A DNA stretch of 64,000 nucleotides from a virus, in the IMG/VR virus record IMGVR_UViG_3300019776_000564, positions 44,019-108,018 of that record. One strand, written 5' to 3'. Numbering within the stretch: the stretch's first letter is position 1; each line of letters starts with the position of its first letter. The notes beneath the pieces are model-generated. The model made no database searches, was not told the origin of the DNA, and saw nothing but the letters and a program-made list of their open reading frames with translations. The position numbers and the translations under genes are program-made. Of this stretch, positions 1 through 64,000 are shown piece by piece.

Positions 1-372
1 AAGACCGTAAATCAGTGAGTTTGAAACTATCTCCCACTGTCTCTCTGACAAAGGAAGCATCAGAAAGCCCGGGTTTATTGAGCGAGCAAAGGTGGCATCA
101 CCACTCGACGGAGAAGTATCCGAAGGTATGGCCCAGGGAGAGTACGACTTTACAATCGCATCATCCCGGTCAAGCGATTCGTCTATGAATCCACACGGCA
201 CAAACGAATGAAACATGCCCATAGAACCACTGATGAACGCTTTGTCTGCGTTATTCTGCTCGCTGCATCGAAGCATGATGCCTTTACCTCGCATCACTTT
301 AGCCATTCGAGTCATAAGGCTGAGAACGTCAGAAGGAGTGTTGCTTGAACCACCTGCTGCATAAGCTCTCAT
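1..372 (-). CDS. Partial SLOG/DprA-like Rossmann-fold protein
   Basis: An open frame of 124 codons starts at 372 (MRAYAAGG) and runs leftward off the window, so the C-terminus is missing. The opening AGGSSNTPSDVLSLM and the later LRCSEQNNADKAFISGS match the usual SLOG pattern of phage and bacterial DprA/YspA-like proteins, G-S-R-x-T-P followed by a basic residue and a small, Gly-rich GADxAF loop. The Gly-rich loop is altered here (SEQNNADKAF), so ligand binding may differ. SLOG domains bind nucleotides or nucleic acid; the role of phage copies is not established. The gene is divergent from the tRNA cluster and has a weak purine-rich ribosome site. Family call from motif resemblance only. Confidence 0.55.
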   Translation of the reverse strand, partial: MRAYAAGGSSNTPSDVLSLMTRMAKVMRGKGIMLRCSEQNNADKAFISGSMGMFHSFVPCGFIDESLDRDDAIVKSYSPWAIPSDTSPSSGDATFARSINPGFLMLPLSERQWEIVSNSLIYGL

Positions 373-409
373 CTTTATTTCTCTTGTCGCTGCGTTTCGA
401 TGAGTGAAC

Positions 410-438
410 TTTATAGACGCTGTGTAAGGTTAGCAAGC
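410..438 (-). promoter_or_regulatory. Candidate promoter for the leftward SLOG-like gene
   Basis: On the minus strand a TATAAA box (415-410) lies 38 nt upstream of the ATG at 372. TTGCTA (436-431) precedes it at 15 nt, or GCTTGC (438-433) at 17 nt. The sequence ACTTACACAAAGC just upstream also occurs at about 5695-5706 before the second accessory operon. Prediction only. Confidence 0.35.
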
Positions 439-492
439 GCTTTGTGTAAGTTTTTTATTGAAGCCCACTTAAGATGATTGGATAAAAATCTC

Positions 493-522
493 TTGCAAAC
501 CTTTCAGACGCTCGGATAGTAT
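493..522 (+). promoter_or_regulatory. Candidate sigma70-type promoter for the tRNA cluster
   Basis: TTGCAA (493-498) and TAGTAT (517-522) are separated by 18 nt and end 13 nt before the first tRNA. This is the only reasonable promoter in the 373-534 intergenic stretch on this strand. Confidence 0.4.
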
Positions 523-534
523 CCACTTCGTTGA

Positions 535-611
535 TGCGGGTTAGCTCAGACGGTCAGAGCGGCGGACTCATAATCCACAGGTCACTGGTTCAAATCCAGT
601 ACCCGCATCCA
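535..611 (+). tRNA. tRNA with CAU anticodon (Met, or Ile2 if modified)
   Basis: Acceptor arms TGCGGGT and ACCCGCA pair over 7 bp. There is a normal D arm (AGCTCAG...GAGC), a CTCATAA anticodon loop, a T arm with loop TTCAAAT and an encoded CCA (609-611). One C-A mismatch sits in the anticodon stem. CAU could mean elongator Met or lysidine-modified Ile2; sequence alone does not decide. Confidence 0.9.
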
Positions 612-617
612 GTTTCT

Positions 618-693
618 TGGGGTATAGCTCAGTTGGTAGAGCAAACGGCTGTTAACCGTTAGGTCACTGGTTCGAGTCCAGTTTCCCCAGCCA
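618..693 (+). tRNA. tRNA-Asn (GUU)
   Basis: Acceptor arms TGGGGTA and TTCCCCA pair with one T-T mismatch. The anticodon loop is CTGTTAA, the T stem is ACTGG/CCAGT, the discriminator is G and CCA is encoded. It follows the CAU tRNA by 6 nt and is probably cotranscribed with it. Confidence 0.93.
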
Positions 694-696
694 AAA

Positions 697-790
697 GCGA
701 GAATCTCGGTGTAATCCTCAGAAAGGTCTGTTGATTCACAGCGAGAGTCGAGAAATCAACCGGCGTGGTGCCGCCGTTCTCGCAGCACCA
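697..790 (+). ncRNA. tRNA-sized structured element, not a canonical tRNA
   Basis: It lies between tRNA-Asn and tRNA-Tyr. GCGAGAA (697-703) pairs perfectly with TTCTCGC (777-783) like a 7-bp acceptor stem, and CCA follows at 788-790, but five extra bases (AGCA plus spacing) separate stem and CCA. Inside are a 7-bp stem GTTGATT/AATCAAC (730-736 with 754-760) and a 5-bp stem CGGCG/CGCCG. There is no normal T loop (no TTCRA) and no clear anticodon arm. It could be a degenerate class II tRNA or another small RNA. Confidence 0.4.
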
Positions 791-797
791 AGATTTC

Positions 798-882
798 GTC
801 GTTTGATTCCACTCTGGGAAGTGGTAGGGGCTGTAACCCCCGAGTCGTTGACTGCGTGGTTCGATTCCATCAAACGGCACCA
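798..882 (+). tRNA. tRNA-Tyr (GUA), class II
   Basis: Acceptor arms GTCGTTT and AAACGGC pair over 7 bp with one G-T. The anticodon loop CTGTAAC gives GUA. A long variable arm (CGAGTCGTTGACTGCG region) is as expected for Tyr, with a TTCGATT T loop and encoded CCA (880-882). The D arm (TTCC...GGAA) is unusual and the T stem has a mismatch, so the gene is somewhat degenerate. Confidence 0.82.
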
Positions 883-887
883 AATAT

Positions 888-964
888 TGGTGATTAGCTC
901 AGTCGGATAGAGCATCCGCCTTCTAAGCGGATGGTCACAGGTTCAAGTCCTGTATCACCAACCA
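888..964 (+). tRNA. tRNA-Arg (UCU)
   Basis: Acceptor TGGTGAT/ATCACCA, anticodon stem CCGCC/GGCGG-type around loop CTTCTAA, T stem ACAGG/CCTGT with TTCAAGT loop, discriminator A and encoded CCA (962-964). It reads AGA, a codon used in these genes and often rare in hosts (the rarity is general knowledge). Confidence 0.95.
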
Positions 965-967
965 GAC

Positions 968-994
968 AAAAGCCCCTTAAGTAAGGGGCTTTTT
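968..994. terminator. Bidirectional terminator between tRNAs and helicase
   Basis: AAAAGCCCCTTA (968-979) and TAAGGGGCTTTT (982-993) form a 12-bp stem with A and T tracts on both sides. It can end the rightward tRNA transcript and the leftward helicase transcript that stops at 1014. Confidence 0.85.
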
Positions 995-1013
995 GTTGTC
1001 TGAAAATCACTGC

Positions 1014-2708
1014 TTATATAGAGAGCTTTTTCAGACCAAAGGATTCAAAGTCGAACGACTTTACGATGTTCTCCCCAAATCCCGGCGTCTCCTGAATGAT
1101 TCTCAGGCACTCTCTGCTGTGACTGTTAGTGTGGTTGTTCCAGTTGTCGTTGAACATGACGACAAAGCACACGTTCGGGCCTGATTTTTTAGAGCGAAGA
1201 CCTCGACCGATTCTCTGGCGAACAGCCACTTCCGCTTTGCCGCCTCCAGCGAGAATAACCATCCCAACGGATGGAACGTCAACGCCGACATCAAGAATGG
1301 TTGTACCGATCAGAACATCAAGCTTGCCGGCTCCGAGCATATCCAGAGCTTTCTGACGTTCCTCCTGCGAGTCCTCACCTCTAATGAACTCAGCACGAAG
1401 ACCTGCCGCTTTGAGAAGATTCTTGAGGATGTCGCCGTGATCAGTGCGCTGGACAAGAATCATGGTGGTCAAACCATATTTCTTGGCCTCAATTGCGTGC
1501 TTCAGGATCTGGGTATTCCGACCCGGGTTCTTAACGATCCCGCGCTCGTAAGCTACAGGGAAAGCAGAGCCTCTGTTTACGCCCGCGCATGGAGTGCTAT
1601 CAACGAACTTGAAGTATGGCGTGGCGAGAATGCCCTTATCGATAAGCTCCTTCTCCGAGACTCGAATGCCGATCGTACCTGCGACGGCTGCCAATCTCAT
1701 GTTCGCTTCCTGCGAATCCTTCATGTTTGGGGTCGCAGTAAGTGCCAGGCGATAGTTGGCGTTCGTCATGGCATTACAGAGGTCGAAGAACCCGGTGCCG
1801 GATACTTCATGAGCCTCTTCGAGGGTCAGAAAGCCTATGCACTCAAGGAACTTAACCGTTTCGGCTCTTACCTTGGCTTTCTTGTCTGCCGTCGCTTGAG
1901 CCTTCGTTCTTACCTCGCGCTCATCAATGGCATACTTCTCGTTTACCTTTTTCTTGAGATATTCGATCTTGTCCAGAACGGATTTATCGGCTTTTCTCAG
2001 AAGGGCCGGGTTGACTGGAAGGTTTGCCTTTTTCAGAACCTCTTCGATCTTCTTATCCAGCATAGAAACATGCTTGTCCAAGAGTCGGTTTAGCTCGATC
2101 TCAAACGAGGACTCTTCCATTCTTGATACGAGGGTATCAACGATGGCGAAGTTCACGCCATTTGGTTGAGGGTTCCAGTGACCATCACCTAGAAAACCGA
2201 TCGGTCTAGATGATTTGACCGATTTGTACCCTTTAGCCATCTGGTACATAAGCGATTTTCGAGTGGTGATGAACAGTGTGGGTAGATTCAAGCGCTCACA
2301 GCACAATTTAAAGATCTCAGACTTACCCCCACCCGTTGCCACTTGCGCTGTCATGCGCTGTAGCTGCACCAGACGCTGCATCGTCTTCGTTTGATAGTCG
2401 TATCGCGGGTCAGCAGGGAAGTCGCTCACAACGGGCTGTAGAGGGCCGGCAGGGTCTGGAACGACTTTGCCTTTTACGATCACTCTGTAGCCATGTTTCT
2501 CCAGAGTATTTCTTACCAGTCTAACGAAGCCGGTAGGGAAGAAGTCTTTGCTCATATCGAACATTGAGCCATGAGCTACGCCCATGCCTTTGATACCACT
2601 CTCAATCTTGTAGGAGAGCAGTTCGTTCACGATAAGCCTTGCATTGCGATCTGGCTCGATCAGTCTCGCCCGCACAGCGTTGTGGACGATTTTCAAAGTT
2701 TTGGACAT
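1014..2708 (-). CDS. Superfamily II DNA helicase, UvsW/DEAD-like
   Basis: A 564-residue ATP-driven DNA helicase/translocase. A YQ just before the Walker A fits a Q-type motif, motif I is ATGGGKS (124-130), motif II is LEEAH (296-300, an EEAH variant of DEAH), motif III is TATP (324-327), then motif V GTTILDVGVDVPS and motif VI QRIGRGLR. T4 UvsW, which remodels branched DNA and R-loops, is the closest familiar phage protein. A charged helical insertion of roughly 90 residues lies between motifs I and II (about 200-290). The start at 2708 is supported by GGAAG 6 nt upstream. It is transcribed against the rest of the window, apart from the SLOG-like gene. Confidence 0.88.
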   Translation of the reverse strand: MSKTLKIVHNAVRARLIEPDRNARLIVNELLSYKIESGIKGMGVAHGSMFDMSKDFFPTGFVRLVRNTLEKHGYRVIVKGKVVPDPAGPLQPVVSDFPADPRYDYQTKTMQRLVQLQRMTAQVATGGGKSEIFKLCCERLNLPTLFITTRKSLMYQMAKGYKSVKSSRPIGFLGDGHWNPQPNGVNFAIVDTLVSRMEESSFEIELNRLLDKHVSMLDKKIEEVLKKANLPVNPALLRKADKSVLDKIEYLKKKVNEKYAIDEREVRTKAQATADKKAKVRAETVKFLECIGFLTLEEAHEVSGTGFFDLCNAMTNANYRLALTATPNMKDSQEANMRLAAVAGTIGIRVSEKELIDKGILATPYFKFVDSTPCAGVNRGSAFPVAYERGIVKNPGRNTQILKHAIEAKKYGLTTMILVQRTDHGDILKNLLKAAGLRAEFIRGEDSQEERQKALDMLGAGKLDVLIGTTILDVGVDVPSVGMVILAGGGKAEVAVRQRIGRGLRSKKSGPNVCFVVMFNDNWNNHTNSHSRECLRIIQETPGFGENIVKSFDFESFGLKKLSI

Positions 2709-2788
2709 AGATCACTTCCACTATTAGGTGTCAACCGCTATTGTACAACCACTGTAAGGTTATCAACCAACACTAACAAGGCAAACCA

Positions 2789-3574
2789 ATGATTGACGAC
2801 GATTTCTCCGATCTTGACGACCTGGAAATGAACCTCAACGACCTCGCCGCTGTAAATGAGGCAATCGAAAAGGCCAAGATCGTACCTACAACAGAGATGG
2901 ACGTTGAGTATGCAAACCCTCACGACCTTCTACCGAACCCCTGGAATCCAAACTCTGTAGACCCGGTAAACCAAGCAAAGCTTGAGAACTCCATCAAGCG
3001 TGATGGCATCAAGCGCCCTATCGTTGTTCGTCAGCTTGATAACGGCGATTTCCAGATCATCGGCGGTCAGCACCGAACAGAAGCAGCTATTGAGCTTGGC
3101 ATGAAGAAAGTGCCAATCATCAACAGAGGCAAGATCAGCGATGCAGAGGCGAAGAAAGAAACGCTTCTGGACAACTATCGATACGGCTCAGACAACCTTG
3201 ATCGACTGTCCGCCCTTCTGAGTGACCCTGAGATTGGCGACGCCGCTACCCTGCTCGACACTATGCCTATCGATGAAGAGGAACTGGCCGAATACTTCAG
3301 CCACGTAACCTCTGAAAACATAGATATGGAGATCGAAGACGCTTTGGATGACGGCACAAAATCGGACGATGAAGACGACGATGTTGTAGATTTGAGTACC
3401 GGCAAGCCTCTGAGAACTCACCAGATTATTCGGTTCCGCGTTTCAATCGAAGATCAGACAAAACTGGCTGAACTGCTGAAGAAGGTAAAGATTGACGAGG
3501 GCTATGTGACCTCAGACGACCTTACCAATGATGGTGACGCTTTGATTCACATGCTGAGAGATCAGTTTGAATGA
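2789..3574 (+). CDS. ParB/Srx-fold protein 1 of the ParB-ABC-GNAT cluster
   Basis: 261 residues. A ParB N-terminal domain spans about 38-150: a PNPWNPN strand-turn near 49-55, an SIKRDGIKRPIVV segment and the diagnostic IIGGQHRTEAA (90-100), matching the G-x-H/R-R core of ParB nuclease-like domains. The N-terminal 30 residues are very acidic (DDDFSDLDDLEMNLNDL). A separate C-terminal domain (about 200-261) is linked by an Asp-rich stretch. ParB-fold proteins act as nucleases, CTP switches or DNA-site readers; which applies here is unknown. It is the first gene of a tightly overlapping rightward operon and overlaps the next gene by ATGA. Confidence 0.8.
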   Translation: MIDDDFSDLDDLEMNLNDLAAVNEAIEKAKIVPTTEMDVEYANPHDLLPNPWNPNSVDPVNQAKLENSIKRDGIKRPIVVRQLDNGDFQIIGGQHRTEAAIELGMKKVPIINRGKISDAEAKKETLLDNYRYGSDNLDRLSALLSDPEIGDAATLLDTMPIDEEELAEYFSHVTSENIDMEIEDALDDGTKSDDEDDDVVDLSTGKPLRTHQIIRFRVSIEDQTKLAELLKKVKIDEGYVTSDDLTNDGDALIHMLRDQFE

Positions 3575-3738
3575 CCAATCAAAGCGAAAAGAACTCGGTA
3601 GAAGAAAGAATACGCCGGCGAGAAATTATCGAAAAGGCGGCTCAGAAAGCCAGAGAAAAAGAAGAACGAAGACCGATGAACCCGGACTACGACTTCTCCT
3701 GGGAAAACACCAATTTCGAGAGAAACGACTATGACTGA
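3571..3738 (+). CDS. Small charged protein between the two ParB genes
   Basis: 55 residues, starting in an ATGA overlap with ParB 1 and ending inside the start of ParB 2. It has a strongly charged helix (EERIRRREIIEKAAQKAREK) and an aromatic acidic tail (PDYDFSWENTNF). No family recognised. Its fixed position and overlaps on both sides support a real gene, perhaps a linker or partner of the ParB proteins. Confidence 0.6.
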   Translation: MTNQSEKNSVEERIRRREIIEKAAQKAREKEERRPMNPDYDFSWENTNFERNDYD

Positions 3739-4423
3739 AGCCTACCAAAAGAAAGACGAGATCTGGTCTATTGACCGCCTTGTCCCTTATGCAATGAACA
3801 GCAAGAAGCACGACCCTAAACAGGTCGCTAAAATTGCTGCGTCCATCAGCAAGCACGGGTGGACTACAAGGATCATCGTTGAGCCGGATGGGACGATCAT
3901 TGCGGGCCATGGTCGACGACTAGCGGCAATCGATCTGATGCAGGAGAAGGTTCCAGTTACAGTCCTTCACGGTATCAGCAAGGAGCAAGCAAAAGCTCTG
4001 CGGATCATCGACAACAAGACGAACGAAGGTGGTCACGACACTGCGATCCTCAGTCAGGAGCTTAAAGAGCTTATTCTGGAAGATGGCATTGATATGAGTG
4101 ACTTCTTCGATGTCCGGGATCTGAGCTTCGCCATTGAAGATCTTGGCGAACTGGATATGGAAAGTCTCAGTCCTGATATCACACCAGAAGTTGCTGAGCA
4201 AACCACCAGAACCGAGCAGCAAATCGAAGAGACTGATGAGAACGAGGTTAGCCTTACAAAGGCAATCGGCATCAGCAGAATCAGTGGTTCGCAGGCGAGA
4301 GAAATGAAGCGCTATGTCGGCTTTGCTCAGGACTACTACAACTGCGACCCAGCAGAAGCGATGCTGAGAGCGTTGGAAGACTGGTATAGCGGCAATAAGC
4401 TGGATGAGGATGACTGCAAATGA
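3731..4423 (+). CDS. ParB-fold protein 2 of the ParB-ABC-GNAT cluster
   Basis: 230 residues. The ParB domain is at the N-terminus (12-110): WSIDRLVPYAMNSKKH, then ISKHGWTTRIIVEPDG and the core IIAGHGRRLAA (56-66), followed by VPVTVL. This version (GHGRR) is closer to the ParB domains seen in prophage ParB/methyltransferase proteins than ParB 1 (GGQHR). The middle is Glu-rich and the C-terminal 55 residues form a separate helical segment (SQAREMKRYVGFAQDYY). It overlaps its neighbours on both sides, implying coupled expression with the ABC ATPase. Confidence 0.82.
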   Translation: MTEAYQKKDEIWSIDRLVPYAMNSKKHDPKQVAKIAASISKHGWTTRIIVEPDGTIIAGHGRRLAAIDLMQEKVPVTVLHGISKEQAKALRIIDNKTNEGGHDTAILSQELKELILEDGIDMSDFFDVRDLSFAIEDLGELDMESLSPDITPEVAEQTTRTEQQIEETDENEVSLTKAIGISRISGSQAREMKRYVGFAQDYYNCDPAEAMLRALEDWYSGNKLDEDDCK

Positions 4424-5055
4424 CCACATATACAGTAAACAAGTCCTTTTCCAGCAACGTTGTTCGTAGCCGGCGTGTCCTTGAGGTTGCAGAAGGCTTT
4501 GGTCTTGGCCTTGAGGACAAGGACTTTACCGTATACAAGGACTTCAAGATCGATGTCAGTCAGGGTGATGTTGTGTATATCACAGGGCAGTCTGGTTCGG
4601 GTAAGTCTCTCCTGCTTAAGGAGCTTGCAAAGCAGATCTCCGAAGAGCAGTCGGTAGCAGATATCGACCTCGTTAAGTACCAAGAGATCCCTTTGATTGA
4701 CCAAATCGGTTCGAGCACCGATGAAGCCATTCAAATCCTCAGCCTAGCCGGCCTGAACGACGCATACCTGCTTGTTCGTAAGCCAAGCGAGTTGTCTGAC
4801 GGGCAGCGCTATCGCTTCCGTATCGCGCTCCTGATGCAGTCAGGTTGCAAGGTCTGGATTGCAGATGAATTTGGCGCTGTTCTCGACCGTGTAACCGCTA
4901 AGGTTGTGGCTTTTAACCTTCGCAAGCAGGCTGCAAAGGTTGGGGCTACAGTGATCGTTGCTACCACACACAAAGACCTCAGAGACGAGCTTGCGCCCAC
5001 TATCTATGTGGACAAACGTTTCAAGGACAAAATCAACGTTGAGGTGGCGGAATGA
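4420..5055 (+). CDS. ABC-type ATPase resembling the ATPase half of COG2401
   Basis: A 211-residue soluble ABC ATPase with no membrane segment. Walker A GQSGSGKS (56-63), Q-loop IDQIG (Q95), signature LSDGQ (125-129) in PSELSDGQRYRFRIAL, Walker B with catalytic Glu VWIADEF (145-151), D-loop LDR and H-loop ATTH (H184). The signature block, the LAGLNDAYLL segment and the end IVATTHKDLRDEL closely match my memory of COG2401, the ABC ATPase fused to a predicted acetyltransferase in archaea and some bacteria. Here the acetyltransferase half is a separate gene at 6085. It starts in an ATGA overlap with ParB 2. Confidence 0.85.
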   Translation: MTTYTVNKSFSSNVVRSRRVLEVAEGFGLGLEDKDFTVYKDFKIDVSQGDVVYITGQSGSGKSLLLKELAKQISEEQSVADIDLVKYQEIPLIDQIGSSTDEAIQILSLAGLNDAYLLVRKPSELSDGQRYRFRIALLMQSGCKVWIADEFGAVLDRVTAKVVAFNLRKQAAKVGATVIVATTHKDLRDELAPTIYVDKRFKDKINVEVAE

Positions 5056-5405
5056 AATTTCGCAAAAAGCCTGTTGTGATTGAAGCAACTCAGTGGTTCA
5101 AGAACGGCGATCACCCGCTTGATCATGACCCTATCGGAATCGCCAACCCGTCAAGCGTGGACTTGGCTAAGTACGACGAATACAAGCAGTTTGAAGGCAA
5201 GGTTGTTCGCTATTTCAGAGATCCATATACCGCTGGCAGCAGCATTTGTAAGCACTGCGGTGAAACCATGCACAATCATGGTTGGATCGATACTTTGGAA
5301 GGCGGTCACATCGTCTGCCCGGGTGACTGGATCATCACCGGAGTAGCGAACGAAAAATACCCGTGCAAACCTGACATTTTTGAAGCCACATACGAGAAGG
5401 TATGA
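5052..5405 (+). CDS. Conserved phage protein with small Zn-site insertion
   Basis: 117 residues. The ends (MKFRKKPVVIEATQW and PGDWIITGV...CKPDIFEATYE) are typical of a small protein found widely in tailed phages; no function is established that I know of. A C-x2-C...H-x-H cluster in the middle (ICKHCGETMHNHG, about 58-70) looks like an inserted zinc site. It overlaps the ABC gene by ATGA, so it belongs to the same operon, but its family is not specific to this cluster. Confidence 0.75.
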   Translation: MKFRKKPVVIEATQWFKNGDHPLDHDPIGIANPSSVDLAKYDEYKQFEGKVVRYFRDPYTAGSSICKHCGETMHNHGWIDTLEGGHIVCPGDWIITGVANEKYPCKPDIFEATYEKV

Positions 5406-5407
5406 TC

Positions 5408-5686
5408 ATGAAGCACGAAAAATTCGCAATCTGGCTGTCCGGGTTTACCGATCTGAACATGGGCAATGTGCCAACAAAAGAACAGTGGGATCTGATCACT
5501 GAAAGGCTGGCGGAATGCTTTGACGAAGTTCAGGAGCTTTCCGTAAAGCAGCAGTACCGTTCTCCAACCTATGGGTTATTTGCAGGTCAACCTTCTGACG
5601 CTCTCTTGAGAGCTACCTCAGTGGCTGATGCGATTTCACTGGCTGCATCAACTGCCTCTGCTGTCACAAATACTGCCAAACGATAG
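5408..5686 (+). CDS. Hypothetical protein, last gene of first accessory operon
   Basis: 92 residues from the ATG at 5408. GAGAAGG lies 7 nt upstream, a better fit than the ATG at 5402, which sits only 1 nt from it. The N-terminal half is helical and acidic (KEQWDLITERLAECFDEVQ); the C-terminus is an Ala/Ser-rich helix (DAISLAASTASAVTNTA). No family recognised. A terminator follows 25 nt downstream. Confidence 0.65.
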   Translation: MKHEKFAIWLSGFTDLNMGNVPTKEQWDLITERLAECFDEVQELSVKQQYRSPTYGLFAGQPSDALLRATSVADAISLAASTASAVTNTAKR

Positions 5687-5711
5687 GCAAAACTTACACA
5701 AAGCCTAATCA

Positions 5712-5739
5712 AAAAGGTACTCTTTACAGAGTACCTTTT
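5712..5739 (+). terminator. Rho-independent terminator inside the accessory cluster
   Basis: AAAAGGTACTCT and AGAGTACCTTTT form a 12-bp stem with a TTAC loop. It separates the ParB-ABC operon from the GNAT operon. ACTTACACAAAGC just before it is shared with the region upstream of the leftward gene at 372. Confidence 0.8.
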
Positions 5740-5759
5740 CCGTATCTGGAGCAGAGCAA

Positions 5760-6098
5760 ATGTCAGAACTAATCAAAGTGGATTTCAAGGAACGCAAGGT
5801 TGTCAATCGAGTAGACCTTGAAGCTCCGGTGCCGGAGTGGTCTGCTAAGAAAGATCCATACTTCAAGGGTTTCATTGAAGGCATCATCCTTAGCGCAGAA
5901 GAAATGCACAAAAGCGGTGGTGATTGGCGTCGAATGGTCATCGTGCTTCAGGATGAAACGTCTTTAGAGGGCGATGTGTGCATTACTCTTTGGGACAAGA
6001 ACGTTGTTACGGATGAGCAGGCTTCGGATATTCTGATGATTGCCTGTAACAAGATCGACATCAGAGCGGAGGAGAAAGCCTCATATGAAGAATCCTGA
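5760..6098 (+). CDS. Hypothetical protein upstream of GNAT
   Basis: 112 residues. GGAG lies 8 nt before the ATG. Beta-rich start (LIKVDFKERKVVNRVDLEAPVPEW) and alternating strands and helices; the segment WRRMVIVLQDETSLEGDVCITLW looks like a compact alpha/beta domain. No family recognised. Its 3' end overlaps the GNAT gene by 14 nt and contains that gene's ribosome site, so the two are translationally linked. Confidence 0.65.
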   Translation: MSELIKVDFKERKVVNRVDLEAPVPEWSAKKDPYFKGFIEGIILSAEEMHKSGGDWRRMVIVLQDETSLEGDVCITLWDKNVVTDEQASDILMIACNKIDIRAEEKASYEES

Positions 6099-6966
6099 AT
6101 TTGAAACGGTAATCGAGCTTAACCCGTCCGCTAAACCAAGATTTTCCTTGCTTGATGGGATGCGAGTAGAGAGAGGAACAAAAGATGATTGGGCGATGCT
6201 TCATGACCTTCATTACAAGGCTGAGAACCTACCTGCCGGCCCTCGTTTTTGGCGCTGCGTCACTGCTGATGGCGACCTCGTTGGTATCGTTGTGCTTAGC
6301 ACCGTCAGCCTACTACTCGCCCCGCGTCATCAGGTATTCCCGAAGCTCAAACCTGGCAAAGACAGCCATTTTACTAACGTCCACCGGGCCACGTTTCTAA
6401 ACGCGAACTTTAAGCGAGCAGCAAGGATCGTTACGGACACGATGTACCGCGGTATTGGTGTTGCATACAGAATGGTAAACCTTGCCATGAGGATGGAAGG
6501 GATGAGGTTCATCGAGATTCAATCCTCGATGTCCAAGTTCAACCCATTCGATGTAAAGGCCGGGTTCAAGCACGCTCACCTGAAACCAGCGGCAGCTTAT
6601 GAGCAGGGTCTGAAATTCATGCGATCCCAGTTCAAAGCTCACCCTGCGGATCATCAAGCGATCATGACCGAGCTTAATAGCTTCAGTCCTGCTCACCAGA
6701 AGCGTGTGATGACAGCCATGCAAGAGTTCTATTACCGCCACAGCGCGCGTGAGAAGACAGGGAGCAACCTCAATGCGGGTACGAGTAAAGTACAAGCGAT
6801 GGCCGCCCCACACCTTCTCAGGGAGCTTCAGCAGCTTGTGTTCGCGAGTCCAGTTTATGGGATCTGGGAGAACCCGGATCTAGGTAAAGAAATTCCACAA
6901 TCGCTTCCACTCCGGGCTTTTGATTTGCAAGGCCCGAATCAACCACTGAGGTTAGATCTGCTATGA
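6085..6966 (+). CDS. GNAT-fold protein resembling the acyltransferase half of COG2401 / Mom-like
   Basis: 293 residues from ATG 6085, chosen because GGAGGAGAAA precedes it. Features: DWAMLHDLHYKAENLP (35-50), DGDLVGIVVLSTVS (63-74), the acyl-CoA loop YRGIGVA (121-127) after a RIVTDTM strand, and RFIEIQSSMSKFNPFDVKAGF (141-161). The motif E-x5-M-x-[KR]-[FY]-NPF-x3-AG[MF] closely matches the COG2401 acyltransferase domain, which is in turn related to the GNAT-fold DNA-modifying Mom protein of phage Mu (family knowledge). About 130 C-terminal residues have no recognised domain. Inference: it acylates DNA or a small molecule together with the ABC ATPase at 4420. Confidence 0.78.
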   Translation: MKNPEFETVIELNPSAKPRFSLLDGMRVERGTKDDWAMLHDLHYKAENLPAGPRFWRCVTADGDLVGIVVLSTVSLLLAPRHQVFPKLKPGKDSHFTNVHRATFLNANFKRAARIVTDTMYRGIGVAYRMVNLAMRMEGMRFIEIQSSMSKFNPFDVKAGFKHAHLKPAAAYEQGLKFMRSQFKAHPADHQAIMTELNSFSPAHQKRVMTAMQEFYYRHSAREKTGSNLNAGTSKVQAMAAPHLLRELQQLVFASPVYGIWENPDLGKEIPQSLPLRAFDLQGPNQPLRLDLL

Positions 6967-7304
6967 AACCGTTGACCACAAAACAGCGTCACCTGATTAA
7001 AGTGATCGTCATGGGGAACCTTGATGTATCGGGGAACCGGATCTCGAATGTGGATATCTATCAGATCCAATCGAGGGTTCCGTATCAGACAACCCGGGAG
7101 TCACTGATGTGCAGCCTACCTATCCTTGAGAAGCAGGGATGGATAGTGAAGGCAGGTAAAGATAACCGGGACGGTAGAATGAAGCAGACCTGGGAACCAA
7201 CAGCTTTAGCTATCCGGGTTGTTAATCCATCTCCAGTTTCTAAGGAACCGGAGTATGTAGAGATCGATGGGGATGATGATGTGGTTTTGTTGGAACTGAC
7301 TTGA
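6963..7304 (+). CDS. Small winged-helix-like protein
   Basis: 113 residues with a wHTH-like layout: TKQRHLIKVI helix, ISNVDIYQIQSRV, recognition helix TTRESLMCSLPILEKQGWI, then a beta hairpin with basic residues (KAGKDNRDGRMKQTW). The C-terminus is acidic. It overlaps the GNAT stop codon by ATGA and is the last gene before the terminase promoter region, so a regulator of the cluster or of late genes is possible (inference). Confidence 0.6.
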   Translation: MKPLTTKQRHLIKVIVMGNLDVSGNRISNVDIYQIQSRVPYQTTRESLMCSLPILEKQGWIVKAGKDNRDGRMKQTWEPTALAIRVVNPSPVSKEPEYVEIDGDDDVVLLELT

Positions 7305-7311
7305 TCCGGGT

Positions 7312-7381
7312 GCCTGCTTTCCCTTTATTAAGCTTGTTCTTTTAAGCTTGTATCTTACAAGTTGTTAAAAGGGACAAGCAG
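7312..7381 (+). repeat. Hairpin element A at the left border of the late block
   Basis: A 70-nt imperfect inverted repeat. The arms CTGCTT-CCCTTT-TTAA at the left pair with TTAA-AAAGGG-AAGCAG at the right with short bulges, and the centre contains CTTACAAG. Element B at 35896-35959 shares the outer CCTGC...TTCCCTT.ATTAA sequence and the central CTTACAAG. A perfect TATAAT (7382-7387) follows directly. Confidence 0.6.
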
Positions 7382-7387
7382 TATAAT
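7382..7387 (+). promoter_or_regulatory. TATAAT box before the terminase genes
   Basis: A consensus -10 hexamer immediately after hairpin element A; no good -35 is seen at 16-18 nt, so it may need an activator or the hairpin region. A perfect TTGACA at 7467-7472 lacks a good -10 (TCCAAT). The remaining 7388-7520 stretch has short palindromes (GGATC..GATCC, ACTTAAGT) but no gene. Confidence 0.4.
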
Positions 7388-7520
7388 CTTACAGAGCAAG
7401 GGCTAAAGCAATAGGTACTTGAAATAAAGTCTGAATCCCGACGAAATACCTGCAAATGGCTCTCATTTGACAATTCCGGGATCGGCTGATCCAATGATGG
7501 CCATTACTTAAGTGATCCAT

Positions 7521-7554
7521 TAGGCAGAGAGCCATACCCTCTGCCTACCTTTTT
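7521..7554 (+). terminator. Terminator or attenuator just upstream of small terminase
   Basis: TAGGCAGAG (7521-7529) pairs with CTCTGCCTA (7539-7547), followed by CCTTTTT. It lies a few nt before the first terminase codon, so any upstream transcript would be attenuated. Confidence 0.55.
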
Positions 7555-7557
7555 GCG

Positions 7558-8280
7558 ATGGATACCATGACAGAAAACACAGAAAAACCTGCATCCGGCG
7601 TTGATGATGACGAAAAGTCCAAACGCCTGACGCCTCGCGAATACGCCAGAGCCAAGCAAATGTGGCAGTCCGGCGATTACAGCCTCAAGGAAATCTCCGA
7701 CACCGTTGGCGTAAGTGCCACTGCTCTCAGTCGCCGGTTTAAGCGAGACAGCGTTTCCAAAGGCTCTGATGCCAAAAAGGTTTCGGCCGCAGTCAAGCGC
7801 GCCATCGAAAAGACCAGTGCGGCTCAGGCTGAAGAACTGGCTTCTACGGCGCACGACATCAAAATGTTGGCTCTGAAATCAATCGAGCTATTCAACAAGA
7901 AGAACTATGCGGACGTAGTTGCCTGTATTAAGGCGAATCGACCATTGGCCGAAATTCAGGGCGACTTGAAAGCTTTGAAAATCGCCTCTGAAATCGTCAG
8001 CATGAACTACGGCACCGGTGCCAGGATTCTGGGTCTCGACCAAGACCTCAATTCTGACGACCAACTGCCGGAACTCGTCATTAACCTGATGACCGAGAAT
8101 GATGTCGCCGAGCTTCGTGAGCAGCAGCGCCGTGAAGAGTTGGAGGCAAACGGTGAAATTGATGACGATGACCTGCTCGGTACAGAGCTAAGCTCGGACG
8201 ATCTTGATGCACTTGATGCGGCGCTTGACGAGGACGATGACGACATTGTTGTCGAAGGCGACGACCCGGCGGTGACCTAA
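7558..8280 (+). CDS. terS: Terminase small subunit
   Basis: 240 residues (231 if the ATG at 7567 is used; neither start has a strong ribosome site). An HTH is at about 28-65 (QMWQSGDYSLKEISDTVGVS and ALSRRFKRD), followed by a helical middle and a very acidic tail (DDDDLLGTELSSDDLDALD region). It recognises phage DNA ends or pac/cos sites and regulates the large subunit. It overlaps the large terminase by 1 nt (TAATG). Confidence 0.82.
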   Translation: MDTMTENTEKPASGVDDDEKSKRLTPREYARAKQMWQSGDYSLKEISDTVGVSATALSRRFKRDSVSKGSDAKKVSAAVKRAIEKTSAAQAEELASTAHDIKMLALKSIELFNKKNYADVVACIKANRPLAEIQGDLKALKIASEIVSMNYGTGARILGLDQDLNSDDQLPELVINLMTENDVAELREQQRREELEANGEIDDDDLLGTELSSDDLDALDAALDEDDDDIVVEGDDPAVT

Positions 8281-9548
8281 TGAAGATCACTAACGCCTCG
8301 CCTCAGTTAACACCTCTTGCGCTGAAGATCGGTCTTCATCCAAAGCAAGCAGAGGTGTTCCTTGATACGACTCGATTTCGAGTCGTAGTTGCCGGCCGTC
8401 GTTGGGGTAAAACTGCCCTAGCTAAGACGGAGATGATTCAACGAGCCAAGATACCCGGTCAAAAGATTTGGTACATCGCCCCGACATACCGGATGGCGAA
8501 GCAAATCATGTGGAACGACCTTAAAGCCTCTATCCCTCGAAAGTGGATTATTCGAGAGCATGAGACTGAAATGTCCATTACGCTCCGAAATGGCTCGATC
8601 ATCGAATGCAAGGGCGCAGATAACCCTGACACTCTTCGAGGCGTTGGTCTTAACTTCGTGGTAATGGACGAGTTCCAGGACATCCGTCCTGACACTTGGA
8701 CTACGATTATCCGTCCTACTTTGGCTAAAGACCGCGGTGAAGCTCTATTCATCGGTACGCCAAAGGCTTACAACCAGTTGTATGAGGTTTATCAGTTCGG
8801 ACAAGACCCTGCTCGCAAGGCATGGTCTAGCTATCAGTTCCCAACCATCACCTCACCTTTCATCCCTGAGACGGAGATCATCGAAGCTCGCAGGGATATG
8901 GACCCTCGGACATTCAGACAGGAGTTTGAGGCGTCCTTTGAAACTATGAGTGGTCGAGTCTACTACCCGTTCGATCGTCGCGAGCATTGCAGCACAGACA
9001 TCAAGTTCAACCCGGGTCGACCTATCTATGTTGGCGTGGACTTTAACATTGACCCAATGTCCGCTTGCATTATGCAGCCCCAAACAAACGGCGAACTCTG
9101 GGTGGTTGATGAGATCTTCCTTCATAACTCCAACACCCTTGAGGTTTGTGAGGAACTGGAGAGAAGGTATTGGCGATATATGAGCCAGATCACAATCTTC
9201 CCTGACCCGGCCGGCGCTGCACGTCAGCACGCTCGCGGTGAATCTGACCTTGAGATCTTCAGGCAGAAAGGATTCAATCGGATTAAGTTCCGCAGAAAGC
9301 ACCCGCTTATTGCAGACCGTGTTAACAGCGTTAACCGTTTATTAAAGGACGCATCCGGCAAAATCACCCTTAAGGTGAATACTGGATGTACAAACGTAGT
9401 CCAGTCTCTTGAGCAAACCCTGTACAAGGCAGGCAGTCGAGATATCGATAAGGCCGCAAGTATGGAGCACATCACTGACGCTATGGGCTACTGCATTGAA
9501 CTGGAACATCCGGTCAAAAAAGTTGTTATCGTCGGACACTCTCTATAA
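8280..9548 (+). CDS. terL: Terminase large subunit (ATPase-nuclease)
   Basis: 422 residues; powers DNA packaging and cuts the concatemer. Walker A GRRWGKT (39-45), Walker B with catalytic Glu FVVMDEF (126-132), coupling segment FIGTPKAYNQLY, then an RNase H-like nuclease with IYVGVDFNIDP (D254) and VVDEIF (D277/E278) and later PDPAGAA. Full length for the family. Directly preceded by terS and followed by the portal, the usual order. Confidence 0.95.
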   Translation: MKITNASPQLTPLALKIGLHPKQAEVFLDTTRFRVVVAGRRWGKTALAKTEMIQRAKIPGQKIWYIAPTYRMAKQIMWNDLKASIPRKWIIREHETEMSITLRNGSIIECKGADNPDTLRGVGLNFVVMDEFQDIRPDTWTTIIRPTLAKDRGEALFIGTPKAYNQLYEVYQFGQDPARKAWSSYQFPTITSPFIPETEIIEARRDMDPRTFRQEFEASFETMSGRVYYPFDRREHCSTDIKFNPGRPIYVGVDFNIDPMSACIMQPQTNGELWVVDEIFLHNSNTLEVCEELERRYWRYMSQITIFPDPAGAARQHARGESDLEIFRQKGFNRIKFRRKHPLIADRVNSVNRLLKDASGKITLKVNTGCTNVVQSLEQTLYKAGSRDIDKAASMEHITDAMGYCIELEHPVKKVVIVGHSL

Positions 9549-9554
9549 ACGCTT

Positions 9555-9587
9555 GCACTATGGTAAATAAGTCATTTACCATAGTGC
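9555..9587. promoter_or_regulatory. 14-bp inverted repeat between terminase and portal
   Basis: GCACTATGGTAAAT (9555-9568) and ATTTACCATAGTGC (9574-9587) are perfectly complementary around AAGTC. No T tract follows, so it is more like an operator or mRNA processing hairpin than a terminator. CGCTTGCACTAT at its left edge recurs as CGCTTGTACTAT at 41519-41530. Confidence 0.55.
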
Positions 9588-9608
9588 CATTCAAATGTGG
9601 ATACGCCC

Positions 9609-11198
9609 ATGCCAGTTGACAGTAAGACCGCCAAGGCGATAGTTGAGAGAAAGCACCCTCTTTACGAAGAGCTTGTGCCTCACTGGGATTTCCTTGAGGC
9701 CAGTTACAGGGGTGGGCGTGGGTGGTTCAAGAACAACATCTTCCGCTACATCAAGGAAGGTGATCGCGAGTACAAGGATCGCGTAGAGCGAGCCTATCGA
9801 TTCAACCATACTCGCGAAACAGTTGATCTGGTCAATAAATATCTTTTCCGAGCACCTATTGCCCGAAACTTTGATGATGCTCCCGAGAGCGTCAGAGAGT
9901 TCTGGAATGATGTGGACGAAACCGGCCTCAGCATTGACGAGTTCATGCGGATCGTTTCGCTCAAGCAATCCATTTTCGGCAGACCTTGGATCGTAATCGA
10001 TAACAGAGTTACCGATATCCCTGAGAACGCCAGCAAAGCTGACACCAAAGGTGTTGATCTTTACGCCTATATGGTTCCGCCTCAGCAGGTTCCAGACTAC
10101 GCTTTCGATGAGTGTGGTGAACTGTTGTGGGTATTGATCGAGGAGCACATCCGAGACGACCAAGACCCTATTAACGGCACAGGTGACGTTTTCAAGAGAT
10201 ATCGCTTGTGGACTCGCACTGACTGGATGCTGTTTGAGTTCAAGAAGGGTTCCGGCAAGTCTGGCGGTAGATGGGAACAGGTCGACGAAGGTCGCCATGA
10301 TCTCGGTCTTGTTCCAGCCATTCCCGCAAACAACAGCGTAATCAACGATAAGTGGGACTGCCCGGCTCTGATTGCTGAGGTTGCCTACCTAGATCGCGCA
10401 GTCTCCAACTACGCGAGTAACCTTGATGCCATCATTCAAGACCAGTCGTTCTCACAGCTTGCGATGCCGGCTCAGGGCGTATTACCTGGCGATGACGCTT
10501 ACAACAAGGTTCTCGAAATGGGGACTAAACGAGTGTTTCTGTATGACGGAGAAGCTGGAGCCGCTCCACAGTTCCTCTCTCCTGATCCGAGTCAGGCATC
10601 GCTTATCCTTTCTGCCATTGGTCAATTGATCAACGAGATCTACCATTCGGTTGGTCTTGCAGGTGAAAGAACAAAGCAGGACAACAGCAAGGGTATCGAT
10701 AACAGTTCCGGCGTTGCTAAGGCTGTGGACTTTGAAAGGGTAGTTGCATTACTCTCGTCCAAAGCAGATGCTTTGGAAGTTATCGAAGCCAAGATGCTGA
10801 AAATTATTTGTGCGTGGTCTGGTGAAGAACTGCCAGATGATGTAGAACTTGTTACCTACCCAGTAGAGAGCCAGTTTGACGTTCGCACTCTGTACGACGA
10901 GATCGATATTGGCATGAAGCTTCGTCTTATGGGCTTGCCGCCAATGATCCTCGAAGAGCAAGTAAATCGCCTTGTAACTAAACTCTTCCCGGGTCTAGGT
11001 GAAAAGGTGATTGAATCGATCAAAGCAGAAGTTAAGCAATGGGCAAATGAGCCACCACCGGGAGAGACTCCGGCTGGCAACAAACCCGGAAGCGACGCTG
11101 CCGCTAAGGTCGTAGAGGAAGCAAAGCGCAATCGCGCAGCGGCCTCTGAAAAGAAAACCGCCACACAAAGCCGAGAGACTGGCAAAACCAACGGCTAA
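9609..11198 (+). CDS. Portal protein
   Basis: 529 residues from ATG 9609 (a GTG at 9597 would add four). It forms the dodecameric DNA entry channel. The N-terminus HPLYEELVPHWDFLEASYRGG, then RAYRFNHTRETVDLVNKYLF and later SPDPSQASLILSAIGQLINEIYHSVG follow the layout of siphovirus portals. The C-terminal 50 residues are Ala/Lys/Glu-rich, as is usual inside the head. Position after terL and before scaffold and capsid supports the call. Confidence 0.85.
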   Translation: MPVDSKTAKAIVERKHPLYEELVPHWDFLEASYRGGRGWFKNNIFRYIKEGDREYKDRVERAYRFNHTRETVDLVNKYLFRAPIARNFDDAPESVREFWNDVDETGLSIDEFMRIVSLKQSIFGRPWIVIDNRVTDIPENASKADTKGVDLYAYMVPPQQVPDYAFDECGELLWVLIEEHIRDDQDPINGTGDVFKRYRLWTRTDWMLFEFKKGSGKSGGRWEQVDEGRHDLGLVPAIPANNSVINDKWDCPALIAEVAYLDRAVSNYASNLDAIIQDQSFSQLAMPAQGVLPGDDAYNKVLEMGTKRVFLYDGEAGAAPQFLSPDPSQASLILSAIGQLINEIYHSVGLAGERTKQDNSKGIDNSSGVAKAVDFERVVALLSSKADALEVIEAKMLKIICAWSGEELPDDVELVTYPVESQFDVRTLYDEIDIGMKLRLMGLPPMILEEQVNRLVTKLFPGLGEKVIESIKAEVKQWANEPPPGETPAGNKPGSDAAAKVVEEAKRNRAAASEKKTATQSRETGKTNG

Positions 11199-11221
11199 GA
11201 GAACAGCCAAAGGAGTAATAA

Positions 11222-12121
11222 ATGCACCGCTATATGATCAAGCTCTTGGGTCGCGCAGGCGTCTATCTGGACGATAACGATGGTAACGGCAACGATCTTC
11301 CAGGCGGTTTGACCGCAGAAGAAATCGCCGCTGCCGCAGCAGCGAAGGCTAAAGCCGATGCAGATGCAGCAGCCGCTGCCGCTGAGGAAGAAGCCAAACG
11401 CATCGCAGCAGATAAGGCAAATAAAGACCAAGACGGTAACAAGCCATCCGATACAGAAGCCAAGCTTCTGAAGGAACTGATGGCTCTGAAGGCCAAGCAG
11501 AAAGAAGCTGATGCTGAACTGAAGGCGTACAAAGACGCTGCCGGGGAAAGCAAGCCTGATGAGTTGAAGGCGTTGATCGATGCCAAGAAAGAAGCCGACC
11601 GGCAGGCACTCGAAAAGCGCGGCGAGTACGACCGTATCCTTGAGCAAGTGAAGACCGAGCATACGAAGGAGATCGAAGCTCTGAAGGCAGAACTGGAGGC
11701 TACAAAGCTTCTGGTGTCTCAGAAGGACGATAACCTTGTGGAACTGACCGTCGGCCGAGCTTTCAGTGAAAGCGCGTTCATTCGCGAGAAGTCCGTAATC
11801 CCGGCATCGATTGCCCGGAAAGAGTTTGGCTCTTACGTTGACATCGTTGATGGCGCAGCCGTTGTGTACGACAAGCCTCGCGGCGCAGCCGAACGCACCC
11901 CGATTGTTGGTGCAGACGGCAAGCCTAAAAGCTTTGAGGATGGTATTGCGGCACTGTATGCTGCACATCCTGAAGGCGCGGGTCTGATCAAAGCACAGGG
12001 CAAGCCCGGTGCAGGTTCGCAGAACGTTGATTTGGGCAACAAGAAGCCTGATGACAAGTCGAAAGATTCCGTCTCCGGTGTTGGCCGAATCGCTCTGGGT
12101 CTGAACAAGAAGAATCAGTAA
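11222..12121 (+). CDS. Capsid scaffold protein
   Basis: 299 residues. A Gly/Asp N-terminal stretch is followed by a long Ala/Lys/Glu coiled coil (about 35-180, with EELKALIDAKKEADRQALEK-type heptads), then a globular C-terminal part (RAFSESAFIREKSVIPASIA) that resembles the capsid-binding end of gp20-type scaffolds. A strong AGGAG lies 8 nt upstream of the ATG. It sits between portal and major capsid as expected. No protease is visible, so scaffold removal is not explained. Confidence 0.78.
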   Translation: MHRYMIKLLGRAGVYLDDNDGNGNDLPGGLTAEEIAAAAAAKAKADADAAAAAAEEEAKRIAADKANKDQDGNKPSDTEAKLLKELMALKAKQKEADAELKAYKDAAGESKPDELKALIDAKKEADRQALEKRGEYDRILEQVKTEHTKEIEALKAELEATKLLVSQKDDNLVELTVGRAFSESAFIREKSVIPASIARKEFGSYVDIVDGAAVVYDKPRGAAERTPIVGADGKPKSFEDGIAALYAAHPEGAGLIKAQGKPGAGSQNVDLGNKKPDDKSKDSVSGVGRIALGLNKKNQ

Positions 12122-12196
12122 GAGCCTGACAAGGGCGGTGCTTTACTGGTACTGTGAAGAACTCATGTTTTAAAAGCTAACTAAGGAGTTAGTAGA

Positions 12197-13102
12197 ATGC
12201 CACTGTTGCGCGAAGTTGCAGAAACGCTGTCCCAAGAGGACATGCTCCGCGGCGTAATCGAAGAGATCATCCATCGTGACGATCTGCTCGGCTTGCTGCC
12301 ATTCAGCCGCACCGACGGTAAAGCGTTGGTGTATATCCGTGAACTGACCAACAGCGAAGGCACCTTCCTGGAAGTCAACGATGTTGTGCCAGAAGGCACC
12401 AGCACCGTGGAAGAAGTCGTCACCAAGCTGCGAATCATCGCCGGCGACGTGGACGTTGACAAATTCCTGGACGAAACCATGAGCGACAAGAACAGCCAAC
12501 TGGCTCTTCAAATCGCCATGAAAGCGAAGGGTATGGCTACCACCTTCCGTCGCGCTCTGGTTCTGGGCAACAACACCGTCAATCCGAAAGAGTTCGATGG
12601 TATCCAGAAGCTGGTTGCTGACACCGGCAACTTCTTCGAGGCAGGTGTAAATGGCGCGGCTATTTCCCTGTCGATGCTGGACGAACTGATCGACAAGCTG
12701 CAAGGTCGTCGCCCTGACGCTCTGATGATGCGTACCGGCACCCTGCGTGCTCTGAAGGCTCTGTGGCGCGCAGCCGGTGGTAACACTGGTGGCATGATGC
12801 AGATCGACAACTTCGGTCTGTCGGTTCCTGCTCATGACGGCGTACCGATCATCCTGAACGACTTCATCCCTGTTGTCGCTCATGGCACCGCGCCTTCGAC
12901 CTGCTCGATCTACGCTCTGCGTCTGAACGAAGTTGATGGTCTGCACGGCCTGTACGGCGGTGAGTCTGCCGGTATCCGTATCGAAGATATCGGTACTGTG
13001 CAGAACAAAGACGCCACCCGTACCCGCCTGAAGTGGTACTGCGGTCTGGCTCTGAAGTCCACTGTATCGCTGGCCGCCGTTGTTGGCGTAACCAACGTGT
13101 AA
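12197..13102 (+). CDS. Major capsid protein (HK97-fold)
   Basis: 301 residues. N-terminal helix MPLLREVAETLSQEDMLRGV, then a beta-rich E-loop region and FDGIQKLVADTG, then SMLDELIDKLQGRRPDALMM, which is the typical P-domain spine helix, and VPIILNDFIPV near the end. AAGGAGT upstream is strong. Codon use is more C-ending than its neighbours, fitting a very highly expressed gene. A double hairpin and terminator follow it. Confidence 0.9.
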   Translation: MPLLREVAETLSQEDMLRGVIEEIIHRDDLLGLLPFSRTDGKALVYIRELTNSEGTFLEVNDVVPEGTSTVEEVVTKLRIIAGDVDVDKFLDETMSDKNSQLALQIAMKAKGMATTFRRALVLGNNTVNPKEFDGIQKLVADTGNFFEAGVNGAAISLSMLDELIDKLQGRRPDALMMRTGTLRALKALWRAAGGNTGGMMQIDNFGLSVPAHDGVPIILNDFIPVVAHGTAPSTCSIYALRLNEVDGLHGLYGGESAGIRIEDIGTVQNKDATRTRLKWYCGLALKSTVSLAAVVGVTNV

Positions 13103-13108
13103 GTGGAA

Positions 13109-13161
13109 GATTGCCTCGGCAATCTGCTATAAAGGGGCTTGGGAAACCAAGCCCCTTTTTT
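13109..13161 (+). terminator. Terminator after the major capsid gene
   Basis: A small hairpin GATTGCC/GGCAATC (13109-13124) is followed by AAAGGGGCTTGG-GAAA-CCAAGCCCCTTT (13131-13158) and a T tract. It limits read-through from the capsid gene into the connector genes. Confidence 0.88.
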
Positions 13162-13184
13162 AATACCTCAATTAAGGTAATCAA

Positions 13185-13880
13185 ATGAAAATTCGCATTC
13201 TGGACAAAGGCTTCGCAAACCTCACCGGCCCATTCGGCACTGTCGAATTTGTTGACGGCGTTTCCGTTGACGAAGTTTCTGCCGCCGAAGCTGCGCGTCT
13301 GGGTACTATTCTCAGCGTCGAGTGTGTCGATAGCGGCAAGAACCCTTCGACCACTCAACTGATGGTTGATATCCACGCCAAGAACACAGAAGAGCTTGGT
13401 ATCAAGGCTGCCGGTCTGCGCAAAGCCACCACCGTTCAGCCACAAGTTGCTGACAACCAACCTGAGAGCGTTCCTCAGGCGAGTCATGAAACGGTAAAAG
13501 CTGTTCTCGAAGGCACTCCGGCGCTCAAGTATGACTATGACGTTGAGCAGCTTGACGCTCTGGTCAAACGTGAAGGCATTGCTGGTCTGCGAGCGTTTGC
13601 AAGCGCGTATGCAGTTAACGGTCAGAGCGTTGCAACCATCATCAAGAAGCTGATGGAGCTTAAAGCCGAGAACGTTAAGCCTGAACAGGAAGAGCCAAAG
13701 AAAGAAGAGCCTACCGCTGAAGAAGTGGAAGAAGCTCGCAAGGCTGAGATCCTGGCTGAACTGGAAGCTCTCGGCAAACGAGCAATCGCTATCGCCAGCA
13801 ATTCTGAACTGACCGAAGAAGAGAAGTTGGCTCAGTTGGCTGAAGTAGATGCGGCTATCGCTGCTTTCGAGCAGGAGTAA
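13185..13880 (+). CDS. Virion-region protein with acidic coiled coil
   Basis: 231 residues, not recognised. The N-terminal 45 residues (MKIRILDKGFANLTGPFGTVEF) are beta-rich and resemble small head-associated domains. The middle (about 115-160) is helical (YDVEQLDALVKREGIAGLRA) and the last 70 residues are a Glu/Lys-rich coiled coil. It lies between major capsid and connector genes, so a head or head-completion role is likely (inference). Confidence 0.65.
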   Translation: MKIRILDKGFANLTGPFGTVEFVDGVSVDEVSAAEAARLGTILSVECVDSGKNPSTTQLMVDIHAKNTEELGIKAAGLRKATTVQPQVADNQPESVPQASHETVKAVLEGTPALKYDYDVEQLDALVKREGIAGLRAFASAYAVNGQSVATIIKKLMELKAENVKPEQEEPKKEEPTAEEVEEARKAEILAELEALGKRAIAIASNSELTEEEKLAQLAEVDAAIAAFEQE

Positions 13881-13886
13881 TAGGTA

Positions 13887-14711
13887 ATGGCGAGTGTCAT
13901 CAATAGTGGCGCCGCCATCACTTTCCCTGTAACTCCGGGACAGAACTCGTTTCCAGCTTCAGCGGGTTCTGTATCCCTTCAGGTTACAATCGGTGATGTC
14001 GTTGTCTGGGAAGACCATACTAAAGTCCTGTGGGCTGATGCGCTGGTAAGCGGCGTAACATTCCCCTCAGCCTCTTCCGTAATTGCAGAGCCGCAAGCCT
14101 TTGCAAAGTATTCGATCCTTCTTTGGGACGATCTCGATCAACCTCTAAACCCGGGCAGCGTCTCGTTTGAGGTTATCATCGAGTCGACCGATCTTCTTCG
14201 CGTTCTCGAAAACAGCTTTGGTCAGTGGGGAGAGTTATCGCTGCTGGCAAGAAACATGGTCAGTCTTAAGTCGTATCAGTTCGCCCAACCTGACGAACAG
14301 AAAGCGGCGTTGATTAACGCGTTCCATAATATCGCTGACGTGCATGTAAACTTCTGCCCGCCTCACAGCAGAGCGCGATGGCATAACCAGTCTCAAATGT
14401 GGGACGGCGAGGGCGTATTCGAGGATGCTCTTGAGGGAATCTACTCAACCCGGCAGCTTACCGATGTGATTTGGGCAAAGCTCAAACCTGAAGTAAAAGA
14501 CAAGCTGATGCGGGCACAGTTGATTGAGGCTAACTACCTTCTTTCGGATCAGACTCCTGAGAAGCAAAGACTTGCCGGCCTTCTGTCTCACTCTGCTGGC
14601 GAATCTGCGCATTTCTACCGAACCGTAAAACCGCTCGAACTGCCTGTCAGTAGAGCTACAGCATTGGCTTTGAAAGGAATTATCAGCTATGTCGTTCGTA
14701 TCGGCGGATAA
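13887..14711 (+). CDS. Virion-region protein, possible head-tail connector
   Basis: 274 residues. The N-terminal half is a predicted beta sandwich (VSLQVTIGDVVVWEDHTKV; FEVIIESTDLL) and the C-terminal half is helical (DEQKAALINAFHNIADVHVN; TRQLTDVIWAKLKPEVKDK). No specific family recognised. The ATG is preceded by AGGAG at 11 nt. Position after the capsid and before neck genes suggests a connector or decoration role. Confidence 0.65.
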   Translation: MASVINSGAAITFPVTPGQNSFPASAGSVSLQVTIGDVVVWEDHTKVLWADALVSGVTFPSASSVIAEPQAFAKYSILLWDDLDQPLNPGSVSFEVIIESTDLLRVLENSFGQWGELSLLARNMVSLKSYQFAQPDEQKAALINAFHNIADVHVNFCPPHSRARWHNQSQMWDGEGVFEDALEGIYSTRQLTDVIWAKLKPEVKDKLMRAQLIEANYLLSDQTPEKQRLAGLLSHSAGESAHFYRTVKPLELPVSRATALALKGIISYVVRIGG

Positions 14712-15393
14712 CAAAGAGATCACGGACTCTGTATCCCGGATCAGTTCGGGCTATGCAGCTTTTGAGACGACTCTTCGCGGAGCAGTTGCAGAGGTTCTCA
14801 ATGGACTCGGTAACGGCCTGTACAGTCTCTCCAATATGATTCAGCCAATTGAGTCTGTAGCTCAGCGATATCTAAGCTCAGTGAGAGAGCAGACGCTTGA
14901 AGACCTCGGGAACGTGTCTGAGAGAGCGCTGAAGACCTCCGGGGCAGAACTAGACCCAAGTGTAGCGAGTAAAGCTATAACAGTCGCTGATGCGCTTTAT
15001 AAGGGCTTTGGCGTAGAGGTTGAAAACTCTATCGAGAGAGCGGTTGCCAAAGACGTTAAAACCGCTTTGGACTTCATCCGACTACAGGTTGCTCAGGGAA
15101 GGTTTCTAGCAACTACAGATCAGCTAACCCACGACCTCGAATTTACAGTTACAGGTAAAACCAGAATTGGATCAGTTGATTTCGTTACCAGAGAAGTTAA
15201 TTGGGCTTATCGTCAACAGTACAACACAATCATGGTTCACGTTCTTAGCGAGCGGGGCATCGACAATGCCGTTGTTAATGGGGGTAGTTCTGACGGCATG
15301 GTTGTAAGATTGGATATTTATGACCAAATTCAGGCAAAAATATTCCATCACAACTCGAAAAGCCTTCTACAACCCCTTGACGTAGGAATATAA
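14689..15393 (+). CDS. Virion-region protein, possible minor head protein
   Basis: 234 residues, mostly helical at the N-terminus (FETTLRGAVAEVLNGLGNG) and through the middle (VASKAITVADALYKGFG, KDVKTALDFIRLQVAQG), ending in a strand-rich part. AAAGGAA lies upstream, and the gene overlaps the previous one by 23 nt. Family not recognised; it is in the place where SPP1 gp7-like or connector proteins are often found. Confidence 0.6.
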   Translation: MSFVSADNKEITDSVSRISSGYAAFETTLRGAVAEVLNGLGNGLYSLSNMIQPIESVAQRYLSSVREQTLEDLGNVSERALKTSGAELDPSVASKAITVADALYKGFGVEVENSIERAVAKDVKTALDFIRLQVAQGRFLATTDQLTHDLEFTVTGKTRIGSVDFVTREVNWAYRQQYNTIMVHVLSERGIDNAVVNGGSSDGMVVRLDIYDQIQAKIFHHNSKSLLQPLDVGI

Positions 15394-15400
15394 TGTTGTC

Positions 15401-15751
15401 ATGAGCGCATTTATTCCAACTACCGTAGGTTACATTCGCCGCGCATCCGATACGTTTTCGGTTACTGGCGATAAGACCTACGGAGATCCGATAAAAGTAG
15501 GGCTGTCCGTCGTCAGAATGGTTGACGGCTCACAGCCTACTTCCGTTCGCGCTGACACATCCGGCTCAAAGTCGTTTGCCAACGAAAACGTTGAACAGGG
15601 AAGAGCGCTTATTCACCCTAGAGTGACCCCTAAAATTGGGGACATTCTTATTGTTGGTCAACAGCAGCTTGAGATCCAAGCTGTTAGACCGCTGTTCGAT
15701 ATGTACGGCGGCGTAGATCACTATCAGGTTGAGTTAACAACGTGGGTCTAA
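15401..15751 (+). CDS. Head closure (stopper)-like protein
   Basis: 116 residues, almost all beta. IHPRVTPKIGDILIVGQQQ followed by LEIQAVRPLFD is the usual pattern of small head-tail stopper proteins (a loop-prone sheet with a GD-x-I turn). It lies directly before the gp10-like neck gene, in the expected order. Call from size, fold impression and order, not from a signature motif. Confidence 0.6.
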   Translation: MSAFIPTTVGYIRRASDTFSVTGDKTYGDPIKVGLSVVRMVDGSQPTSVRADTSGSKSFANENVEQGRALIHPRVTPKIGDILIVGQQQLEIQAVRPLFDMYGGVDHYQVELTTWV

Positions 15752-16194
15752 CAGTCAAAGGGCTGCCGGCCGTTCAAGCTAGAATCTCCCGAACGGAGAC
15801 GAAGGTTATGGAAGGCTCTCTAAGCGCTTTGCGAGCAATGGCTAAGCTGGTTGTAGCAGAAGCTGTTCGTAACGCACCAGTAGATACTGGAGAGCTTGAG
15901 AACGCTATTGTTGCGATAGAAGAGCGAAGCAGAACAGACCTTGGTCAATTCGGTCAGATCACGATCAGAGTTGGTGTTGACGTAACCAAGCTTGACCTTG
16001 AAGCTCATGGCGGTTACGACTACTCGATCAGGATGCACGAAGACCCAAATTACAACCTTGGCCCCAAGTCAGAAGCGAAACAGGCTGGTCAAGGCAATAC
16101 CGTTGGCTACAAGTATCTTGAGCGCGCACTGAAGGACACTCAGGAAGAAATTCGCAGACGCGTAGAAAAAGCGATTAAAGAGGGTATCCAATAA
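15742..16194 (+). CDS. HK97 gp10-like neck protein
   Basis: 150 residues with a GTG start overlapping the previous gene. Contains the family hallmark APVDTGELENAI (about 51-62) after a long helix, and a C-terminal helix YKYLERALKDTQEEIRRRVE. Proteins of this type help join tail to head. Followed by the tail terminator with a TAATG overlap. Confidence 0.82.
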   Translation: MGLTVKGLPAVQARISRTETKVMEGSLSALRAMAKLVVAEAVRNAPVDTGELENAIVAIEERSRTDLGQFGQITIRVGVDVTKLDLEAHGGYDYSIRMHEDPNYNLGPKSEAKQAGQGNTVGYKYLERALKDTQEEIRRRVEKAIKEGIQ

Positions 16195-16574
16195 TGAAAC
16201 TGGAAGACGCTCTGATCAGCCATATTTCAGCAAACGCACCCGGCTTAGTACAGGGCGTTTCGCTGTTTCACTCTCACATGCCAGCGGGCATCGCATCTGG
16301 AGTTCTTGTGATGACCCGTGTACCGATCGAAGTTGGTCTATACACTGGTATGCGAAATGGCACCTTCCAGGTAGTATGTCGCGACGTGAGTATTCCATTG
16401 GCTCATGATAAAGCCAGTGAAATAATCAAGGCGATATCTTCCGAAGGGGTAAGGGTAGGTACGGTGAACTTCCGGTTCATCAAACCTCAACATGAACCAC
16501 TGGTGTTTCCACGCACCGAAGGCGCTCAATTTGAGGCAGCCGTGAATTACATTTTTGCAGCTAACTGGGAGTAA
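16194..16574 (+). CDS. Tail terminator-like minor capsid protein
   Basis: 126 residues. The strand pattern SGVLVMTRVPIEVGLYTGM then GTFQVVCRDVSIPLAHDKAS, with helix EIIKAI, resembles gpU/minor-capsid type tail terminators that cap the tail tube. Directly precedes the tube gene, matching lambda order. Confidence 0.72.
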   Translation: MKLEDALISHISANAPGLVQGVSLFHSHMPAGIASGVLVMTRVPIEVGLYTGMRNGTFQVVCRDVSIPLAHDKASEIIKAISSEGVRVGTVNFRFIKPQHEPLVFPRTEGAQFEAAVNYIFAANWE

Positions 16575-16580
16575 ACCAGA

Positions 16581-17120
16581 ATGACGAGTTCTACCGAAAA
16601 CATCCGAATGGGCACCTGCCGTATTCTTTATGACGGCGTTGACCTGGGCTTCACCACTGGCGGTGTCGAAGTTACTGTCGCGACTACTACCAAAGAGATC
16701 AAGGTTGACCAGTACGGTGACACCTTGGCAAACGAGTACATCATGGGTCGAACCATCAGCGTAAAAGCGCCGTTGGTGGAAACTACCATCGATAACATGG
16801 CTAAGATAATGCCCGGTGCAGATCTGGTTGTGGACAACACCGACCCTCTGAAGCCTAAGAAAAAGGTTGTTGCAAAATCGGGCACCGGCATCTCTTTGCT
16901 GTCGATGGCTAAAGAGCTGGTACTGCACCCAATCGCAAATGCCGAGAATGACAAGTCGGAAGACCTGACCATCCCTCTGGCTTCTACTGCGGGTGCAATG
17001 AACTTCGCCTACAAATACGATGCAGAGCGCGTGTTTGACTGCGAGTTCAAAGGCTACGCTGACGCAGAAACCGGCGTCCTGTTCATCTATGGCGACAAGG
17101 CTGTTACTGCCCTGCCATAA
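16581..17120 (+). CDS. Major tail tube protein
   Basis: 179 residues. GTCRILYDGVDLGFTTGGVE followed by VTVATTTKEIKVDQYGDTLAN and a later PLASTAGAMNFAYKYDAERV are typical of siphovirus tube subunits, with a two-sheet fold and an alpha helix between. Position before the frameshifted chaperone and the tape measure supports the call. Codon use is again biased, as in the capsid gene. Confidence 0.85.
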   Translation: MTSSTENIRMGTCRILYDGVDLGFTTGGVEVTVATTTKEIKVDQYGDTLANEYIMGRTISVKAPLVETTIDNMAKIMPGADLVVDNTDPLKPKKKVVAKSGTGISLLSMAKELVLHPIANAENDKSEDLTIPLASTAGAMNFAYKYDAERVFDCEFKGYADAETGVLFIYGDKAVTALP

Positions 17121-17152
17121 TCTGGTACATTCACCGCAGTAGATCACAAATA

Positions 17153-17174
17153 AGCGTCCTCACTTGAGGACGCT
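17153..17174 (+). promoter_or_regulatory. Hairpin between tail tube and tail chaperone genes
   Basis: AGCGTCCTC-ACTT-GAGGACGCT forms a 9-bp stem with no T tract. It could lower expression of downstream chaperone genes relative to the abundant tube protein, or protect the tube mRNA end. Confidence 0.5.
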
Positions 17175-17191
17175 GCACTGGAGCTTTAAAA

Positions 17192-17584
17192 ATGAACCTG
17201 CTTAATATTGACGAGTTATCCGGCCCAGAACGTTTTGTAACTATCCGCGGTATCCAATATCCGGTTGTTGATCGCAGCGTTGGTTTGATGCTCGATAGCA
17301 TTCAGGCTGTAAAACAGCAGTCGAAGCTGAACGGTAAGGGCAAGGGCGCCCATGTCGATGAAGAAGTTTTCTTCTCCAACATCATCAAGACCCTGAGAAC
17401 AATTCTGCCAGAGTGCCCGGAAGAAATTGTTCGAGGTTTGAGCATGGTTCAGATGATGGCTATTCTGGACTTCTGCAACCAAGACCCGAACAAGATGGCT
17501 GAAGACGCAATCAACGAAGCCAAGAAGTCTGGTAACGAAGGCGATGTTAACGACAGCAAGGTAGTAGAAGAGGGAAAAGTCTAA
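17192..17584 (+). CDS. Tail assembly chaperone, short form (gpG-like)
   Basis: 130 residues. Compact helical domain (RSVGLMLDSIQAVKQQSK; EEIVRGLSMVQMMAILDFC) with an acidic tail. As in lambda G, it is followed out of frame by a T-like extension and then the tape measure. The heptamer GGGAAAA at 17572-17578 is in the right register (GAG GGA AAA) three codons before the stop. Confidence 0.85.
   Translation: MNLLNIDELSGPERFVTIRGIQYPVVDRSVGLMLDSIQAVKQQSKLNGKGKGAHVDEEVFFSNIIKTLRTILPECPEEIVRGLSMVQMMAILDFCNQDPNKMAEDAINEAKKSGNEGDVNDSKVVEEGKV
17572..17578 (+). promoter_or_regulatory. Programmed -1 ribosomal frameshift site
   Basis: G GGA AAA fits the X XXY YYZ rule exactly in the gpG frame. Slipping by -1 reads AGT CTA ACC and continues open to 17913, the frame of the T-like domain. 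Confidence 0.85.
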
Positions 17585-17913
17585 CCGTCGAAGCGATAGA
17601 CTTTTCATACGTCTTCTCACGTTTCTGCTGGTTCTACGGTTGGACTGATACTCATGTGCTGGCAATGCCAGCACGTAGGTTTTGGATGATGGAGCGCCAG
17701 ATAGATCGAATCCAAGCGGAACAAGAAATCCGCAAAATTCAGTTCTCCACACTCATCTGTCCACCTAAAACCAAAGACGCATTCAAGGCAATCACCGAGC
17801 ACATCGGCCGGTTGACTCTTGAGATAGGCGAGAAAGTTACGGTTCGACGGAACATCATTGTCGCCCCCGAGCCTGGCGCCGCCGCAAAATTCGCAAAACT
17901 GTCCGGGGGTTAA
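17578..17913 (+). CDS. gpT-like extension made by -1 frameshift (gpG-T fusion)
   Basis: Read from the frameshift, 111 residues follow, starting SLTVEAIDFSYVFSRFCWFY and containing ARRFWMMERQIDRIQ, giving a fusion of about 240 residues. The T part binds the tape measure in lambda-type tails (family knowledge). The first in-frame start codon within it is not preceded by a good ribosome site, which favours expression by frameshift over separate initiation. Ends 5 nt before the tape measure start. Confidence 0.82.
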   Translation, partial: SLTVEAIDFSYVFSRFCWFYGWTDTHVLAMPARRFWMMERQIDRIQAEQEIRKIQFSTLICPPKTKDAFKAITEHIGRLTLEIGEKVTVRRNIIVAPEPGAAAKFAKLSGG

Positions 17914-17917
17914 AGAA

Positions 17918-20900
17918 ATGAGTTTGGGCCAACTGGTTCTGGATCTGAAGCTCAACGGCAACGAATTTACCGTGGGGCTGAAATCAGCTTCAGGTCAATT
18001 GGGTCAATTCGTTGCTGGCGCTCAGCGCGCTAACAGTGTCATCAAGAGCGCTGAGCGCTCCACTTATTCGTGGGGCAATGTCATTAGAGATACGGTTATT
18101 GGGCTTGCTCTTGCCCGTGACGCTGTACGTACTCTAAGCGCAGTTACATTTGGTTGGCAGAAGGCTATCGTCGGTGTAAACAGCGATATGGAGAGATCCA
18201 TCGCTCTGATGAAAAACTTCTCGAAAGAGACCAACTCCGTAAAAGCTACATCCGAAGCCGTCTCTGACGTTAACAAGCTTCTGGAAAGAGCATCAACATC
18301 CCCATTCTCTCTCACCGCTATTACCGACGCCTTTGTTAAGCTGCGCGTTGGTGGCGTTGAGCCTGTATTTAAGTCGATGGACACCCTTGTGGACTCAGTG
18401 TCTGCATTTGGTGGTAGCGGCGAAAACCTTAAGCGTGCCGGCGTTGCTATTCAGCAGATGGCAGGTAAGGGCGTTGTCTCTATGGAAGAGCTTCGTCAGC
18501 AACTTGGTGAAGCTGTCCCGACTGCAATTAACGCAATGGCTGCCGGCCTTGGTACAACTTACTCGAAACTGGTTAAAGAGATTAGCCAGGGTAAAGTTCT
18601 ATCTAAGCCAGCGATCATCGCAATGATGCAACAGATGGAACTCCAATTTAAGGGTTCCGCCGCAAACATGATGAACACATGGGGCGGCGCTGTTGCTCAG
18701 TTTGAAACTGATGCCAAGAAACTAGCCGTAGCATTCGGTGGTCTTGGTAAAGATGGCTACGAAGAAGGCGGCTATCTAAAGACGATCACGAAGGAACTCA
18801 AAGGCCTTAACGAGGTTCTTTCAGACCCGGAGATCATCAACAGCGCCAGAGATATCGGTAAGGCTGTTGGTGAGATGATCACAAGCCTTGCAAACGGTAC
18901 AAAATGGGTTATTGCTCACCGTGAGGCGATCTATGAGTGGGGTAAGGCTCTTCTTTATCTCTGGGCTGCGTACAAAGGCGCATCGATTGTAAGTGGGGTT
19001 CTGAAGACTGCTGGCGCAGCAACAGAAACTCTTGCAATGAAACTCATTCAGATGAGGATGCAAGGTCAGAGCGTAACGACCGCGATGGGCGGTATGGTTA
19101 GCTCTATGAGTGGCTGGAACAGCACAGCGGCTATTGCAGCGGGTGGCGCTACAAGAATCGCAACCGGGTCTAACGCTGCCGGCGTAGCCGTTCGGGCGCT
19201 TGGTGGCGCCATTGGCATACTCGCAGGCCCAATCGGTCTTGCCGCAACGCTCGCTGTCAGCCTTGGTATGGCTTACTTTGAGTCAAAAAGAGGCGCGGAT
19301 GCAGCTAGAGATGCCGTTCTGGGCCTCAATGGCGCTCTGACTGATTACAACCAGCTTTCGATTCTTGGTCAGGCCAGAAACGATAAGAGAAAGTCTTATG
19401 AAGAGCTGTACGGCCCGGAAGCTGAAAAGAACCTTGCTTACCAAAGTAAGGAATACGTAGAGCAGTACAAGAAGGAAAAAGCGGCAGCGAAAGCTGACCT
19501 TGATAAGACCGATAGCGATCTGCTTAAGGCTCGCCTGAACGTTGCTCGGACTTATGCAAATACTGAGGCTCAAGGTGTTATCTCGGCAAACTCTGCCGCA
19601 ATCGCTGAGATCTCCAAGTCATACAAAATTGACTCTGCTGCCATCTATGAGCAGTTCGAGGAAGAGGCCAAGAAGAGCGGCAAGGCTTTCGACGAGGCCG
19701 GTTACAAGAATGCCTTGAAGCAACGAGGCAGCATCAAGTACCAAGAAGAGATTGATACCTACGTAGAGGCAAGAAACCAAGCTATCGAGGCTAAAAACAA
19801 GCTTGTAGCGGAGAACACGGATTCAAAAGGAAGGCTGATTGTTGATGATGAAAAACTCAAGCAGCTTGAAACCGCAAAGACTCTGATCTCCAGCTTCGAT
19901 GAGAAAATCGCAGATACCAAACTCTCAATGCAGGAGCTTGGTAAATATGATCTCGCCTCTACTCTTGTAAATGGCCCAGGCGGTAAGCCAGCAAAAGCTC
20001 AGTTCGATGCAATGACCATGTACGTAGATGGTCTGAGAAAGTCTGTAGCTGGTCTTGGCGCAAAGATTGAGGAAGAGAACCCCTACCTTGCTCAGCTTGA
20101 TGCAACCGTTGAAAGTCTTGGCGGCAAGAAGCTTCCAAACTTCGATGCAGTTTACGCATCCGGCGTTAAGCTTGCGGAACAGCGTTGGGCGCAAGAGAAG
20201 GCTCAAAAGGCTCTTACCTCTGCCAACAATGAATATAAGGATTCGATGGAGCGAATCGGACAGATTCAGAGGCTTATGAGCGGTAAGCTCAACAAGGCTG
20301 AAAATCTCAATCCATGGGAAAAGGCTTCTGCTGACGCAATCAGGTACGAAGACGAGCTTAATGATCTCGTCAAGAAGATGGATGACGCAAGAAAGCAGGC
20401 TGAATCCGCTGCTGGTAGCATGGGTCAAGGTCAGCTTGAAAAGCTTGCTGAGAAGGCAAGACTTGCTGAGAAGGCTGTAGATGACACCAGAGAAACACTT
20501 GAGAAGCTAAAGGTCACTGATACAGGCAAGGCTATGAAAAGCACTGCCGACGCCATCAATGACGCTCTTCTCAGTACCTCTGATAGAGCAAAGGCCGAGT
20601 ACGACCGCCAAACTGAGTGGGCTGATCAGTTTTACGCAAACCATAAAGATCAGTTGGAAAAAGACTCTGAGGCGTATGCTCAGTATTCCGAGTTTAGAAG
20701 GTCGCTTGACGCTCAGTATGCTCGGGAAAGCGAATCCGGGTTAGACCAATGGATTCGTCAAAACAGAGATGCAACCGAGCAGTATAAGAGCCTTTGGGGC
20801 TCTGCAATGAACAAGTTCACCGACACTCTTACCGATGCTCTGGTTGAGGGTAAGATGCAGTTTGGTGATTTTGTTAAGTACGTCCTCAAAGAGATCGTAA

Positions 20901-21478
20901 GGATTCAGGTAGCTAAGTCCATTGCTCTTGCTTCCGAACAAGCTCAGGGTGGCATTGGTAGCCTGCTCGGCCCTCTCCTGTCTATCGGCGCAAGCTTCTT
21001 TGGTGGAGGTAGCGCAGGTGCTCTTGGTAGCGCAAGTACAAGTGGCGCTGCAGCCGGTGCATCTGGCGTAGCTAACGGTATTGGTGCTGATCTCGGCAAC
21101 GTAGGCGTTCAGTTCCCGACTGAGTTCGCTAACGGCGGCATCATGACGAGATACGGTCAGCTTGCTCTGAAGAAGTACGCAAACGGTGGCATCGCGAATA
21201 GACCGCAAATCGCTCTATATGGTGAAGGTAAAACGCCAGAAGCTTATGTACCCCTGCCGGACGGCAGAACAATCCCGGTAACTATGAGTGGCGGTGATGG
21301 AAGCTCCTCTGGTGGCGACATCCAGATCAATATCAACGTTGCAACTGATGGCTCTACTTCCTCTGAAAGCAAAGGTAACGGCGCTGATCAATGGAAGTCG
21401 ATGGCAGAGAAAGTTAAAAACGTGGTTAGAGAGGAAATCGGTACTCAGAAACGCCCGGGTGGTATGCTTTATAGCTAA
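17918..21478 (+). CDS. Tape measure protein
   Basis: 1186 residues from ATG 17918, preceded by GGGGGTTAAAG. Residues from about 100 to 250 match the tape-measure N-terminal domain (SPFSLTAITDAFVKLRVGG; VVSMEELRQQLGEAVP). Hydrophobic segments lie near 345-365 and 425-450 (AIGILAGPIGLAATLAVSLG), followed by long coiled coil, a MQFGDFVKYVLKEIVRIQVA block and the C-terminal GKTPEAYVPLPDGRTIPV signature. At about 1.5 angstrom per residue the tail would be near 180 nm (inference). Confidence 0.93.
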   Translation: MSLGQLVLDLKLNGNEFTVGLKSASGQLGQFVAGAQRANSVIKSAERSTYSWGNVIRDTVIGLALARDAVRTLSAVTFGWQKAIVGVNSDMERSIALMKNFSKETNSVKATSEAVSDVNKLLERASTSPFSLTAITDAFVKLRVGGVEPVFKSMDTLVDSVSAFGGSGENLKRAGVAIQQMAGKGVVSMEELRQQLGEAVPTAINAMAAGLGTTYSKLVKEISQGKVLSKPAIIAMMQQMELQFKGSAANMMNTWGGAVAQFETDAKKLAVAFGGLGKDGYEEGGYLKTITKELKGLNEVLSDPEIINSARDIGKAVGEMITSLANGTKWVIAHREAIYEWGKALLYLWAAYKGASIVSGVLKTAGAATETLAMKLIQMRMQGQSVTTAMGGMVSSMSGWNSTAAIAAGGATRIATGSNAAGVAVRALGGAIGILAGPIGLAATLAVSLGMAYFESKRGADAARDAVLGLNGALTDYNQLSILGQARNDKRKSYEELYGPEAEKNLAYQSKEYVEQYKKEKAAAKADLDKTDSDLLKARLNVARTYANTEAQGVISANSAAIAEISKSYKIDSAAIYEQFEEEAKKSGKAFDEAGYKNALKQRGSIKYQEEIDTYVEARNQAIEAKNKLVAENTDSKGRLIVDDEKLKQLETAKTLISSFDEKIADTKLSMQELGKYDLASTLVNGPGGKPAKAQFDAMTMYVDGLRKSVAGLGAKIEEENPYLAQLDATVESLGGKKLPNFDAVYASGVKLAEQRWAQEKAQKALTSANNEYKDSMERIGQIQRLMSGKLNKAENLNPWEKASADAIRYEDELNDLVKKMDDARKQAESAAGSMGQGQLEKLAEKARLAEKAVDDTRETLEKLKVTDTGKAMKSTADAINDALLSTSDRAKAEYDRQTEWADQFYANHKDQLEKDSEAYAQYSEFRRSLDAQYARESESGLDQWIRQNRDATEQYKSLWGSAMNKFTDTLTDALVEGKMQFGDFVKYVLKEIVRIQVAKSIALASEQAQGGIGSLLGPLLSIGASFFGGGSAGALGSASTSGAAAGASGVANGIGADLGNVGVQFPTEFANGGIMTRYGQLALKKYANGGIANRPQIALYGEGKTPEAYVPLPDGRTIPVTMSGGDGSSSGGDIQININVATDGSTSSESKGNGADQWKSMAEKVKNVVREEIGTQKRPGGMLYS

Positions 21479-21502
21479 TTGATCCGATAGATAGGCGATA
21501 AA

Positions 21503-21844
21503 ATGGCAAAAGATACTTTTGGGGAGGGGTGGCTACCTACTATCGGCCACTCCGTCGCGTACAAGCCTAATGTCAACCCGATTAAATTTGGGGACAATTA
21601 CGAAGTCAGAGTTCCATCCGGCATTAATAACAGGCCGGAGATCTGGTCTGTTTCATTCACATACAACTACGCAACGACCGCAGAAATACTGGCGTTTCTT
21701 GCTAGCCAGAACGCATACAAGTCCTTCTTCTGGAGAAGTCCTCACAATCAAACCATTACTGTGGTTTGCAGAGATTGGTCTGTATCTACAGATGAGGGCG
21801 TGAAGACCATCACCGCCAAATTTGAACAGGTGTTTGAGAACTGA
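21503..21844 (+). CDS. Minor tail protein, gpM-like
   Basis: 113 residues with the phage minor-tail layout: FGDNYEVRVPSGINNRPEIW followed by FTYNYATTAEILAFLASQNA and YKSFFWRSP, then CRDWSVSTDEGVKTITAKFE. Binds at the tail tip in lambda. Correct position between tape measure and gpL. Confidence 0.85.
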   Translation: MAKDTFGEGWLPTIGHSVAYKPNVNPIKFGDNYEVRVPSGINNRPEIWSVSFTYNYATTAEILAFLASQNAYKSFFWRSPHNQTITVVCRDWSVSTDEGVKTITAKFEQVFEN

Positions 21845-21845
21845 T

Positions 21846-22583
21846 ATGACAATTCAGGAAGAAATTCAAAAGCTTGAACCATCTGCGGTAATCGAACTGT
21901 TTGAGCTGGATATGTCGAAGCATGGCTTGGTAAGCCAATACTTCCATGCAGGTACAAATAACCTCAACTCTGGCGTAGTGTGGAAAGGCATTACCTATAT
22001 GCCTTTGCCAATTGAAGCAGACGGGTTTGAGGTGAGTGCGGCCGGCAAAGTCTTGCCTAGACCTAGACTGAGGCTTGCCAACGTACAAGGCTTATTTTCG
22101 GCAGAGGTCGACGCATACGACGATCTAATTGGCTGCAAGATTATCCGTAGAAGAACTTTTACCAGATTTCTTGACGCTGTTAACTTTGAAGGCGGCGTAA
22201 ACCCTAGCGCAGATCCTGGACAGCAATACCCGGAAGAGATCTGGTTTGTTGAACAGAAAATATCGGAGAACAAGTATCTCATTGAGTGGGAACTTGCATC
22301 CGTATTTGACCTTCAGGGTGTAATGCTGCCTCGCAGACAGATGGTTCGTAACGGCTGCCCTTTCGGCTATCGAATCTGGAACCCTCTAACGGGTTCATTT
22401 GACTATTCTGGTGCTGGTGATTGTGGATATTCAGGTAGCGCCTATTTCGACATCAACGACAACCCGGTAGCAGATCCTTCTAAAGATCGGTGCAGTAAGC
22501 ATTACGGCGCCTGCGAGAAGAGACATCCTGCTCCAGAAAACGTGCCATTCGGAGGATTCCCAGGTGCAGTCAATCTCCAGTAA
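21846..22583 (+). CDS. Minor tail protein, gpL-like (likely Fe-S)
   Basis: 245 residues from ATG 21846. The N-terminal domain FELDMSKHGLVSQYFHAGT and ITYMPLPIEADGFEVSAAGK is typical. Four C-terminal cysteines (NGCPF, GDCGYSG, DRCSKHYGACEKR) match the four that hold the iron-sulfur cluster of lambda gpL. It overlaps the K-like gene by 20 nt, which starts at GTG 22564. Confidence 0.87.
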   Translation: MTIQEEIQKLEPSAVIELFELDMSKHGLVSQYFHAGTNNLNSGVVWKGITYMPLPIEADGFEVSAAGKVLPRPRLRLANVQGLFSAEVDAYDDLIGCKIIRRRTFTRFLDAVNFEGGVNPSADPGQQYPEEIWFVEQKISENKYLIEWELASVFDLQGVMLPRRQMVRNGCPFGYRIWNPLTGSFDYSGAGDCGYSGSAYFDINDNPVADPSKDRCSKHYGACEKRHPAPENVPFGGFPGAVNLQ

Positions 22584-23319
22584 GCTTTACGATTTCATCT
22601 GCCAAGAGGCCAAAAAGAATTTTCCCAACGAGTCATGCGGATTAATTCTGAAGAAGGGCAAGAAGCAGAGAATTGTGGCTGTACCAAACGTTTCTTTGCA
22701 GCCAAATAATCAGTTCCTCATGGCAAGATCTGACGTTGAGGCTGCGGCCAACGGCGAAGAAATTCTTTGCGTATGGCATACACACTGCAACATTCCACCT
22801 AAACCCTCTGAAGCTGATGTAGCGGGCTGTGAAGCGACTTCTGTCCCCTGGGTTATCGTATCAGTCTATAAAGACGAGGACGGCCCATACAGCTTCTCAG
22901 ATATGTTCACGCTCGAACCTTCGGGTGAGTTGATCGACTATATCGGGCGCCCTTATGTGTTCGGGTCGCTAGACTGTTGGACGCTGATTCGTGACTACTA
23001 CAAGCGAGAGTACGGAGTAAGTCTTGGCGAGTACCCAAGAATCCATGAGTTCTGGAAAAGCCCAACGAGCAATTTCTTTGGTGATAAGAGCAACTGGGAA
23101 TCTGAAGGTCTTTACTCTATTCAAGAGTCCGAGCTTAAAGAAGGCGACTTGATCTTTTTCTCAACTGACGGCTCTGGTAATCCAAACCATGCCGCAGTCT
23201 ATATAGGTGGCGACCTGATCCTTCATCACGTAACGGACAGGCTTTCAAAGCGTGACGTTTACTACGGGTATTGGGAAAAGAACGCTGTAGCATTTCTGAG
23301 GTGTAAGCATGTCAGTTGA
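22564..23319 (+). CDS. Tail tip peptidase, gpK-like (JAMM + NlpC/P60)
   Basis: 251 residues, GTG start with GGAGG upstream. The N-terminal JAMM metalloprotease has the motif HTH-x7-SEAD (HTHCNIPPKPSEAD) and a preceding SNESCGLIL. The C-terminal NlpC/P60 domain has its Cys in FGSLDCWTLIRDYY and its His in NHAAVYIG. In lambda-type tails K is an assembly/penetration protein; the NlpC domain can cleave peptidoglycan. Both catalytic sets are intact. Confidence 0.9.
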   Translation: MQSISSKLYDFICQEAKKNFPNESCGLILKKGKKQRIVAVPNVSLQPNNQFLMARSDVEAAANGEEILCVWHTHCNIPPKPSEADVAGCEATSVPWVIVSVYKDEDGPYSFSDMFTLEPSGELIDYIGRPYVFGSLDCWTLIRDYYKREYGVSLGEYPRIHEFWKSPTSNFFGDKSNWESEGLYSIQESELKEGDLIFFSTDGSGNPNHAAVYIGGDLILHHVTDRLSKRDVYYGYWEKNAVAFLRCKHVS

Positions 23320-23923
23320 GATCGCACTGGAAGGCATTCTTGGTAAGAAATTTGGCAAGCTTTGGAATCTGCATGTTGATTCGCCGTCTGAAGCTCTTAG
23401 CCTCATCGATGCAAACCAACCCGGCATCATTTCTTGGATTAGAAAAAACGAGGATATTTACAGTAAGTACCGCGTCACCTGCGTATACGAAAATGGTGTG
23501 TCGGAGGATCTATCCGAAGACAACTACCTACTTGAAAGAGGAAGCCTGAAGAGAATTGTCTTCGAGGTAGTAATCGAAGGTGCCGGTGGTAACGGCGTAT
23601 TGCAGACGGTCATTGGCGTTGCACTTATCGTGGCCGGCGTAATTATCAACGCAGGAACTGGCGGAGCAGGCTCTCCGCTTGGTACAGCGATGATCTCTGC
23701 CGGTATCGGTATGATGATCGGCGGCGTTATTCAGATGCTCACGCCTCAGCCGAAAATTGACCGAGATGAGTCCAGTAGCGGTGGTGGTAAGAAAGCATCC
23801 AGTTATTTTGATGGCGCATCGAATACTACCAATCAGGGCAATCCAGTGCCTCTCTGTTATGGTAATGTTCTCGCAGGCTCGCAAGCCGTATCCGTAAACC
23901 TCGTTATCAACCAGGTGCTTTAA
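23309..23923 (+). CDS. Tail assembly protein, gpI-like
   Basis: 204 residues: ubiquitin-like N-terminal part, then Gly/Ala-rich hydrophobic segments (TVIGVALIVAGVIINAG; GTAMISAGIGMMIGGVIQML), then a C-terminal VPLCYGNVLAGSQAVSV block typical of lambda I and of the start of tip modules. Overlaps K by 11 nt; J follows 2 nt later. Confidence 0.87.
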   Translation: MSVEIALEGILGKKFGKLWNLHVDSPSEALSLIDANQPGIISWIRKNEDIYSKYRVTCVYENGVSEDLSEDNYLLERGSLKRIVFEVVIEGAGGNGVLQTVIGVALIVAGVIINAGTGGAGSPLGTAMISAGIGMMIGGVIQMLTPQPKIDRDESSSGGGKKASSYFDGASNTTNQGNPVPLCYGNVLAGSQAVSVNLVINQVL

Positions 23924-23925
23924 AT

Positions 23926-26900
23926 ATGAGCGAAGAATTATCAACCATCGCCGGTGCTGGCGGTGGCGGTGGGTGTTTCAGAAAGGGCACTCAAGTACAG
24001 CTTGAGAATGGCAAAACTATTGCCATTGAGCTTCTCAAGGTTGGTGATGAGGTTCTTGCTTTCGACGAGCAGGGCAAGATTCACGTATCTAAGGTAACGA
24101 AGGTTCACTTCCATGAGAAGCCAGAGCCTATCCTTCGCGTGAAGTTCTGGAAAGGTGAGACGCACATCACGCCAAACCATTGGGTTCTGAACCAATACGA
24201 CGCCTTTGCGGAGATCAGTCGGCTCACATACCACGATGCTCTGGTTGACGGTATGGGTCATCTTAGACCAATCACACTTGCCGAGTACGTGGGTAATGAG
24301 CCTGTATGGAACCTTACCGTTGAGCCTCACCATACCTTTATTGCTGACGGCATCCGCGTTCACAACGGCGGTCATAGAGACAGATTTCCAACCGTAGCGG
24401 GCGCTGGTGGTGGCGGTGGCGGCAAAAGTGAAGGTCGCCAAGCAATCGAAGACCCGGATAGTCTTCAATCAAAGGCTCTTATCAGCATTGTTGACGTTAT
24501 CGGCGAAGGTGAGATTGGCGGTCTTGAGGATTCTGCAAAGAGCATTCTTCTCAACGGCACGCCATTGATGAACGCAAACGGAACGATGAACTTCAAGAAC
24601 GTTTCTTGGACGTTCCGTAACGGCACACAAAATCAGTTGCCGATGAAGAACTACGTGGATGCAGCTACGCCTAGATCCATTGGCGTTCAGGTTAAATACG
24701 GCGCACCGTCGGTATTCTCCGTTACGAACCCGGATGTTGATGAAGTTAACGTAGTAGTCACCATGCCATCCCTGTTTAAGCAGGACAAATCTACAGGCGA
24801 CATTCACGGGACAAGCGTTCAGTATCAGTTTGCTGTAAAGGCTGATAACGGAGCATTCGTTAACTACGGCCCTCCCGTAACTGTTACCGGCAAAACATCC
24901 GGTAAGTATCAGCGCGCCACAAAAATCGTTCTGCCAAAACCAGCAGGTCGCTGGGATATCAGAATGACAAGGATTACGCCAGACGCTCCCGATTCGTCTA
25001 TCGCGAACGTCACTCACCTCGACAGCATTGTTGAGGTCGTAAAGTCTCGCCTCAATTACCCAAACACCGCTATCGTTGGCCTGACAATTGACTCGTCTCA
25101 GTTCTCTCAGGTTCCAACCAGATCGTACAAGATCAAAGGGATCAAGATTAAGGTTCCAAGCAACTACGATCCTGTTACTCGGGTGTACAGCGGTATCTGG
25201 GATGGCAGCTTTAAGAACGCCGTTTCCAGCAACCCGGCGTGGATCATGTATGACCTGCTAACGTCGAAACGCTACGGTCTTGGTGAATACATTTCCCAAA
25301 ATCAGGTAAGCAAGGCTTCTCTGTACTCCATCGGCAGATACTGTGATGAGATGGTGCCTGGCGAAGACGGTGTTGATGAGCCTCGTTTTCAGATCAACAC
25401 TCAGATCCAATCTCAGCAAGAGGCTTACAAGCTCCTTTCTGACATCAGCTCCGCATTCAGAGGTATGTCCTACTGGAGCGGCGGCGTAGTAGGTTTTACT
25501 CAGGACTGCCCTCAAGATCCTTCGATGGTCTTCAGCCCATCTAACGTCATCGATGGCCTTTTCAACTATGTTGGTGCATCCAGAAAGGATCGTCACAGTG
25601 TTGTGATGGTTACTTGGAATGATCCAAAACAGGACTATAAACAGGCTGTAGAGTACGTCGAAAGCCCAGAACTTATCTCTCAGCTTGGCGTTAGATCGGT
25701 CGAGACCGTTGCGTTTGGATGCACAAGCAGAACGCAAGCGCGAAGAGTCGGTCTTTGGATTCTTTACACCGAAAGGTACGAGTCCAGCGTCGTAAACTTC
25801 AGCGTCGGCCCAGAAGCATCCATGTTGATGCCGGGTGAAGTCGCTCAGATTAACGACCCAAGCAAAGCCGGTCGTAGAATGGCTGGCAGACTTGCTTCCT
25901 GCACCTTGAACTCTGCCACTTTGGATTCTGAGGTAGAGATCAAAGACGCGGAAGCGAATATCTCCATTCGTATGCCAGATGGCTCTTTTGAGGATAGAAC
26001 TGTACTTGAAGGGCCGGGTAAATACACGTCGCTCACTTGGACTTCGCCGCTACCATCTGAGCCGGTTGCAAATGCGATCTTTATCGTTTCTGAGGCAAAC
26101 CTTAAACCGCTTTTGGTGAGAATCGTCAGCGTCGCTGAAAACTACGGCGAAGGTAAAGGCACTTACTCCATCACTGCGATTGAGCACAACCCCGGAAAGT
26201 ATGCTGAGATCGAGCGTGACGCCCCTCACGAAATTCGGTACGTCTCTGATATGCAACTTGTGCCAGAGCCACCAACTGGACTTGTTACGGTTGATTCGAT
26301 CTTCAAATCTGGCGCGTCAATCCTCTCAAGACTGTCTGTTTCGTGGGATAGCGACGACAAGTCCATTGCATCATGGACGGTTCGCATTCGCTCTCAAAAT
26401 GATAGTAACTGGGAGGCGCGCGATAACATCACCATCCCATCGGTCGACTTCGACAATGTTACAGATGGTGAGAGCTACATCGTTGAGGTTTACAGCGTTA
26501 ACCCTCTTGGTAACAGGTCTTCTACGCCGGCTGTTACCACTCATACAGTGCTTGGCAAAAAACTGCCTCCGTCTGACGTGACTGGATTCGAGTCGCGAGC
26601 AGCCGGCAACCGTATGCTGTTTACCTGGGATAACGCAAAGGACGTTGACCTTAAAGAGTATGAGGTTCGCAGAGATGATATCGGCTGGGGAGACGAAGAC
26701 CCTGCTGTTCTGGTATATCGAGGCGCCGCAAACTCCTTCTCCGTTGAAGAGACTGATGGCGCGGCAACAGACAGCACCCTGTACATCAAGGCTGTGGATA
26801 CAAGCGGAAACTTCTCTGAGAACGCCAGCTTGGTCAACGTCACGTTCGTTAGACCTACGACGCCAGTTATTCGTCTGAAAATCTCCGATACATCCACTGT

Positions 26901-29900
26901 ATCGGCAACAGCATCTCTTGAGTGGAACCCATCCACTTCTGACTTCGCCGTTTCTCAGTACGAAGTGACCGTGAGCAAGCCGGGTGTTGCGTCTGAGGTT
27001 TTCACTCAATCCAATACCTCTTTCCAGCTTGATATGGATTTTGTAGGTAGCGCGACGATTTCGGTTGTAGCAGTTGATGCTCACGGCAAGAGATCCAATA
27101 GCGGTTTCAAGACTGTAGAGTCGTTAATGCCGGCCGCACCTACGTCCTTCCAGTTTCTGCCAGCAGAGGTGGGCACGCTGAAGCTCGTATGGGCTGAAGC
27201 GAACAGAACTACGCTAGCAGTAGCGGGCTATGAAGTTCGTGACGTAGACGCTAATTGGGGAGCTTTTGGGGCTATTCATAAGGGCTCTGTGCCCATGTGT
27301 ACCCTCAACAACATCAGTGTTGGAGATAACACCTTCTATGTCAGATCTTTTGACACCGAAGGCAGATACTCCTCGTCGATGGTCGCCACCTACACCTACA
27401 CAGGCCCTTCAATGGTTGGCGTGATTGGTCATTCGGTGAGTGACAGTGCCGTTACCTCAGCGAGCGTTCGTTTTAGCTGGTTTGAAGCAACCAGTCCATT
27501 TGGTGTGGATCGGTATGTCGCAACTCTGACAAAGCCGGATGTAATCGAGCCTGTTGTTTACACAACCAGATCCAATGAATGGGTAACGAACATTGACTGG
27601 ATCGGTGATGCGACGATAGAAATTGCCGCTTACGACAATGCGGGAAATATCACTTCTGCGCCTATCACCAAGGTTGTATCTCGCGCTCGACCAAACCCAA
27701 TTACAGCGGTCGACACGAACCTCGTTAGCTACGCGAACGGTAAGGTCACTCTTTCGTTTGAGTGGTCTGATGTTGGGCTTGAAACAACTCTGCCAATTGC
27801 AGGTTTTGAGATCAGAAAGACCGATTCTAATTTCGGTAAATCCGGTTTCGCTTACAGAGGTGCGAGCGCAGTAGCTCAGATCGCCGGCATCCCAACAAAT
27901 GCTGACGTTAACTACTACGTCAGACCATACGATACTGAGGGAACGTACTCGGATACCTCGTTTAACATTTTCGTAGGTAGAAACATTGGCCCTGAACCTG
28001 TTACCGACATCACTTCTGTGCCATACGGTCAACTGCTTCGCATCAAATGGAAAGCTCCATTGACTACTGGTGGTGAGGTTCGCTACGAGCTTCGCTGGAA
28101 TGACGCTAACTGGGGCGTTGATGACGCTAACCGAATCTACTACGGGTCTAACCTGTATGCAGACGTTCGTCTTGCGAATCTTGGCTCAAACAAGGTTTAC
28201 ATTCGCGTTCTGGATCAGTTCTTCCAGTGGTCTGTGACTACTAACCATGAGTACATTTACAGCATTGCCGATCCGGTTGGATTCACGTATCAGTTTGGTA
28301 CAGCCACTTCACCTCAGATCATTCTGAAGTGGAACGCGGCCGCTCCAGCTTTTGGCTTGTCAGAGTACGTTCTGACTAGCGACGTTGATTCGATCACCTT
28401 GAAGGCTACAACAAAGACTCTGCCTGCAACCTGGGACGGATCGAGAGCCTTTACGCTCAAGGTAAAAGACAACAATGGCAATCTGTCCAACCCGGTAACT
28501 ATTACTGCCGACATTGCGCCGCCTGTAAACTCTACCGTCATGCCGACGTACAAGTTGAGTGCGGTCAAAAACAACCTGGCTACTATCGTTATCAACTGGA
28601 CTGATGCCACAAAGGGCGCTTTACCTATCAAGGGTTATGAGGTAAGAGATACTGACAGCGGTTGGGGCACCGGTGGCGCTATTTATGATGGTGTTCAATC
28701 TGCCTGCACGATCACAAACGTCCCTATGAACACCACCAGTACGTGGTATCTGAGAGCGTATGACGTATCGAAAAACTACGCCGCAACATCCTACGTAATT
28801 GAGAACGACGGACTCACACCGCCAAGTCAATTGACCGGGCTTTACGGTATTGCAGAGGGCACTGGGTATCGTCTCAATTGGGATCAAGCTACAGACATCG
28901 ATGTCGTTGAATATGAGGTTAGAACCTCTGACTCGAATTGGGGTCTTGCTGGTCAGGTTTATCGCGGTATTCAAGCTACGTGCTTGATCGCCAAGCCGCC
29001 AGTTGCGGGCACAACCTACTACCTTCGCGCTAAAGACGCCTATGGTCAGAGAAGTATTGCGACGACGCTGGTGTTCACTTACCCAACTCCAGATCCGGTG
29101 AGTGATATTTTCTTCAACTTCGTTGATGCGGCAGGCACCATGTTGATTGACTGGCCGACTGCAACACCGGACTTCCGTCTGAAGAACTACAAGCTCAGCT
29201 ATATGGAAGACGCGACGCTTAAGACTGTGACTACCGCTGCAAGCTCCGTTACCATCAAGCCAAACTGGTTTGGTGACAGAGAGTACAAGGTTGTCGTTGT
29301 CGATACATATGGAGTTGAGTCCAGTGCCACCGCAAGAACTGTAACGGTTGCAAAACCTGGATCAGTAACCTCGCCGGCAGCAAGTGTTGTATCCATCAAG
29401 GCCGGCAACCAGACAATCAAAATTGACTGGCCTGATGCTGCAAAAGGCTCTTTCAACATTGCTGGTTATGAGATCAGAACTGCGGATTCTGGGTGGGGAA
29501 CTGCTGGCTATAAATACAAGGGCGCCGCTTCTCAAGCAACCTTGTCCAGCGTGAGCACTACTGCGGCAACAACTTGGTATCTCAAAGCGTATGACGGGTT
29601 GGGCAACTACAGCCAAACCGCAACCGCACTGACGTACAACCCTGTTCTGCCAAACGAAGTGACATCGGTTACAGTCAAGCGAGTAAAGGCTGTTCTTGAG
29701 ATCTCCAGCGTAACTACCGTCAAGCCTGCTGACTTTAGCTGCGTTCAGTACCGAATCGCCAAAGTCATGCCGGGGTCTACTTCTGGCGATGATACTGGGA
29801 TCGATGAGGGCGTAATCTCTACTGGTGATTTCTGGAACGACCCGGATTGCTTGATCTATAACGGAACGGAAACGTCAGATAAGATCAGGGTTAACATCAG

Positions 29901-30027
29901 CGACTTCCCTAAACCATTGTTCTCTAAGACAGGTATCACCTACCGAATCGCAGCGAGAGTGATGGACAAAGGAGGTAACTTTAGCCCTAACTCTGCGATG
30001 ACCTCGATCGTAGTAGCCGCTCTGTAA
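23926..30027 (+). CDS. Tail tip protein J with inserted Hint domain and FN3 repeats
   Basis: 2033 residues, the host-contact hub of the tail tip. Residues 17-147 are an intein-like Hint domain; the standard J core starts near 171 (EDPDSLQSKALISIVDVIGE) and includes the tip attachment region to about 775. After that comes a long run of fibronectin-III-like repeats (about 780-1910). The polyglycine motif AGAGGGGG occurs both just before and just after the Hint domain. The ribosome site is weak (translation probably coupled to I). Lambda J is 1132 residues, so this one is almost double. Confidence 0.92.
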   Translation: MSEELSTIAGAGGGGGCFRKGTQVQLENGKTIAIELLKVGDEVLAFDEQGKIHVSKVTKVHFHEKPEPILRVKFWKGETHITPNHWVLNQYDAFAEISRLTYHDALVDGMGHLRPITLAEYVGNEPVWNLTVEPHHTFIADGIRVHNGGHRDRFPTVAGAGGGGGGKSEGRQAIEDPDSLQSKALISIVDVIGEGEIGGLEDSAKSILLNGTPLMNANGTMNFKNVSWTFRNGTQNQLPMKNYVDAATPRSIGVQVKYGAPSVFSVTNPDVDEVNVVVTMPSLFKQDKSTGDIHGTSVQYQFAVKADNGAFVNYGPPVTVTGKTSGKYQRATKIVLPKPAGRWDIRMTRITPDAPDSSIANVTHLDSIVEVVKSRLNYPNTAIVGLTIDSSQFSQVPTRSYKIKGIKIKVPSNYDPVTRVYSGIWDGSFKNAVSSNPAWIMYDLLTSKRYGLGEYISQNQVSKASLYSIGRYCDEMVPGEDGVDEPRFQINTQIQSQQEAYKLLSDISSAFRGMSYWSGGVVGFTQDCPQDPSMVFSPSNVIDGLFNYVGASRKDRHSVVMVTWNDPKQDYKQAVEYVESPELISQLGVRSVETVAFGCTSRTQARRVGLWILYTERYESSVVNFSVGPEASMLMPGEVAQINDPSKAGRRMAGRLASCTLNSATLDSEVEIKDAEANISIRMPDGSFEDRTVLEGPGKYTSLTWTSPLPSEPVANAIFIVSEANLKPLLVRIVSVAENYGEGKGTYSITAIEHNPGKYAEIERDAPHEIRYVSDMQLVPEPPTGLVTVDSIFKSGASILSRLSVSWDSDDKSIASWTVRIRSQNDSNWEARDNITIPSVDFDNVTDGESYIVEVYSVNPLGNRSSTPAVTTHTVLGKKLPPSDVTGFESRAAGNRMLFTWDNAKDVDLKEYEVRRDDIGWGDEDPAVLVYRGAANSFSVEETDGAATDSTLYIKAVDTSGNFSENASLVNVTFVRPTTPVIRLKISDTSTVSATASLEWNPSTSDFAVSQYEVTVSKPGVASEVFTQSNTSFQLDMDFVGSATISVVAVDAHGKRSNSGFKTVESLMPAAPTSFQFLPAEVGTLKLVWAEANRTTLAVAGYEVRDVDANWGAFGAIHKGSVPMCTLNNISVGDNTFYVRSFDTEGRYSSSMVATYTYTGPSMVGVIGHSVSDSAVTSASVRFSWFEATSPFGVDRYVATLTKPDVIEPVVYTTRSNEWVTNIDWIGDATIEIAAYDNAGNITSAPITKVVSRARPNPITAVDTNLVSYANGKVTLSFEWSDVGLETTLPIAGFEIRKTDSNFGKSGFAYRGASAVAQIAGIPTNADVNYYVRPYDTEGTYSDTSFNIFVGRNIGPEPVTDITSVPYGQLLRIKWKAPLTTGGEVRYELRWNDANWGVDDANRIYYGSNLYADVRLANLGSNKVYIRVLDQFFQWSVTTNHEYIYSIADPVGFTYQFGTATSPQIILKWNAAAPAFGLSEYVLTSDVDSITLKATTKTLPATWDGSRAFTLKVKDNNGNLSNPVTITADIAPPVNSTVMPTYKLSAVKNNLATIVINWTDATKGALPIKGYEVRDTDSGWGTGGAIYDGVQSACTITNVPMNTTSTWYLRAYDVSKNYAATSYVIENDGLTPPSQLTGLYGIAEGTGYRLNWDQATDIDVVEYEVRTSDSNWGLAGQVYRGIQATCLIAKPPVAGTTYYLRAKDAYGQRSIATTLVFTYPTPDPVSDIFFNFVDAAGTMLIDWPTATPDFRLKNYKLSYMEDATLKTVTTAASSVTIKPNWFGDREYKVVVVDTYGVESSATARTVTVAKPGSVTSPAASVVSIKAGNQTIKIDWPDAAKGSFNIAGYEIRTADSGWGTAGYKYKGAASQATLSSVSTTAATTWYLKAYDGLGNYSQTATALTYNPVLPNEVTSVTVKRVKAVLEISSVTTVKPADFSCVQYRIAKVMPGSTSGDDTGIDEGVISTGDFWNDPDCLIYNGTETSDKIRVNISDFPKPLFSKTGITYRIAARVMDKGGNFSPNSAMTSIVVAAL
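23974..24366 (+). other. Intein-like Hint domain within gene J
   Basis: Cys17 opens block A (CFRKGTQVQLENG; LLKVGDEVLAFD), block B is GETHITPNHWVL, block F is VWNLTVEPHHTFIADGIRV and block G is HN (146-147) followed by GG. There is no homing endonuclease. Because Gly and not Cys/Ser/Thr follows the terminal Asn, normal splicing is unlikely; N- or C-terminal cleavage, as in bacterial intein-like domains, is more plausible. Confidence 0.85.
26270..29640 (+). repeat. Tandem FN3-like repeats in gene J
   Basis: Seven copies of one repeat type carry the mark [YF]E[VIL]R-x4-[NGD]-x-[WF]G with YVRxxD about 40 residues later. WG/FG sites start near 26681, 27250, 27824, 28092, 28651, 28929 and 29487. 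Spacings are near 560-575 nt where a second FN3 type lies between them, and near 270 nt where copies are adjacent, so the array alternates two repeat families. Confidence 0.8.
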
Positions 30028-30037
30028 AGTAATCAAC

Positions 30038-30080
30038 CTATTCGCCTAACTCTGATACAGTTAGGCGAATAGTCTTTATT
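30038..30080 (+). terminator. Terminator between J and tail fibre
   Basis: CTATTCGCCTAACT and AGTTAGGCGAATAG form a perfect 14-bp stem around a 7-nt loop, followed by TCTTTATT. Confidence 0.8.
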
Positions 30081-30094
30081 CAAAGGATTAAAAG

Positions 30095-32875
30095 ATGCCA
30101 GCTATTGCTACACCGAGTGTTAAGTCGATCATTCTTACAATCGACCGTCCGTATGAAGCAGACGGTATCACTCTGCGCGATGACCTTATCGGGGTTAAAG
30201 TTTGGTACTCAACAGTCAGCGGGTTTACCCCTCTTGATGCGGGTGGGAACCAGATCGTTGCGCCGGCATATGATGGCCCAAGCCTTAACTGTGTGTTGGC
30301 CGGTCTTACAGCGGGCACCCAATATTACGTTCGCTATGCGCTCGTATCTGAAATCGATCCAACCTATATCAGTCTCTCTGACCAGATCGCATGCACCCCA
30401 TCATCTGAAGTGAGCGGTAAAGATGCTCTCGCTGTCATTCTTACGAATGACTCAAACAACGTCCCCGCAAGCAGCGCAGGCGTCGTTTCTTCTTACATTG
30501 GTACTGGCACTGATATTCTCGTATACGAAGGCTCTACTGCGCTCACAGCGTCTCTGAGTGGTGCTGCGGGAACATTCTCTATCGGTACGCCTACTGTGTC
30601 GCCAGCGGCATCGATTACAGTAGGTGCAAGAACGTACAGCGGCGCAGCAGCCACTGTTGCAGCGCACTCTGCAATGTCGAACTCGGTTGATGTTGTGACA
30701 ATCACCTATCCGGTGGTTATCAAGACGCTTGCCGGTAGCACGGTGACGATCAACAAAACACAAACTGTTACCAAGTCAAAGGTTGGTGCCACTGGTACAA
30801 GCGGTGATAGCGCTATTACAAGCGTCCTGTCGAACGAGAACTTTTCGTTTCCAGCAACATCTGCTGGCGCCGTTTCCAGCTACACAGGTTCTGGTACTGC
30901 GATCTACGTTTATGAGGGTGCAAACCAGCTTGCGTATGATGGTGTTGGCACAGCGAACGGCACCTGGAAGGTTGCTACTGCCGTAAGCAATATCGTGATC
31001 GGTACGCTTACTGACTCTGGAACATATCTAACGGTTGGCGACCACTCCGGTGTAGCAGCGGGTGTAGATACTTCGACCATCACTTACACCATCACAGGTA
31101 AGTCTTCGGCCGGCGTAGCCTTCTCGCTTACAAAGGTGCAGACGTTCAGCAAAGCTAAAGCGGGTTCTGCTGGAGCACAGGGCGCTCAGGGGCCATCCGT
31201 AGTAATCACTGCCTCTGGTGCAAAGCCTCTCGTATTTAACGCAACAGATGGCGTTCTGGATGCAGGGCAGTCTTTCATTCTTTCGGCATCTACAAGCGGA
31301 ATTACCTCCCCTACATATGTCTGGTCATTTGTAGGTCTTGAAGTAAACCCGACCGCATCCACAAATAGCGCGCAGAGCATCAGTGCTGCAAACTTTGGCA
31401 ACTCAAAGTCAGCAACCATCACCTGTACGGTAAGCGGCGTTTATGTTGGTCAAGTGACCATCGCTCGTCTGGAAAAGAGCACCGCTGCTGCTGGTGCAAA
31501 TAACACCAGCATTGATGCTAACGGTGCAATTCAGGGCGTTTCTAGCGGTGCAGGGACGGGCGTAGCAAACACTAAAATCGCCCTAAGTAAAAATGGTGTG
31601 CTTAGCGGAGCAGGCGCATCTGAGCAAGTTAACCTTACCTACATTCCTGGCGCTCTTACTGCCGATCGTCTTATTACTGGTACTCTTTCGGCAGATACTG
31701 AGATTGTGATTGGCGATAATGTGACTGGTATTAAGATCAGTGCGGTTGATCAGTCAATTGTTGTTAGAGGCGCAATCACATACAAGATTTGCATTTTCCT
31801 TAAGGGCGACTTGACTCCAGCGGCATACAAGCCATCTTCGTTTGATGAAACGTCTTCATGGAATACAATGAGCGCCGCCGGATGGACTGATTACCTCAGC
31901 CCTTCTCAAATTGTTAACGGCTACTTCTGGGTCGCTGTCGGTACAGTGACAAGAGCTGGCATGATCGACTGGTTAAATATTGGATTAAATAACGGTAACA
32001 ACAAGTGCTATGTTGATCTTGCAACAGCAACAGCTAACTCGGCATATCACGCTCTTTTCCGCAACAACTCTTCGCCAACCGTTGCACCCGCGACAGGCTC
32101 TTTTGTAAACACCCCAGTTGCCCCTAGTGCTGGTCAATATCAGTGGATTAGGCTCGGCTCATACAGCCCAGGAGGTTATTCGTACAGCAACATAATGGCC
32201 TCAAACGAGAACGACAAGAGAGTTTCTTATAGCCCAATCAGAATTGGCAAAATCAACGATAACTCAGAATACGGCTACGGTATTCAAGGCAAAGATTCTA
32301 TTGGTAATCAAATCTTTAGATTGGATGACCAGGGTCTGTACCTTAAACCAAACCTGCCCTCTTCTCACGCACTAGGTATTAGCTCATTTTGGACAACGGT
32401 AACAGAAGGTAGCGAGTATCAGCTTTTTTACGGTGCCACGTCTGCATCCACTGGCATTACTACCAGCTACTATCAGTTATGCACACTGAACGACGTAGAT
32501 AGCTCGGGAGGTGCGGCAGGAATGGTCTTTCGTCTAGAGGTTATTGGCGAATTTGACAGAGTTACTAACTCCAGCGGTTATAGAACGACCCAGTACAATA
32601 TGTTCAAAACTGCCGAGTTTGTAGTGAGGCCAAGAATTATAAGTGGCGTAACAACCTACTCGATAAACGAGGCGGCTGGGTCGTCGTACACGGATGGCGG
32701 TACTACGCTACCCATTACAAAAGCTGCAATTATTATCGATACAACTGGTAGCTTTACTGGCACACCGGGCGTACTTTTGAGATTGCAGTCGGTCACACAA
32801 TATGATTACTCCAACCCCACATATTCTGATTCCACAATCTGGAGATTCGCAGTGTGGAAATTCGAGGGGGCATAA
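30095..32875 (+). CDS. Tail fibre protein
   Basis: 926 residues. N-terminal FN3-like domain (about 1-105), two tandem copies of a domain of roughly 120 residues (first ILTNDSNNVPASSAGVVSSY, second VLSNENFSFPATSAGAVSSY), a short collagen-like stub (GAQGAQGP), an Ig-like domain, then ADRLITGTLSADTEIVIGDN, which resembles the C-terminal part of lambda-type J proteins, and a Ser/Tyr/Gly-rich tip probably binding the receptor. AAAGGA upstream. The tip region is richer in A and T than the neighbouring genes, suggesting exchange (inference). Confidence 0.8.
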   Translation: MPAIATPSVKSIILTIDRPYEADGITLRDDLIGVKVWYSTVSGFTPLDAGGNQIVAPAYDGPSLNCVLAGLTAGTQYYVRYALVSEIDPTYISLSDQIACTPSSEVSGKDALAVILTNDSNNVPASSAGVVSSYIGTGTDILVYEGSTALTASLSGAAGTFSIGTPTVSPAASITVGARTYSGAAATVAAHSAMSNSVDVVTITYPVVIKTLAGSTVTINKTQTVTKSKVGATGTSGDSAITSVLSNENFSFPATSAGAVSSYTGSGTAIYVYEGANQLAYDGVGTANGTWKVATAVSNIVIGTLTDSGTYLTVGDHSGVAAGVDTSTITYTITGKSSAGVAFSLTKVQTFSKAKAGSAGAQGAQGPSVVITASGAKPLVFNATDGVLDAGQSFILSASTSGITSPTYVWSFVGLEVNPTASTNSAQSISAANFGNSKSATITCTVSGVYVGQVTIARLEKSTAAAGANNTSIDANGAIQGVSSGAGTGVANTKIALSKNGVLSGAGASEQVNLTYIPGALTADRLITGTLSADTEIVIGDNVTGIKISAVDQSIVVRGAITYKICIFLKGDLTPAAYKPSSFDETSSWNTMSAAGWTDYLSPSQIVNGYFWVAVGTVTRAGMIDWLNIGLNNGNNKCYVDLATATANSAYHALFRNNSSPTVAPATGSFVNTPVAPSAGQYQWIRLGSYSPGGYSYSNIMASNENDKRVSYSPIRIGKINDNSEYGYGIQGKDSIGNQIFRLDDQGLYLKPNLPSSHALGISSFWTTVTEGSEYQLFYGATSASTGITTSYYQLCTLNDVDSSGGAAGMVFRLEVIGEFDRVTNSSGYRTTQYNMFKTAEFVVRPRIISGVTTYSINEAAGSSYTDGGTTLPITKAAIIIDTTGSFTGTPGVLLRLQSVTQYDYSNPTYSDSTIWRFAVWKFEGA

Positions 32876-32884
32876 GGGATTAAA

Positions 32885-33412
32885 ATGATGAAGCTATTTT
32901 TTAGAGGTAGACCTGAAGCTGAAAATTCAGAGGTTGTATTTTTAGTGGAAGAGTTTCTTCACAGCATTGGTATCGCAACTATCAACTTCTCCGAGAACGG
33001 GAATACGAATGTTGCGGAGTTCGACTACCCTGATCATGAGCCATTCCCCTCTAGCGGTCTTGCGGCGCATGCAAACCTTCTCTCTGTGAATAGAGGTAGC
33101 TCTAGCTCTGTCTCGTTCACAAATGAGGGCTTTAATAGATCAGACTGTATGGGTGTTATTGATGCCTTGATCGAGCAGAAGATCAAAGAGTATGGCTACG
33201 ACAACATCGTTAGCGCCTGCTCCTACTGGAACAGCACTGTACCAAAATTCAACAGAGAGGGGAGAGCGTTTATCAAGTGGAGAGATATGATCTGGCTGAA
33301 GTGCTTTGAGATACTGGAGTCACTTGACAGCGGAATGTCGAACCTGAATATGGAAGAGGCGGTCGCAAGCCTCCCGGTATTTGAAGATATTCTGGCGAGT
33401 ATCGATCAATGA
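32885..33412 (+). CDS. Probable tail fibre assembly-type protein
   Basis: 175 residues (ATG ATG start). The C-terminal part (IVSACSYWNSTVPKFNREG, AFIKWRDMIWLKCFEILESL) matches the Y-x5-P-F-x3-A-x3-WRDxVW pattern seen in proteins encoded after phage tail fibres. The acidic N-terminal part is not recognised. Position directly after the fibre supports a chaperone role. Confidence 0.6.
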   Translation: MMKLFFRGRPEAENSEVVFLVEEFLHSIGIATINFSENGNTNVAEFDYPDHEPFPSSGLAAHANLLSVNRGSSSSVSFTNEGFNRSDCMGVIDALIEQKIKEYGYDNIVSACSYWNSTVPKFNREGRAFIKWRDMIWLKCFEILESLDSGMSNLNMEEAVASLPVFEDILASIDQ

Positions 33413-33648
33413 AGCAGACGCTGATTGCATTGGATCAAACGATAAACACTCTTGTATGGGCGGAAGGTGAAGGCTTCGGGATGGCAGATGAAACCATCTC
33501 AGCGAGGGCTTGGCGTCTAAGAGAGAAGAAGAGATGGTCAACTGTAAGGAAAGTGGTGGATAAAATCTTCTTCTGGGAGAAGAACCACTGCCAGGAATCC
33601 TATGATTTTGAAAGAGATCGAAGGCAGTTACCAAAAGACTACCAATAG
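33409..33648 (+). CDS. Conserved small phage protein near lysis genes
   Basis: 79 residues: MKQTLIALDQTINTLVW, then GMADETISARAWRLREKK and VVDKIFFWEKNHCQESY. Proteins with MADETxSARAWR and FFWxxxHC are common between fibre and lysis genes in phages of Pseudomonas, Burkholderia and relatives; I know of no assigned function. ATGA overlap with the previous gene; terminator directly after. Confidence 0.75.
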   Translation: MKQTLIALDQTINTLVWAEGEGFGMADETISARAWRLREKKRWSTVRKVVDKIFFWEKNHCQESYDFERDRRQLPKDYQ

Positions 33649-33656
33649 ATAGATTA

Positions 33657-33684
33657 AAAGGCGACCTAATGGTCGCCTTTCTTG
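33657..33684 (+). terminator. Terminator before the lysis cassette
   Basis: AAAGGCGACC-TAAT-GGTCGCCTTT with CTTGT following; 10-bp stem. The 33685-33813 gap after it holds a palindrome and probably the lysis promoter. Confidence 0.85.
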
Positions 33685-33727
33685 TATATGAGCCATATTT
33701 TTATGCGGCACATCGCCATCAATTGAC

Positions 33728-33750
33728 TTGGCTGATAGACTATTAGCCAA
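33728..33750. promoter_or_regulatory. Near-palindrome upstream of the lysis genes
   Basis: TTGGCTGATAG and CTATTAGCCAA are complementary with one G-T around a central A, so this is an operator-like dyad and not a normal hairpin. It lies 64 nt before the holin start. TTGACT (33723-33728) overlaps its left edge as a possible -35. Confidence 0.45.
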
Positions 33751-33813
33751 ATTTACTCATCTGTCTGGAATGAAACGTCGAATGAAACTCAAATCATTTA
33801 GAGGTAAGGAATC

Positions 33814-34059
33814 TTGAGCGCATCAACCGACATCACGCTGGAGGGGGTAAGTTTGAAAATCGCCCCTCCAGCAGCAGTAAGTGGAGCTGTCCTAATGGGA
33901 ATGACGCCGGCTCAGTGGATCACAACACTGACAATCATCTACCTTCTGATGTCAATCGGCCTGCTGATCCCTAAATACATGGACAGGATTAAGCAGTTCT
34001 TCAACAAGGATAAGAACAACCGCAGTGATAAGGAGAGCAAGGAAGATGACTCCGACTAA
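33814..34059 (+). CDS. Holin
   Basis: 81 residues with a TTG start preceded by GAGGTAAGGA. A hydrophobic helix (AQWITTLTIIYLLMSIGLLI, about 42-61) and a weaker one (APPAAVSGAVLMGM) precede a highly charged tail (KDKNNRSDKESKEDDSD). This is the typical form of small phage holins that time lysis. It overlaps the endolysin by 14 nt. Confidence 0.8.
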   Translation: MSASTDITLEGVSLKIAPPAAVSGAVLMGMTPAQWITTLTIIYLLMSIGLLIPKYMDRIKQFFNKDKNNRSDKESKEDDSD

Positions 34060-34540
34060 AAAGATCATAGCTGCCGGCTTCGTGGGTGCAATTACTGCCG
34101 CGGCAGCATTCATTGCACCAGAAGAAGGCATCAGTCTGAAGGCGTATCAAGACTCCGTTAATGTATGGACTATCTGTAGAGGCCATACTGGCCCAGAAGT
34201 AAAGAAAGGAATGGTTCTTGATAAGGCTGCATGTGACGCTCTTTTCAAAACCGACATTTGGAAAGCAATGTCGGTTGTTCTCACCAACACCAATCGAGAA
34301 ATCCCTCAAGGTATGCTGGTCTCCATGACCAGCTTCACCTTTAACGTTGGTGAAGGTAAGTTCAAAAGCTCAACCATGCTGAAGAAAATCAACCGCGGTG
34401 ATCTAGCTGGAGCCTGTAAAGAGCTTCCGCGATGGAAGTACGCAGGCGGCATGGACTGTTCAATTCGTGGCAATAACTGCTACGGTGTATGGGAGCGCCG
34501 GCTTAGAGAGCAAACCCTTTGCGAGGACTCACTGTTATGA
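34046..34540 (+). CDS. Endolysin, GH24 lysozyme with SAR-type N-terminus
   Basis: 164 residues from ATG 34046, preceded by AAGGAAG. An Ala/Gly-rich weakly hydrophobic segment (IIAAGFVGAITAAAAFIA, 6-23) looks like a signal-anchor-release domain. The catalytic region EEGISLKAYQDSVNVWTICR carries the Glu...Asp...Thr triad, followed by GHTG. The ICRGHTG form is like phage 21 R. Cuts peptidoglycan glycan strands after release from the membrane. Confidence 0.88.
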   Translation: MTPTKKIIAAGFVGAITAAAAFIAPEEGISLKAYQDSVNVWTICRGHTGPEVKKGMVLDKAACDALFKTDIWKAMSVVLTNTNREIPQGMLVSMTSFTFNVGEGKFKSSTMLKKINRGDLAGACKELPRWKYAGGMDCSIRGNNCYGVWERRLREQTLCEDSLL

Positions 34541-34992
34541 TCACCAAGGTAATATCCGTTCTGCTCGCTATCACTCTGGCTGTAGCGGCTTGGCTGTACA
34601 TTGACCGTCAAAAGGTTGAGCTTGATGCTCAAAAGGCGACGATCGAACAGCAGGTTAGCCAGTTAAAAGATAGCGAGAGCGCCCTTAACGCTGAGCGAGA
34701 ATGGTCTAAAAATCGAGAGGACGTTCTGAAAGCTGTGCGAGATATCAGCATGGACGTAGAATCGATGAGGACTACCATAAACAATCAAGAAAGAGCCAAT
34801 CGAAAAGCCTTTCAGGAGCTTCTGAAAAATGACAAAGAAGTCCGCGATTATATTTCTCAGCCTGTTCCTCGCAGTCTCGGGGTGCTCTACGAGCGAACCG
34901 AAACAACAGATCCCGCGAACTACGGGCCAGGTAGAAGCGTGCCCACTGACACCGTGCGTACTGCCGGGTCGACCAGTTCCAGCAACAAATGA
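34537..34992 (+). CDS. Rz: Inner-membrane spanin (Rz-like)
   Basis: 151 residues from ATG 34537 in an ATGA overlap with the endolysin. One N-terminal membrane segment (VISVLLAITLAVAAWLYI), then a periplasmic coiled coil (QKATIEQQVSQLKDSESALN) to about residue 105 and a Pro/Ser/Thr tail. Spans the periplasm with Rz1 to fuse the membranes at lysis. Confidence 0.88.
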   Translation: MITKVISVLLAITLAVAAWLYIDRQKVELDAQKATIEQQVSQLKDSESALNAEREWSKNREDVLKAVRDISMDVESMRTTINNQERANRKAFQELLKNDKEVRDYISQPVPRSLGVLYERTETTDPANYGPGRSVPTDTVRTAGSTSSSNK

Positions 34993-35095
34993 AGACTGGA
35001 AGAATGCAGTCGATGACCTTGAAAGCAAATTAACCACTTGCTCTATCAAGGTGATTGAGTGTATTCGTATCCAAGGTATCTCGCCAACGAAGTAA
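34829..35095 (+). CDS. Rz1: Outer-membrane spanin lipoprotein (Rz1-like), nested
   Basis: 88 residues starting inside Rz in another frame and running past its end. Signal peptide with lipobox LAVSG-C (cleavage before Cys19), then a Pro-rich stretch (PRTTGQVEACPLTPCVLPG) and three further cysteines. The overlapping arrangement with Rz is the classic Rz/Rz1 layout. Confidence 0.88.
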   Translation: MTKKSAIIFLSLFLAVSGCSTSEPKQQIPRTTGQVEACPLTPCVLPGRPVPATNEDWKNAVDDLESKLTTCSIKVIECIRIQGISPTK

Positions 35096-35105
35096 GGAAC
35101 GCGCC

Positions 35106-35882
35106 ATGTCCGGTAATCAAAGCCGTCAAAATCGTCAACAGCGCCGCGCCGACAAGCGTCGTGAGAATGACAAACGCCAAGGTAAGCAATTTCCTGAACT
35201 TGTACAGAAGCAAAACGAGATCGATGGTGAGCTTGAGCGTCAAGCCAACAAGATTCGATTCGGTCAGCTTGAACCTCGAAACGAATCACAATCCCGCTGC
35301 ATCAACATGCTTGAGAACAGTCGTCTGGCTGTAATCACCGGCCCAGCAGGTACAGGCAAGACGTTTATCTCGGTATCAATGGCGTGTGAAATGCTCGAAT
35401 CCGGCGAGATCGAGCGCATCGTTTTGACCCGACCTATGGTTGGTTGTGACGAAGATATGGGCTTCCTGCCTGGCACCGAGTGGGAGAAATTCAAGGCTTG
35501 GATCGGCCCGGGTCTTGAAGTTCTTGAAGGTAAGCTTGGCGCCAAGAAGGTTGAAAGCTACGTTGCTTACAAGAAGATCGTTGGCGCACCTCTGATGATG
35601 ATGCGTGGCGCAACCTTCCGTAACGCTCTCGTCATCCTTGATGAGGCTCAGAACAGCACCAAAGGCCAGATGCAGATGTTCCTGACTCGTCTTGGCGAAG
35701 GGTCGAAGGTTGTGGTCTGCGGAGACCTTCGTCAAAGCGACCGTGCCGGCGACGATAACGGTCTTGCTGATGTGGTTCAGAGATTCAAAGGTAGCCGAAT
35801 CATGGGTCGATTTGAGTTCGATGAGGACGATATCACCCGCGATCCTTTGGTTCGTGAAATCGTAAAAGGCTACCGGGATTAA
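35106..35882 (+). CDS. phoH: PhoH-like ATPase
   Basis: 258 residues from ATG 35106 with AAGGA upstream. Basic N-terminus (SRQNRQQRRADKRRE), then Walker A GPAGTGKT (79-86), Walker B LVILDEAQN and a GDLRQSD sensor, typical of PhoH. PhoH proteins are probable RNA-linked ATPases common in phages; the role is unsettled. It is placed after the spanins at the end of the late operon. Confidence 0.92.
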   Translation: MSGNQSRQNRQQRRADKRRENDKRQGKQFPELVQKQNEIDGELERQANKIRFGQLEPRNESQSRCINMLENSRLAVITGPAGTGKTFISVSMACEMLESGEIERIVLTRPMVGCDEDMGFLPGTEWEKFKAWIGPGLEVLEGKLGAKKVESYVAYKKIVGAPLMMMRGATFRNALVILDEAQNSTKGQMQMFLTRLGEGSKVVVCGDLRQSDRAGDDNGLADVVQRFKGSRIMGRFEFDEDDITRDPLVREIVKGYRD

Positions 35883-35895
35883 CGTTTAGCCTAAG

Positions 35896-35959
35896 CCTGC
35901 CCTTCCCTTATTAATACTACTGCTTACAAGATAGTAGTTATTAAATAGGGAAGAGCAGG
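35896..35959 (+). repeat. Hairpin element B at the right border of the late block
   Basis: Long imperfect inverted repeat: CCTGC-CTTCCCT-TTAATA-CTACT on the left pairs with AGTAG-TATTAA-AGGGAAG-GCAGG on the right around GCTTACAAG. It shares its outer arms and central CTTACAAG with element A at 7312. No T tract follows. The remainder of the 35960-36042 gap shows no gene. Confidence 0.6.
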
Positions 35960-36042
35960 ACGCGGACATAGCTCACCTCCTCGTTGCAAAATCTGCATCC
36001 TCACTTCATCATCGCAAGCTCTAATCTACAGAGCGTTTCCAG

Positions 36043-36765
36043 ATGATCACCCATGCCGGTTCCGAATGGTCTTTGCTTGAGTGCGATGCTTTGGCTCTCA
36101 AGTTTATTCCTATCAACCTCCTTCAAGAGGAAGCTGAGTTGAATGAAACCAAATTCTGGGACTATCGGTTCATGCACCCTACTCAGGCTACTCAGCATTA
36201 CGCCGAGTGCTATGCAGCGGCTCTCAAGCGCGCTGTGAGCAGGAGAACCGATCTGTGGGTAGGTCTGATGATGAAGGGCTTGAAGAAGCCGGTCATCTTT
36301 GAGCTTCCTGCGCGCGCAATCACTGGATTCTGGAGAGGCCGTCAGATGGCTGATCGCATCGGCTGCCCTTACGACTTCTATTGTGAGCACGCAATGCAGT
36401 TTGCAGACAAAGCACGCATGACTTTTCTGCCCAGTAGCTCTCAGATGTACACTAGAACAGTCCCTGAGCGTCTTAAGGGGCTTCCGTCGCTTGTCGAATA
36501 CATCGTTGAGCGCTGGGTTGCTAGAACGTCTCATAGCTCATTCTACGCAACGGATGATGCTTATCTGGCTGAGAACTACGTCGAGGGTCAGGAGCAGATC
36601 CGATACCTCAATTACCTGTTCTCCAAGATAAAAGGCTCAAGCTACCCGGAAGGCGTCTTAGCTACCATTCTTGAAAAGGGCCAGGTGTCTCATGAGCAGA
36701 TCCTCTTCGCATTCCCGCAATCCGGCAAAGATCTACTTCGCCGTGCGGTATCTCTTTCCCAATAG
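36043..36765 (+). CDS. Unrecognised 240-residue protein
   Basis: Mixed alpha/beta protein: IPINLLQEEAELNETKFWDY, YAAALKRAVSRRTDLWVGL, then VIFELPARAITGFWRGRQMA and CPYDFYCEHAMQFADKARM. The ELPARAITGFWRGRQMADRI stretch and following CPYDFY are distinctive but I cannot place them. No strong ribosome site. It stands alone between hairpin element B and the dnaB operon. Confidence 0.65.
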   Translation: MITHAGSEWSLLECDALALKFIPINLLQEEAELNETKFWDYRFMHPTQATQHYAECYAAALKRAVSRRTDLWVGLMMKGLKKPVIFELPARAITGFWRGRQMADRIGCPYDFYCEHAMQFADKARMTFLPSSSQMYTRTVPERLKGLPSLVEYIVERWVARTSHSSFYATDDAYLAENYVEGQEQIRYLNYLFSKIKGSSYPEGVLATILEKGQVSHEQILFAFPQSGKDLLRRAVSLSQ

Positions 36766-36787
36766 TTTTTGCCGCTGAAGCAGTGCG

Positions 36788-36793
36788 TATACT
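36788..36793 (+). promoter_or_regulatory. TATACT box upstream of dnaB
   Basis: TATACT without a clear -35; GCAGT...ACTGC flanks it. Similar boxes without a -35 occur before other operons (CATAAT 43857, TATACA 41528, TATACT 62540). Confidence 0.35.
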
Positions 36794-36831
36794 GCAAACG
36801 CAACGCAAACGAACCCTTGCAAGGAATAACC

Positions 36832-36876
36832 ATGCAGATTTACACCAACAATTTTATCGGAGCGCTCTATGTCTGA
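36832..36876 (+). CDS. Possible 14-residue leader peptide overlapping dnaB start
   Basis: MQIYTNNFIGALYV, preceded by AAGGAATAACC, the strongest ribosome site in the leader. Its stop codon (TGA 36874-36876) lies just inside the dnaB start (ATG 36869). This would couple DnaB synthesis to leader translation. Short length makes it uncertain. Confidence 0.4.
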   Translation: MQIYTNNFIGALYV

Positions 36877-38344
36877 TGAGTCAGAGATCAAAGAGAGCTT
36901 GGCTCAGCAGATGGCTAGACAGATGGGCATGGTCGAAGAGCCTGACATTGACGATGATATGGATGACGAGATCGAAACCGTCATGCAGATGGGTCAAAAG
37001 ATCGCGCCTCTTCCAACTCTCAGCGTCGATCAAAAGGGTTTCGAGTTTGAGGGCGACTTTCAGCAGAAGATCGCCGCTCTGGTTGTTCGTGACGAAGCCT
37101 TCTACCGTCGCGTAGATGGTCTTGTTAAACCTGAGTATTTCGAGGATCGCAGCCTCTCTGCTCTGGTTCATATCGCTTCGACCTATCATGAGAAGTACAA
37201 GCGACTTCCAGAAAGATCGGAGTGGGCTGAGCTTATCAAGGATGCGAAAGCAGAGAAGGCAATCCGAGACGATGATGTCCCGGATATGGTCGTTGCTCTG
37301 AAGAAAATCCTGACCTCTGGTCTGCCGGCTCGCGATTACGCTGTAGATAAAGTCGCAGAGTTTGCGAAGAAGCAGGCTATCTCTGCCGCTTACATGATGA
37401 CAATCCCGCTTGTAGAGAAGGGTGAACATGCGAAAGCTGAAAAAATCATGCAAAAGGCGTTTGCTACAGGCGCGCAGGCTGTGGTTCAAGACAACGACTA
37501 CTGGAACAGTATCGAGTCCCGAACTCAGTATCGACGCGACGTAGAAGCCGGCCTTATCAAGAAAGACGGCGTGACCACGGGTTTGCCAAAACTGAACAAG
37601 ATGCTCTACCACGATGGATGGGGTCGAAAAGAGCTTTCCGTTGTGATGGGTGGCGCAAAGAAGGGTAAGTCTACTGGCTTGCTTCACTGGGCAATTGCAT
37701 CGTCTACAGCGGGCTTTAACGTTCTGTACGTCACGCTTGAGGTTGCTGCGAAGATCATCATGGAACGTATGGATGCAAACGTATCCGGCGTTGATATGGC
37801 CGATCTTGCATCAAAAGGTAACGAAGTAGAGAAGGGCGTAAAGGATCGGGCAAGCCTACGCAAGCCCGGTCATCTTAAGGTTGTAGAGTACCCATCTGGC
37901 ACAATGACCTGTGCAGATCTTCGTAAGGTTATCGAGTTCTACCGTGCAGAAGGGATCATCTTTGACCTGATCGTGGTCGACTACGCCGATATTATGGCCG
38001 CAGAGATCAAATCCGGTAACGACATCAACGAATCCAAACAGGTATGGCTTGGCCTTCGTGCAATCGCTCACGATGAAAACGCCGCAGTTCTTACCGCAAC
38101 ACAAACGAACCGTGCCGGCTTTACTGCTGACGTAGCAAAAGCAGAACACGCCGCAGAAGACTTCAACAAAATCCGTATTGCCGACTTGGTACTGACCATC
38201 AACCGTACTGATGAAGAGAAGGCCAAAGGCGAAGCTCGTCTGTACTTCGCAGCCTCTCGTAACCAAGCTGGCGAGTTCACCCTGAAAATCAGCCAAGACC
38301 TGAGCAAGATGCGCTTCATGACTGGCATTTTGGAGATTAGCTAA
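36869..38344 (+). CDS. Replicative DNA helicase, DnaB-like
   Basis: 491 residues; GGAG lies 7 nt upstream. N-terminal domain to about 180, then a RecA-like motor: TTGLPKLNKMLYHDGWGRKE, Walker A GGAKKGKS (261-268), VLYVTLEV (H1a with Glu), Walker B LIVVDYADIM, AVLTATQTNR (H3) and a C-terminal YFAASRNQAGEFTL. Unwinds DNA 5'-3' at the fork and probably works with the primase at 39580. The first 40 residues are very acidic. Confidence 0.92.
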   Translation: MSDESEIKESLAQQMARQMGMVEEPDIDDDMDDEIETVMQMGQKIAPLPTLSVDQKGFEFEGDFQQKIAALVVRDEAFYRRVDGLVKPEYFEDRSLSALVHIASTYHEKYKRLPERSEWAELIKDAKAEKAIRDDDVPDMVVALKKILTSGLPARDYAVDKVAEFAKKQAISAAYMMTIPLVEKGEHAKAEKIMQKAFATGAQAVVQDNDYWNSIESRTQYRRDVEAGLIKKDGVTTGLPKLNKMLYHDGWGRKELSVVMGGAKKGKSTGLLHWAIASSTAGFNVLYVTLEVAAKIIMERMDANVSGVDMADLASKGNEVEKGVKDRASLRKPGHLKVVEYPSGTMTCADLRKVIEFYRAEGIIFDLIVVDYADIMAAEIKSGNDINESKQVWLGLRAIAHDENAAVLTATQTNRAGFTADVAKAEHAAEDFNKIRIADLVLTINRTDEEKAKGEARLYFAASRNQAGEFTLKISQDLSKMRFMTGILEIS

Positions 38345-38400
38345 TGCTAATGCGCGAGAAAGACCCAAATTACGTTAACCCTGACGAAATCTGGTCTTAG
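38344..38400 (+). CDS. Possible 18-residue peptide after dnaB
   Basis: MLMREKDPNYVNPDEIWS in a TAATG overlap with the dnaB stop, ending 21 nt before a terminator. Overlap suggests translation by reinitiation, but it may be chance. Confidence 0.3.
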   Translation: MLMREKDPNYVNPDEIWS

Positions 38401-38421
38401 ATCTTATCCCGTAACATCCCA

Positions 38422-38463
38422 GACTCAAGCGCACATAATCGCTGCGCTTGAGTCTTTTCTTTT
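38422..38463 (+). terminator. Terminator after dnaB
   Basis: GACTCAAGCGC and GCGCTTGAGTC form an 11-bp stem with an 11-nt loop, followed by TTTTCTTTT. Confidence 0.9.
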
Positions 38464-38475
38464 GAGGAAGCAAAA

Positions 38476-38778
38476 ATGAGCGACGAAAACGAGAAAGAAC
38501 CCGTAGTGAACAACTACCACACTCACACCGTTGAAAAGCATCCGTTCGTGATCGACTGGGATTGCATGGTACCAATCATGGCCTGTCTGTGCATTCTGGC
38601 AGCAACTGCTGCAATCGCCTGGGGTATCACCACCTACAACATTAACGCCAACGAGAAGATGGCCGAAGCTATCAAGAATGGCTCTCACCCAATGGACGCT
38701 TACTGCGCTTTTGATGGCAGCAGCGATAACAAGGTGTGTTTGGTTCGCGCAGCGGTAAGCGGTAAGGAGGCTAAATGA
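38476..38778 (+). CDS. Small membrane protein
   Basis: 100 residues with one membrane segment (VPIMACLCILAATAAIAWGI, about 32-51), an acidic, His-containing N-terminus and a C-terminal part with two cysteines (YCAFDG...KVCLV). Function not recognised. GAGG lies upstream; first gene of a short operon running into the primase. Confidence 0.7.
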   Translation: MSDENEKEPVVNNYHTHTVEKHPFVIDWDCMVPIMACLCILAATAAIAWGITTYNINANEKMAEAIKNGSHPMDAYCAFDGSSDNKVCLVRAAVSGKEAK

Positions 38779-39059
38779 AAGATTTCGCCAAGCTGTTCAC
38801 GTTCAAAGATATCGGTCAGGTTCTGGTCACTCTGGATGAAACAGAGAGCGAGGCAAATATAGGCCCGGATATCCATATCTCGTTCAAGCCTAATAATCTG
38901 GGCGTGTGCTCTGTAATTCTTGGTAACTTCGGCAAGACCGCTGACGAAGCTTGGGATGCAGGCGAAGATGCCTTCGGTAAGATCGATGAGGAGTTCGCCT
39001 ACAAAACAGCGAAGAAGGTCATCGATGAATACTCCGGCCTCTTTGGCGGTGAGAAGTAA
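38775..39059 (+). CDS. Hypothetical protein upstream of primase (94 residues)
   Basis: Alpha/beta: VLVTLDETESEANIGPDIHI then a helix pair (TADEAWDAGEDAFGKIDEEF) and AKKVIDEYSGLF. AAGGAGG upstream and ATGA overlap with the membrane protein. No family recognised. Confidence 0.65.
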   Translation: MKDFAKLFTFKDIGQVLVTLDETESEANIGPDIHISFKPNNLGVCSVILGNFGKTADEAWDAGEDAFGKIDEEFAYKTAKKVIDEYSGLFGGEK

Positions 39060-39322
39060 TGACCCTGCCTGATTATGAGATTCAGGTTTCAGGCGATGGC
39101 GGAACCTGCTGGGTTCACTATAACGATGGGTCTACCATTGGCCGCTTCTCTAAAATATTTGGTGTCGATTGCCATAGCAGCATGACAGATCAAATGGCAG
39201 GCAAGTCTCAGTGCATGTGGTGTACGCACGAGCCACCCGGAAAGACCGAGTGGGACCGCTTTCGCGCTGTTATGCTTGAATCGTACAGCGTTGTAGTTCC
39301 CGAAAACCTGATGACCTTTTAA
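39059..39322 (+). CDS. Hypothetical protein with Cys/His cluster
   Basis: 87 residues, overlapping the previous stop by TAATG. Strands around GGTCWVHYNDGSTIGRFSK, then CHSSMTDQMAGKSQCMWCTH with Cys/His that might bind zinc, and a helix DRFRAVMLESY. A similar C-terminal layout occurs in several phage proteins of unknown role. Confidence 0.62.
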   Translation: MTLPDYEIQVSGDGGTCWVHYNDGSTIGRFSKIFGVDCHSSMTDQMAGKSQCMWCTHEPPGKTEWDRFRAVMLESYSVVVPENLMTF

Positions 39323-39334
39323 GGATCAACTAAT

Positions 39335-39580
39335 ATGAGTCGCAAAACCAAGCGCAACGCAACGGTTAAGCCTGTGCGCAAAATGTCCAACGGTGAAGCC
39401 TACACGCTGAAGAACTGGCGTGAAGTAGCTCGACTGGCCTTCGGTGATAAGTCACCCGCAGTTGAGTATCTCGACAACGAAATCGAAATGTTTGGCGAGA
39501 AGTTCCACCCCGAACTGGACGAGCCGGCAATGAACCTGCTCCTGGCTACCATTGATGATCATGATATCCAGGTGAAGTAA
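39335..39580 (+). CDS. Hypothetical basic protein before primase
   Basis: 81 residues: basic N-terminus (SRKTKRNATVKPVRKM) and a helical rest (LKNWREVARLAFGDKSPAVE; PAMNLLLATIDDHDIQ). AAGGAT ribosome site. TAATG overlap with the primase suggests a partner role. Confidence 0.6.
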   Translation: MSRKTKRNATVKPVRKMSNGEAYTLKNWREVARLAFGDKSPAVEYLDNEIEMFGEKFHPELDEPAMNLLLATIDDHDIQVK

Positions 39581-40686
39581 TGACCAAAGCTAAGGACAAC
39601 TCCGAGATTGAGGATCTTGTTGATCTGGTCGACATGGAGGACTTCTTGAGCTTTGAAAGCATCGACTACCGGGTCACTCGCGGGCGATCCGGTACTCAAC
39701 TAAACCTTAAAGAATGCCCCCGCTGCGGGGGCAGAGACTGGAAGGTCTACCTAAACGCTGAGACAGGTTTGGGTAGTTGCTTTCATGGTTCATGCTCTGA
39801 TCAACCCGGTTTCAACAAGTACAGCTTCATCCATCACCTGAACGATAAGAGCCACCGTGAGACGATTCAAGCCCTGAAGCGATACGCCAAGAGCTTAGGC
39901 TGGACATCGAAGCGTGTGCGCGCTCCTAGACCGCCTGATGAGAACCCCGATGAGATCATCATCCCAACAAGCACCCAACTCCCCGTTAACGGACGAACTC
40001 TCAAGTATCTTTCGGAGCGGGGATTCGGCCCTGAGCTTGCTGATTACTTTGGGTGGCGATACAGCAAGTCGGGAGCGTACAAGTACACCATCGGTGGTGA
40101 AGAGAAAGAGCAGGACTGGTCAAGCAGAGTCATCATTCCGGTATATGGAATCGATGGGCAGCTTGTTACCTTTCAAGGGCGAAGCATAGAGAAAGACCCT
40201 TTCAGGAAATATATCTTCCCGCCAGGATTAGCAGGTGCCGGCCGATTCATTTACAACGCACATAATGCCCTTGGTATGAAAGAGATCGTTCTTGGTGAGG
40301 GCGCCTTTGACGTTGCCGCAATCAAGAAGGCTTTTGACGAGGACATTACGTTCAGAGATATCGGTATCTGTGGAACGTTCGGTATGCACCTCTCTATCGC
40401 AGAGTCAGGCGGTGAGAAGGATCAGCTTAGCGACCTGAAGAAGCTGCAAGAGGCCGGTCTTCAAGAGATAACCATGATGTGGGATGGCTCATCTGATGCA
40501 ATCCTCAATGCGATAAAAACCGGCATCAAACTGCGGAGCTTCAGATTCAAGGTGAAGCTTGCAATCTTGCCTGTGGATAAAGACCCTAACGAAGTTGATA
40601 CAGAGGTTGTGCGTCAGGCTTTTGTTAATGCCAAAGAGATAACGCCTCTATATGCCGCTTCAATAATGTCAAAATTCAGTCTTTAG
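39580..40686 (+). CDS. DNA primase (zinc finger + Toprim)
   Basis: 368 residues. N-terminal zinc ribbon CPRCGG (C46, C49) with C67 and C72, then a linker and the primase core: SSRVIIPVYGIDGQLVTFQG and Toprim EIVLGEGAFDVAAI, followed by MMWDGSSDAI. The second Toprim Asp motif is D-G-S and not DxD, a mild variation. Makes RNA primers for the fork with the DnaB-like helicase; T7 gp4 primase and DnaG are the reference families. Confidence 0.85.
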   Translation: MTKAKDNSEIEDLVDLVDMEDFLSFESIDYRVTRGRSGTQLNLKECPRCGGRDWKVYLNAETGLGSCFHGSCSDQPGFNKYSFIHHLNDKSHRETIQALKRYAKSLGWTSKRVRAPRPPDENPDEIIIPTSTQLPVNGRTLKYLSERGFGPELADYFGWRYSKSGAYKYTIGGEEKEQDWSSRVIIPVYGIDGQLVTFQGRSIEKDPFRKYIFPPGLAGAGRFIYNAHNALGMKEIVLGEGAFDVAAIKKAFDEDITFRDIGICGTFGMHLSIAESGGEKDQLSDLKKLQEAGLQEITMMWDGSSDAILNAIKTGIKLRSFRFKVKLAILPVDKDPNEVDTEVVRQAFVNAKEITPLYAASIMSKFSL

Positions 40687-40713
40687 ATAGAGACGCTTTC
40701 GAGAGCCATTCCC

Positions 40714-41490
40714 ATGCAATTCTTCACGCCATATAAAACAACAGACCTAAAGACCCTCGAAACCGTATATGTGAAGTGGCCCGACATATCCGGCAAATCT
40801 GGATATACGGAAGTTGCTCATTCCATATCACCAGTAGATTCAAAGGTTAATGTATTCCCGACATCGATGATTGTTTGCTCCCACCCTGAGGGCAAACAAT
40901 GGATGTCAATGTTCATACCGATGAACAAAAGCGGTTCATACGGTATTTCTTTAACTTGGTGGGGTAAGGATCTTATAGTAAAGGGTCAGTGCCAAGCCAA
41001 GTCCGTAAGCGAGTCCGAATGGTACTCAGTTGTAAAGAGCAAGGCTGTAGGTAAAGGTTACGAAGTAGAGCAGTATATTGGCAGAACAGTGCCTCTGAAT
41101 GTCGGCCAATCTTTCGTTAGCGATATCGCTAAAGATAATAAAGGTGGCAGACTTCACTTTATGGCCCTTACCTACGATCAGTATATTGCTGTGATTGCCG
41201 ACTCGTGCGGAATCGCCGGTATCGGTTCAATAATGGCTCAAGCGATAGATAATATTGTTCCAACTTCAAACTTTATCTCCTTTATTGGCAATAAGGGCGT
41301 TGATATCAACGCCCTTATTATGGGTGAGGTAGAAAAACTATCGCCTGGATCTACTGAGCGATTAGTTGGCGAAGCTTTTGTTAGTCACAAGTTTGGCTCA
41401 AGCCCACTTGTTAACTCTCAACCAAGAAAGCAAGAGCCTGTTATTGACCGAGAAGAGGTTTATGGCGGTAGCTGGGGAGGCTTCGCTTAA
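40714..41490 (+). CDS. Unrecognised 258-residue protein
   Basis: Beta-rich N-terminal two-thirds (TVYVKWPDISGKSGYTEVAH; WMSMFIPMNKSGSYGISLTW) and a hydrophobic helix (GIAGIGSIMAQAIDNIV) before a Pro/Gln tail. A perfect 30-bp palindrome lies inside the gene (41290-41319). No family recognised. Confidence 0.65.
   Translation: MQFFTPYKTTDLKTLETVYVKWPDISGKSGYTEVAHSISPVDSKVNVFPTSMIVCSHPEGKQWMSMFIPMNKSGSYGISLTWWGKDLIVKGQCQAKSVSESEWYSVVKSKAVGKGYEVEQYIGRTVPLNVGQSFVSDIAKDNKGGRLHFMALTYDQYIAVIADSCGIAGIGSIMAQAIDNIVPTSNFISFIGNKGVDINALIMGEVEKLSPGSTERLVGEAFVSHKFGSSPLVNSQPRKQEPVIDREEVYGGSWGGFA
41290..41319. repeat. Perfect 30-bp palindrome inside a coding region
   Basis: AATAAGGGCGTTGAT is followed immediately by its exact reverse complement. 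It encodes NKGVDINALI. No loop bases, so as DNA it is a two-fold site; as RNA it would form a strong hairpin. Confidence 0.85.
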
Positions 41491-41517
41491 CAGCTAATGC
41501 CATGTAAGCCCTGATAA

Positions 41518-41538
41518 GCGCTTGTACTATACAAGCGC
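41518..41538 (+). promoter_or_regulatory. Dyad with TATACA upstream of 41560
   Basis: GCGCTTGTA-CTA-TACAAGCGC, a 9-bp dyad containing TATACA (41528-41533) 27 nt before the next ATG. It could be a promoter/operator. CGCTTGTACTAT matches CGCTTGCACTAT at 9552-9563. Confidence 0.45.
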
Positions 41539-41559
41539 GCTACTAACGAGATCATCTAT

Positions 41560-42219
41560 ATGACCGAACCTCAGAAAGACCCCGAACTCATTGCAATCGT
41601 GCCAGTTGAAATGAGTATGTCAGGGCGAAACTCTCATTACTTCTTCTGTCACCGTCGCCAACAGCAGGTTAGCTACGCCGTCTGTCTTCACACGGTGAAG
41701 GCTATTGAAGATGATCGCAAGTCCGGTCATACGTTCGATGACTGCCAGCGAGCCTACTGCCACAATGACTGCGAAGCGAAAGTCATGAAGGCTCAGGAAA
41801 TCTCGGCCGGACACGCTCTCTTCTATAAAGAGCGTGTGACGCCCGTCGCAGTAAAAGCCAAGTCCTCTGCTGCGGATGGTGCAGTCAGTAGCGGCAAATA
41901 CGATATGTCGAACCCGAGCTACGCGCGCGGTTGGGCAATCGGCGGTCGTGAAGGCTACAGCACTGACAAGCCTGTTCCGAAGCGTCAATCACCCAAACCT
42001 ACTCGCAACATCGGGCCGATCAAGAAATCCGGGTTCGTTGAAGAGGGCATGGCTGATGTTGTTAACGTGCTTATGAAAGAGCACGAAGAAAGCAAGTCTG
42101 TACCTAAACCAAAAGTCGCTGAAACTCCGGCTACTGACAAATCATCCACTCGCCCACTGCCAGGTGAATCCACTGCGGACTTCATCAAGCGTCGGGCCGC
42201 ACTGAAGGCAGGCAAATGA
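41560..42219 (+). CDS. Hypothetical Cys/His-rich protein before ligase
   Basis: 219 residues. N-terminal Cys/His cluster (FFCHRRQQQVSYAVCLHTV and FDDCQRAYCHNDCEAKVM) suggests zinc binding. The middle has SYARGWAIGGREGYS, and the C-terminus is a Lys/Pro linker ending PLPGESTADFIKRRAALKAG. No family recognised. ATGA overlap with the ligase. Confidence 0.65.
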   Translation: MTEPQKDPELIAIVPVEMSMSGRNSHYFFCHRRQQQVSYAVCLHTVKAIEDDRKSGHTFDDCQRAYCHNDCEAKVMKAQEISAGHALFYKERVTPVAVKAKSSAADGAVSSGKYDMSNPSYARGWAIGGREGYSTDKPVPKRQSPKPTRNIGPIKKSGFVEEGMADVVNVLMKEHEESKSVPKPKVAETPATDKSSTRPLPGESTADFIKRRAALKAGK

Positions 42220-43625
42220 ACTCCAATCAGATCATGGATATGGTCAGCAAAATCGCTGACACATCCGGCAAGAACGACAAGCAAGCGCTACTGGCTATTG
42301 CGATGGAAGATCCGACTTTCGCTAAGGTGATGAACTACACCTACAATCCGTTCATCACTTACGGCATTCGGCCTAAGCGCCGTCAGCTTGAGTCCTTGAA
42401 TCGGTTGTTCAACGATCAGACCTGGACTCTTCTGGATAACCTTGCGAGTCGTCGTCTTACTGGTGATGCGGCAAAGTCCGCTGTAAGCAAGGAAATGAAC
42501 TCGCTCGATTCAATGAGCGCCGAACTTCTGTGGCGTATCATCAACAAGGATATGAAAGCCGGGTTCAGTGAGAACTCCATCAACAAGGTGTCGAAAGACT
42601 TCATCCCTTGTTCACCTTATCAGCGCTGCTCTCTACCGAAGGATGTAGACTTTGAAGGGTGGCCCTGGGCACAAGGTGTAATCAGCCAGATCAAGGCTGA
42701 CGGCATGTTCTTCAACGGCGACGTAGAGTCTGAACTGGTCAGCTTCACAAGTCGTCAGGGTCAGCCTTTCCCAGTTGAAGGCTTCGAGCAACTGATGAAG
42801 GACTTTGCCGATACTTTCAGCCCACTGCTGAACAACTCGGTGTATCCAGACTACGACGAAGGCATTCAGACTCACGGTGAGCTACTAGTCAAAGGTACAA
42901 ATGGTGAGTTCCTGCCACGCGAAGTTGGTAACGGCCTCATCAACAAGCTCTGCAAGGGCACGCCTCTTCCAGAAGGTCATAGTCTGTTCGCTGAACTGTG
43001 GAACATCATTCCTAAGAAGTGTGCAGTCAAGAAAGGCCATAACACTGCGCCGTATCTGCAAAACCTTCGCACATTGAACTCCGCGTTGGGCGTAGTTAAA
43101 GCTAGCCGCAAGGAAGTTTCGATCCAAGTTATCGAAACCAAAGTGGTGCGAACCTACGCTGATGCGATGGAGCATTACTACGCTGCTCGCCGCTGTGGGC
43201 TGGAAGGAACCATTGCAAAGAAAACCACTCTGGAATGGAAGGACGGCACTTCTAAAGATCAGGTTAAGCTGAAACAGGAAGTTCCGGTTGAACTTGAAGT
43301 TGAAGGCTTTGAAGAGGGTAAAGAGGGCGGGAAGACTGCCGACACCTTCGGCTCGCTGAAGTGCAAGTCCAAATGCGGAGCGCTGAAAGTCAACGTAGGC
43401 TCCGGCTTCTCTGATGAGCTTCGCGCAGAGATTAATGCCAATCGCGATGATTGGATGGGCGCAATCATCACCGTTAAGGCGAACGAAATCATGTACGCCA
43501 AGCGTGGCAAGCTGGTACACAGCCTGTTTCTGCCGATCTATGTTGAACGTCGCTTTGACAAGACCGAAGCCGATACCTTCGATCAGATCGTTACCCAATT
43601 CGAGAATGCGGTGAAAGGCGTATGA
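42216..43625 (+). CDS. ATP-dependent DNA ligase
   Basis: 469 residues, similar in size to T4 ligase. Helical N-terminal domain, nucleotidyl-lysine motif QIKADGMF (K160), motif III-like VYPDYDEGIQTHGELLV, motif IV EGTIAKK and motif V KDQVKLK, then an OB-fold with FGSLKCKSKCGALKVNVGSG. Seals nicks in replication and repair. The ATG overlaps the previous stop. Confidence 0.9.
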   Translation: MNSNQIMDMVSKIADTSGKNDKQALLAIAMEDPTFAKVMNYTYNPFITYGIRPKRRQLESLNRLFNDQTWTLLDNLASRRLTGDAAKSAVSKEMNSLDSMSAELLWRIINKDMKAGFSENSINKVSKDFIPCSPYQRCSLPKDVDFEGWPWAQGVISQIKADGMFFNGDVESELVSFTSRQGQPFPVEGFEQLMKDFADTFSPLLNNSVYPDYDEGIQTHGELLVKGTNGEFLPREVGNGLINKLCKGTPLPEGHSLFAELWNIIPKKCAVKKGHNTAPYLQNLRTLNSALGVVKASRKEVSIQVIETKVVRTYADAMEHYYAARRCGLEGTIAKKTTLEWKDGTSKDQVKLKQEVPVELEVEGFEEGKEGGKTADTFGSLKCKSKCGALKVNVGSGFSDELRAEINANRDDWMGAIITVKANEIMYAKRGKLVHSLFLPIYVERRFDKTEADTFDQIVTQFENAVKGV

Positions 43626-43816
43626 CGACGCTGCCTCGCTACAACTTCATGGTGGTAATTGGAGCCGAAGACCGCAGTGAACTTCGCCATATTACGGTGT
43701 ACGCCGAAGATGAGGTTCACGCCAGAAGTATGGGTGATGTCGCTGCCGAATCGATGCGCGAGGATTTCCATAATGGTCGAGAGTTCTACGTGGAGTTAGT
43801 GACAGCACTCGAATAA
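43622..43816 (+). CDS. Small hypothetical protein after ligase
   Basis: 64 residues, ATGA overlap with ligase. Compact alpha/beta (YNFMVVIGAEDRSELRHITV; EDEVHARSMGDVAAESMRED). No family recognised. Terminator directly after. Confidence 0.65.
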   Translation: MTTLPRYNFMVVIGAEDRSELRHITVYAEDEVHARSMGDVAAESMREDFHNGREFYVELVTALE

Positions 43817-43824
43817 CTACCTAA

Positions 43825-43853
43825 CTGGGAGCCGCAAGCTCCCAGTTTTGTTT
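43825..43853 (+). terminator. Terminator after ligase operon
   Basis: CTGGGAGC-CGCAA-GCTCCCAG followed by TTTTGTTT. A CATAAT box (43857-43862) comes right after and may start the next transcript. Confidence 0.9.
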
Positions 43854-43910
43854 CTGCATAATAGACGCTGATTTGACGCAAACAACATCCATTCAAACAG
43901 GTTGGAAAAC

Positions 43911-45989
43911 ATGGATCGCATTCAACGCATTGCCATTATGAGAGAGGCGATTACCAAAATCGCCCAGATCCTCTCTGACGGCAAAGTTCTCGTAACTCAG
44001 TCAGGTGTTAAGGCGTTCGTTAAGTACGACGAGCGCACTATGAAAGCAACTCGCGTCAACTTGCCAATGATCCCGGATGACGCAAGTGACGAACTGATTG
44101 AAGCTGTTCAGGGCTTTCTTGACAGCGAGATCTCCAAAGTCCTCTATGCGGACGGCAAGTCCAACCTGCGTGCTGCGCACGAAAACATGGCCTCGCTGTA
44201 CAACCCGCTTGAGTCCTTCTTTTGCGAGAAGGAAATGGTCAAGAACTTCCAGGGTTCTCGCCATAACCTCGCAAACATGCACCAGACTTTCGTGGACAAG
44301 TTCATCACGCCACGACTGAAAGAAGCTCTCGCTAATGGCGCAGAAGAGCAAGAGCTTTTCCAAGTTCTCGCAGTTCCCGCATTGCGAGCGTGGGGCGGCC
44401 AAAAGTTCTTCCAAGACTACATGAGCGATAAGTGGTCTCTGATCGCCGGCATTCAGAAGCAGCTTGATCCGATTGCCAAGAAAATGCAGACCATGACCAA
44501 AGCGTCTGACTGCTATGACATGGCGAAGCAGATTCGCAATGTCGTAATGGGTGAGCCGCCTGAAGGTGATGGTGACAACCCGTTCGGTGATGAAGATCCG
44601 AGCAAGAAAGGTGGCGGTGGCGGTAAAGGTAGCAGCGGTAAAGGTGGCAAGGGTGGTAAAGGCGCCCCTCCACCAAAAGCTAACAAGGGCAAAGGTGCAG
44701 GTGAACTAGGCGACGAAGAAGAGTCTGAAGAAGACGAGGACGAAGAGTCTTCGGGTGGCCCGGGCGAGAAGTCTGAAGAAGACGCAGACGCAGAAGACGG
44801 CTCCGGCGTCGAAGATGATGACGACCTGGAAGAAGACGAGGAAGGTGAAGACGGCGAAAAGCCCGACCCTCGTAAAGAAGACGCCCAATCCGGTGCCGAC
44901 GGTCAGTCCAATCAGCAAGAGCGTGAGAAAGGTACTGAAGATACCGAGTCCGCTCAAGCCGATTACGGCGGCGCGAACTTCATGAAGGACTTCGACTGGG
45001 ACAAGGTTCAGGACATCGGCACTGAATTTGGTCAGTACGTTACCGATCTGTGCTCGACAGAAATGGATAACGAGGACTACACGGTCTTTACTCGCGAGTG
45101 GGATCAGCTTGAGCCTCCAAAAATCCCATCGAGCTACAGTCCGAAGTGGCTCGATGACCTCGAAAAGTCAATCGCTGGTATGGTTGGCCCTGTTGCGCGT
45201 CAGCTTGAGCGTGCTTTTGCCGCACGTAACAAGTCTCTGACTCAGCAAGGTCTTCGTAAAGGCAAGCTGTCTTCCAACAATCTGTATCGTCTGACCGCTG
45301 GTGACGATCACATTTACAAGAACAAGATTGAGCACAAGACCCGAGAAATTGCTGTGTCTCTGGTCATCGACTGCTCCGGCTCTATGGGTGGTTCCAAGAT
45401 CCATACTGCAATGTGCTCAGCGTGGGTGCTTGCTGATGTTCTCGGTCGACTCGGCGTCGATTGCGAGATCATGGGCTTCACTACTGGCGACCTGTACGCT
45501 CAGCGGTCTAAAGACCTGTACAAAGAAATGTGCGACGCAAGTAATGCCGGCCGTGAGTTCGACCGCTGTGAGCCGTTGCGACTTCCTCTCTTCAAGAGCT
45601 TCCAAGAGAAGTTCTCGATTGAGGTCAAGAAGCGAATGGCGAGTTACGCTCACGTTCAGTCTTCTATGGCGAGCAACATTGACGGCGAGTCCGTTCAATA
45701 CGCCTATGAGTCTCTGTGTCGCCATGCAAACAAGGGTAAGCGTAAAGGCAAGATGATGATCGTCTTCAGCGACGGTCAACCTGCAGGCGGCGTAGACAGT
45801 CGTAAGCTGAACGCCCACTTGAAGGCTGTGGTGAATCGAATCGAGAAGGACGGCACTAACATTGTTGGTGTAGGCATTATGTCCAACTCTGTCCAGCATT
45901 TTTACCGCAAGAACGTCAAGCTGGATAACGTTGCTGAGCTGCCGGGCATCGTCCTCAAGCAACTCCGGGACGCTCTGCTTTCCGCTTAA
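43911..45989 (+). CDS. CobT-like VWA-domain protein
   Basis: 692 residues from ATG 43911 (a TTG at 43902 would add three). N-terminal helical domain, then a Gly/Lys and Asp/Glu-rich linker (about 225-340), and a C-terminal VWA domain with the MIDAS motif DCSGSMGGSK and later SDGQPAGG. CobT is one subunit of aerobic cobaltochelatase, but phage copies paired with a CobS-like AAA+ occur without other cobalamin genes and are thought to form a MoxR/VWA-type remodelling complex. The partner is at 46085. Confidence 0.87.
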   Translation: MDRIQRIAIMREAITKIAQILSDGKVLVTQSGVKAFVKYDERTMKATRVNLPMIPDDASDELIEAVQGFLDSEISKVLYADGKSNLRAAHENMASLYNPLESFFCEKEMVKNFQGSRHNLANMHQTFVDKFITPRLKEALANGAEEQELFQVLAVPALRAWGGQKFFQDYMSDKWSLIAGIQKQLDPIAKKMQTMTKASDCYDMAKQIRNVVMGEPPEGDGDNPFGDEDPSKKGGGGGKGSSGKGGKGGKGAPPPKANKGKGAGELGDEEESEEDEDEESSGGPGEKSEEDADAEDGSGVEDDDDLEEDEEGEDGEKPDPRKEDAQSGADGQSNQQEREKGTEDTESAQADYGGANFMKDFDWDKVQDIGTEFGQYVTDLCSTEMDNEDYTVFTREWDQLEPPKIPSSYSPKWLDDLEKSIAGMVGPVARQLERAFAARNKSLTQQGLRKGKLSSNNLYRLTAGDDHIYKNKIEHKTREIAVSLVIDCSGSMGGSKIHTAMCSAWVLADVLGRLGVDCEIMGFTTGDLYAQRSKDLYKEMCDASNAGREFDRCEPLRLPLFKSFQEKFSIEVKKRMASYAHVQSSMASNIDGESVQYAYESLCRHANKGKRKGKMMIVFSDGQPAGGVDSRKLNAHLKAVVNRIEKDGTNIVGVGIMSNSVQHFYRKNVKLDNVAELPGIVLKQLRDALLSA

Positions 45990-46084
45990 TTCCCATTGAA
46001 CGCCCAGTTGTGAGCGTAGAAAATACGCTCACTTTCAAACGTTACATAGAAACACTTCAACCATTAGATAGAGAGGATTCACAA

Positions 46085-47314
46085 GTGAGCAACGACAAAA
46101 TCAAGTGCCAGATCTGCGGCGAAGAAGTACACAGCATCGCTAACCACCTCAAGACTGCGCACGGTGAAGACTCCGAAACCCCGATGGATCTGGAAGCGTA
46201 CCGTGCAGCATACCCTGGCGCTGATCTGCTCTCTGAAACCGCCAAGAAGAAAATGGCTGAAATGAAAGCCAAGCGTGAAGCTGAAGAAGCGAAAACCGCC
46301 TCTGCTGCTCCAGCGCCAGGTTCCAAACCTGCTCAATCGGGCGACCCGGATGTAGAGCAAGTGTTCTTCCACGAAGCCTTCCGCTTCCCGAAAAGCACGA
46401 AGTCTGCTCTGACCAAATCGGGCAACGGCATTCCTTGCACTGCTGACGCTCGTAAGGGTGGCGATGACGAGCACATGGTTCCAGCGTGGTCTGACAACTA
46501 CATCCTTAACCCCGATCTGACCAAGACCGTCATGATGGCAATGGAACTTCGCACGCCGATCTTCCTGTATGGTCACTCCGGCGTTGGTAAGTCTTCGATC
46601 TTCAAGCAAATGTGCGCTGGCTTGAACCGTCGTCTGTTCCGCTTTCAGCACACTGTCGATACCGAAGAGTCGCACATCGTTGGTCAGTGGGTCGTCAAGC
46701 CTCACATCAACCCTGATGGCTCCGCTGTATCGGTTACTGAGTTTGAACTCGGCCCGCTGCCTACTGCGATGCTGAAAGGCTGGACTTACCTCGCTGACGA
46801 AATCGACCGTTCGTCTCCGACCGTTCTGTCTGCGTATCAAGCGATCCTCGAAGGCGAGCCGCTGATCATCAAAAACGCCCCAGCGCATTTGCGAGTGATC
46901 CGCCCTCACCGTCTGTTTGCGTTCGCTGCAACTGGTAACACGAACGGTACTGGCGACCAATCCGGTCTGTACCAAGCAACTCTGACTCAAGACGCCGCAA
47001 CCATCGAGCGTTTTGGTGTAGTCGCTATGGTTGACTACCCACCAGAGAAGCAAGAGATTGCGATGATCGCCGCTGCTACTGGTCTGAACGAAGCGGACGC
47101 GAAGAAAATTCGCCAGTTCGCAGACGAGATCCGTAACAAGTCGTTCCCGAACATCGTGTCGCTGACCATCGGCCCTCGCGTTGCCATCAACATCGCTCGA
47201 ATCGGCATGATGAAAGCGGACTTCGTAGAAGGCGCAATGTACGCCTACTGCAACCGTCTGCCAGAAGCAGAGAAAGAAGCAGCGTTGGGTGTTGCGAAAC
47301 GTATCCTGAGCTGA
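46085..47314 (+). CDS. CobS-like AAA+ ATPase with N-terminal zinc finger
   Basis: 409 residues from GTG 46085 with GAGAGGA upstream; an earlier in-frame start at 46010 lacks such a site. Cys2-His2-like finger at the N-terminus (CQICGEEVHSIANHLKTAH), acidic/Ala linker, then AAA+: Walker A GHSGVGKS, DTEESHIVGQW, Walker B YLADEIDR, FAATGNT sensor and an Arg-finger region ERFGVVAMVDYPP. It pairs with the VWA protein upstream. Confidence 0.88.
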   Translation: MSNDKIKCQICGEEVHSIANHLKTAHGEDSETPMDLEAYRAAYPGADLLSETAKKKMAEMKAKREAEEAKTASAAPAPGSKPAQSGDPDVEQVFFHEAFRFPKSTKSALTKSGNGIPCTADARKGGDDEHMVPAWSDNYILNPDLTKTVMMAMELRTPIFLYGHSGVGKSSIFKQMCAGLNRRLFRFQHTVDTEESHIVGQWVVKPHINPDGSAVSVTEFELGPLPTAMLKGWTYLADEIDRSSPTVLSAYQAILEGEPLIIKNAPAHLRVIRPHRLFAFAATGNTNGTGDQSGLYQATLTQDAATIERFGVVAMVDYPPEKQEIAMIAAATGLNEADAKKIRQFADEIRNKSFPNIVSLTIGPRVAINIARIGMMKADFVEGAMYAYCNRLPEAEKEAALGVAKRILS

Positions 47315-47345
47315 GAGCATGACCTACGCGCTTAGCGCATAGTTG

Positions 47346-47373
47346 AAAAGCAGGTCTTCGGACCTGCTTTTTT
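47346..47373 (+). terminator. Terminator after CobS-like gene
   Basis: AAAAGCAGGTC-TTCG-GACCTGCTTTT, 11-bp stem with a stable TTCG loop and T tract. Confidence 0.92.
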
Positions 47374-47395
47374 GTTTCTGCTAATAGGAGTTGGT

Positions 47396-47941
47396 ATGAG
47401 CTACGACAAACCCGGATGTTTTGGGAATGCCATCACTTACAGCAATAGATCGTTGGTATGCGGAGAGTGCGAAGAAAGCCAGTCATGCGCTCTGGCTGCT
47501 CGTCAGAGGATCGAAGAGCTTCGATCCATGATAAGTGTAGAGCCGATCCTTAGAATGTCCCACAAGCAGCCACAGAAGCTTGAGAAGCATCCTGAGGTGT
47601 ATGAAGACTTACCCGCCGCAGCCCAGAAAATAATTGCTACGCTTCCTATTGAAGCGCAGAACTTAGCTGCTCAACTGGTTAGGATGAAAGTCAATTTCAG
47701 GAAGCAGCTACTGTCAGGTGTTAACCCGATAAGGCATCAGAAGCCGCTCGCTGTATCAGTCCTTTTTGATCTTCTTCTATCTGGTCAGGTTGACAGGTTG
47801 ACATACCTAAACTCCCTGAAGGAGAGACTGGGTTACACAGATACGGTATCGGCAACTCAAGCATCGATCAGCATAAAGGCTTTAACAGGATTGGGTATCG
47901 TGAAAGTCGAGGATGAAAAACTTGTTATCAGAGGCTTATAA
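47396..47941 (+). CDS. Hypothetical four-cysteine protein upstream of polymerase
   Basis: 181 residues from ATG 47396 with AGGAG 9 nt upstream. N-terminal C-x13-C-x2-C-x5-C (PGCFGN, LVCGECEESQSCA), likely zinc or Fe-S. The rest is helical (AAQKIIATLPIEAQNLAAQ), ending in a winged-helix-like segment (QASISIKALTGLGIVKVED). Its stop codon abuts the polymerase start, so the two are co-translated. Confidence 0.65.
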   Translation: MSYDKPGCFGNAITYSNRSLVCGECEESQSCALAARQRIEELRSMISVEPILRMSHKQPQKLEKHPEVYEDLPAAAQKIIATLPIEAQNLAAQLVRMKVNFRKQLLSGVNPIRHQKPLAVSVLFDLLLSGQVDRLTYLNSLKERLGYTDTVSATQASISIKALTGLGIVKVEDEKLVIRGL

Positions 47942-50900
47942 ATGAAGAACCTATTGGGTGCAAAAACCCACTTCTCGCTTGGCGAATCAATCTACGACCC
48001 GGAAGCTCTAGTCAAAAAGGCAGAGCTTGCCGGGTATGAAGGCATTGTGGCGACGGATGTCGATTCAATCGACTCGATGCCTACTCTGTCCGGCAAGTCA
48101 AAAGGCTTGAAAGTGGGTCTTGGTGTACAGATCGCTGTAGTAGAAGACCTAAAATGGGAAGCTGCAAAGCGCGGTGAACCAAAACGAAAGCCCAACCCGG
48201 TTTTCGTTACGACCTTGTTCGTCAGAAACGAAGAAGGCTTTAAGGACATCTGCGAGCTTTTGACCCTCGCACAGTCAGAGTCCAACTACTGCTCCAAGCC
48301 TGCTCGTATGCAAATCGATATGCCGCAGCTTATCGATTTCGTATCTCGGGGCAACCTGACTATGACTCTGGGAAGCTCTTACAGCGCGCTACAGCTTAGA
48401 AAGCGCGAAGAGATCATAGACGCACTGTGCGATCATTTGGACGTCTCACAAGTCGTCTCAGAAGTCGTACCAGTTAACTCTATGTTCTATGACGCGCATA
48501 ATGCGCAGATGCTGAAGCTGAAGCTGGATCGGGGCATCGAAGGCATCATTACTCGCCCAACTCTCTATCAAAAAGGGGAGGCGAAGTTCCGAAACACAAT
48601 GAACTCCATTCTCTCCCACGACCGCGTTGATAGCGTGTTCAGACGAGAGCCTGCTGAGGATCTTCATGTTCTTGAATGCGCCGAGTTGGACTCTGAAGTA
48701 GAGCGCCTTTACGATCGTCTGGTTGCAGCCGGGTCAGATCCATTCAAGACTCAAGGCTTCTTGGAGAAAGCGTGTGAGAAGACGGAGAAGTATTTCACTG
48801 ACCATCCTTATCAGTGGAAGAAGATGGCTCCTTCTCTTCCCGTAATGTCGTCTAACCCGCGACTGGACATCATTGCGCTGTGCAAGAAAGGTTGGCGTGA
48901 GCGTCTCGGCAAAGAAGTATTTGGGTACAAGCCAGATGCTTCGATTCTTCCTGTCTATCAGGAGAGGCTTAAATACGAGCTTAGCGTTCTAAACAAGATG
49001 GGCTTTGAACCGTACTTTCAACTGGTTCACTTTATTGTGGATTGGTCTAAGAAGAACAAGATCATGGTTGGCCCGGGTCGTGGATCTGTTGGCGGTTCGT
49101 TGATCGCTTTTCTTATGGGTATCACCGACGTAGACCCGGTGAGATTCAACCTCATCTTTGAGCGATTCATTAACCCTGAGCGTATCGACTTGCCAGATAT
49201 CGACCTCGACTTTATGTCGAGCCGCCGTCAGGACATTGTTGATCACTTGGTTAGCGCCTTCAGTGAAGACTGCGTTGTCCAAATCGCCAACTACAACACC
49301 ATCGCTGGTGCCGGCGCTATTCAAGCGGTGAGCAAAGCCTATGGCCTTCATGAGAGCCAGTACGAGTGCTCCAAGCTCGTACCTAAGGAGTCTGGTGTTC
49401 CAGTTCCTCTTGAGAAGGCCGTTGCGTATGTACCCGAGCTTGAGAAGCTTGCTCTTAACCATCCTGAGGTTTGGGCAGCATCTGTAGGTCTTCAGGGCAC
49501 GTTCAAGAACTTCGCGAAGCACGCGGCAGGTGTAGTGGTTGCTGGTTGCGACATCGTTGAACGTGGCGTTGTTAACCGACGTAGCGGTGTTGGTATCGTT
49601 AACTGGGACAAGCGTGTCGTCGAAGACTTTGGTCTGATCAAGCTCGACGTACTCGGCCTGAGTAACTTGGACATTCTCAGATTGTGTCAAGATTACATTC
49701 GCGAGAGCGCCGGCATTGAGGTCGATTTCACATCGCTACCTCTTGATGACAAGAGGGTCTTGCAGTCATTCGCTGAGGGTAAAACCTACGGTGTATTCCA
49801 GTTTGAATCCGGCGGTATGCGTAAGCTACTAAAGGATCTTGGTTCTGGCGGCAACCTGACGTTCGATGACTGCGTTGCAGCAACAGCTTTGTTCCGACCC
49901 GGCCCTATCCAAGCTGGTCTGATGGATATGTATGTCGCGATCAAGAAGGAGTTTCAAGAACCCGAGTACCTTCACCCGAACATGAAAGCCGCTCTTGAGC
50001 CAACGATGTCAGTAATGGTCTATCAGGAGCAGGTAATGCAGATCTCGCGTGACCTTGCTGGGTATACATTCCCTGAGGCAGACGGTCTTCGTAAGATCAT
50101 GGGCAAGAAAGACCCTGTGAAAATGGCCGAGCAGCGAGACAAGTTCGTTGATGGCTGTATTGCAACGTCAGGTCTTGATCATGGTACGGCGACGTTCATC
50201 TTTGAGCAGATCGAAAAGTTCGCTGGTTACGGCTTCAACAAGTCCCATTCTGTGGCGTATACCCTGATCTCGTATATGACCATGTGGGTCAAGGTCTACT
50301 ATCCAGAAGCGTTCTATGCAGCCTGCTTGTCGATCTTGGACGAACAGAAACTCGCCGGTCTCGCCAAAGATGCTCAGGCTAACGATATCTACATCGTACC
50401 TCCTGATATCAACCACAGTTCCGGTCGATATGAAGTTGGCTTTGATGCTTCAAGAGGTCAAAAGATTCTGTATGCCCCATTCCAGTCAATCAAAGGCATG
50501 AGCGACAAGTCGGCATCCGCAATCGTAGAGGCTCGTAAGAAGCTAGGTAGGCCGTTCAAGAACAAAGCTGAGCTTATCCTTGAGGTAGACCGTCGCGCCT
50601 GTAATAAGCGTCACCAAGAGCTTCTGGATAAGGTTGGAGCGTTCAGTCTGATCGAACCCGGTCAGCTTCCTTCGAGACACCCGGATCGTCTTCGCGACCA
50701 AAAGGAACTGTTACCGGGTATCGTCGTTAGCAACGTAAAAGCCGAACGAGTGATCGAAATCACTGGCGCGGTAAGCGCTGAGCTTATTCAGATCGTTGAG
50801 GACTACCAGTCCAACAAGGGCTGTGACGGCTGTCCGTTTATTGGTCGAGCGCACCCACAGCCTGTCTTGGGTAAGAAACCTAAGGTGATGATCGTGTTGG

Positions 50901-51334
50901 ACGGCCCTTCCTACAAAGAGGAAGAGAAGGGTCAGATGATGGTCGGCGACACTGGCAATTTCATCAAGACGGCTTTGCAGAAAGCTGGACTCAAAATGTC
51001 CGATGTCTACGTGACCAGTTACATCAAGGCTAGAAAGCTCAAAGAGGAAGAGATTGAGAACACCACTGCCAACGGTTGTGGCAAGTTCTTGCAGCGGGAA
51101 ATTGAACTGCTGAAACCTCCGGTCATTGTAGCTTTGGGCAGCAAGTCTGTAAGACAGCTTGTGCCGGATATCAAAGGAGGCTGGGAAGAGAACTGCGGCA
51201 AGTCTTTCTTCGATCCTAAAACAGACTGCACCGTAGTTTCTGGCTTCAATCCGGCAATGATCTGCTTCGACGGAGCCAAGCAGTCACTTCTTGACGCGGT
51301 ATTCAAGCAAGTAGCCGACATATTCGACTTATAA
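47942..51334 (+). CDS. dnaE: DNA polymerase III alpha subunit fused to UDG-like domain
   Basis: 1130 residues. A PHP-like N-terminus (THFSLGESIYDPEALVKKAE; ATDVDSID) has lost the usual His ligands, so it is probably inactive. Family C polymerase core: GRGSVGGSLIAF, PDIDLDF with the catalytic Asp set (418-424), FRPGPIQAGLMDMY, QEQVMQISRDLAGYTFPEAD and GYGFNKSHSVAYTLISYMT. The usual C-terminal clamp/tau-binding part is replaced from about 960 by a family-4-like uracil-DNA glycosylase domain (CDGCPF; MIVLDGPSYKEEEKG; VGDTGNFIKTALQKAGL; VIVALGSKSVRQLV). The usual Cys and His of that domain are partly changed (see findings). Confidence 0.92.
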   Translation: MKNLLGAKTHFSLGESIYDPEALVKKAELAGYEGIVATDVDSIDSMPTLSGKSKGLKVGLGVQIAVVEDLKWEAAKRGEPKRKPNPVFVTTLFVRNEEGFKDICELLTLAQSESNYCSKPARMQIDMPQLIDFVSRGNLTMTLGSSYSALQLRKREEIIDALCDHLDVSQVVSEVVPVNSMFYDAHNAQMLKLKLDRGIEGIITRPTLYQKGEAKFRNTMNSILSHDRVDSVFRREPAEDLHVLECAELDSEVERLYDRLVAAGSDPFKTQGFLEKACEKTEKYFTDHPYQWKKMAPSLPVMSSNPRLDIIALCKKGWRERLGKEVFGYKPDASILPVYQERLKYELSVLNKMGFEPYFQLVHFIVDWSKKNKIMVGPGRGSVGGSLIAFLMGITDVDPVRFNLIFERFINPERIDLPDIDLDFMSSRRQDIVDHLVSAFSEDCVVQIANYNTIAGAGAIQAVSKAYGLHESQYECSKLVPKESGVPVPLEKAVAYVPELEKLALNHPEVWAASVGLQGTFKNFAKHAAGVVVAGCDIVERGVVNRRSGVGIVNWDKRVVEDFGLIKLDVLGLSNLDILRLCQDYIRESAGIEVDFTSLPLDDKRVLQSFAEGKTYGVFQFESGGMRKLLKDLGSGGNLTFDDCVAATALFRPGPIQAGLMDMYVAIKKEFQEPEYLHPNMKAALEPTMSVMVYQEQVMQISRDLAGYTFPEADGLRKIMGKKDPVKMAEQRDKFVDGCIATSGLDHGTATFIFEQIEKFAGYGFNKSHSVAYTLISYMTMWVKVYYPEAFYAACLSILDEQKLAGLAKDAQANDIYIVPPDINHSSGRYEVGFDASRGQKILYAPFQSIKGMSDKSASAIVEARKKLGRPFKNKAELILEVDRRACNKRHQELLDKVGAFSLIEPGQLPSRHPDRLRDQKELLPGIVVSNVKAERVIEITGAVSAELIQIVEDYQSNKGCDGCPFIGRAHPQPVLGKKPKVMIVLDGPSYKEEEKGQMMVGDTGNFIKTALQKAGLKMSDVYVTSYIKARKLKEEEIENTTANGCGKFLQREIELLKPPVIVALGSKSVRQLVPDIKGGWEENCGKSFFDPKTDCTVVSGFNPAMICFDGAKQSLLDAVFKQVADIFDL

Positions 51335-51354
51335 CCCGTGTAAACCCTGAGAAA

Positions 51355-51373
51355 GAGCGCTTAAATAGCGCTC
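51355..51373 (+). promoter_or_regulatory. Short dyad after the polymerase gene
   Basis: GAGCGCT-TAAAT-AGCGCTC, 7-bp stem, no T tract, 30 nt before the next ATG. Resembles the GCGCTT-type dyads at 41518 and around 47333. Confidence 0.35.
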
Positions 51374-51402
51374 GACTCACTCACATAAACAGCGAGATCC
51401 CC

Positions 51403-52572
51403 ATGCCCACAGAAGTAAACGATATTGACGAATTGGAAAGCCTTCTCTCTGGCTTGAGTCCCGATGAACTCGGCCAGTTGGATGAACTGGACGGTCTTGA
51501 TGACCTAAGCGGTCTGGAGGAGCTTGACGCGCCCCCTGCCGAACCAGTCGCAGCAAAGCCAACTCGCAAGCGTCGTCTCAAGCCTCTCAAAGAAGAACCC
51601 GAAGAGCCTGAACTGTCGGCTCTGAACGTTGACACCGCTACGGGCAAAGTCACCAGTGACGACCCGGAAGTAAACGGTGACGACGATCTCGCAGCTTTGG
51701 CTGATCTCGACGAGAAACCTGAAAGCAAGCCGGTGAGCGATCCGAACCTGCTCGCTGAGCAGGTAATCGAACTGATGGTAAAAATTCCAGAAGAGTTCGG
51801 CTGCTCGACGGAAGAAGACTACATGGAAGTCTTCGGCTCAGTGCTTTCTGATATCGACGCAAGTTCGACTATCGAAGGCATCGAAAAGAACATGCGCGCA
51901 GCATTCGAGGCGAAATTCGGCAAAGCAGTTGATCCTGCTGAAGTCGAAGTCGAGAAGGTTGCTGAGAGCACCGAAGAGGTCGAGAGCAAGGCTCTGGGTG
52001 ATCAGGAACAAGAACTCGATGAACTCCTGGCCGGCGTTGAAGCTGCACCGACTCCAAAACCTGTAGTGACTGCACCAGTTAAACCCGTTGCAGTAACCCC
52101 TACAAAGAAAGTTGGTCAACTCAACACGTTCATCGACGCCGACCAGCTTCAGCGCGACCTGCATTTCACTGAAGCTACCATCAATGACGGCATGACTCGT
52201 CAAGCGGCTCTGTTCGCTCACTACGCTCGCCTGTCGGCCGACGCCACTTTCCAGGCTGATCGGGCAAAACAACAGGTTGAGTTGTTGGAAGCAACGTTGA
52301 ACCAACGTTTCCGTGACTCGCTCGTAGCGTCCGGCACCAAGTTCACTGAAAAGTCCATCGATGCGATGGTTATTCAGGACAGCAGCTATCAGGCCGCTCA
52401 AGAGCGTGCCCATGAAGCGAAAGCCATCGCTTCTATGGTTGCATCTGCGGCGGACAGTTTCCGTCACCGCAAAGATATGTTGATCCAAGTGGGCGCAGAC
52501 CTGCGACTGGAAAAACAGGGTGAACTTCGCATGAAGGAGCACCCGGGCCAGCGTGCTGTTGAAAATATGTAA
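51403..52572 (+). CDS. Acidic protein with C-terminal helical domain
   Basis: 389 residues. N-terminus is a run of LDELDGLDDLSGLEELD, very like the last 15 residues of the ssDNA-binding protein at 53355. A low-complexity acidic part follows (to about 115), then a small helical segment (LLAEQVIELMVKIPEEFG). The C-terminal domain from about 240 (FIDADQLQRDLHFTEATIND; YAQ-type long helices) is a helical, DNA-metabolism-looking module of unknown family. Confidence 0.65.
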   Translation: MPTEVNDIDELESLLSGLSPDELGQLDELDGLDDLSGLEELDAPPAEPVAAKPTRKRRLKPLKEEPEEPELSALNVDTATGKVTSDDPEVNGDDDLAALADLDEKPESKPVSDPNLLAEQVIELMVKIPEEFGCSTEEDYMEVFGSVLSDIDASSTIEGIEKNMRAAFEAKFGKAVDPAEVEVEKVAESTEEVESKALGDQEQELDELLAGVEAAPTPKPVVTAPVKPVAVTPTKKVGQLNTFIDADQLQRDLHFTEATINDGMTRQAALFAHYARLSADATFQADRAKQQVELLEATLNQRFRDSLVASGTKFTEKSIDAMVIQDSSYQAAQERAHEAKAIASMVASAADSFRHRKDMLIQVGADLRLEKQGELRMKEHPGQRAVENM

Positions 52573-52589
52573 AGACGATTCAAAACCTG

Positions 52590-52621
52590 CCAAGCTCGAT
52601 TAACAACCGAGCTTGGCTTTT
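52590..52621 (+). terminator. Terminator
   Basis: CCAAGCTCG and CGAGCTTGG with a 9-nt loop followed by CTTTTT. Confidence 0.9.
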
Positions 52622-52645
52622 TCGTTAGCAAATCAGGAGTTTCAA

Positions 52646-53197
52646 ATGGATCTGATTACCGTTGGTTGTGTGGGAACTGTTGCTATTGCCGCAGCAGCAA
52701 CCGTCATTTACGTTGAACGTAAGGTGCGCAGCACGGTCAAGCCGCCCGCCAAAGCGGAACCTGTTAAAGCAGAGCCTGTTAAAGCAGAGCCTGCGGTCAA
52801 CAGTGAAGCCAAGCAAAGCTTTAACCGGCAAACGAGTTCGCCAGTAAGCAAGCAAAACCCCGTTCCCAAAAGCGGCGAGTCGACTCAAAGGCAGCGCATG
52901 GACGAGTTACGGCGCGAGCGTGAACGCGATGAGGAAGACCGTCGTCGCCGTGATGATGACTACTACGAGCAGCAACGGCGCCGTATGAATGACGAGGTTA
53001 CTCGCCAGCAAATGGTAGATACCTCACCGTCCCCGGCTTCTCACTCTACTCATCATCACTCTCACAACCGTCATGACGACAGTCCTTGCAATAGCTCTCG
53101 TCATGACGGCAGCAGTTCGTGGGGCGGTAGCTCGTCTGATTCGGGTAGCCCTTCTTGCAGTTCCGATTATGGTAGCAGCAACTACTCAAGCGACTGA
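52646..53197 (+). CDS. Membrane-anchored Ser/His-rich protein
   Basis: 183 residues from ATG 52646 with AGGAG upstream. N-terminal membrane segment (ITVGCVGTVAIAAAATVIYV), triplicated KAEPV repeat, then a long charged Arg/Glu/Asp helix (RMDELRRERERDEEDRRRRD) and a tail of Ser/His/Gly (HSTHHHSHNRHDD; GSSSWGGSSSDSGSPS). Looks like many phage and bacterial short membrane proteins with low-complexity tails; function unknown. Confidence 0.65.
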   Translation: MDLITVGCVGTVAIAAAATVIYVERKVRSTVKPPAKAEPVKAEPVKAEPAVNSEAKQSFNRQTSSPVSKQNPVPKSGESTQRQRMDELRRERERDEEDRRRRDDDYYEQQRRRMNDEVTRQQMVDTSPSPASHSTHHHSHNRHDDSPCNSSRHDGSSSWGGSSSDSGSPSCSSDYGSSNYSSD

Positions 53198-53260
53198 TAC
53201 AGCCTTAGCAGTACCTGTAGCGCAGTTCAAAGCAAGTAAGTAGAATCATCACATCAGACA

Positions 53261-53293
53261 GAGCAAGTGAAATGGAAACGGAGTAGCTTGCTC
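53261..53293 (+). other. Hairpin in the leader of the ssDNA-binding protein gene
   Basis: GAGCAAG and CTTGCTC pair around 19 nt. It lies in the 157-nt gap 53198-53354 ahead of the ssDNA-binding protein gene; a consensus promoter is not seen there. An mRNA leader control of the kind known for T4 gene 32 is possible but not shown. Confidence 0.35.
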
Positions 53294-53354
53294 GACTTGA
53301 TAACTTTCGACAGTTCGCAATTTCGACATATCAACATATAAAGAGGTAACACTG

Positions 53355-54185
53355 ATGGCCGCTCCTTCGATTCAAGACCTGATTGCTGGCAAACAGAAAG
53401 AAATGGCCGCGAAGAAATCGCGCCAAAATACTCTGAAGCCTCAGCCAGGTAAGCATACTTACCGTGTTCTGCCTTCGTGGCGTGGCGGTGAAGAGAAGCA
53501 GTTCTGGCATGACTTTGCCATGCACTTCATCAAAACCCCTGAGAGCGCTGGTAAGCCCGCTGCTGTATACATTTGCAGCGACAAGACCTTCGGTAAGCCT
53601 TGCGAGATCTGCGAAGCTGCGAAGAAGCTGATGGCCGTGTCCACCAGCGACGACACAACCAAGCAGTTGAAAGAAGCCCTCTCCGCTCAGCGCTACCTGC
53701 TGAACGTTCTGCATATCACTGGCACCGAGCCAGAGAAAGTGCAGATCATGGAAGTTGGTCAAGGCGTGTTTGAACAGGTCTGCGGTCTGATCGGCGAGTA
53801 CGGTGATATCACCGACCTCAACGAAGGTACTGATCTGATCATCACTCGGACTGGTTCTGGTCTCGAAACCAAGTACACTGTCATGCCAGCTGCGAAGTCG
53901 AAGCCTGTCAGCAAAGCTGCCGTCGCAAACCTGCCAAACCTCGACGAGTTCGTAGCTCAAGAGAACCCAGCCGGTGAAACGAAAGCACTGACCGCTGTAG
54001 GCGCAATCGTTGGCCTGCTGCCAAGCGACACTGCTGCTCCAAAACGTGGCGGTCATCCAGCTTTGGCTGATCTGTCCTCGGACGATGCAGAGTTTGAAAC
54101 GGTTGGGGCCAGCGCCAAAGTCTCTGCGGTTGATGGAGACGACCTCGAAGGTCTGGACGAGCTTGACGACCTGCTTGAAGGCTAA
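53355..54185 (+). CDS. ssDNA-binding protein, gp32-like
   Basis: 276 residues, AGAGGTAA upstream. GKHTYRVLPSWRGG, FWHDFAMHFIKT and CSDKTFGKPCEICEAAKKL carry the H-x-C-x-C-C pattern of zinc-containing phage SSBs such as T4 gp32. The C-terminal tail DDLEGLDELDDLLEG is acidic as in gp32/gp2.5, where it recruits replication partners. Coats single strands at the fork. Confidence 0.8.
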   Translation: MAAPSIQDLIAGKQKEMAAKKSRQNTLKPQPGKHTYRVLPSWRGGEEKQFWHDFAMHFIKTPESAGKPAAVYICSDKTFGKPCEICEAAKKLMAVSTSDDTTKQLKEALSAQRYLLNVLHITGTEPEKVQIMEVGQGVFEQVCGLIGEYGDITDLNEGTDLIITRTGSGLETKYTVMPAAKSKPVSKAAVANLPNLDEFVAQENPAGETKALTAVGAIVGLLPSDTAAPKRGGHPALADLSSDDAEFETVGASAKVSAVDGDDLEGLDELDDLLEG

Positions 54186-54203
54186 GTAGTAGTCAACTCT
54201 CCA

Positions 54204-54229
54204 ACAAAGGGCACTTAGGTGCCCTTTGT
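54204..54229 (+). terminator. Terminator after ssDNA-binding protein gene
   Basis: ACAAAGGGCAC-TTAG-GTGCCCTTTGT, 11-bp stem; the T run is short (CTTTGT), so efficiency is uncertain. Confidence 0.7.
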
Positions 54230-54247
54230 CACCTAAGAGGATTTCCC

Positions 54248-55210
54248 ATGTCAGCTAAAAAATCCTACGACCTTATTCTTATCGACGCCAACTCTCTTGG
54301 TCACGCCGCTCATAACGCTCGCGTTCTGAAGCATCGTACTGGTGAGATTCAAGCTGTGTTCTTTGGCTTGAAGATGATAAAGAAGGCCGTCGAACAGTTC
54401 GGCACTCCCGGTCGCACAGAAGTTAAAGTCTTGTGGGATAGCAAAGCGCAATGGCGCTACGACTTATTCCCGGACTACAAGAGCAAGCGCGACAACACCC
54501 CGGAGAAGGCAGCGTCACGTCGCGAATATAAGCGGCAAGTACCTATCCTTCGTCAGGCAATTTCTATGCTCGGCCTTGAGCAGACCTTCGCAGAAGGCGA
54601 AGAAGCTGATGATCTTGGCTCAGCACTTGTTCACAACCGCACACCGAACGCCAAGATTCTTGTAGTTTCAGGTGATCATGACTGGCTTCAGTTGGTTTGT
54701 GAGGACGTAGATTGGTACGACCCTCGCGTAGAAGGTCTGTTTGTAGACCTGTCCAGCTTTGAAGAAGTCACCGGCTTCAAAAACGTCGTTGAATTTGCCC
54801 AAGCTAAAGCGCTGATAGGCGACAGCAGCGACACAATCCCGGGCGTAGAAGGTATTGGCGAGAAAGCAGTACCGCTGATCTTCAAGAACTTCGGCAGCAT
54901 AGCGAAAATGTACGCATGGGCAGACGCTCTGCCCGCCAAAAAGATCGATAAGGCAGATCTGCCGGCCGAGTTGTCTTTCTGGCGCAAGAAGATCGAGAAC
55001 TTCCTCTTTGGTGGGGGTCGCGAAATCTTCAAGCGGAACATGCAGATGATGAGCCTGTTATCCAAGCGTCATCGCAGCAACGATATCCTGTCTAAGCAGG
55101 TTATCTTGAAGTCGAAGTGGGATGAAAACGCCTTTATCGACCTCTGTAACGAATACGCCTTTATGAGCATCATTGGCGATATGAAAAACTGGCGCAAAAC
55201 CTTCGCATAA
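54248..55210 (+). CDS. 5'-3' exonuclease / flap endonuclease
   Basis: 320 residues of the Pol I small-domain/T5 exonuclease family. Metal ligands in LILIDANSLG (Asp), RYDLFPDYKSKRD, EGEEADDLGSALV and VVSGDHDWLQL; helix-hairpin-helix IPGVEGIGEKAVPLI. Removes RNA primers and flaps, complementing the polymerase III-type enzyme that lacks this activity. Confidence 0.92.
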   Translation: MSAKKSYDLILIDANSLGHAAHNARVLKHRTGEIQAVFFGLKMIKKAVEQFGTPGRTEVKVLWDSKAQWRYDLFPDYKSKRDNTPEKAASRREYKRQVPILRQAISMLGLEQTFAEGEEADDLGSALVHNRTPNAKILVVSGDHDWLQLVCEDVDWYDPRVEGLFVDLSSFEEVTGFKNVVEFAQAKALIGDSSDTIPGVEGIGEKAVPLIFKNFGSIAKMYAWADALPAKKIDKADLPAELSFWRKKIENFLFGGGREIFKRNMQMMSLLSKRHRSNDILSKQVILKSKWDENAFIDLCNEYAFMSIIGDMKNWRKTFA

Positions 55211-55219
55211 GGATTCAAA

Positions 55220-56347
55220 ATGGCTAAGTCTCCATTGGCAGCAGCACTCGAAGGCGTTATCGGCAAGAACGCAGCCCGAGTTGGTATTAAGAACTGGATG
55301 ACCACAGGCATCCCGGAGCTTGATGCAGCGCTTTCAGGCATGTTTGAGAGCGGTGGCGTCCCGGGCGGACGCATGATCGAGATCTTTGGGCCAGCGTCGT
55401 CAGGCAAAACCTTCCTCGCAACGATGATCATGAAGGCTGCCCAAGATATGGGTGGGATCGCCGGCTTCTCTGACCACGAACGTAGCTTCGAGCCTAAGCT
55501 GGCTGAATCGCTCGGTCTGTGCATCGATGAGGACGTTGGCAACTTCGTCTACAAGAAGCCTGAAACCTTTGAGGAGAGCATCCTGTTGGCGATGCACTTC
55601 TGTGAGCAGGTTCGCAAACTGAAGCTGATCCCGGACGATGCACCTTTGGTATGGGTGTTCGACTCTGTAGCTTCGATGGTTCCGTATGACAAGCTCTACG
55701 ACGATAAAGGCAAGCGTCGTGTCGACCGCATCAACATGAAGGACAAGCTCGCTCTGGCTACTGCAACTTCGCAGAACTACCCACAGCTTGCTCAGTTCGC
55801 GGAAGACTACAACATGACCGTGATTCTTCTGAACCAAGTTCGCATGAAACCCGGCGTGATGTACGGCGACCCAACAACTACACCGGGTGGTCAAGCGGCC
55901 GAGTTCTACGCTTCGATCCGTATCAGCCTGGGTCGCAAGATGATCACCAACGGTGAATCCGGCGACAAGAAAGAGACACTGGGTCAGGAAATCACCGCCA
56001 ACGTAATCAAGAACAAGGTCACTCGACCATTCCAGAAAGCGAAGTGGCGCGTGATGTATAACATGAGCGGCGCAGGTGCGAAGGTTGACGTAGTTGGTTC
56101 TACTATCGATTTCCTCGTTCGCAAGGATCTTCTGCCGCGAGACGGTAAATACATCGTCTGGGAAGGTAAGAAGTTGTACCAATCTCAGCTTGAGACTAAG
56201 CTGCAAGCCGAGCCTGAAGCTGACGCAATGAAGAAGTTGTGCGCCTTCCTGCCAGAAAAAGCTGAAGACGTTGCAAGAGTGGACCTTGAGTCCGAAACCC
56301 CGCCCACCGAAGGTGGCGACATCGAAGTAGGAGCAGTAGAAGAATGA
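55220..56347 (+). CDS. RecA/UvsX recombinase
   Basis: 375 residues. Walker A GPASSGKT (57-64), Walker B VWVFDSVASM, then LILLNQVRMKPG-type L1/L2 region (VILLNQVRMKPGVMYGD) and TTTPGGQAAEFYASIRI. Forms filaments for strand exchange with SSB and SbcCD products. The C-terminus is acidic as in RecA. Overlaps the next gene by ATGA. Confidence 0.93.
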   Translation: MAKSPLAAALEGVIGKNAARVGIKNWMTTGIPELDAALSGMFESGGVPGGRMIEIFGPASSGKTFLATMIMKAAQDMGGIAGFSDHERSFEPKLAESLGLCIDEDVGNFVYKKPETFEESILLAMHFCEQVRKLKLIPDDAPLVWVFDSVASMVPYDKLYDDKGKRRVDRINMKDKLALATATSQNYPQLAQFAEDYNMTVILLNQVRMKPGVMYGDPTTTPGGQAAEFYASIRISLGRKMITNGESGDKKETLGQEITANVIKNKVTRPFQKAKWRVMYNMSGAGAKVDVVGSTIDFLVRKDLLPRDGKYIVWEGKKLYQSQLETKLQAEPEADAMKKLCAFLPEKAEDVARVDLESETPPTEGGDIEVGAVEE

Positions 56348-56742
56348 AAGAGAAATTTGGCAAGTGGTTCGACAAGAAAATGACGAAGCTGATTGACGAG
56401 AAGGCTAAAGCTCGACTGAGCGGCGCTGGTTCGGTTATCAACTTCATCGGCCTTGCAGCGATCACTATCCTTCTGGCTGTTGGTGCGCTTGGTCTGGCTG
56501 CGGGGCTGTTCTGTCTCGTAGTGCTGCTACCCGGCATGGTGACAGGCGCGTTCGCTTGGTTTGTTTGGACTTATCTCGGTCTCGGTGCGATGTACTTCGC
56601 AACGCTAGATCCGGTATGGTTGAATATTCCATATTGGCACTTCGCGCTCAGCTTCTCGGCAGTCATCTTCGCAGTCAGGGTCTTTCGTAAGAAGGGCCGT
56701 CAGCAAAAGTTCAGAGAGGCGGTTAACAGCCTCGCTAAGTAG
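56344..56742 (+). CDS. Small multi-pass membrane protein
   Basis: 132 residues. Amphipathic charged N-terminus (KWFDKKMTKLIDEKAKARL), then two or three membrane segments (FIGLAAITILLAVGALGLAA; LFCLVVLLPGMVTGAFAWFV; WHFALSFSAVIFAVRVF) and a basic end. Unknown function; part of the recA operon by overlap. Confidence 0.68.
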   Translation: MKEKFGKWFDKKMTKLIDEKAKARLSGAGSVINFIGLAAITILLAVGALGLAAGLFCLVVLLPGMVTGAFAWFVWTYLGLGAMYFATLDPVWLNIPYWHFALSFSAVIFAVRVFRKKGRQQKFREAVNSLAK

Positions 56743-56758
56743 TAGCTGTCAGTAAAAC

Positions 56759-56790
56759 AAAACGGGCACAAGTTAGTGCCCGTTTTCTAT
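56759..56790 (+). terminator. Terminator after recA operon
   Basis: AAAACGGGCAC-AAGTTA-GTGCCCGTTTT, 11-bp stem, then CTATTTCT. Confidence 0.9.
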
Positions 56791-56860
56791 TTCTGATTCC
56801 CATAACATCCCGAGCGTAAAGCTTTAAAATCACAGTTCAACAAACACAGAGACGCAACCA

Positions 56861-57943
56861 ATGATTCCTTATGGCGTAATTTCAGACCCTCATAATCACG
56901 ATTGGAGCCAGTTCTCTCGCATCCTGCCTACTGGACTGAACAGCCGGCTTGTGAACATTCTCGACGCTGAAAAGCAGGCCGCCGTTGAAACCAAGAAAGC
57001 TGGTGGCGAGCGTCTGTATATCGCGGGCGATCTGTTTCATGTTCGTGGCTCTGTAAGCCCGAAGGTTCTGAACCCTACCAAAGACCTGTTTGAGTACATC
57101 ACAGGCACTCTCGGTATCGAGATTCGCATCTTGACCGGCAACCACGATCTTGAATCGCGGAACAGCGAAGCTCTGAGCAATGCCTGCGAAGCTCTGAGTC
57201 CGATCGAAGGCGTTAAAGTTATCAGCACCATGACCATCTTCCATGATGACAACATGGTCATGGTTCCCTGGTACGACAATATCGATGATGTTCGCAAGTA
57301 CATCCGTGCGGCCATCGAAGAGATCGAAGATCTTGGCGATACCGCAAGCAACTACTCTCTGATGATCCATGCGCCTGTAAACGGCGTACTGATCGGCATC
57401 CCAGAGCACGGCTTCTATTCAAAAGAGCTTGAGCGCTTTGGCTTCAAGCGCGTGTTCTCCGGTCACTATCACAACCACAAGCGGTTTGATGGCGAAGTCT
57501 ACAGCGTAGGCGCTTTGACACATCAAACCTGGGGTGACGTAAACACCAAAGCTGGCTATCTGATTGTCAGCGACGCAGGCGTAAACCACTTCAAATCCGA
57601 AGCGCCAGAGTTCCGCGATTACGACATCACATGGGACGATGACACTGCTGCCGAGAACTGCAAAGGCAACTTCATTCGCGTTCGTCTCGGTGAGGCAGAC
57701 GACGACGAGATCCAGATGATTCGCGACCACATCGTTGGTCTCGGCGCAGAAGGTTGTCTCGTACAAGCCATCCCTGTTCCAAAAGGCACAGCTACCGCTC
57801 GCAGTGCAGCGGCTGCAAAAGCTCCAACCATAGACGAGTCCATCGGCGAATGGATCAAAAACAACGCCGCAGCTTCTACCTCCGCAGAAGTAGAAAAGCT
57901 GTGTGGTGAAATCATGAACGAAGTCCGGAGCGTTACCCTATGA
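56861..57943 (+). CDS. sbcD: SbcD/gp47 (Mre11-type) nuclease subunit
   Basis: 360 residues. Metallophosphoesterase motifs: VISDPHNHDW (D-x-H), YIAGDLFHVRG, LTGNHDLES, MIHAPV and FSGHYHNHKRF, all in order. Works with the SbcC/Rad50-like ATPase downstream in processing DNA ends; T4 gp47 is the phage prototype. ATGA overlap with sbcC. Confidence 0.93.
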   Translation: MIPYGVISDPHNHDWSQFSRILPTGLNSRLVNILDAEKQAAVETKKAGGERLYIAGDLFHVRGSVSPKVLNPTKDLFEYITGTLGIEIRILTGNHDLESRNSEALSNACEALSPIEGVKVISTMTIFHDDNMVMVPWYDNIDDVRKYIRAAIEEIEDLGDTASNYSLMIHAPVNGVLIGIPEHGFYSKELERFGFKRVFSGHYHNHKRFDGEVYSVGALTHQTWGDVNTKAGYLIVSDAGVNHFKSEAPEFRDYDITWDDDTAAENCKGNFIRVRLGEADDDEIQMIRDHIVGLGAEGCLVQAIPVPKGTATARSAAAAKAPTIDESIGEWIKNNAAASTSAEVEKLCGEIMNEVRSVTL

Positions 57944-59880
57944 AGATTCTTAGCGCTGACATCAACAACTTCTCGGCGATTGGTCGCATCGAAGTTGCCC
58001 TTGATGACAAGGGACTCATTTTGATACAGGGAAAAAATGACGACGACACGTCGCAAGACTCCAACGGTTCGGGCAAGTCGTCTATCCCGGATGCGCTGTG
58101 CTGGTGTTTCTTCGGTGAAACAGCTAAGGGTCAGAGCGGTGACAAGCTTGTAAACCGTACAGCCAAGAAAGATACGGCTGTAGAGGTAACTATCGTCGAT
58201 GAAGAGACAGACGATATTTACAAGGTCAGTCGCTACCGCAAGCATAAGACCTACAAGAACATGCTCCGCGTGGAGATGATGGTCGGCACCTCAGGTTGGA
58301 AAGACCTGACAGCGGGCACTGACAAGCTGACTCAGGAGATCGTTAATCGCATTATCGGTTGCAACCTTGAAGTCTTCTCTGCGGCGATTTACGCAGGTCA
58401 AGAAGCTATGCCCGATCTGCCAGCAATGACTGACAAGCAGCTTAAGGTTCTGATCGAAGAAAGCGCCGGCATTTCTCAGCTTCAAGAGGCGTATGAGGTT
58501 GCAAACCGTCACGTCAAAGAACGCAAAGCGGTTGTGCAAGACTTCGCAGGCAAGATCGTAACCAAGCAGTCAAACATCGACCTGCTCGGTAGCAACCGAA
58601 TCAATCTGCAAACCAAGCAGGGTCAGTGGGAGATCGATCAGCAGGAAAAGATCGAGTTGGCCGAAGCAGAGTTGAAGGCTGGTGTAGAAGCCTTTGACGA
58701 GGATCTTGGCGACAAAATCGTCAAGAAAAAGACCGAGCTTGCTGAAAAGGCTAGCGAGATTCGCAGCAAGATCGCCGGCAGTGACGCAGAGCGTCTCCAA
58801 GAGCGCGTGCTGGCTGATGCAGAAGCGAAGGCTCGGACAATCGAAGCGAACAAGGCTAACGCGATTGGTCACGCAAAGAATGTCCTATTGTCGGGGCAGA
58901 ATCACCTCGATCATATGAATGAGTGTGGTCACTGCGAAACCTGCGGCCATGAACTTGACTCCGCCAAGATTGAAGAAGTTCGCCGTAGTGCTGAGTTGGA
59001 AGTAAAAGAAGCTCAGCGCGAACTAGATGAAGCGATCAAGGCACACGCTGTAAGCTCTCAAGACGCTGATGCAGCGACGAAAGCACTTGCTGCACATCGT
59101 GACAGCATGACAGACGTTAGCGCGCTCACAGCAGAGCTAACGAGCTTAGGCGATAACCAGCAACGACTCGAAACCGGGTTGAACAACTGGAACCGTCAGA
59201 AGAATGCCGTAGAGTGTTCTCGTAAGCGTCTGGCCGATGCGACCGCTGAGGTTAACCCATACATCGCTCACATCGATGATCTGGATACCCAAGTTGAGGG
59301 TATTAAATCTGAGATCGAGGATCTGGAAGACAAGCGTAAGACAGCGGCGAAGGCTCTGTTCATCGCAGAAGAGGCTTTCCGAGTGTTCAGCCCAGCCGGT
59401 GTTCGTGCTCATGTGCTGGACACTGTAACGCCTCACCTCAATGCTCGAACCAGCCACTACCTCTCTACGCTCACTGACGGCAACATCAGCGCGATCTGGT
59501 CGACCGTAAGTAAGACGGCAAAGGGTGAGCTTCGCGAGAAGTTCGTCATTGATGTCGAGTCCAAGACAGGCGGTGAAACATTCAAGGATCTATCTGGTGG
59601 CGAGAAGCGTAAGGTTCGTCTTGCGTGCGCTATGGCTCTGCAAGATTTGGTTGCAAGTCGAGCCAGTAAGCCGATCAAGCTTTTCATTGCGGACGAGATC
59701 GATCATGCTCTCGACGCTGCCGGCTTGGAACGACTGATGTCGATCCTCGACGCCAAGTCTCGCGACAAAGGCACTGTACTGGTTATTTCTCACAGTGACC
59801 TCCGGGACTCGATTCGTAACTCGGTTACTGTCGTCAAGAAGGGCGGTAAAGCTACTATCGAACCTAACAGCGTGTTGTGA
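57940..59880 (+). CDS. sbcC: SbcC/gp46 (Rad50-type) ATPase subunit
   Basis: 646 residues. Walker A SNGSGKSSI near 45-55 after INNFSAIGRIEVAL; coiled coil arms on both sides of a zinc hook with C-x2-C (GHCETCGHELD, near 330); signature LSGGEKRKVRLACAMA; Walker B KLFIADEIDHAL; H-loop VISHSD. Short coils, similar to T4 gp46. Confidence 0.93.
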   Translation: MKILSADINNFSAIGRIEVALDDKGLILIQGKNDDDTSQDSNGSGKSSIPDALCWCFFGETAKGQSGDKLVNRTAKKDTAVEVTIVDEETDDIYKVSRYRKHKTYKNMLRVEMMVGTSGWKDLTAGTDKLTQEIVNRIIGCNLEVFSAAIYAGQEAMPDLPAMTDKQLKVLIEESAGISQLQEAYEVANRHVKERKAVVQDFAGKIVTKQSNIDLLGSNRINLQTKQGQWEIDQQEKIELAEAELKAGVEAFDEDLGDKIVKKKTELAEKASEIRSKIAGSDAERLQERVLADAEAKARTIEANKANAIGHAKNVLLSGQNHLDHMNECGHCETCGHELDSAKIEEVRRSAELEVKEAQRELDEAIKAHAVSSQDADAATKALAAHRDSMTDVSALTAELTSLGDNQQRLETGLNNWNRQKNAVECSRKRLADATAEVNPYIAHIDDLDTQVEGIKSEIEDLEDKRKTAAKALFIAEEAFRVFSPAGVRAHVLDTVTPHLNARTSHYLSTLTDGNISAIWSTVSKTAKGELREKFVIDVESKTGGETFKDLSGGEKRKVRLACAMALQDLVASRASKPIKLFIADEIDHALDAAGLERLMSILDAKSRDKGTVLVISHSDLRDSIRNSVTVVKKGGKATIEPNSVL

Positions 59881-59887
59881 GGGCAAG

Positions 59888-60595
59888 ATGCCTCTTATCA
59901 AGAACCTCAATGTGGATAGCGATCTTTGCGCCGACTCATATCGGCGTAGAGAGTTCGCACTTCAGAAAGATTTCATCCGGCGCTATGAGCTAGGTAAGGA
60001 TGTTTCTATCCGTACCAGCACAATGAAAGGCGCCGCTGTAATCCAAGCTCTTCGTGAAATCAGCGAAGAGGAAGTAGTTATCGATCAAGAGGCTCTCCAA
60101 GCATACGCTGACGCTGAAGACTGGCTTTGCAGAAAGATGCAAAGCCTGTTCTTCACAGTTAGGCATCTTGGTATGAACCCCAGAAAGATGACCAAGAAAG
60201 TTGCTGCGATGATTGAGAATGCATCAGGCGGCGACATAATTTTAGAGAAAGGCTGTGATCTGATCTGGATTCCGGTTTCAGCATTCTATGTAGACGACGA
60301 GCGCGTCTACCTGTTCCGGGTTGTTGGTATTGATTATCAGCACAACACCCATGTAATGCTCACAATGAGAAACACCGGAGTTATAGGTTACACAAGAGAG
60401 TGCCTTAACACCGTGAGTTCTGAGCTTGCTGCCTACATCAGCAAACTTGAAAGCAAGGCTATGGAAGACGAGCATGTTAAGGCTTCGTTTACGAGACTTG
60501 GTTCAATCCTGAGACCTGAGGCTTACAAGCAGGAAATGTTGGAGGAGAGAGCAAAGATGTACGGCGAAGTTAAGAACTTTGGGGGATGGGCATAA
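59888..60595 (+). CDS. Unrecognised protein after sbcC
   Basis: 235 residues from ATG 59888 (GAGGGCAAG upstream). Helical N-terminal half (YRRREFALQKDFIRRYELGK; ADAEDWLCRKMQSLFFTVRH) and a beta segment (YVDDERVYLFRVVGIDYQHN). Located in a recombination operon; function unknown. Confidence 0.65.
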   Translation: MPLIKNLNVDSDLCADSYRRREFALQKDFIRRYELGKDVSIRTSTMKGAAVIQALREISEEEVVIDQEALQAYADAEDWLCRKMQSLFFTVRHLGMNPRKMTKKVAAMIENASGGDIILEKGCDLIWIPVSAFYVDDERVYLFRVVGIDYQHNTHVMLTMRNTGVIGYTRECLNTVSSELAAYISKLESKAMEDEHVKASFTRLGSILRPEAYKQEMLEERAKMYGEVKNFGGWA

Positions 60596-61458
60596 TGAGA
60601 CCTCTTCTCGACTCAATCTATGGCTCGGAGTCTGAATCGACTCTGGTCGACTTCATAGCAGACCTCGCATTACCTCCAGATCATCAAAGCCCGTTTTCTG
60701 AAAACAGAGGCTACGACGTAAGAGGGGTAACTCTACCCTTCTTAAAAAGTCGTCACGATGTATACGATCTAACTGGCTATCTGTTTAACTTTATCGCCAG
60801 TGAGCCATTAAGGCTTTCGAGTGCAATATCGGAGTTCATCGATAGAAACATTGGCGATGATCGCATTGATGTCGCCGAAAAGATCCGAATTGTTAGTGGC
60901 GTAAAAGAAATGGGCGCCGCATTGGATGCCTATGTAAAGGTATTTGCTAGGGATAGACCCTGGCTGATCATGGGGTCAAGCATTAATGTAACCAGAATAT
61001 GGAGAGAAAAAGGTACAGATGAGGTAGTTTGCGAACCACTATCGAGGAACATTCTTAGCGGCGAGGTGAAAAACAGGCTTTGCAGTTTTGTAATGGCTGA
61101 AACAGATAGAGGCGATATCAACGTCAGCAGAGAGGCTATGGTTTCTCTCTCTGATGGCGTGTATTCGTATGATCAGGTGTCTGGCAGGGAAGTAAGGCAG
61201 GACTACCTGATAAGCATAGCGAATATGTTCGCCTATAACCATGAAATTTCCCCAATAAAATCCAGCGTAGTTTTGGATCGTCTGATCGCCTCATCTGGAG
61301 AGTTGCTGGCAAAGGTATACGATGTAGCCGTATTGATGAACGAACTGGGCATTCTAGAAGACCCGGACGGCATCTATATCCAAAAGATTATCGTAAGAAA
61401 AGGTGTTAACGCTGAGGATTCACCAAACGCTCTAATAAAAATCGGAGAATGGTCGTGA
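60595..61458 (+). CDS. Unrecognised 287-residue protein
   Basis: Start ATG 60595 (TAATG overlap; GGGGGA upstream). Mainly helical with SEFIDRNIGDDRIDVAEKIR and VVLDRLIASSGELLAKVYDV. Noticeably more A/T-ending codons and AGA/AGG than sbcC next door, suggesting a different origin or weaker selection. Next gene is an HNH endonuclease overlapping by GTGA. Confidence 0.62.
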   Translation: MRPLLDSIYGSESESTLVDFIADLALPPDHQSPFSENRGYDVRGVTLPFLKSRHDVYDLTGYLFNFIASEPLRLSSAISEFIDRNIGDDRIDVAEKIRIVSGVKEMGAALDAYVKVFARDRPWLIMGSSINVTRIWREKGTDEVVCEPLSRNILSGEVKNRLCSFVMAETDRGDINVSREAMVSLSDGVYSYDQVSGREVRQDYLISIANMFAYNHEISPIKSSVVLDRLIASSGELLAKVYDVAVLMNELGILEDPDGIYIQKIIVRKGVNAEDSPNALIKIGEWS

Positions 61459-61979
61459 TAGAGATCTGGAAAAGCATCGATGGGTTCCCGGGTTACGAAG
61501 TTTCCAATATCGGTCGAGTGAAGTCCTTCAGAAGAGATCCAAAAGGTGAACTTCTTAAGCCTTATCTCAAAGGTGAGAAGGGTAAAAAGACAGACTACCT
61601 CAGAGTAAGGCTTACCAATGATGCAGGTGTTCAGAAGAACGTAAGGGTAAACCGAATCGTTCTGATCACGTTCTCAGGCCCGCCACCATCAGAAAAGCAC
61701 GTCTCCTGCCACATTGATGGCAACAGCATGAATAACTGGCTTCTCAACCTCAAATGGGCAACCCAATTGGAGAACGAGAAGCACAAAGAGATTCATGGTA
61801 CAAAACCAATCGGCACAAAGGTTCATAACTCAAAGCTAACTCCGGCTGGCGTTAGAAGAATCCGCAGGGTAAACCCAAAATGCGCTGCCGATTTTAAAAT
61901 GCTGATGGCTGCCCTTGGGGTTAGCCGATCTGCAATCTGTGATGTAATCAAAGGTCGGACGTGGAGCCACATAGTATGA
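61455..61979 (+). CDS. HNH homing endonuclease (NUMOD4 type)
   Basis: 174 residues from GTG 61455, GGAG 7 nt upstream. NUMOD4 opening EIWKSIDGFPGYEVSNIGRV, then the HNH core VSCHIDGNSMNNWLLNLKW and a C-terminal NUMOD1-like helix-turn-helix (VRRIRRV; LGVSRSAICDVIKGRTW). A free-standing selfish endonuclease placed between operon genes; its stop overlaps ruvC by ATGA. Confidence 0.9.
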   Translation: MIEIWKSIDGFPGYEVSNIGRVKSFRRDPKGELLKPYLKGEKGKKTDYLRVRLTNDAGVQKNVRVNRIVLITFSGPPPSEKHVSCHIDGNSMNNWLLNLKWATQLENEKHKEIHGTKPIGTKVHNSKLTPAGVRRIRRVNPKCAADFKMLMAALGVSRSAICDVIKGRTWSHIV

Positions 61980-62518
61980 GCAGAGTAAAGATTATCGGTA
62001 TCGATCCGAGCTTGAGAAATTTTGGCATCGCCAAAGGTTGGTTTGATCTCAACACTCTGAAGTGGGAGGTTGAAGAGGTCGAACTGATCAAGACCGAAAA
62101 GAGCAAGATCAAGGCTATGCGCAAGAGCGCAGACGACTACAGCCGAGCCAGAATCCTTTATGAGGGTCTGAAAGAGGCTGAGAAGGGCGCTGAGCTTGCG
62201 TTCATCGAAATGCCAATTGGATCTCAGAGCGCTTCGGCAATGCTCTCTTACGGGGCTTGTGTAGCCTTGGCAGCCTGCATCGACATCCCTCTCATTCAGG
62301 TTACTCCTTCTCAGGTTAAGATCGAGGCTGTCGGTGACAGAAACGCGACCAAAGAGGAGATGATCGCATGGGCAACAACGTTGTTCCCAAATGCTAACTG
62401 GCTAAGGCAAGGCAAGCGAATCATTGGTGCAAACGAGCACCTTGCAGATGCTTGTGGAGCTATCAATGCCGGGATGCAGGAAAGTGATTTCAAAGCTTGG
62501 GTAGAAATGCAGCGCTAG
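61976..62518 (+). CDS. ruvC: RuvC-like Holliday junction resolvase
   Basis: 180 residues from ATG 61976. RNase H-fold: IIGIDPSLRNFGIA (first Asp), LAFIEMPIGSQSA (Glu), IQVTPSQVKIEAVG and NEHLADACGAINAG (late Asp pair region). Resolves branched DNA before packaging. GGAG 10 nt upstream, inside the HNH gene. Confidence 0.88.
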   Translation: MSRVKIIGIDPSLRNFGIAKGWFDLNTLKWEVEEVELIKTEKSKIKAMRKSADDYSRARILYEGLKEAEKGAELAFIEMPIGSQSASAMLSYGACVALAACIDIPLIQVTPSQVKIEAVGDRNATKEEMIAWATTLFPNANWLRQGKRIIGANEHLADACGAINAGMQESDFKAWVEMQR

Positions 62519-62539
62519 CATTACCTCTCAAGCCCCGTC

Positions 62540-62588
62540 TATACTCGACGCCCTCGACATACAATGAGTTGTGTTCGCAGCTCATTGT
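62540..62588 (+). promoter_or_regulatory. TATACT box and hairpin in nrdA leader
   Basis: TATACT (62540-62545) is followed by ACAATGAG (62561-62568) and CTCATTGT (62581-62588), an 8-bp stem with a 12-nt loop, in the 100-nt leader of nrdA. No -35 is clear. Confidence 0.4.
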
Positions 62589-62618
62589 GACCACTACATA
62601 TTCGATCAAGGAATAAAA

Positions 62619-64000
62619 ATGCAGGTAAAGAAATCAGACGGTTCTATGCAGGAACTGGACATCAGCAAGATCATCGCCCACAGCAAATGGGCTTGCGAAG
62701 GTCTTGATGTCTCCCAATCAGAGCTTGATTCGAGCCTTCAGATTCAGTTCTACGATGGCATGCCTACAAGCGAGATCGCAGACGCTCAGATCCAAACCGC
62801 AAGCTCGCTGATCTCCATCGAACAGCCGGAGTTTGATCAGGTTGCTTCTCGCTTTGTTCGTCAGCGTATCTACAAGCAAGTGACTGGCGGTGGTATCGAC
62901 TACCCGCACATTCGCTCGATGCTGTCTCAGGGCGTACTGTTCCAACAGCTTGATCCTCGACTGATGAGCAACCTGTTTGACCTCGAAACGCTGAACGCGG
63001 CAATCGTTCCTGAACGCGATGACTACTTTGCCTATCTCGGCATTCAAACCATCGCAGACCGCTACCTTCTGACTCGACCCCTCGTTGTAGGTCAGAAGAA
63101 GACGATCTATGAAATGCCACAGCATTTCTGGATGCGAGTAGCGATGGGTCTGGCTCTTCTTGAAGACAACCCAACTCAGCGCGCCATCGAGTTCTATGAC
63201 GTGATGAGTCAGATGGAATACGTTCCATCTACCCCAACGCTGTTCAACTCCGGCACTCTGAAAGCTCAAATGTCGTCCTGCTACCTGTCCTATGTACCTG
63301 ACGATTTGGAAGGCATCTTTAATCTGGGTATTACTCAGACTGCGATGCTGTCCAAGTGGGCAGGCGGTGTTGGTACAAGCTGGACTTCTGTTCGCGGTAA
63401 CAGTTCGATCATCAAGTCGACCAACGGCAAGTCGAACGGCGTAGTCCCATTCCTGAAGGTTCTTGACTCTACGGCCGTAGCTGTCAATCAGGGTGGTAAG
63501 CGTAAGGGCGCTGTAGCTCCTTACCTCGAAAACTGGCACGTAGACTTCATGGACTTCTGTGATCTGCGTCTCCAGACTGGCGAAGAAAACCTTCGCACGC
63601 ACAACCTGCACCCGGCTTCTTTTATCTCTGACCTGTTCATGAAGCGTAAAGAGGCCGGCGAGAACTGGTCTTTCTTCTGCCCAAGCGATGTGCCTGAGCT
63701 TGAGAACCTTTATGGCGAAGAGTTTGAAAAAGCTTACATCGCCGCAGAAGAGAAAGGTCTGGCTCGTAAAACCATTCCAGCGTTGGATCTGTGGAAGTAC
63801 CAACTCGACAAGATCGTTCGTACTGGCTACCCCTGGGTCACTTGGAAAGATCCTATCAACCGTCGTAACCCTCAGAAGCACGTTGGTGTTGTTCACAACT
63901 CCAACCTTTGCACTGAGATCACCCTGATTAACAGCGAAGAAGAGGTTGCAGTATGCAATCTTGGCTCTATCGTTCTGCACAAGTTTATCCGTCATGACGG
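62619..64000 (+). CDS. nrdA: Ribonucleoside-diphosphate reductase alpha subunit, partial
   Basis: 460 codons are visible; the gene continues past the right edge. Starts MQVKKSDGSMQELDISKI with AAGGA 8 nt upstream. N-terminal ATP-cone (about 1-85), then class I core: STPTLFNSGTLKAQMSSCYL with the first redox Cys, GGVGTSWTSVRG, and NSNLCTEITL with the radical Cys and Glu. Makes deoxynucleotides; a beta subunit is expected downstream, outside the window. Confidence 0.95.
   Translation, partial: MQVKKSDGSMQELDISKIIAHSKWACEGLDVSQSELDSSLQIQFYDGMPTSEIADAQIQTASSLISIEQPEFDQVASRFVRQRIYKQVTGGGIDYPHIRSMLSQGVLFQQLDPRLMSNLFDLETLNAAIVPERDDYFAYLGIQTIADRYLLTRPLVVGQKKTIYEMPQHFWMRVAMGLALLEDNPTQRAIEFYDVMSQMEYVPSTPTLFNSGTLKAQMSSCYLSYVPDDLEGIFNLGITQTAMLSKWAGGVGTSWTSVRGNSSIIKSTNGKSNGVVPFLKVLDSTAVAVNQGGKRKGAVAPYLENWHVDFMDFCDLRLQTGEENLRTHNLHPASFISDLFMKRKEAGENWSFFCPSDVPELENLYGEEFEKAYIAAEEKGLARKTIPALDLWKYQLDKIVRTGYPWVTWKDPINRRNPQKHVGVVHNSNLCTEITLINSEEEVAVCNLGSIVLHKFIRHD

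Follow-up and report, generated by a model that had tools for sequence, protein, structure and literature searches.

The closest described relatives of the genes considered here are the COG2401-type proteins, in which an ABC ATPase and a GNAT acyltransferase form a single protein. A GNAT coupled to an ABC ATPase was predicted by Iyer et al. in 2013 (Aravind's group) to place acyl modifications on DNA, a prediction repeated in 2021, as recounted in PMC7824862. The ParB fold, which binds CTP, ATP or GTP, also occurs coupled to an acetyltransferase in a GTP-binding fusion (PMC12704722), which differs from the system below in being bacterial and in having no ABC ATPase mentioned. RNA cytidine acetyltransferases of the NAT10/TmcA type likewise join a GNAT to an ATPase and act on a nucleobase, but their ATPase is a RecD-like helicase and their substrate is RNA. 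Finally, Mom (PF25680) is a GNAT-superfamily phage enzyme that shares an HY motif with the GNAT studied here, but it works without an ABC partner and its core motifs differ.

We show here that a split COG2401-type pair is encoded with two ParB/Srx-fold proteins in a 64,000-nucleotide stretch (hereafter the window) of IMG/VR record IMGVR_UViG_3300019776_000564, whose source we take to be a Pseudomonas phage (Table 1). The ParB1, ParB2, ABC and GNAT genes are genuine and intact, and they evolve under purifying selection; relative to phage nickie, dN/dS is 0.09 for ParB2, 0.06 for ABC and 0.07 for GNAT, at near-saturated dS. Their positions in the initial annotation stand, although it left out the equally conserved helicase, phrog_900 and terminase genes. 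ATGA-type overlaps join ParB1, the small ORF, ParB2, ABC and the ORF starting at 5052, and a hairpin lies between this group and the next, which makes the proposed arrangement in two adjacent operons plausible from sequence, although a promoter and terminator scan of the locus gave no signal above chance.

Table 1. Features of the locus and its flanks (window coordinates).
Feature	Coordinates	Strand	Evidence and remarks
DEAD/DEAH helicase	1014..2708	-	Divergent, constant left neighbour; annotated relatives, synteny
ParB1, ParB/Srx-fold protein, 261 aa	2789..3574	+	PF02195 E 1.2e-13; phrog_723 4.5e-58
Small charged ORF, 55 aa	3571..3738	+	Overlaps both neighbours (ParB1, ParB2)
ParB2, ParB/Srx-fold protein, 230 aa, GHGRR core	3731..4423	+	phrog_930 1.2e-78
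ABC ATPase, 211 aa, all NBD motifs	4420..5055	+	ABC_tran 7e-14
phrog_419-like ORF	5052..5405	+	Overlaps ABC gene by ATGA; at other loci not conserved here
94-aa ORF	5402..5686	+	Close relatives only
Perfect 12-bp inverted repeat, 4-nt loop	5712..5739		Putative terminator separating the two groups of genes
112-aa ORF	5760..6098	+	Overlaps GNAT start; nickie-like phages only
GNAT-fold acyltransferase, 293 aa	6085..6966	+	phrog_886 2.1e-125; AF2 model; archaeal ABC-GNAT matches
113-aa ORF (phrog_900)	6963..7304	+	phrog_900 2.9e-10; 3' of GNAT in most loci of the lineage
DNA-binding protein (phrog_867), putative small terminase (TerS)	7558..8280	+	phrog_867 1.6e-60; position conserved
Large terminase (TerL)	8280..9548	+	tblastn matches annotated terminases; nickie at 95%

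The presence of two different ParB-fold proteins, initially read from their GGQHR and GHGRR cores, is confirmed by profile matches and by residue conservation. In ParB1, G93 and H95 are invariant and the arginine of the Box-II-like motif (R96) is kept in 22 of 24 sequences, while G59, H60, G61 and R62 of ParB2, the last being its Box-II arginine, are conserved to at least 95%. Both proteins thus combine a ParB_N domain with the Box-II arginine, with the fold call for ParB2 made via phrog_930, since PF02195 reaches an E-value of only 0.006, below the cut-off; ParB2 is also matched by Orf23 of Lactococcus phage P335 (E 1e-37). A domain search of both proteins gave no match to an HTH DNA-binding domain, and ParA is absent from the operon in the window, SSU5 and nickie loci; with no HTH match and no dedicated ParA partner, assignment to the canonical ParB partition proteins was rejected. 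The intervening 55-aa ORF, with 12 K/R and 14 D/E residues, is restricted to close relatives by synteny across loci.

The ABC ATPase call holds, with all four motifs present (GQSGSGKS, LSDGQ, ADEF and ATTH, giving intact Walker A/B, signature and H-loop elements). The protein corresponds to the N-terminal half of COG2401-type proteins, archaeal fused ABC-GNAT proteins matching the ABC profile of the lineage over its full length at E ~1e-70 (range ~1e-57 to 1e-80). It lacks a coiled coil, and its fold is closer to transporter NBDs and SufC than to SMC/Rad50. Taking the 'ABC transporter' annotation to mean a transporter was rejected, since the operon lacks a permease and the GNAT is no ATPase. 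'ABC transporter' is the PHROGs name for the GNAT itself; depositors of Klebsiella and Escherichia phage GNATs in GenBank labelled them 'ABC-type ATPase fused to a predicted acyltransferase'.

The GNAT had been called from YRGIGVA alone, a form of the acyl-CoA motif (R/Q)xxGxG/A conserved in the family, and the call is now backed by an AlphaFold (AF2) model (pLDDT 88.9) whose top PDB matches are all N-acetyltransferases (E 3.6e-6, with modest TM-scores of 0.3-0.57), the best being arylalkylamine and polyamine N-acetyltransferase folds. Predicted fold and sequence together place the protein in the GNAT superfamily, with HY, R114, R122, G125, M149 and F155 invariant. A NAT10-type fold is among the top structural matches, as one of several GNAT folds and not the best; with no match to PF13718 and no PDB sequence match, TmcA/NAT10 membership was rejected and the likeness kept as a structural lead only. 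A profile of this GNAT (A3) aligns with the archaeal fused proteins over profile positions 11-266 at E-values up to 3e-31; homology is full length in both domains and includes the ~110-aa C-terminal extension of the window GNAT; the motifs DEFxxxLDRxxAK and MxKYNPFxxKAG are shared. The two proteins are therefore, as initially proposed, the halves of a COG2401-type fusion, filed here as a split form because distinct genes, lying 1 kb from each other and accompanied by two ParB genes, encode ABC and GNAT. The fused members of phrog_11143 (Leptospira LE3/LE4, Gordonia, Vibrio VmeM-32, Pseudoalteromonas SL25 and Tenacibaculum pT24) match the window proteins in the ABC domain (E 1e-15 to 1e-21) and in the GNAT (profile-profile 97%, E 1e-10), and often have ParB upstream and TerL downstream, but they are single polypeptides, usually with one ParB, whose shorter GNAT lacks the C-terminal extension of the split family.

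A co-occurrence survey, suggested at the outset, found the order ParB1-ParB2-ABC-GNAT in 60 of 60 IMG/VR loci with enough upstream sequence. The GNAT is present in each of the 30 phage records that have a close terminase, a set identical to the records with TerL at 55% identity or more, and in 905 plasmid records (PLSDB), SSU5-like members being carried as plasmids. Throughout the lineage TerS/TerL lie directly 3' of the set, and fused ABC-GNAT genes in unrelated phages usually lie 3' of a ParB gene and 5' of terminase. Archaeal ABC-GNAT genes sit directly 3' of a Terminase_6N gene, whose confirmation by Pfam rules out profile drift as the source of the TerL matches; an apparent archaeal fusion of 832-929 aa (L228) was discarded as a stop-to-stop reading artefact whose extra N-terminal stretch overlaps the terminase frame. 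That ParB belongs with ABC-GNAT is upheld by its adjacency in most of 80 genome loci, also in Leptospira LE4, Gordonia phages and Lactococcus P335, and by single proteins that unite all three parts, one of 646 aa in a Bathyarchaeota genome (L179) and one of 613 aa in the planctomycete Gemmataceae (L053).

Direct membership of the window GNAT in the Mom family, to which the initial annotation had likened it, was rejected: a Pfam search returned no match, Mom included, and hhalign gave 2% probability (62%, E 7e-5, for Mom against the fused GNATs). Mom and fused ABC-GNAT nevertheless share a genomic slot. Among ten transposable Porphyromonas phages with a common tail region, 83-92% identical outside the slot, five carry a fused ABC-GNAT gene there, four carry mom, one neither and none both, and sequence identity resumes past the slot. 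In 51 of 80 IMG/VR loci no more than 2.5 kb separates the fused gene from the stored end, the genome end near which mom is usually found in Mu-like phages. Pairing of Mom with ParB is also possible, as in Microbacterium Appa, where a ParB gene overlaps Mom. The Porphyromonas exchange is the best, if indirect, support here for DNA modification and for a Mom-like role of ABC-GNAT, suggestive and not proof, because Mu-like right ends can hold unrelated cargo.

From the invariant gene order, COG2401 homology, triple fusions, terminase adjacency, Mom exchange, genome-end position of the fused gene, ParB-Mom overlap in Appa, NAT10-type structural match and the prior prediction we infer that the four proteins are one DNA-acting machine, a split version of the ABC-GNAT family with its usual ParB partners, most likely acyl-marking bases of the phage genome late, near packaging; we consider this reading moderately probable. 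ParB1 and ParB2, bound to an NTP and to DNA, would select the site or keep hold of it, the ABC ATPase as an ATP-driven dimer would open or deform the duplex or gate the enzyme, and the GNAT would move an acyl group from acyl-CoA onto the exocyclic amine of a base, the presumed benefit being a shield against restriction by the host, such as Mom gives phage Mu. DNA as substrate, acyl chemistry, ParB and ATP roles, timing and purpose are all predicted, as are the ATP control, ParB reading or nicking of DNA and marking before packaging proposed initially. We count against DNA marking the lack of a sequence match between the GNAT and the Mom family, the transporter-NBD/SufC-like ABC fold, the presence of Mom and ABC-GNAT together in Aeromonas PX29, and the Porphyromonas-type fused genes, next to which no ParB was seen in the loci examined.

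Terminase adjacency, counted against it too, fits a packaging role as well. ParB1/2 and ABC might be loaded onto phage DNA to direct or license terminase, the GNAT acylating TerS, TerL, portal or a host factor or serving as a structural subunit, a combination favoured by the position directly 5' of TerS/TerL throughout the lineage and in many unrelated phages, and by the archaeal Terminase_6N neighbours. We hold it unlikely: the adjacency may reflect late transcription only, ABC-GNAT swaps with Mom, a protein without a role in packaging, and fused genes also occur far from terminase (transposable phage right ends, the Vibrio vB_VmeM-32 tail region, jumbo phage pT24). Proteins or small amines are the substrates of most GNATs, and this, together with the arylalkylamine and polyamine N-acetyltransferase folds and the accessory genes filling Mu-like right-end slots, would suit an anti-defence or host-takeover enzyme acting on a host protein, tRNA or small molecule under ParB and ABC as NTP-driven regulators. 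Such an enzyme is more doubtful still, as it leaves the ParB/terminase link and the ParB-ABC-GNAT fusions unexplained. A phage-plasmid partition or DNA-condensation machine, with an SMC-like ABC ATPase and the GNAT as accessory, is very improbable; the ParB fold, plasmid carriage of SSU5-like members and ParA near the set in Rhizobium phages point to it, but Leptospira LE3/LE4, for which a lytic lifestyle is described (PMC6078989), have the set too, it includes no ParA in the window, SSU5 and nickie, neither ParB matches a C-terminal HTH, and the ABC protein is transporter-NBD-like without a coiled coil. Phage eta, without modified bases (PMC3918226), and the phage nick work (PMC11780129), both considered for direct evidence, lie outside this lineage.

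As a hypothesis the locus falls short of the new system initially suggested, because Iyer et al. (cited in PMC7824862) had predicted acyl DNA modification by a GNAT/ABC ATPase pair. New against that prediction, as restated in PMC7824862, are the occurrence of the split form, two ParBs included, as a core common to the lineage and likewise the triple fusions, the mom swap and the archaeal terminase operons. More tentatively, we propose a widespread ATP-dependent nucleobase acyltransferase that differs from Mom in chemistry or target, with a ParB NTP switch and ABC delivering the GNAT to DNA, functionally interchangeable with Mom in transposable phages and terminase-coupled from archaeal proviruses to enterobacterial phage-plasmids, which may write a new mark on DNA just before packaging. 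The system has stayed concealed behind its PHROG annotations ('ABC transporter ATP-binding subunit', 'DNA methyltransferase', 'ABC iron siderophore transporter'), and the prediction of DNA acyl-modification has been pending since 2013; routine nucleoside analysis can test it directly, given the mom swap and the triple fusions and given that the well-known lactococcal phage P335 has the set. Overall, if marking of DNA is correct, hundreds of sequenced phage-plasmids, many of the PLSDB carriers being from Klebsiella, Escherichia, Acinetobacter and Salmonella, and many phages bear an unrecognised DNA mark, which would alter restriction, CRISPR and sequencing of the genomes that carry it.

The window belongs to a viral contig of 108 kb, a relative of Pseudomonas phage nickie (TerL 95%), and the gene set that the initial annotation had described beside the terminase genes, two ParB-fold proteins, an ABC ATPase and a GNAT protein, is confirmed, with ATGA-type junctions marking gene overlaps from ParB1 to the ORF at 5052. 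The ABC protein carries Walker A, Q-loop, signature, Walker B (with the catalytic E) and H-loop motifs; the GNAT has no match in Pfam, its PHROGs label ("ABC transporter ATP-binding subunit") is a misnomer, and its structural model (pLDDT 88.9) finds N-acetyltransferases as the best solved folds. At the window's left edge, tRNA-Met(cat), tRNA-Asn and tRNA-Arg genes (535-964) precede a GC-rich hairpin near 970-995.

Features of the gene set in the window and in compared loci (L numbers)
Locus	Feature	Position	Strand	Placement
Window	DEAD/DEAH helicase	1014-2708	divergent	left neighbour of ParB1
Window	ParB1	from 2789	+	first gene of set
Window	55-aa ORF, ParB2, ABC ATPase, two small ORFs			downstream of ParB1, in this order
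Window	hairpin	5712-5739		between the two small ORFs and 112-aa ORF
Window	112-aa ORF			between hairpin and GNAT
Window	GNAT	6085-6966	+	
Window	113-aa ORF (phrog_900)	6963-7304		directly 3' of GNAT
Window	putative TerS, then TerL			downstream of 113-aa ORF
L036	cargo	6504-6926		between ABC and GNAT
L035	cargo	6540-6998		between ABC and GNAT
L230	terminase-like, then ABC-GNAT	5010-6440, 6440-7948		
L215	terminase-like + ABC-GNAT	7313-10122	-	
L218	terminase-like + ABC-GNAT	6749-9650	-	

The order ParB, ParB, ABC, GNAT, small ORF, TerS, TerL, portal, with the helicase diverging from it, recurs in annotated phage and phage-plasmid regions (nickie, Rhizobium RHEph10 and X66, Stenotrophomonas BUCTxx99, Klebsiella ST13-OXA48phi12.3, and Aeromonas and Acinetobacter phage-plasmids), the SSU5 record stopping just past the small ORF. 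The proposed co-occurrence of the four genes in other phages is strongly borne out: ParB1-ParB2-ABC-GNAT lie on one strand in 60 of 60 IMG/VR loci that extend 4 kb or more 5' of the GNAT, and the 30 phage records with TerL at no less than 55% identity are the same 30 that carry the GNAT, weaker terminase relatives being found without it. Matching plasmid records number 905, and for ParB2, ABC and GNAT the comparison with nickie gives a dN/dS of 0.06-0.09, at saturated dS. The divergent helicase is the module's left neighbour in every complete locus examined, and one control region may serve both it and ParB1. Most of the lineage, as far as SSU5, has the 113-aa ORF after the GNAT, and this ORF is possibly a further component. 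The ABC-to-GNAT interval is a variable cargo spot: Acinetobacter has a thioredoxin-like gene there, Aeromonas a 3TM holin and Rhizobium phages DUF2829.

The reading of the ABC and GNAT proteins as two COG2401 halves was right. The split-GNAT profile retrieves fused ABC-GNAT proteins from one Bathyarchaeota genome (E 1e-24) and one Chloroflexota genome (E 1e-23); across wider samples, 40 of the 250 genomes from the archaeal phylum and 2 of the 251 from Chloroflexota have the fused form. Window GNAT and archaeal proteins align over HY, RxxGxG, M-x-K-F/Y-N-P-F-x3-A-G and a C-terminal stretch, and the ABC domains match at about 1e-70. The family name rests on architecture and on depositor annotations, the GNAT gene of Klebsiella and Escherichia phages having already been named after this family. 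A 753-aa Chloroflexota ORF (L210 1093-3351) has the reversed domain order, a GNAT-like stretch (132-308) preceding the ABC domain (415-620).

ParB belongs with ABC-GNAT. An ABC-profile genome scan yielded 80 loci from many phyla, most with a ParB-like ORF directly 5' of the ABC-GNAT gene, and two single ORFs join all three domains, one from Bathyarchaeota (L179/L227, 646 aa; ParB E 2e-11, ABC 4e-74, GNAT 3e-22) and one from Gemmataceae (L053, 613 aa; 3e-8, 2e-20 and 8e-52). Lactococcus P335 has the order ParB (Orf23), ABC (Orf24), GNAT (Orf25), TerS, TerL, Orf23 matching the window ParB2 profile at E 1e-37, and the fused form with an adjoining ParB-like gene and downstream terminase is found in Leptospira LE4, Gordonia BiggityBass and Pseudoalteromonas SL25.

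A TerL-like ORF is present in 43 of the 80 genome loci, and archaeal ABC-GNAT genes lie directly 3' of a terminase gene (e.g., L230, L215 and L218, where the two run head to tail and overlap or almost overlap); Terminase_6N was confirmed in L215, L218, L221, L224 and L228. A tail-like gene near the L218 pair and the cellular flanks of L230 (PALP, glycosyltransferase family 3) suggest that some archaeal pairs may be remnants or domesticated, L230 being a possible domesticated terminase-modifier pair. Terminase linkage fits both late modification and a packaging role.

The set, initially proposed as a candidate new system, is better described as a variant of a kind already predicted: the authors of PMC7824862 state that they had earlier predicted a GNAT coupled to an ABC ATPase to place an acyl group, in an uncharacterised modification, on a DNA base, and they name Tenacibaculum pT24 as an example. 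The fused family matches pT24 (E 3e-41), where ABC-GNAT is annotated as two ORFs, gp38 and gp37 (L354 2884-4056), split inside the GNAT domain by a frameshift or error. PMC12704722 shows CTP, ATP or GTP as ligands of the ParB fold, with a ParB-acetyltransferase fusion as the sole GTP-specific binder; our literature search found no experiment on a ParB-ABC-GNAT system. In the fused-protein model (pLDDT 85.4) the ABC part is nearest transporter NBDs, TagH and SufC and so does not point to an SMC-like DNA clamp. NAT10-type enzymes, in which an ATPase is joined to a base-acetylating GNAT, are within the top ten folds for the window GNAT model, a mechanistic parallel only.

Profile comparison related Mom weakly to the fused GNATs (62%, confined to the HY region), and direct comparison with the window GNAT family found no relation. 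Genomic position suggests exchange of the fused gene with mom. Porphyromonas phages 007a and 012a share tail genes (89-92% identical) and a matching right end around a slot holding fused ABC-GNAT in 007a and Mom (E 3.5e-27 to Mu Mom) in 012a, at the position of mom in Mu and JD024. The tail region is common to ten such phages at 83-92% identity or better; of these, five carry ABC-GNAT, four Mom, one neither and none both. Their clade is described as transposable (PMC10367356), and 007a, 012a and six related contigs have weak Mu-transposase matches (in 007a and 012a C-terminal, within a frame of 683-713 aa close to the left end). Of 80 IMG/VR loci with the fused gene, 51 have its end no more than 2.5 kb from the stored end. 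Aeromonas PX29 carries both Mom and ABC-GNAT, so that the two enzymes are not always exclusive. In some Porphyromonas phages (L032 7442-7915) an annotated phosphoribosylglycinamide formyltransferase gene overlaps the fused gene's end; its product could be a source of the acyl group or alter it. Microbacterium phage Appa (L233 4469-5621) has a ParB-like gene overlapping its Mom gene, a pair that parallels ParB-ABC-GNAT. A Mom-like role of the window's set, while unproven, is plausible and now better supported.

Follow-up and report, generated by a model that had tools for sequence, protein, structure and literature searches.

A family C DNA polymerase of a Nickievirus-like phage with a probable pseudo-uracil-DNA glycosylase domain in place of OB and CTD

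The dnaE gene of a Nickievirus-like phage encodes a C-family DNA polymerase with a complete PHP-Pol3-HhH core, followed by a domain predicted to adopt the uracil-DNA glycosylase (UDG) fold in which the uracil-site residues are replaced; by these residues the domain is probably a pseudo-UDG that has lost base excision. The window analyzed here, 64,000 nucleotides in length, comprises bases 44019-108018 of a 108,018-base virus record, the source being a 108-kb Nickievirus-like phage, and the gene lies in it as a single open frame with an ATG start. We propose, tentatively and at somewhat less than an even chance, that the protein is the phage's own replicative polymerase and that the pseudo-UDG, in the place of the OB and C-terminal (CTD) domains, serves as a non-catalytic DNA-holding module. 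The features on which the argument draws are listed in window coordinates.

47942..51334, plus strand: DnaE-UDG fusion of 1130 amino acids, C-family replicase of a Nickievirus-like phage; one frame, phrog_405 over residues 5-1128
47942..48751, plus strand: PHP domain, residues ~1-270, metal-binding residues lost (Pfam PHP, 9.4e-8, at 8-121; alignment with an intact relative; column counts)
48875..50164, plus strand: polymerase palm and fingers, residues 312-741 (Pfam DNA_pol3_alpha and finger; alignments)
50387..50653, plus strand: helix-hairpin-helix domain, residues 816-904 (Pfam HHH_6, 4.6e-14)
50699..50713, plus strand: putative beta-clamp-binding motif QKELL, residues 920-924 (motif counts in 98 homologues; position)
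50789..51331, plus strand: predicted UDG-fold domain, residues ~950-1130, in the place of OB and CTD (profile, alignment and fold matches)
50822..50854, plus strand: C961, C964 and H971 of the proposed CCHC site (present in 55 of 55 members having C1046)
50900..50902, plus strand: D987, which stands where family-4 enzymes have the motif-A Glu (GEAPG); Asp in 98 of 98
51017..51031, plus strand: S1026, where family-4 UDGs have the Asn that reads uracil, and A1030, where they have the third Fe-S Cys (Asn 0 of 98, Cys 0 of 98)
51077..51079, plus strand: C1046, equivalent of the fourth Fe-S Cys (family alignment)
51248..51253, plus strand: N1103-P1104, replacing HP of the motif HPS/HPA (His 0 of 98)

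Along the protein, Pfam matches follow one another in the order PHP (9.4e-8), DNA_pol3_alpha (1.2e-67), finger (6e-51), HHH_6 (4.6e-14) and UDG (1.8e-13, residues 978-1082). The NCBIfam polc superfamily model scores 598 bits against a cut-off of 434, and the catalytic aspartates D419, D421, D423 and D569, together with K567, are invariant in aligned homologues. No Pfam match to the C-terminal OB and CTD typical of DnaE1 was found in the window DnaE, in which the UDG match comes directly after HhH. A family C fusion of this kind had seemed unfamiliar when the gene was first read, yet the architecture was published in 2013: Timinskas et al. (PMC3919608), citing Aravind and Koonin 2000 for the UDG, described, for some strains of Yersinia pestis and Salmonella enterica, an additional polymerase in which OB and CTD are replaced by an archaeal-type UDG domain (PF03167). 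The window DnaE shows the replacement that defines their DnaE-UDG variant, and shares its PHP-Pol3-HhH-UDG architecture with this DnaEX, which is of SSU5 type; the passage of that paper on DnaEX contains no active-site analysis of the UDG. The architecture itself being known, the new points are a uracil site lost throughout the family, a CCHC pattern and a comparison with fusions in which the motifs are retained.

The C-terminal domain is confidently predicted to have the UDG alpha/beta fold, nearest to family 4. The NCBIfam type-4 UDG model matches residues 960-1122 at E 2e-18, with family-4 scores below the curated cut-offs (64.7 against 125.3 bits; 66.5 against 250 bits), and sequence matches of the domain in the PDB are family-4 UDGs (4e-12). 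An AlphaFold model of residues 906-1130, made from 64 sequences (pLDDT 92.2, pTM 0.86), finds its best PDB fold matches in the family-4 UDGs of T. maritima, S. tokodaii and T. thermophilus (E 1e-13 to 1e-11, TM by target 0.81-0.84; individual matches include 1l9g at E 1.8e-13 and 1ui0 at TM 0.84 by target), then in UdgX, with MUG and TDG among the weaker matches. A model of the full-length protein (pLDDT 88, pTM 0.72) finds bacterial Pol III alpha ahead of family-4 UDG among its matches, and its confidence is low in a hinge at 930-935. The similarity extends through the family, as NCBIfam family-4 UDG models match 64 of 64 diverse members and Pfam UDG 63 of the 64.

These Pfam, NCBIfam, PDB and AlphaFold matches bear out the original prediction of a full family C polymerase core and a family-4-type UDG layout in one uninterrupted frame. 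That the UDG similarity arose by chance, or that two genes were joined by sequencing error, is a negligible prospect: the many significant, independent profile and fold matches lie far beyond chance, and 97 homologous loci run continuously through Pol and UDG in the same single frame, which rules out a frameshift, two genes or an assembly-error fusion. Five homologous loci are interrupted, each within the polymerase and none at the UDG junction.

The active site was compared across 98 continuous family members, 31 of which were also aligned with 38 stand-alone family-4 UDGs. Structures of family-4 UDGs have established that a Glu, a Phe, an Asn and a His make up the uracil site; at these positions the window domain has D987 (motif A), M1000 (stacking Phe), S1026 (uracil-reading Asn) and N1103 (motif B). 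The motif-A Glu, present in 38/38 stand-alone enzymes, is Asp in all 98 fusion proteins. The stacking Phe (again 38/38) is mostly Leu, Gly, Met or Ser in the family, with Phe in 5 of 98, and the uracil-reading Asn (38/38) gives way to Thr, Ala, Ser, Gly or Trp, with Asn in none. The motif-B His occurs in all 36 stand-alone proteins that reach this motif and in none of the 98 fusions, where Asn (79), Ser (14), Ala (3) and Lys (2) are found; the third Fe-S Cys is likewise missing from all 98 and is Ala (A1030) in the window. The earlier reading of the motifs, with CxxC at 961/964, LDGPS for GEAPG, KAR for KCR and NPA for HPS, was correct. In sum, the window domain resembles the family-4 UDGs of T. 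maritima, T. thermophilus and S. tokodaii in fold and best sequence match but, unlike them, has three of the four Cys and none of the Glu, Phe, Asn and His.

The loss of Glu, Phe, Asn and His together argues against excision and also against sensing of uracil through that pocket. With the catalytic residues replaced across the 98 homologues, the original suggestion that excision may be lost is probably right, and judged by its residues, annotation of the tail as a uracil-DNA glycosylase appears misleading. The companion suggestion, a domain that senses uracil, fares worse, the stacking Phe and reading Asn having gone along with the catalytic residues. Such a sensor would bind template uracil without cutting and stall the polymerase, as archaeal family-B polymerases do. 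UDG ancestry and a place adjoining the polymerase would suit this role, and UdgX, a family-4-like protein, is able to bind uracil-DNA tightly; neither a dUTPase nor a second UDG was found in the phage record, which is weak evidence since the record may be a fragment. We nevertheless consider a sensor very unlikely. The uracil-reading Asn is absent in 98/98 and the stacking Phe is lost in nearly all, the KRRIH loop of UdgX with its covalent His is absent from the window domain when aligned to UdgX, and ordinary T-DNA is to be expected given the ThyA and putative thymidylate kinase genes of the related phage nickie.

The Asp at D987 needs separate consideration. Being Asp in 98/98, this position is under constraint, and the old active site, with D987 fixed, may still do chemistry or bind something, which counts against a purely DNA-holding role. 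Furthermore, NPA alone is no proof of inactivity, since Asn-Pro-Ser is the natural motif B of family-2 (MUG/TDG-type) enzymes. These observations, and the appearance of MUG and TDG among the weaker fold matches, would suit a glycosylase that uses D987 and N1103 for an altered chemistry or on a different base. However, family-2 enzymes require Asn in motif A (GINPG), and the corresponding position here is Ala, Cys, Asn, Gly or Ser and unconstrained; the motif-A proline is Ala in 7/98, and N1103 is replaced by Ser, Ala or Lys in 19/98. An altered glycosylase is on this evidence improbable.

At the opposite end of the protein the PHP domain has lost its metal ligands as well. Where an intact relative has HLHVHS, TDH and GVE, the window DnaE has LGAKT, TDV and GVQ, and column counts across the DnaE-UDG family found no conserved His columns at these sites, in agreement with the early impression that the PHP proofreading site looks inactive. 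A DnaQ-like exonuclease is encoded separately from DnaE in the phage record.

Between HhH and the UDG domain the family has the consensus D-Q-x-E-L-[LM]-P-G, which reads DQKELLPG in the window with the Gln at 920; the Gln is replaced in a minority of the 98 homologues. By sequence and position, QKELL is a putative beta-clamp-binding motif, the internal clamp motif of E. coli DnaE lying in the same place, between HhH and the C-terminal module. A beta clamp gene was not found in the phage record, an absence that is weak evidence as the record may be a fragment; taken at face value, it means that a host clamp would be needed.

The remnants of the Fe-S site follow a pattern of their own. C961, C964 and C1046 are all present in 55 of the 98 members, H971 accompanies them in 55/55, and the remaining 43 have lost the set as a whole. 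No His stands at the H971 position in the family-4 UDGs aligned, the alignment being gappy between C964 and motif A. An Acinetobacter plasmid member outside the 98 counted reads CNGCDLAGQVHP and NGCSPHL. On the polymerase-core tree the Cys/His state changes ~5 times, with at least 3 changes forced by well-supported branches; the independent pairs for co-occurrence number 3, too few for a significance test. The pattern suggests that a CCHC metal site has taken the place of the four-Cys cluster in half of the family.

The UDG domain is under strong purifying selection and is clearly kept, with no decay. Its dN/dS for the window against Nican01 or L015 is 0.03-0.07, compared with ~0.04 in the polymerase core, and PHP is higher at 0.10-0.15; near-saturation of synonymous sites makes these ratios rough. 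Among 64 diverse C-terminal regions, 7 columns do not vary. The net charge of the window domain is ~0 and the family median -1.5, versus +3 for stand-alone family-4 UDGs. A neutral domain speaks mildly against strong DNA binding and is the main counterpoint to a DNA-holding role; it would fit better a pseudo-UDG that stands in for the CTD as a protein-docking module, tying the polymerase to the DnaB helicase, the gp32-like SSB, DnaQ or the host clamp loader without contacting DNA. The replacement of the CTD as well as the OB points the same way, as do the helicase, primase and SSB that nickie has of its own and the low-confidence hinge at 930-935, which suggests a tethered domain. We think docking rather unlikely as the domain's role, in that no partner protein has emerged and the retained residues take in old active-site and loop positions (D987, K1029, P1104) and form no obvious outer patch.

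The genes surrounding dnaE belong to replication and consist of MoxR and CobT-like VWA proteins upstream and a gp32-like SSB, a 5'-3' exonuclease and RecA downstream; nickie encodes DnaB, primase, ligase and RNR besides its ThyA and putative thymidylate kinase. The CobT-like VWA protein and MoxR-type AAA ATPase (window 43902-47314) adjoin dnaE, and the pair recurs beside dnaE in several related phages, where it is annotated as cobaltochelatase or porphyrin biosynthesis; a MoxR-VWA chaperone pair is the more likely identity. Two ORFs follow dnaE at 51403-53197, one belonging to phrog_1069, a PHROG of unknown function, and the other, of no family, carrying KAEPVKAEPV repeats and a Ser/His-rich tail.

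Further DnaE-UDG fusions occur in phages, plasmids and viral contigs. The nearest named relatives are the Pseudomonas phages Nican01, ZY21, phiK7B1 and nickie (84% identity over the whole protein) and hairong (74%), followed by Rhizobium, Stenotrophomonas and SSU5-like phages at 36-42%, all full-length; matches over 80% or more of the window DnaE occur in 30 phage records, and more than 80 viral contigs have the architecture. Plasmid records matching the UDG domain number 1037, the weakest being ordinary UdgX/UDG genes on megaplasmids; 892 match over most of the domain, and the majority of these are ~110-kb plasmids from Klebsiella, Escherichia, Acinetobacter and Enterobacter. Of the 80 best loci in bacterial genomes, just 11 carry a fusion of the window type. 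The DnaE of Salmonella phage SSU5 belongs to the same clade (36% identity over full length), but it has lost all three Cys and H971, which the window lineage retains, and has a ~60-aa polymerase insert. The literature searched held nothing useful on nickie or SSU5 in connection with a UDG-bearing DnaE. A seemingly longer match, MT836494 (MT836494.1, from the phage collection), was set aside, its DnaE lacking UDG motifs and its neighbour genes, phosphofructokinase-like and glutamate racemase-like, looking bacterial.

Insertions in dnaE recur at one spot in the polymerase fingers (window residues ~734-744), among them L182:4724-5344 and L007:3861-4562, and also in L026, L102 and L104. The insert in A. 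baumannii pA1296_1 is a NUMOD4 gene and that of L007 is an ORF looking NUMOD4/HNH-like; strain XL380 (L183) has no insertion at this site, and the ~60-aa insert of SSU5-type proteins falls there. An RNA intron at the insert was rejected for L182, L007, L026, L102, L104 and L089, none giving an Rfam match.

Four DnaEs carry a C-terminal family-4 UDG with Glu, Asn, His and four Cys intact.

L107:1406-4894, intact-motif DnaE-UDG fusion
L249:4983-8381, intact-motif DnaE-UDG fusion
L250:3-3239, intact-motif DnaE-UDG fusion
L251:4974-8396, intact-motif DnaE-UDG fusion

L107 is a metagenome-assembled bin labelled Brevinema with phage-like neighbours, and the other three are viral contigs; the L107 protein alone as query had no match in viral_contigs, where an alignment-based search did find matches. 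No description of intact DnaE-UDG fusions was found in the literature searched. Like the window protein they join a C-family polymerase to a C-terminal UDG, but they keep the Glu, Asn and His, all four Cys and, wherever the N-terminus is complete, the PHP His residues. These intact fusions in other phages, the link of H971 to the three Cys and the putative clamp motif were absent from the original prediction. A single origin of all DnaE-UDG fusions is rejected on the polymerase tree (AU test p 0.0014), owing to L251, while a group of the window clade with L107, L249 and L250 is not (p 0.64), p values that are indicative, the groups having been named after the first tree was seen. L251 seems to have a separate origin. 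One possible history is that the fusion was intact at first and degenerated later in the lineage of the window, L251 having arisen by a fusion of its own; loss or swapping of domains could also produce this pattern.

The UDG-like domain of the SPO1 family A polymerase, mentioned in the original prediction, is indeed present, N-terminal, and has counterparts in other family-A phage polymerases. They resemble the window protein in fusing a UDG-like domain to a phage replicative polymerase, and differ in polymerase family, in the N-terminal place of the domain and in the motif-B His, kept in 8/8 tabulated. SPO1 has lost the Cys residues, Phe and Asn and kept the His, whereas ctfzr933 keeps all site residues; the phiLo polymerase has a solved structure (9qhs). 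N-terminal UDG-like domains of this kind were seen at L184-L188 and L190-L192, and at L189, whose annotated start seems too late, on phage family-A polymerases including SPO1, phiLo, ctfzr933 and Yersinia P744. Their site loss is at various stages, and several of their neighbours are pyrimidine-modification genes.

A precedent for a UDG within a viral replicase is vaccinia D4, which differs from the window domain in being glycosylase-active, in forming a separate subunit linked through A20 and in belonging to a different UDG family. D4 slides on DNA and serves the polymerase as a processivity factor, and the need for its catalysis is disputed (PMC10253040). In the DNA-holding role that we favor, the C-terminal OB and CTD have been swapped for a UDG domain, now without catalytic and uracil-binding residues, that may still grip DNA and slide along it as UDGs do. 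Together with the clamp-binding motif adjacent upstream, the pseudo-UDG could hold template ssDNA or fresh duplex during synthesis as a substitute for the OB, and in half of the family metal binding by C961, C964, H971 and C1046 (zinc or an altered Fe-S cluster) would stabilize the fold at the site of the former four-Cys cluster. This proposal is consistent with the confidently predicted fold, its conservation under selection, the replacement in 98 homologues of residues that stand-alone family-4 UDGs keep, the joint presence (55) and joint loss (43) of the CCHC residues, and a D-Q-x-E-L-[LM]-P-G motif just ahead of the domain in a phage record with no clamp gene found. A wider reading, possible though we hold it as doubtful, is that in this phage and phage-plasmid replicase lineage a base-excision-repair enzyme became a permanent non-catalytic DNA-holding domain, replacing OB/CTD and exchanging a four-Cys Fe-S cluster for a CCHC metal site, and that, with the separate UDG fusions of other C- and A-family phage polymerases, it marks a recurrent evolutionary route to processivity.

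The plasmids that bear C-family replicases with a UDG tail, ~890 in number and mostly of ~110 kb, come in many cases from clinical Klebsiella, E. coli and Acinetobacter, and the tail is currently annotated as DNA polymerase or uracil-DNA glycosylase. A comparison of the intact with the degenerate versions allows the order in which residues were lost to be read. Should the domain hold DNA, it would be a second viral UDG recruited into a replicase, beside poxvirus D4, in a system simple enough for in vitro testing. The loss of residues and the apparent new metal site suggest that the replication machinery has taken over a repair fold as one of its components.
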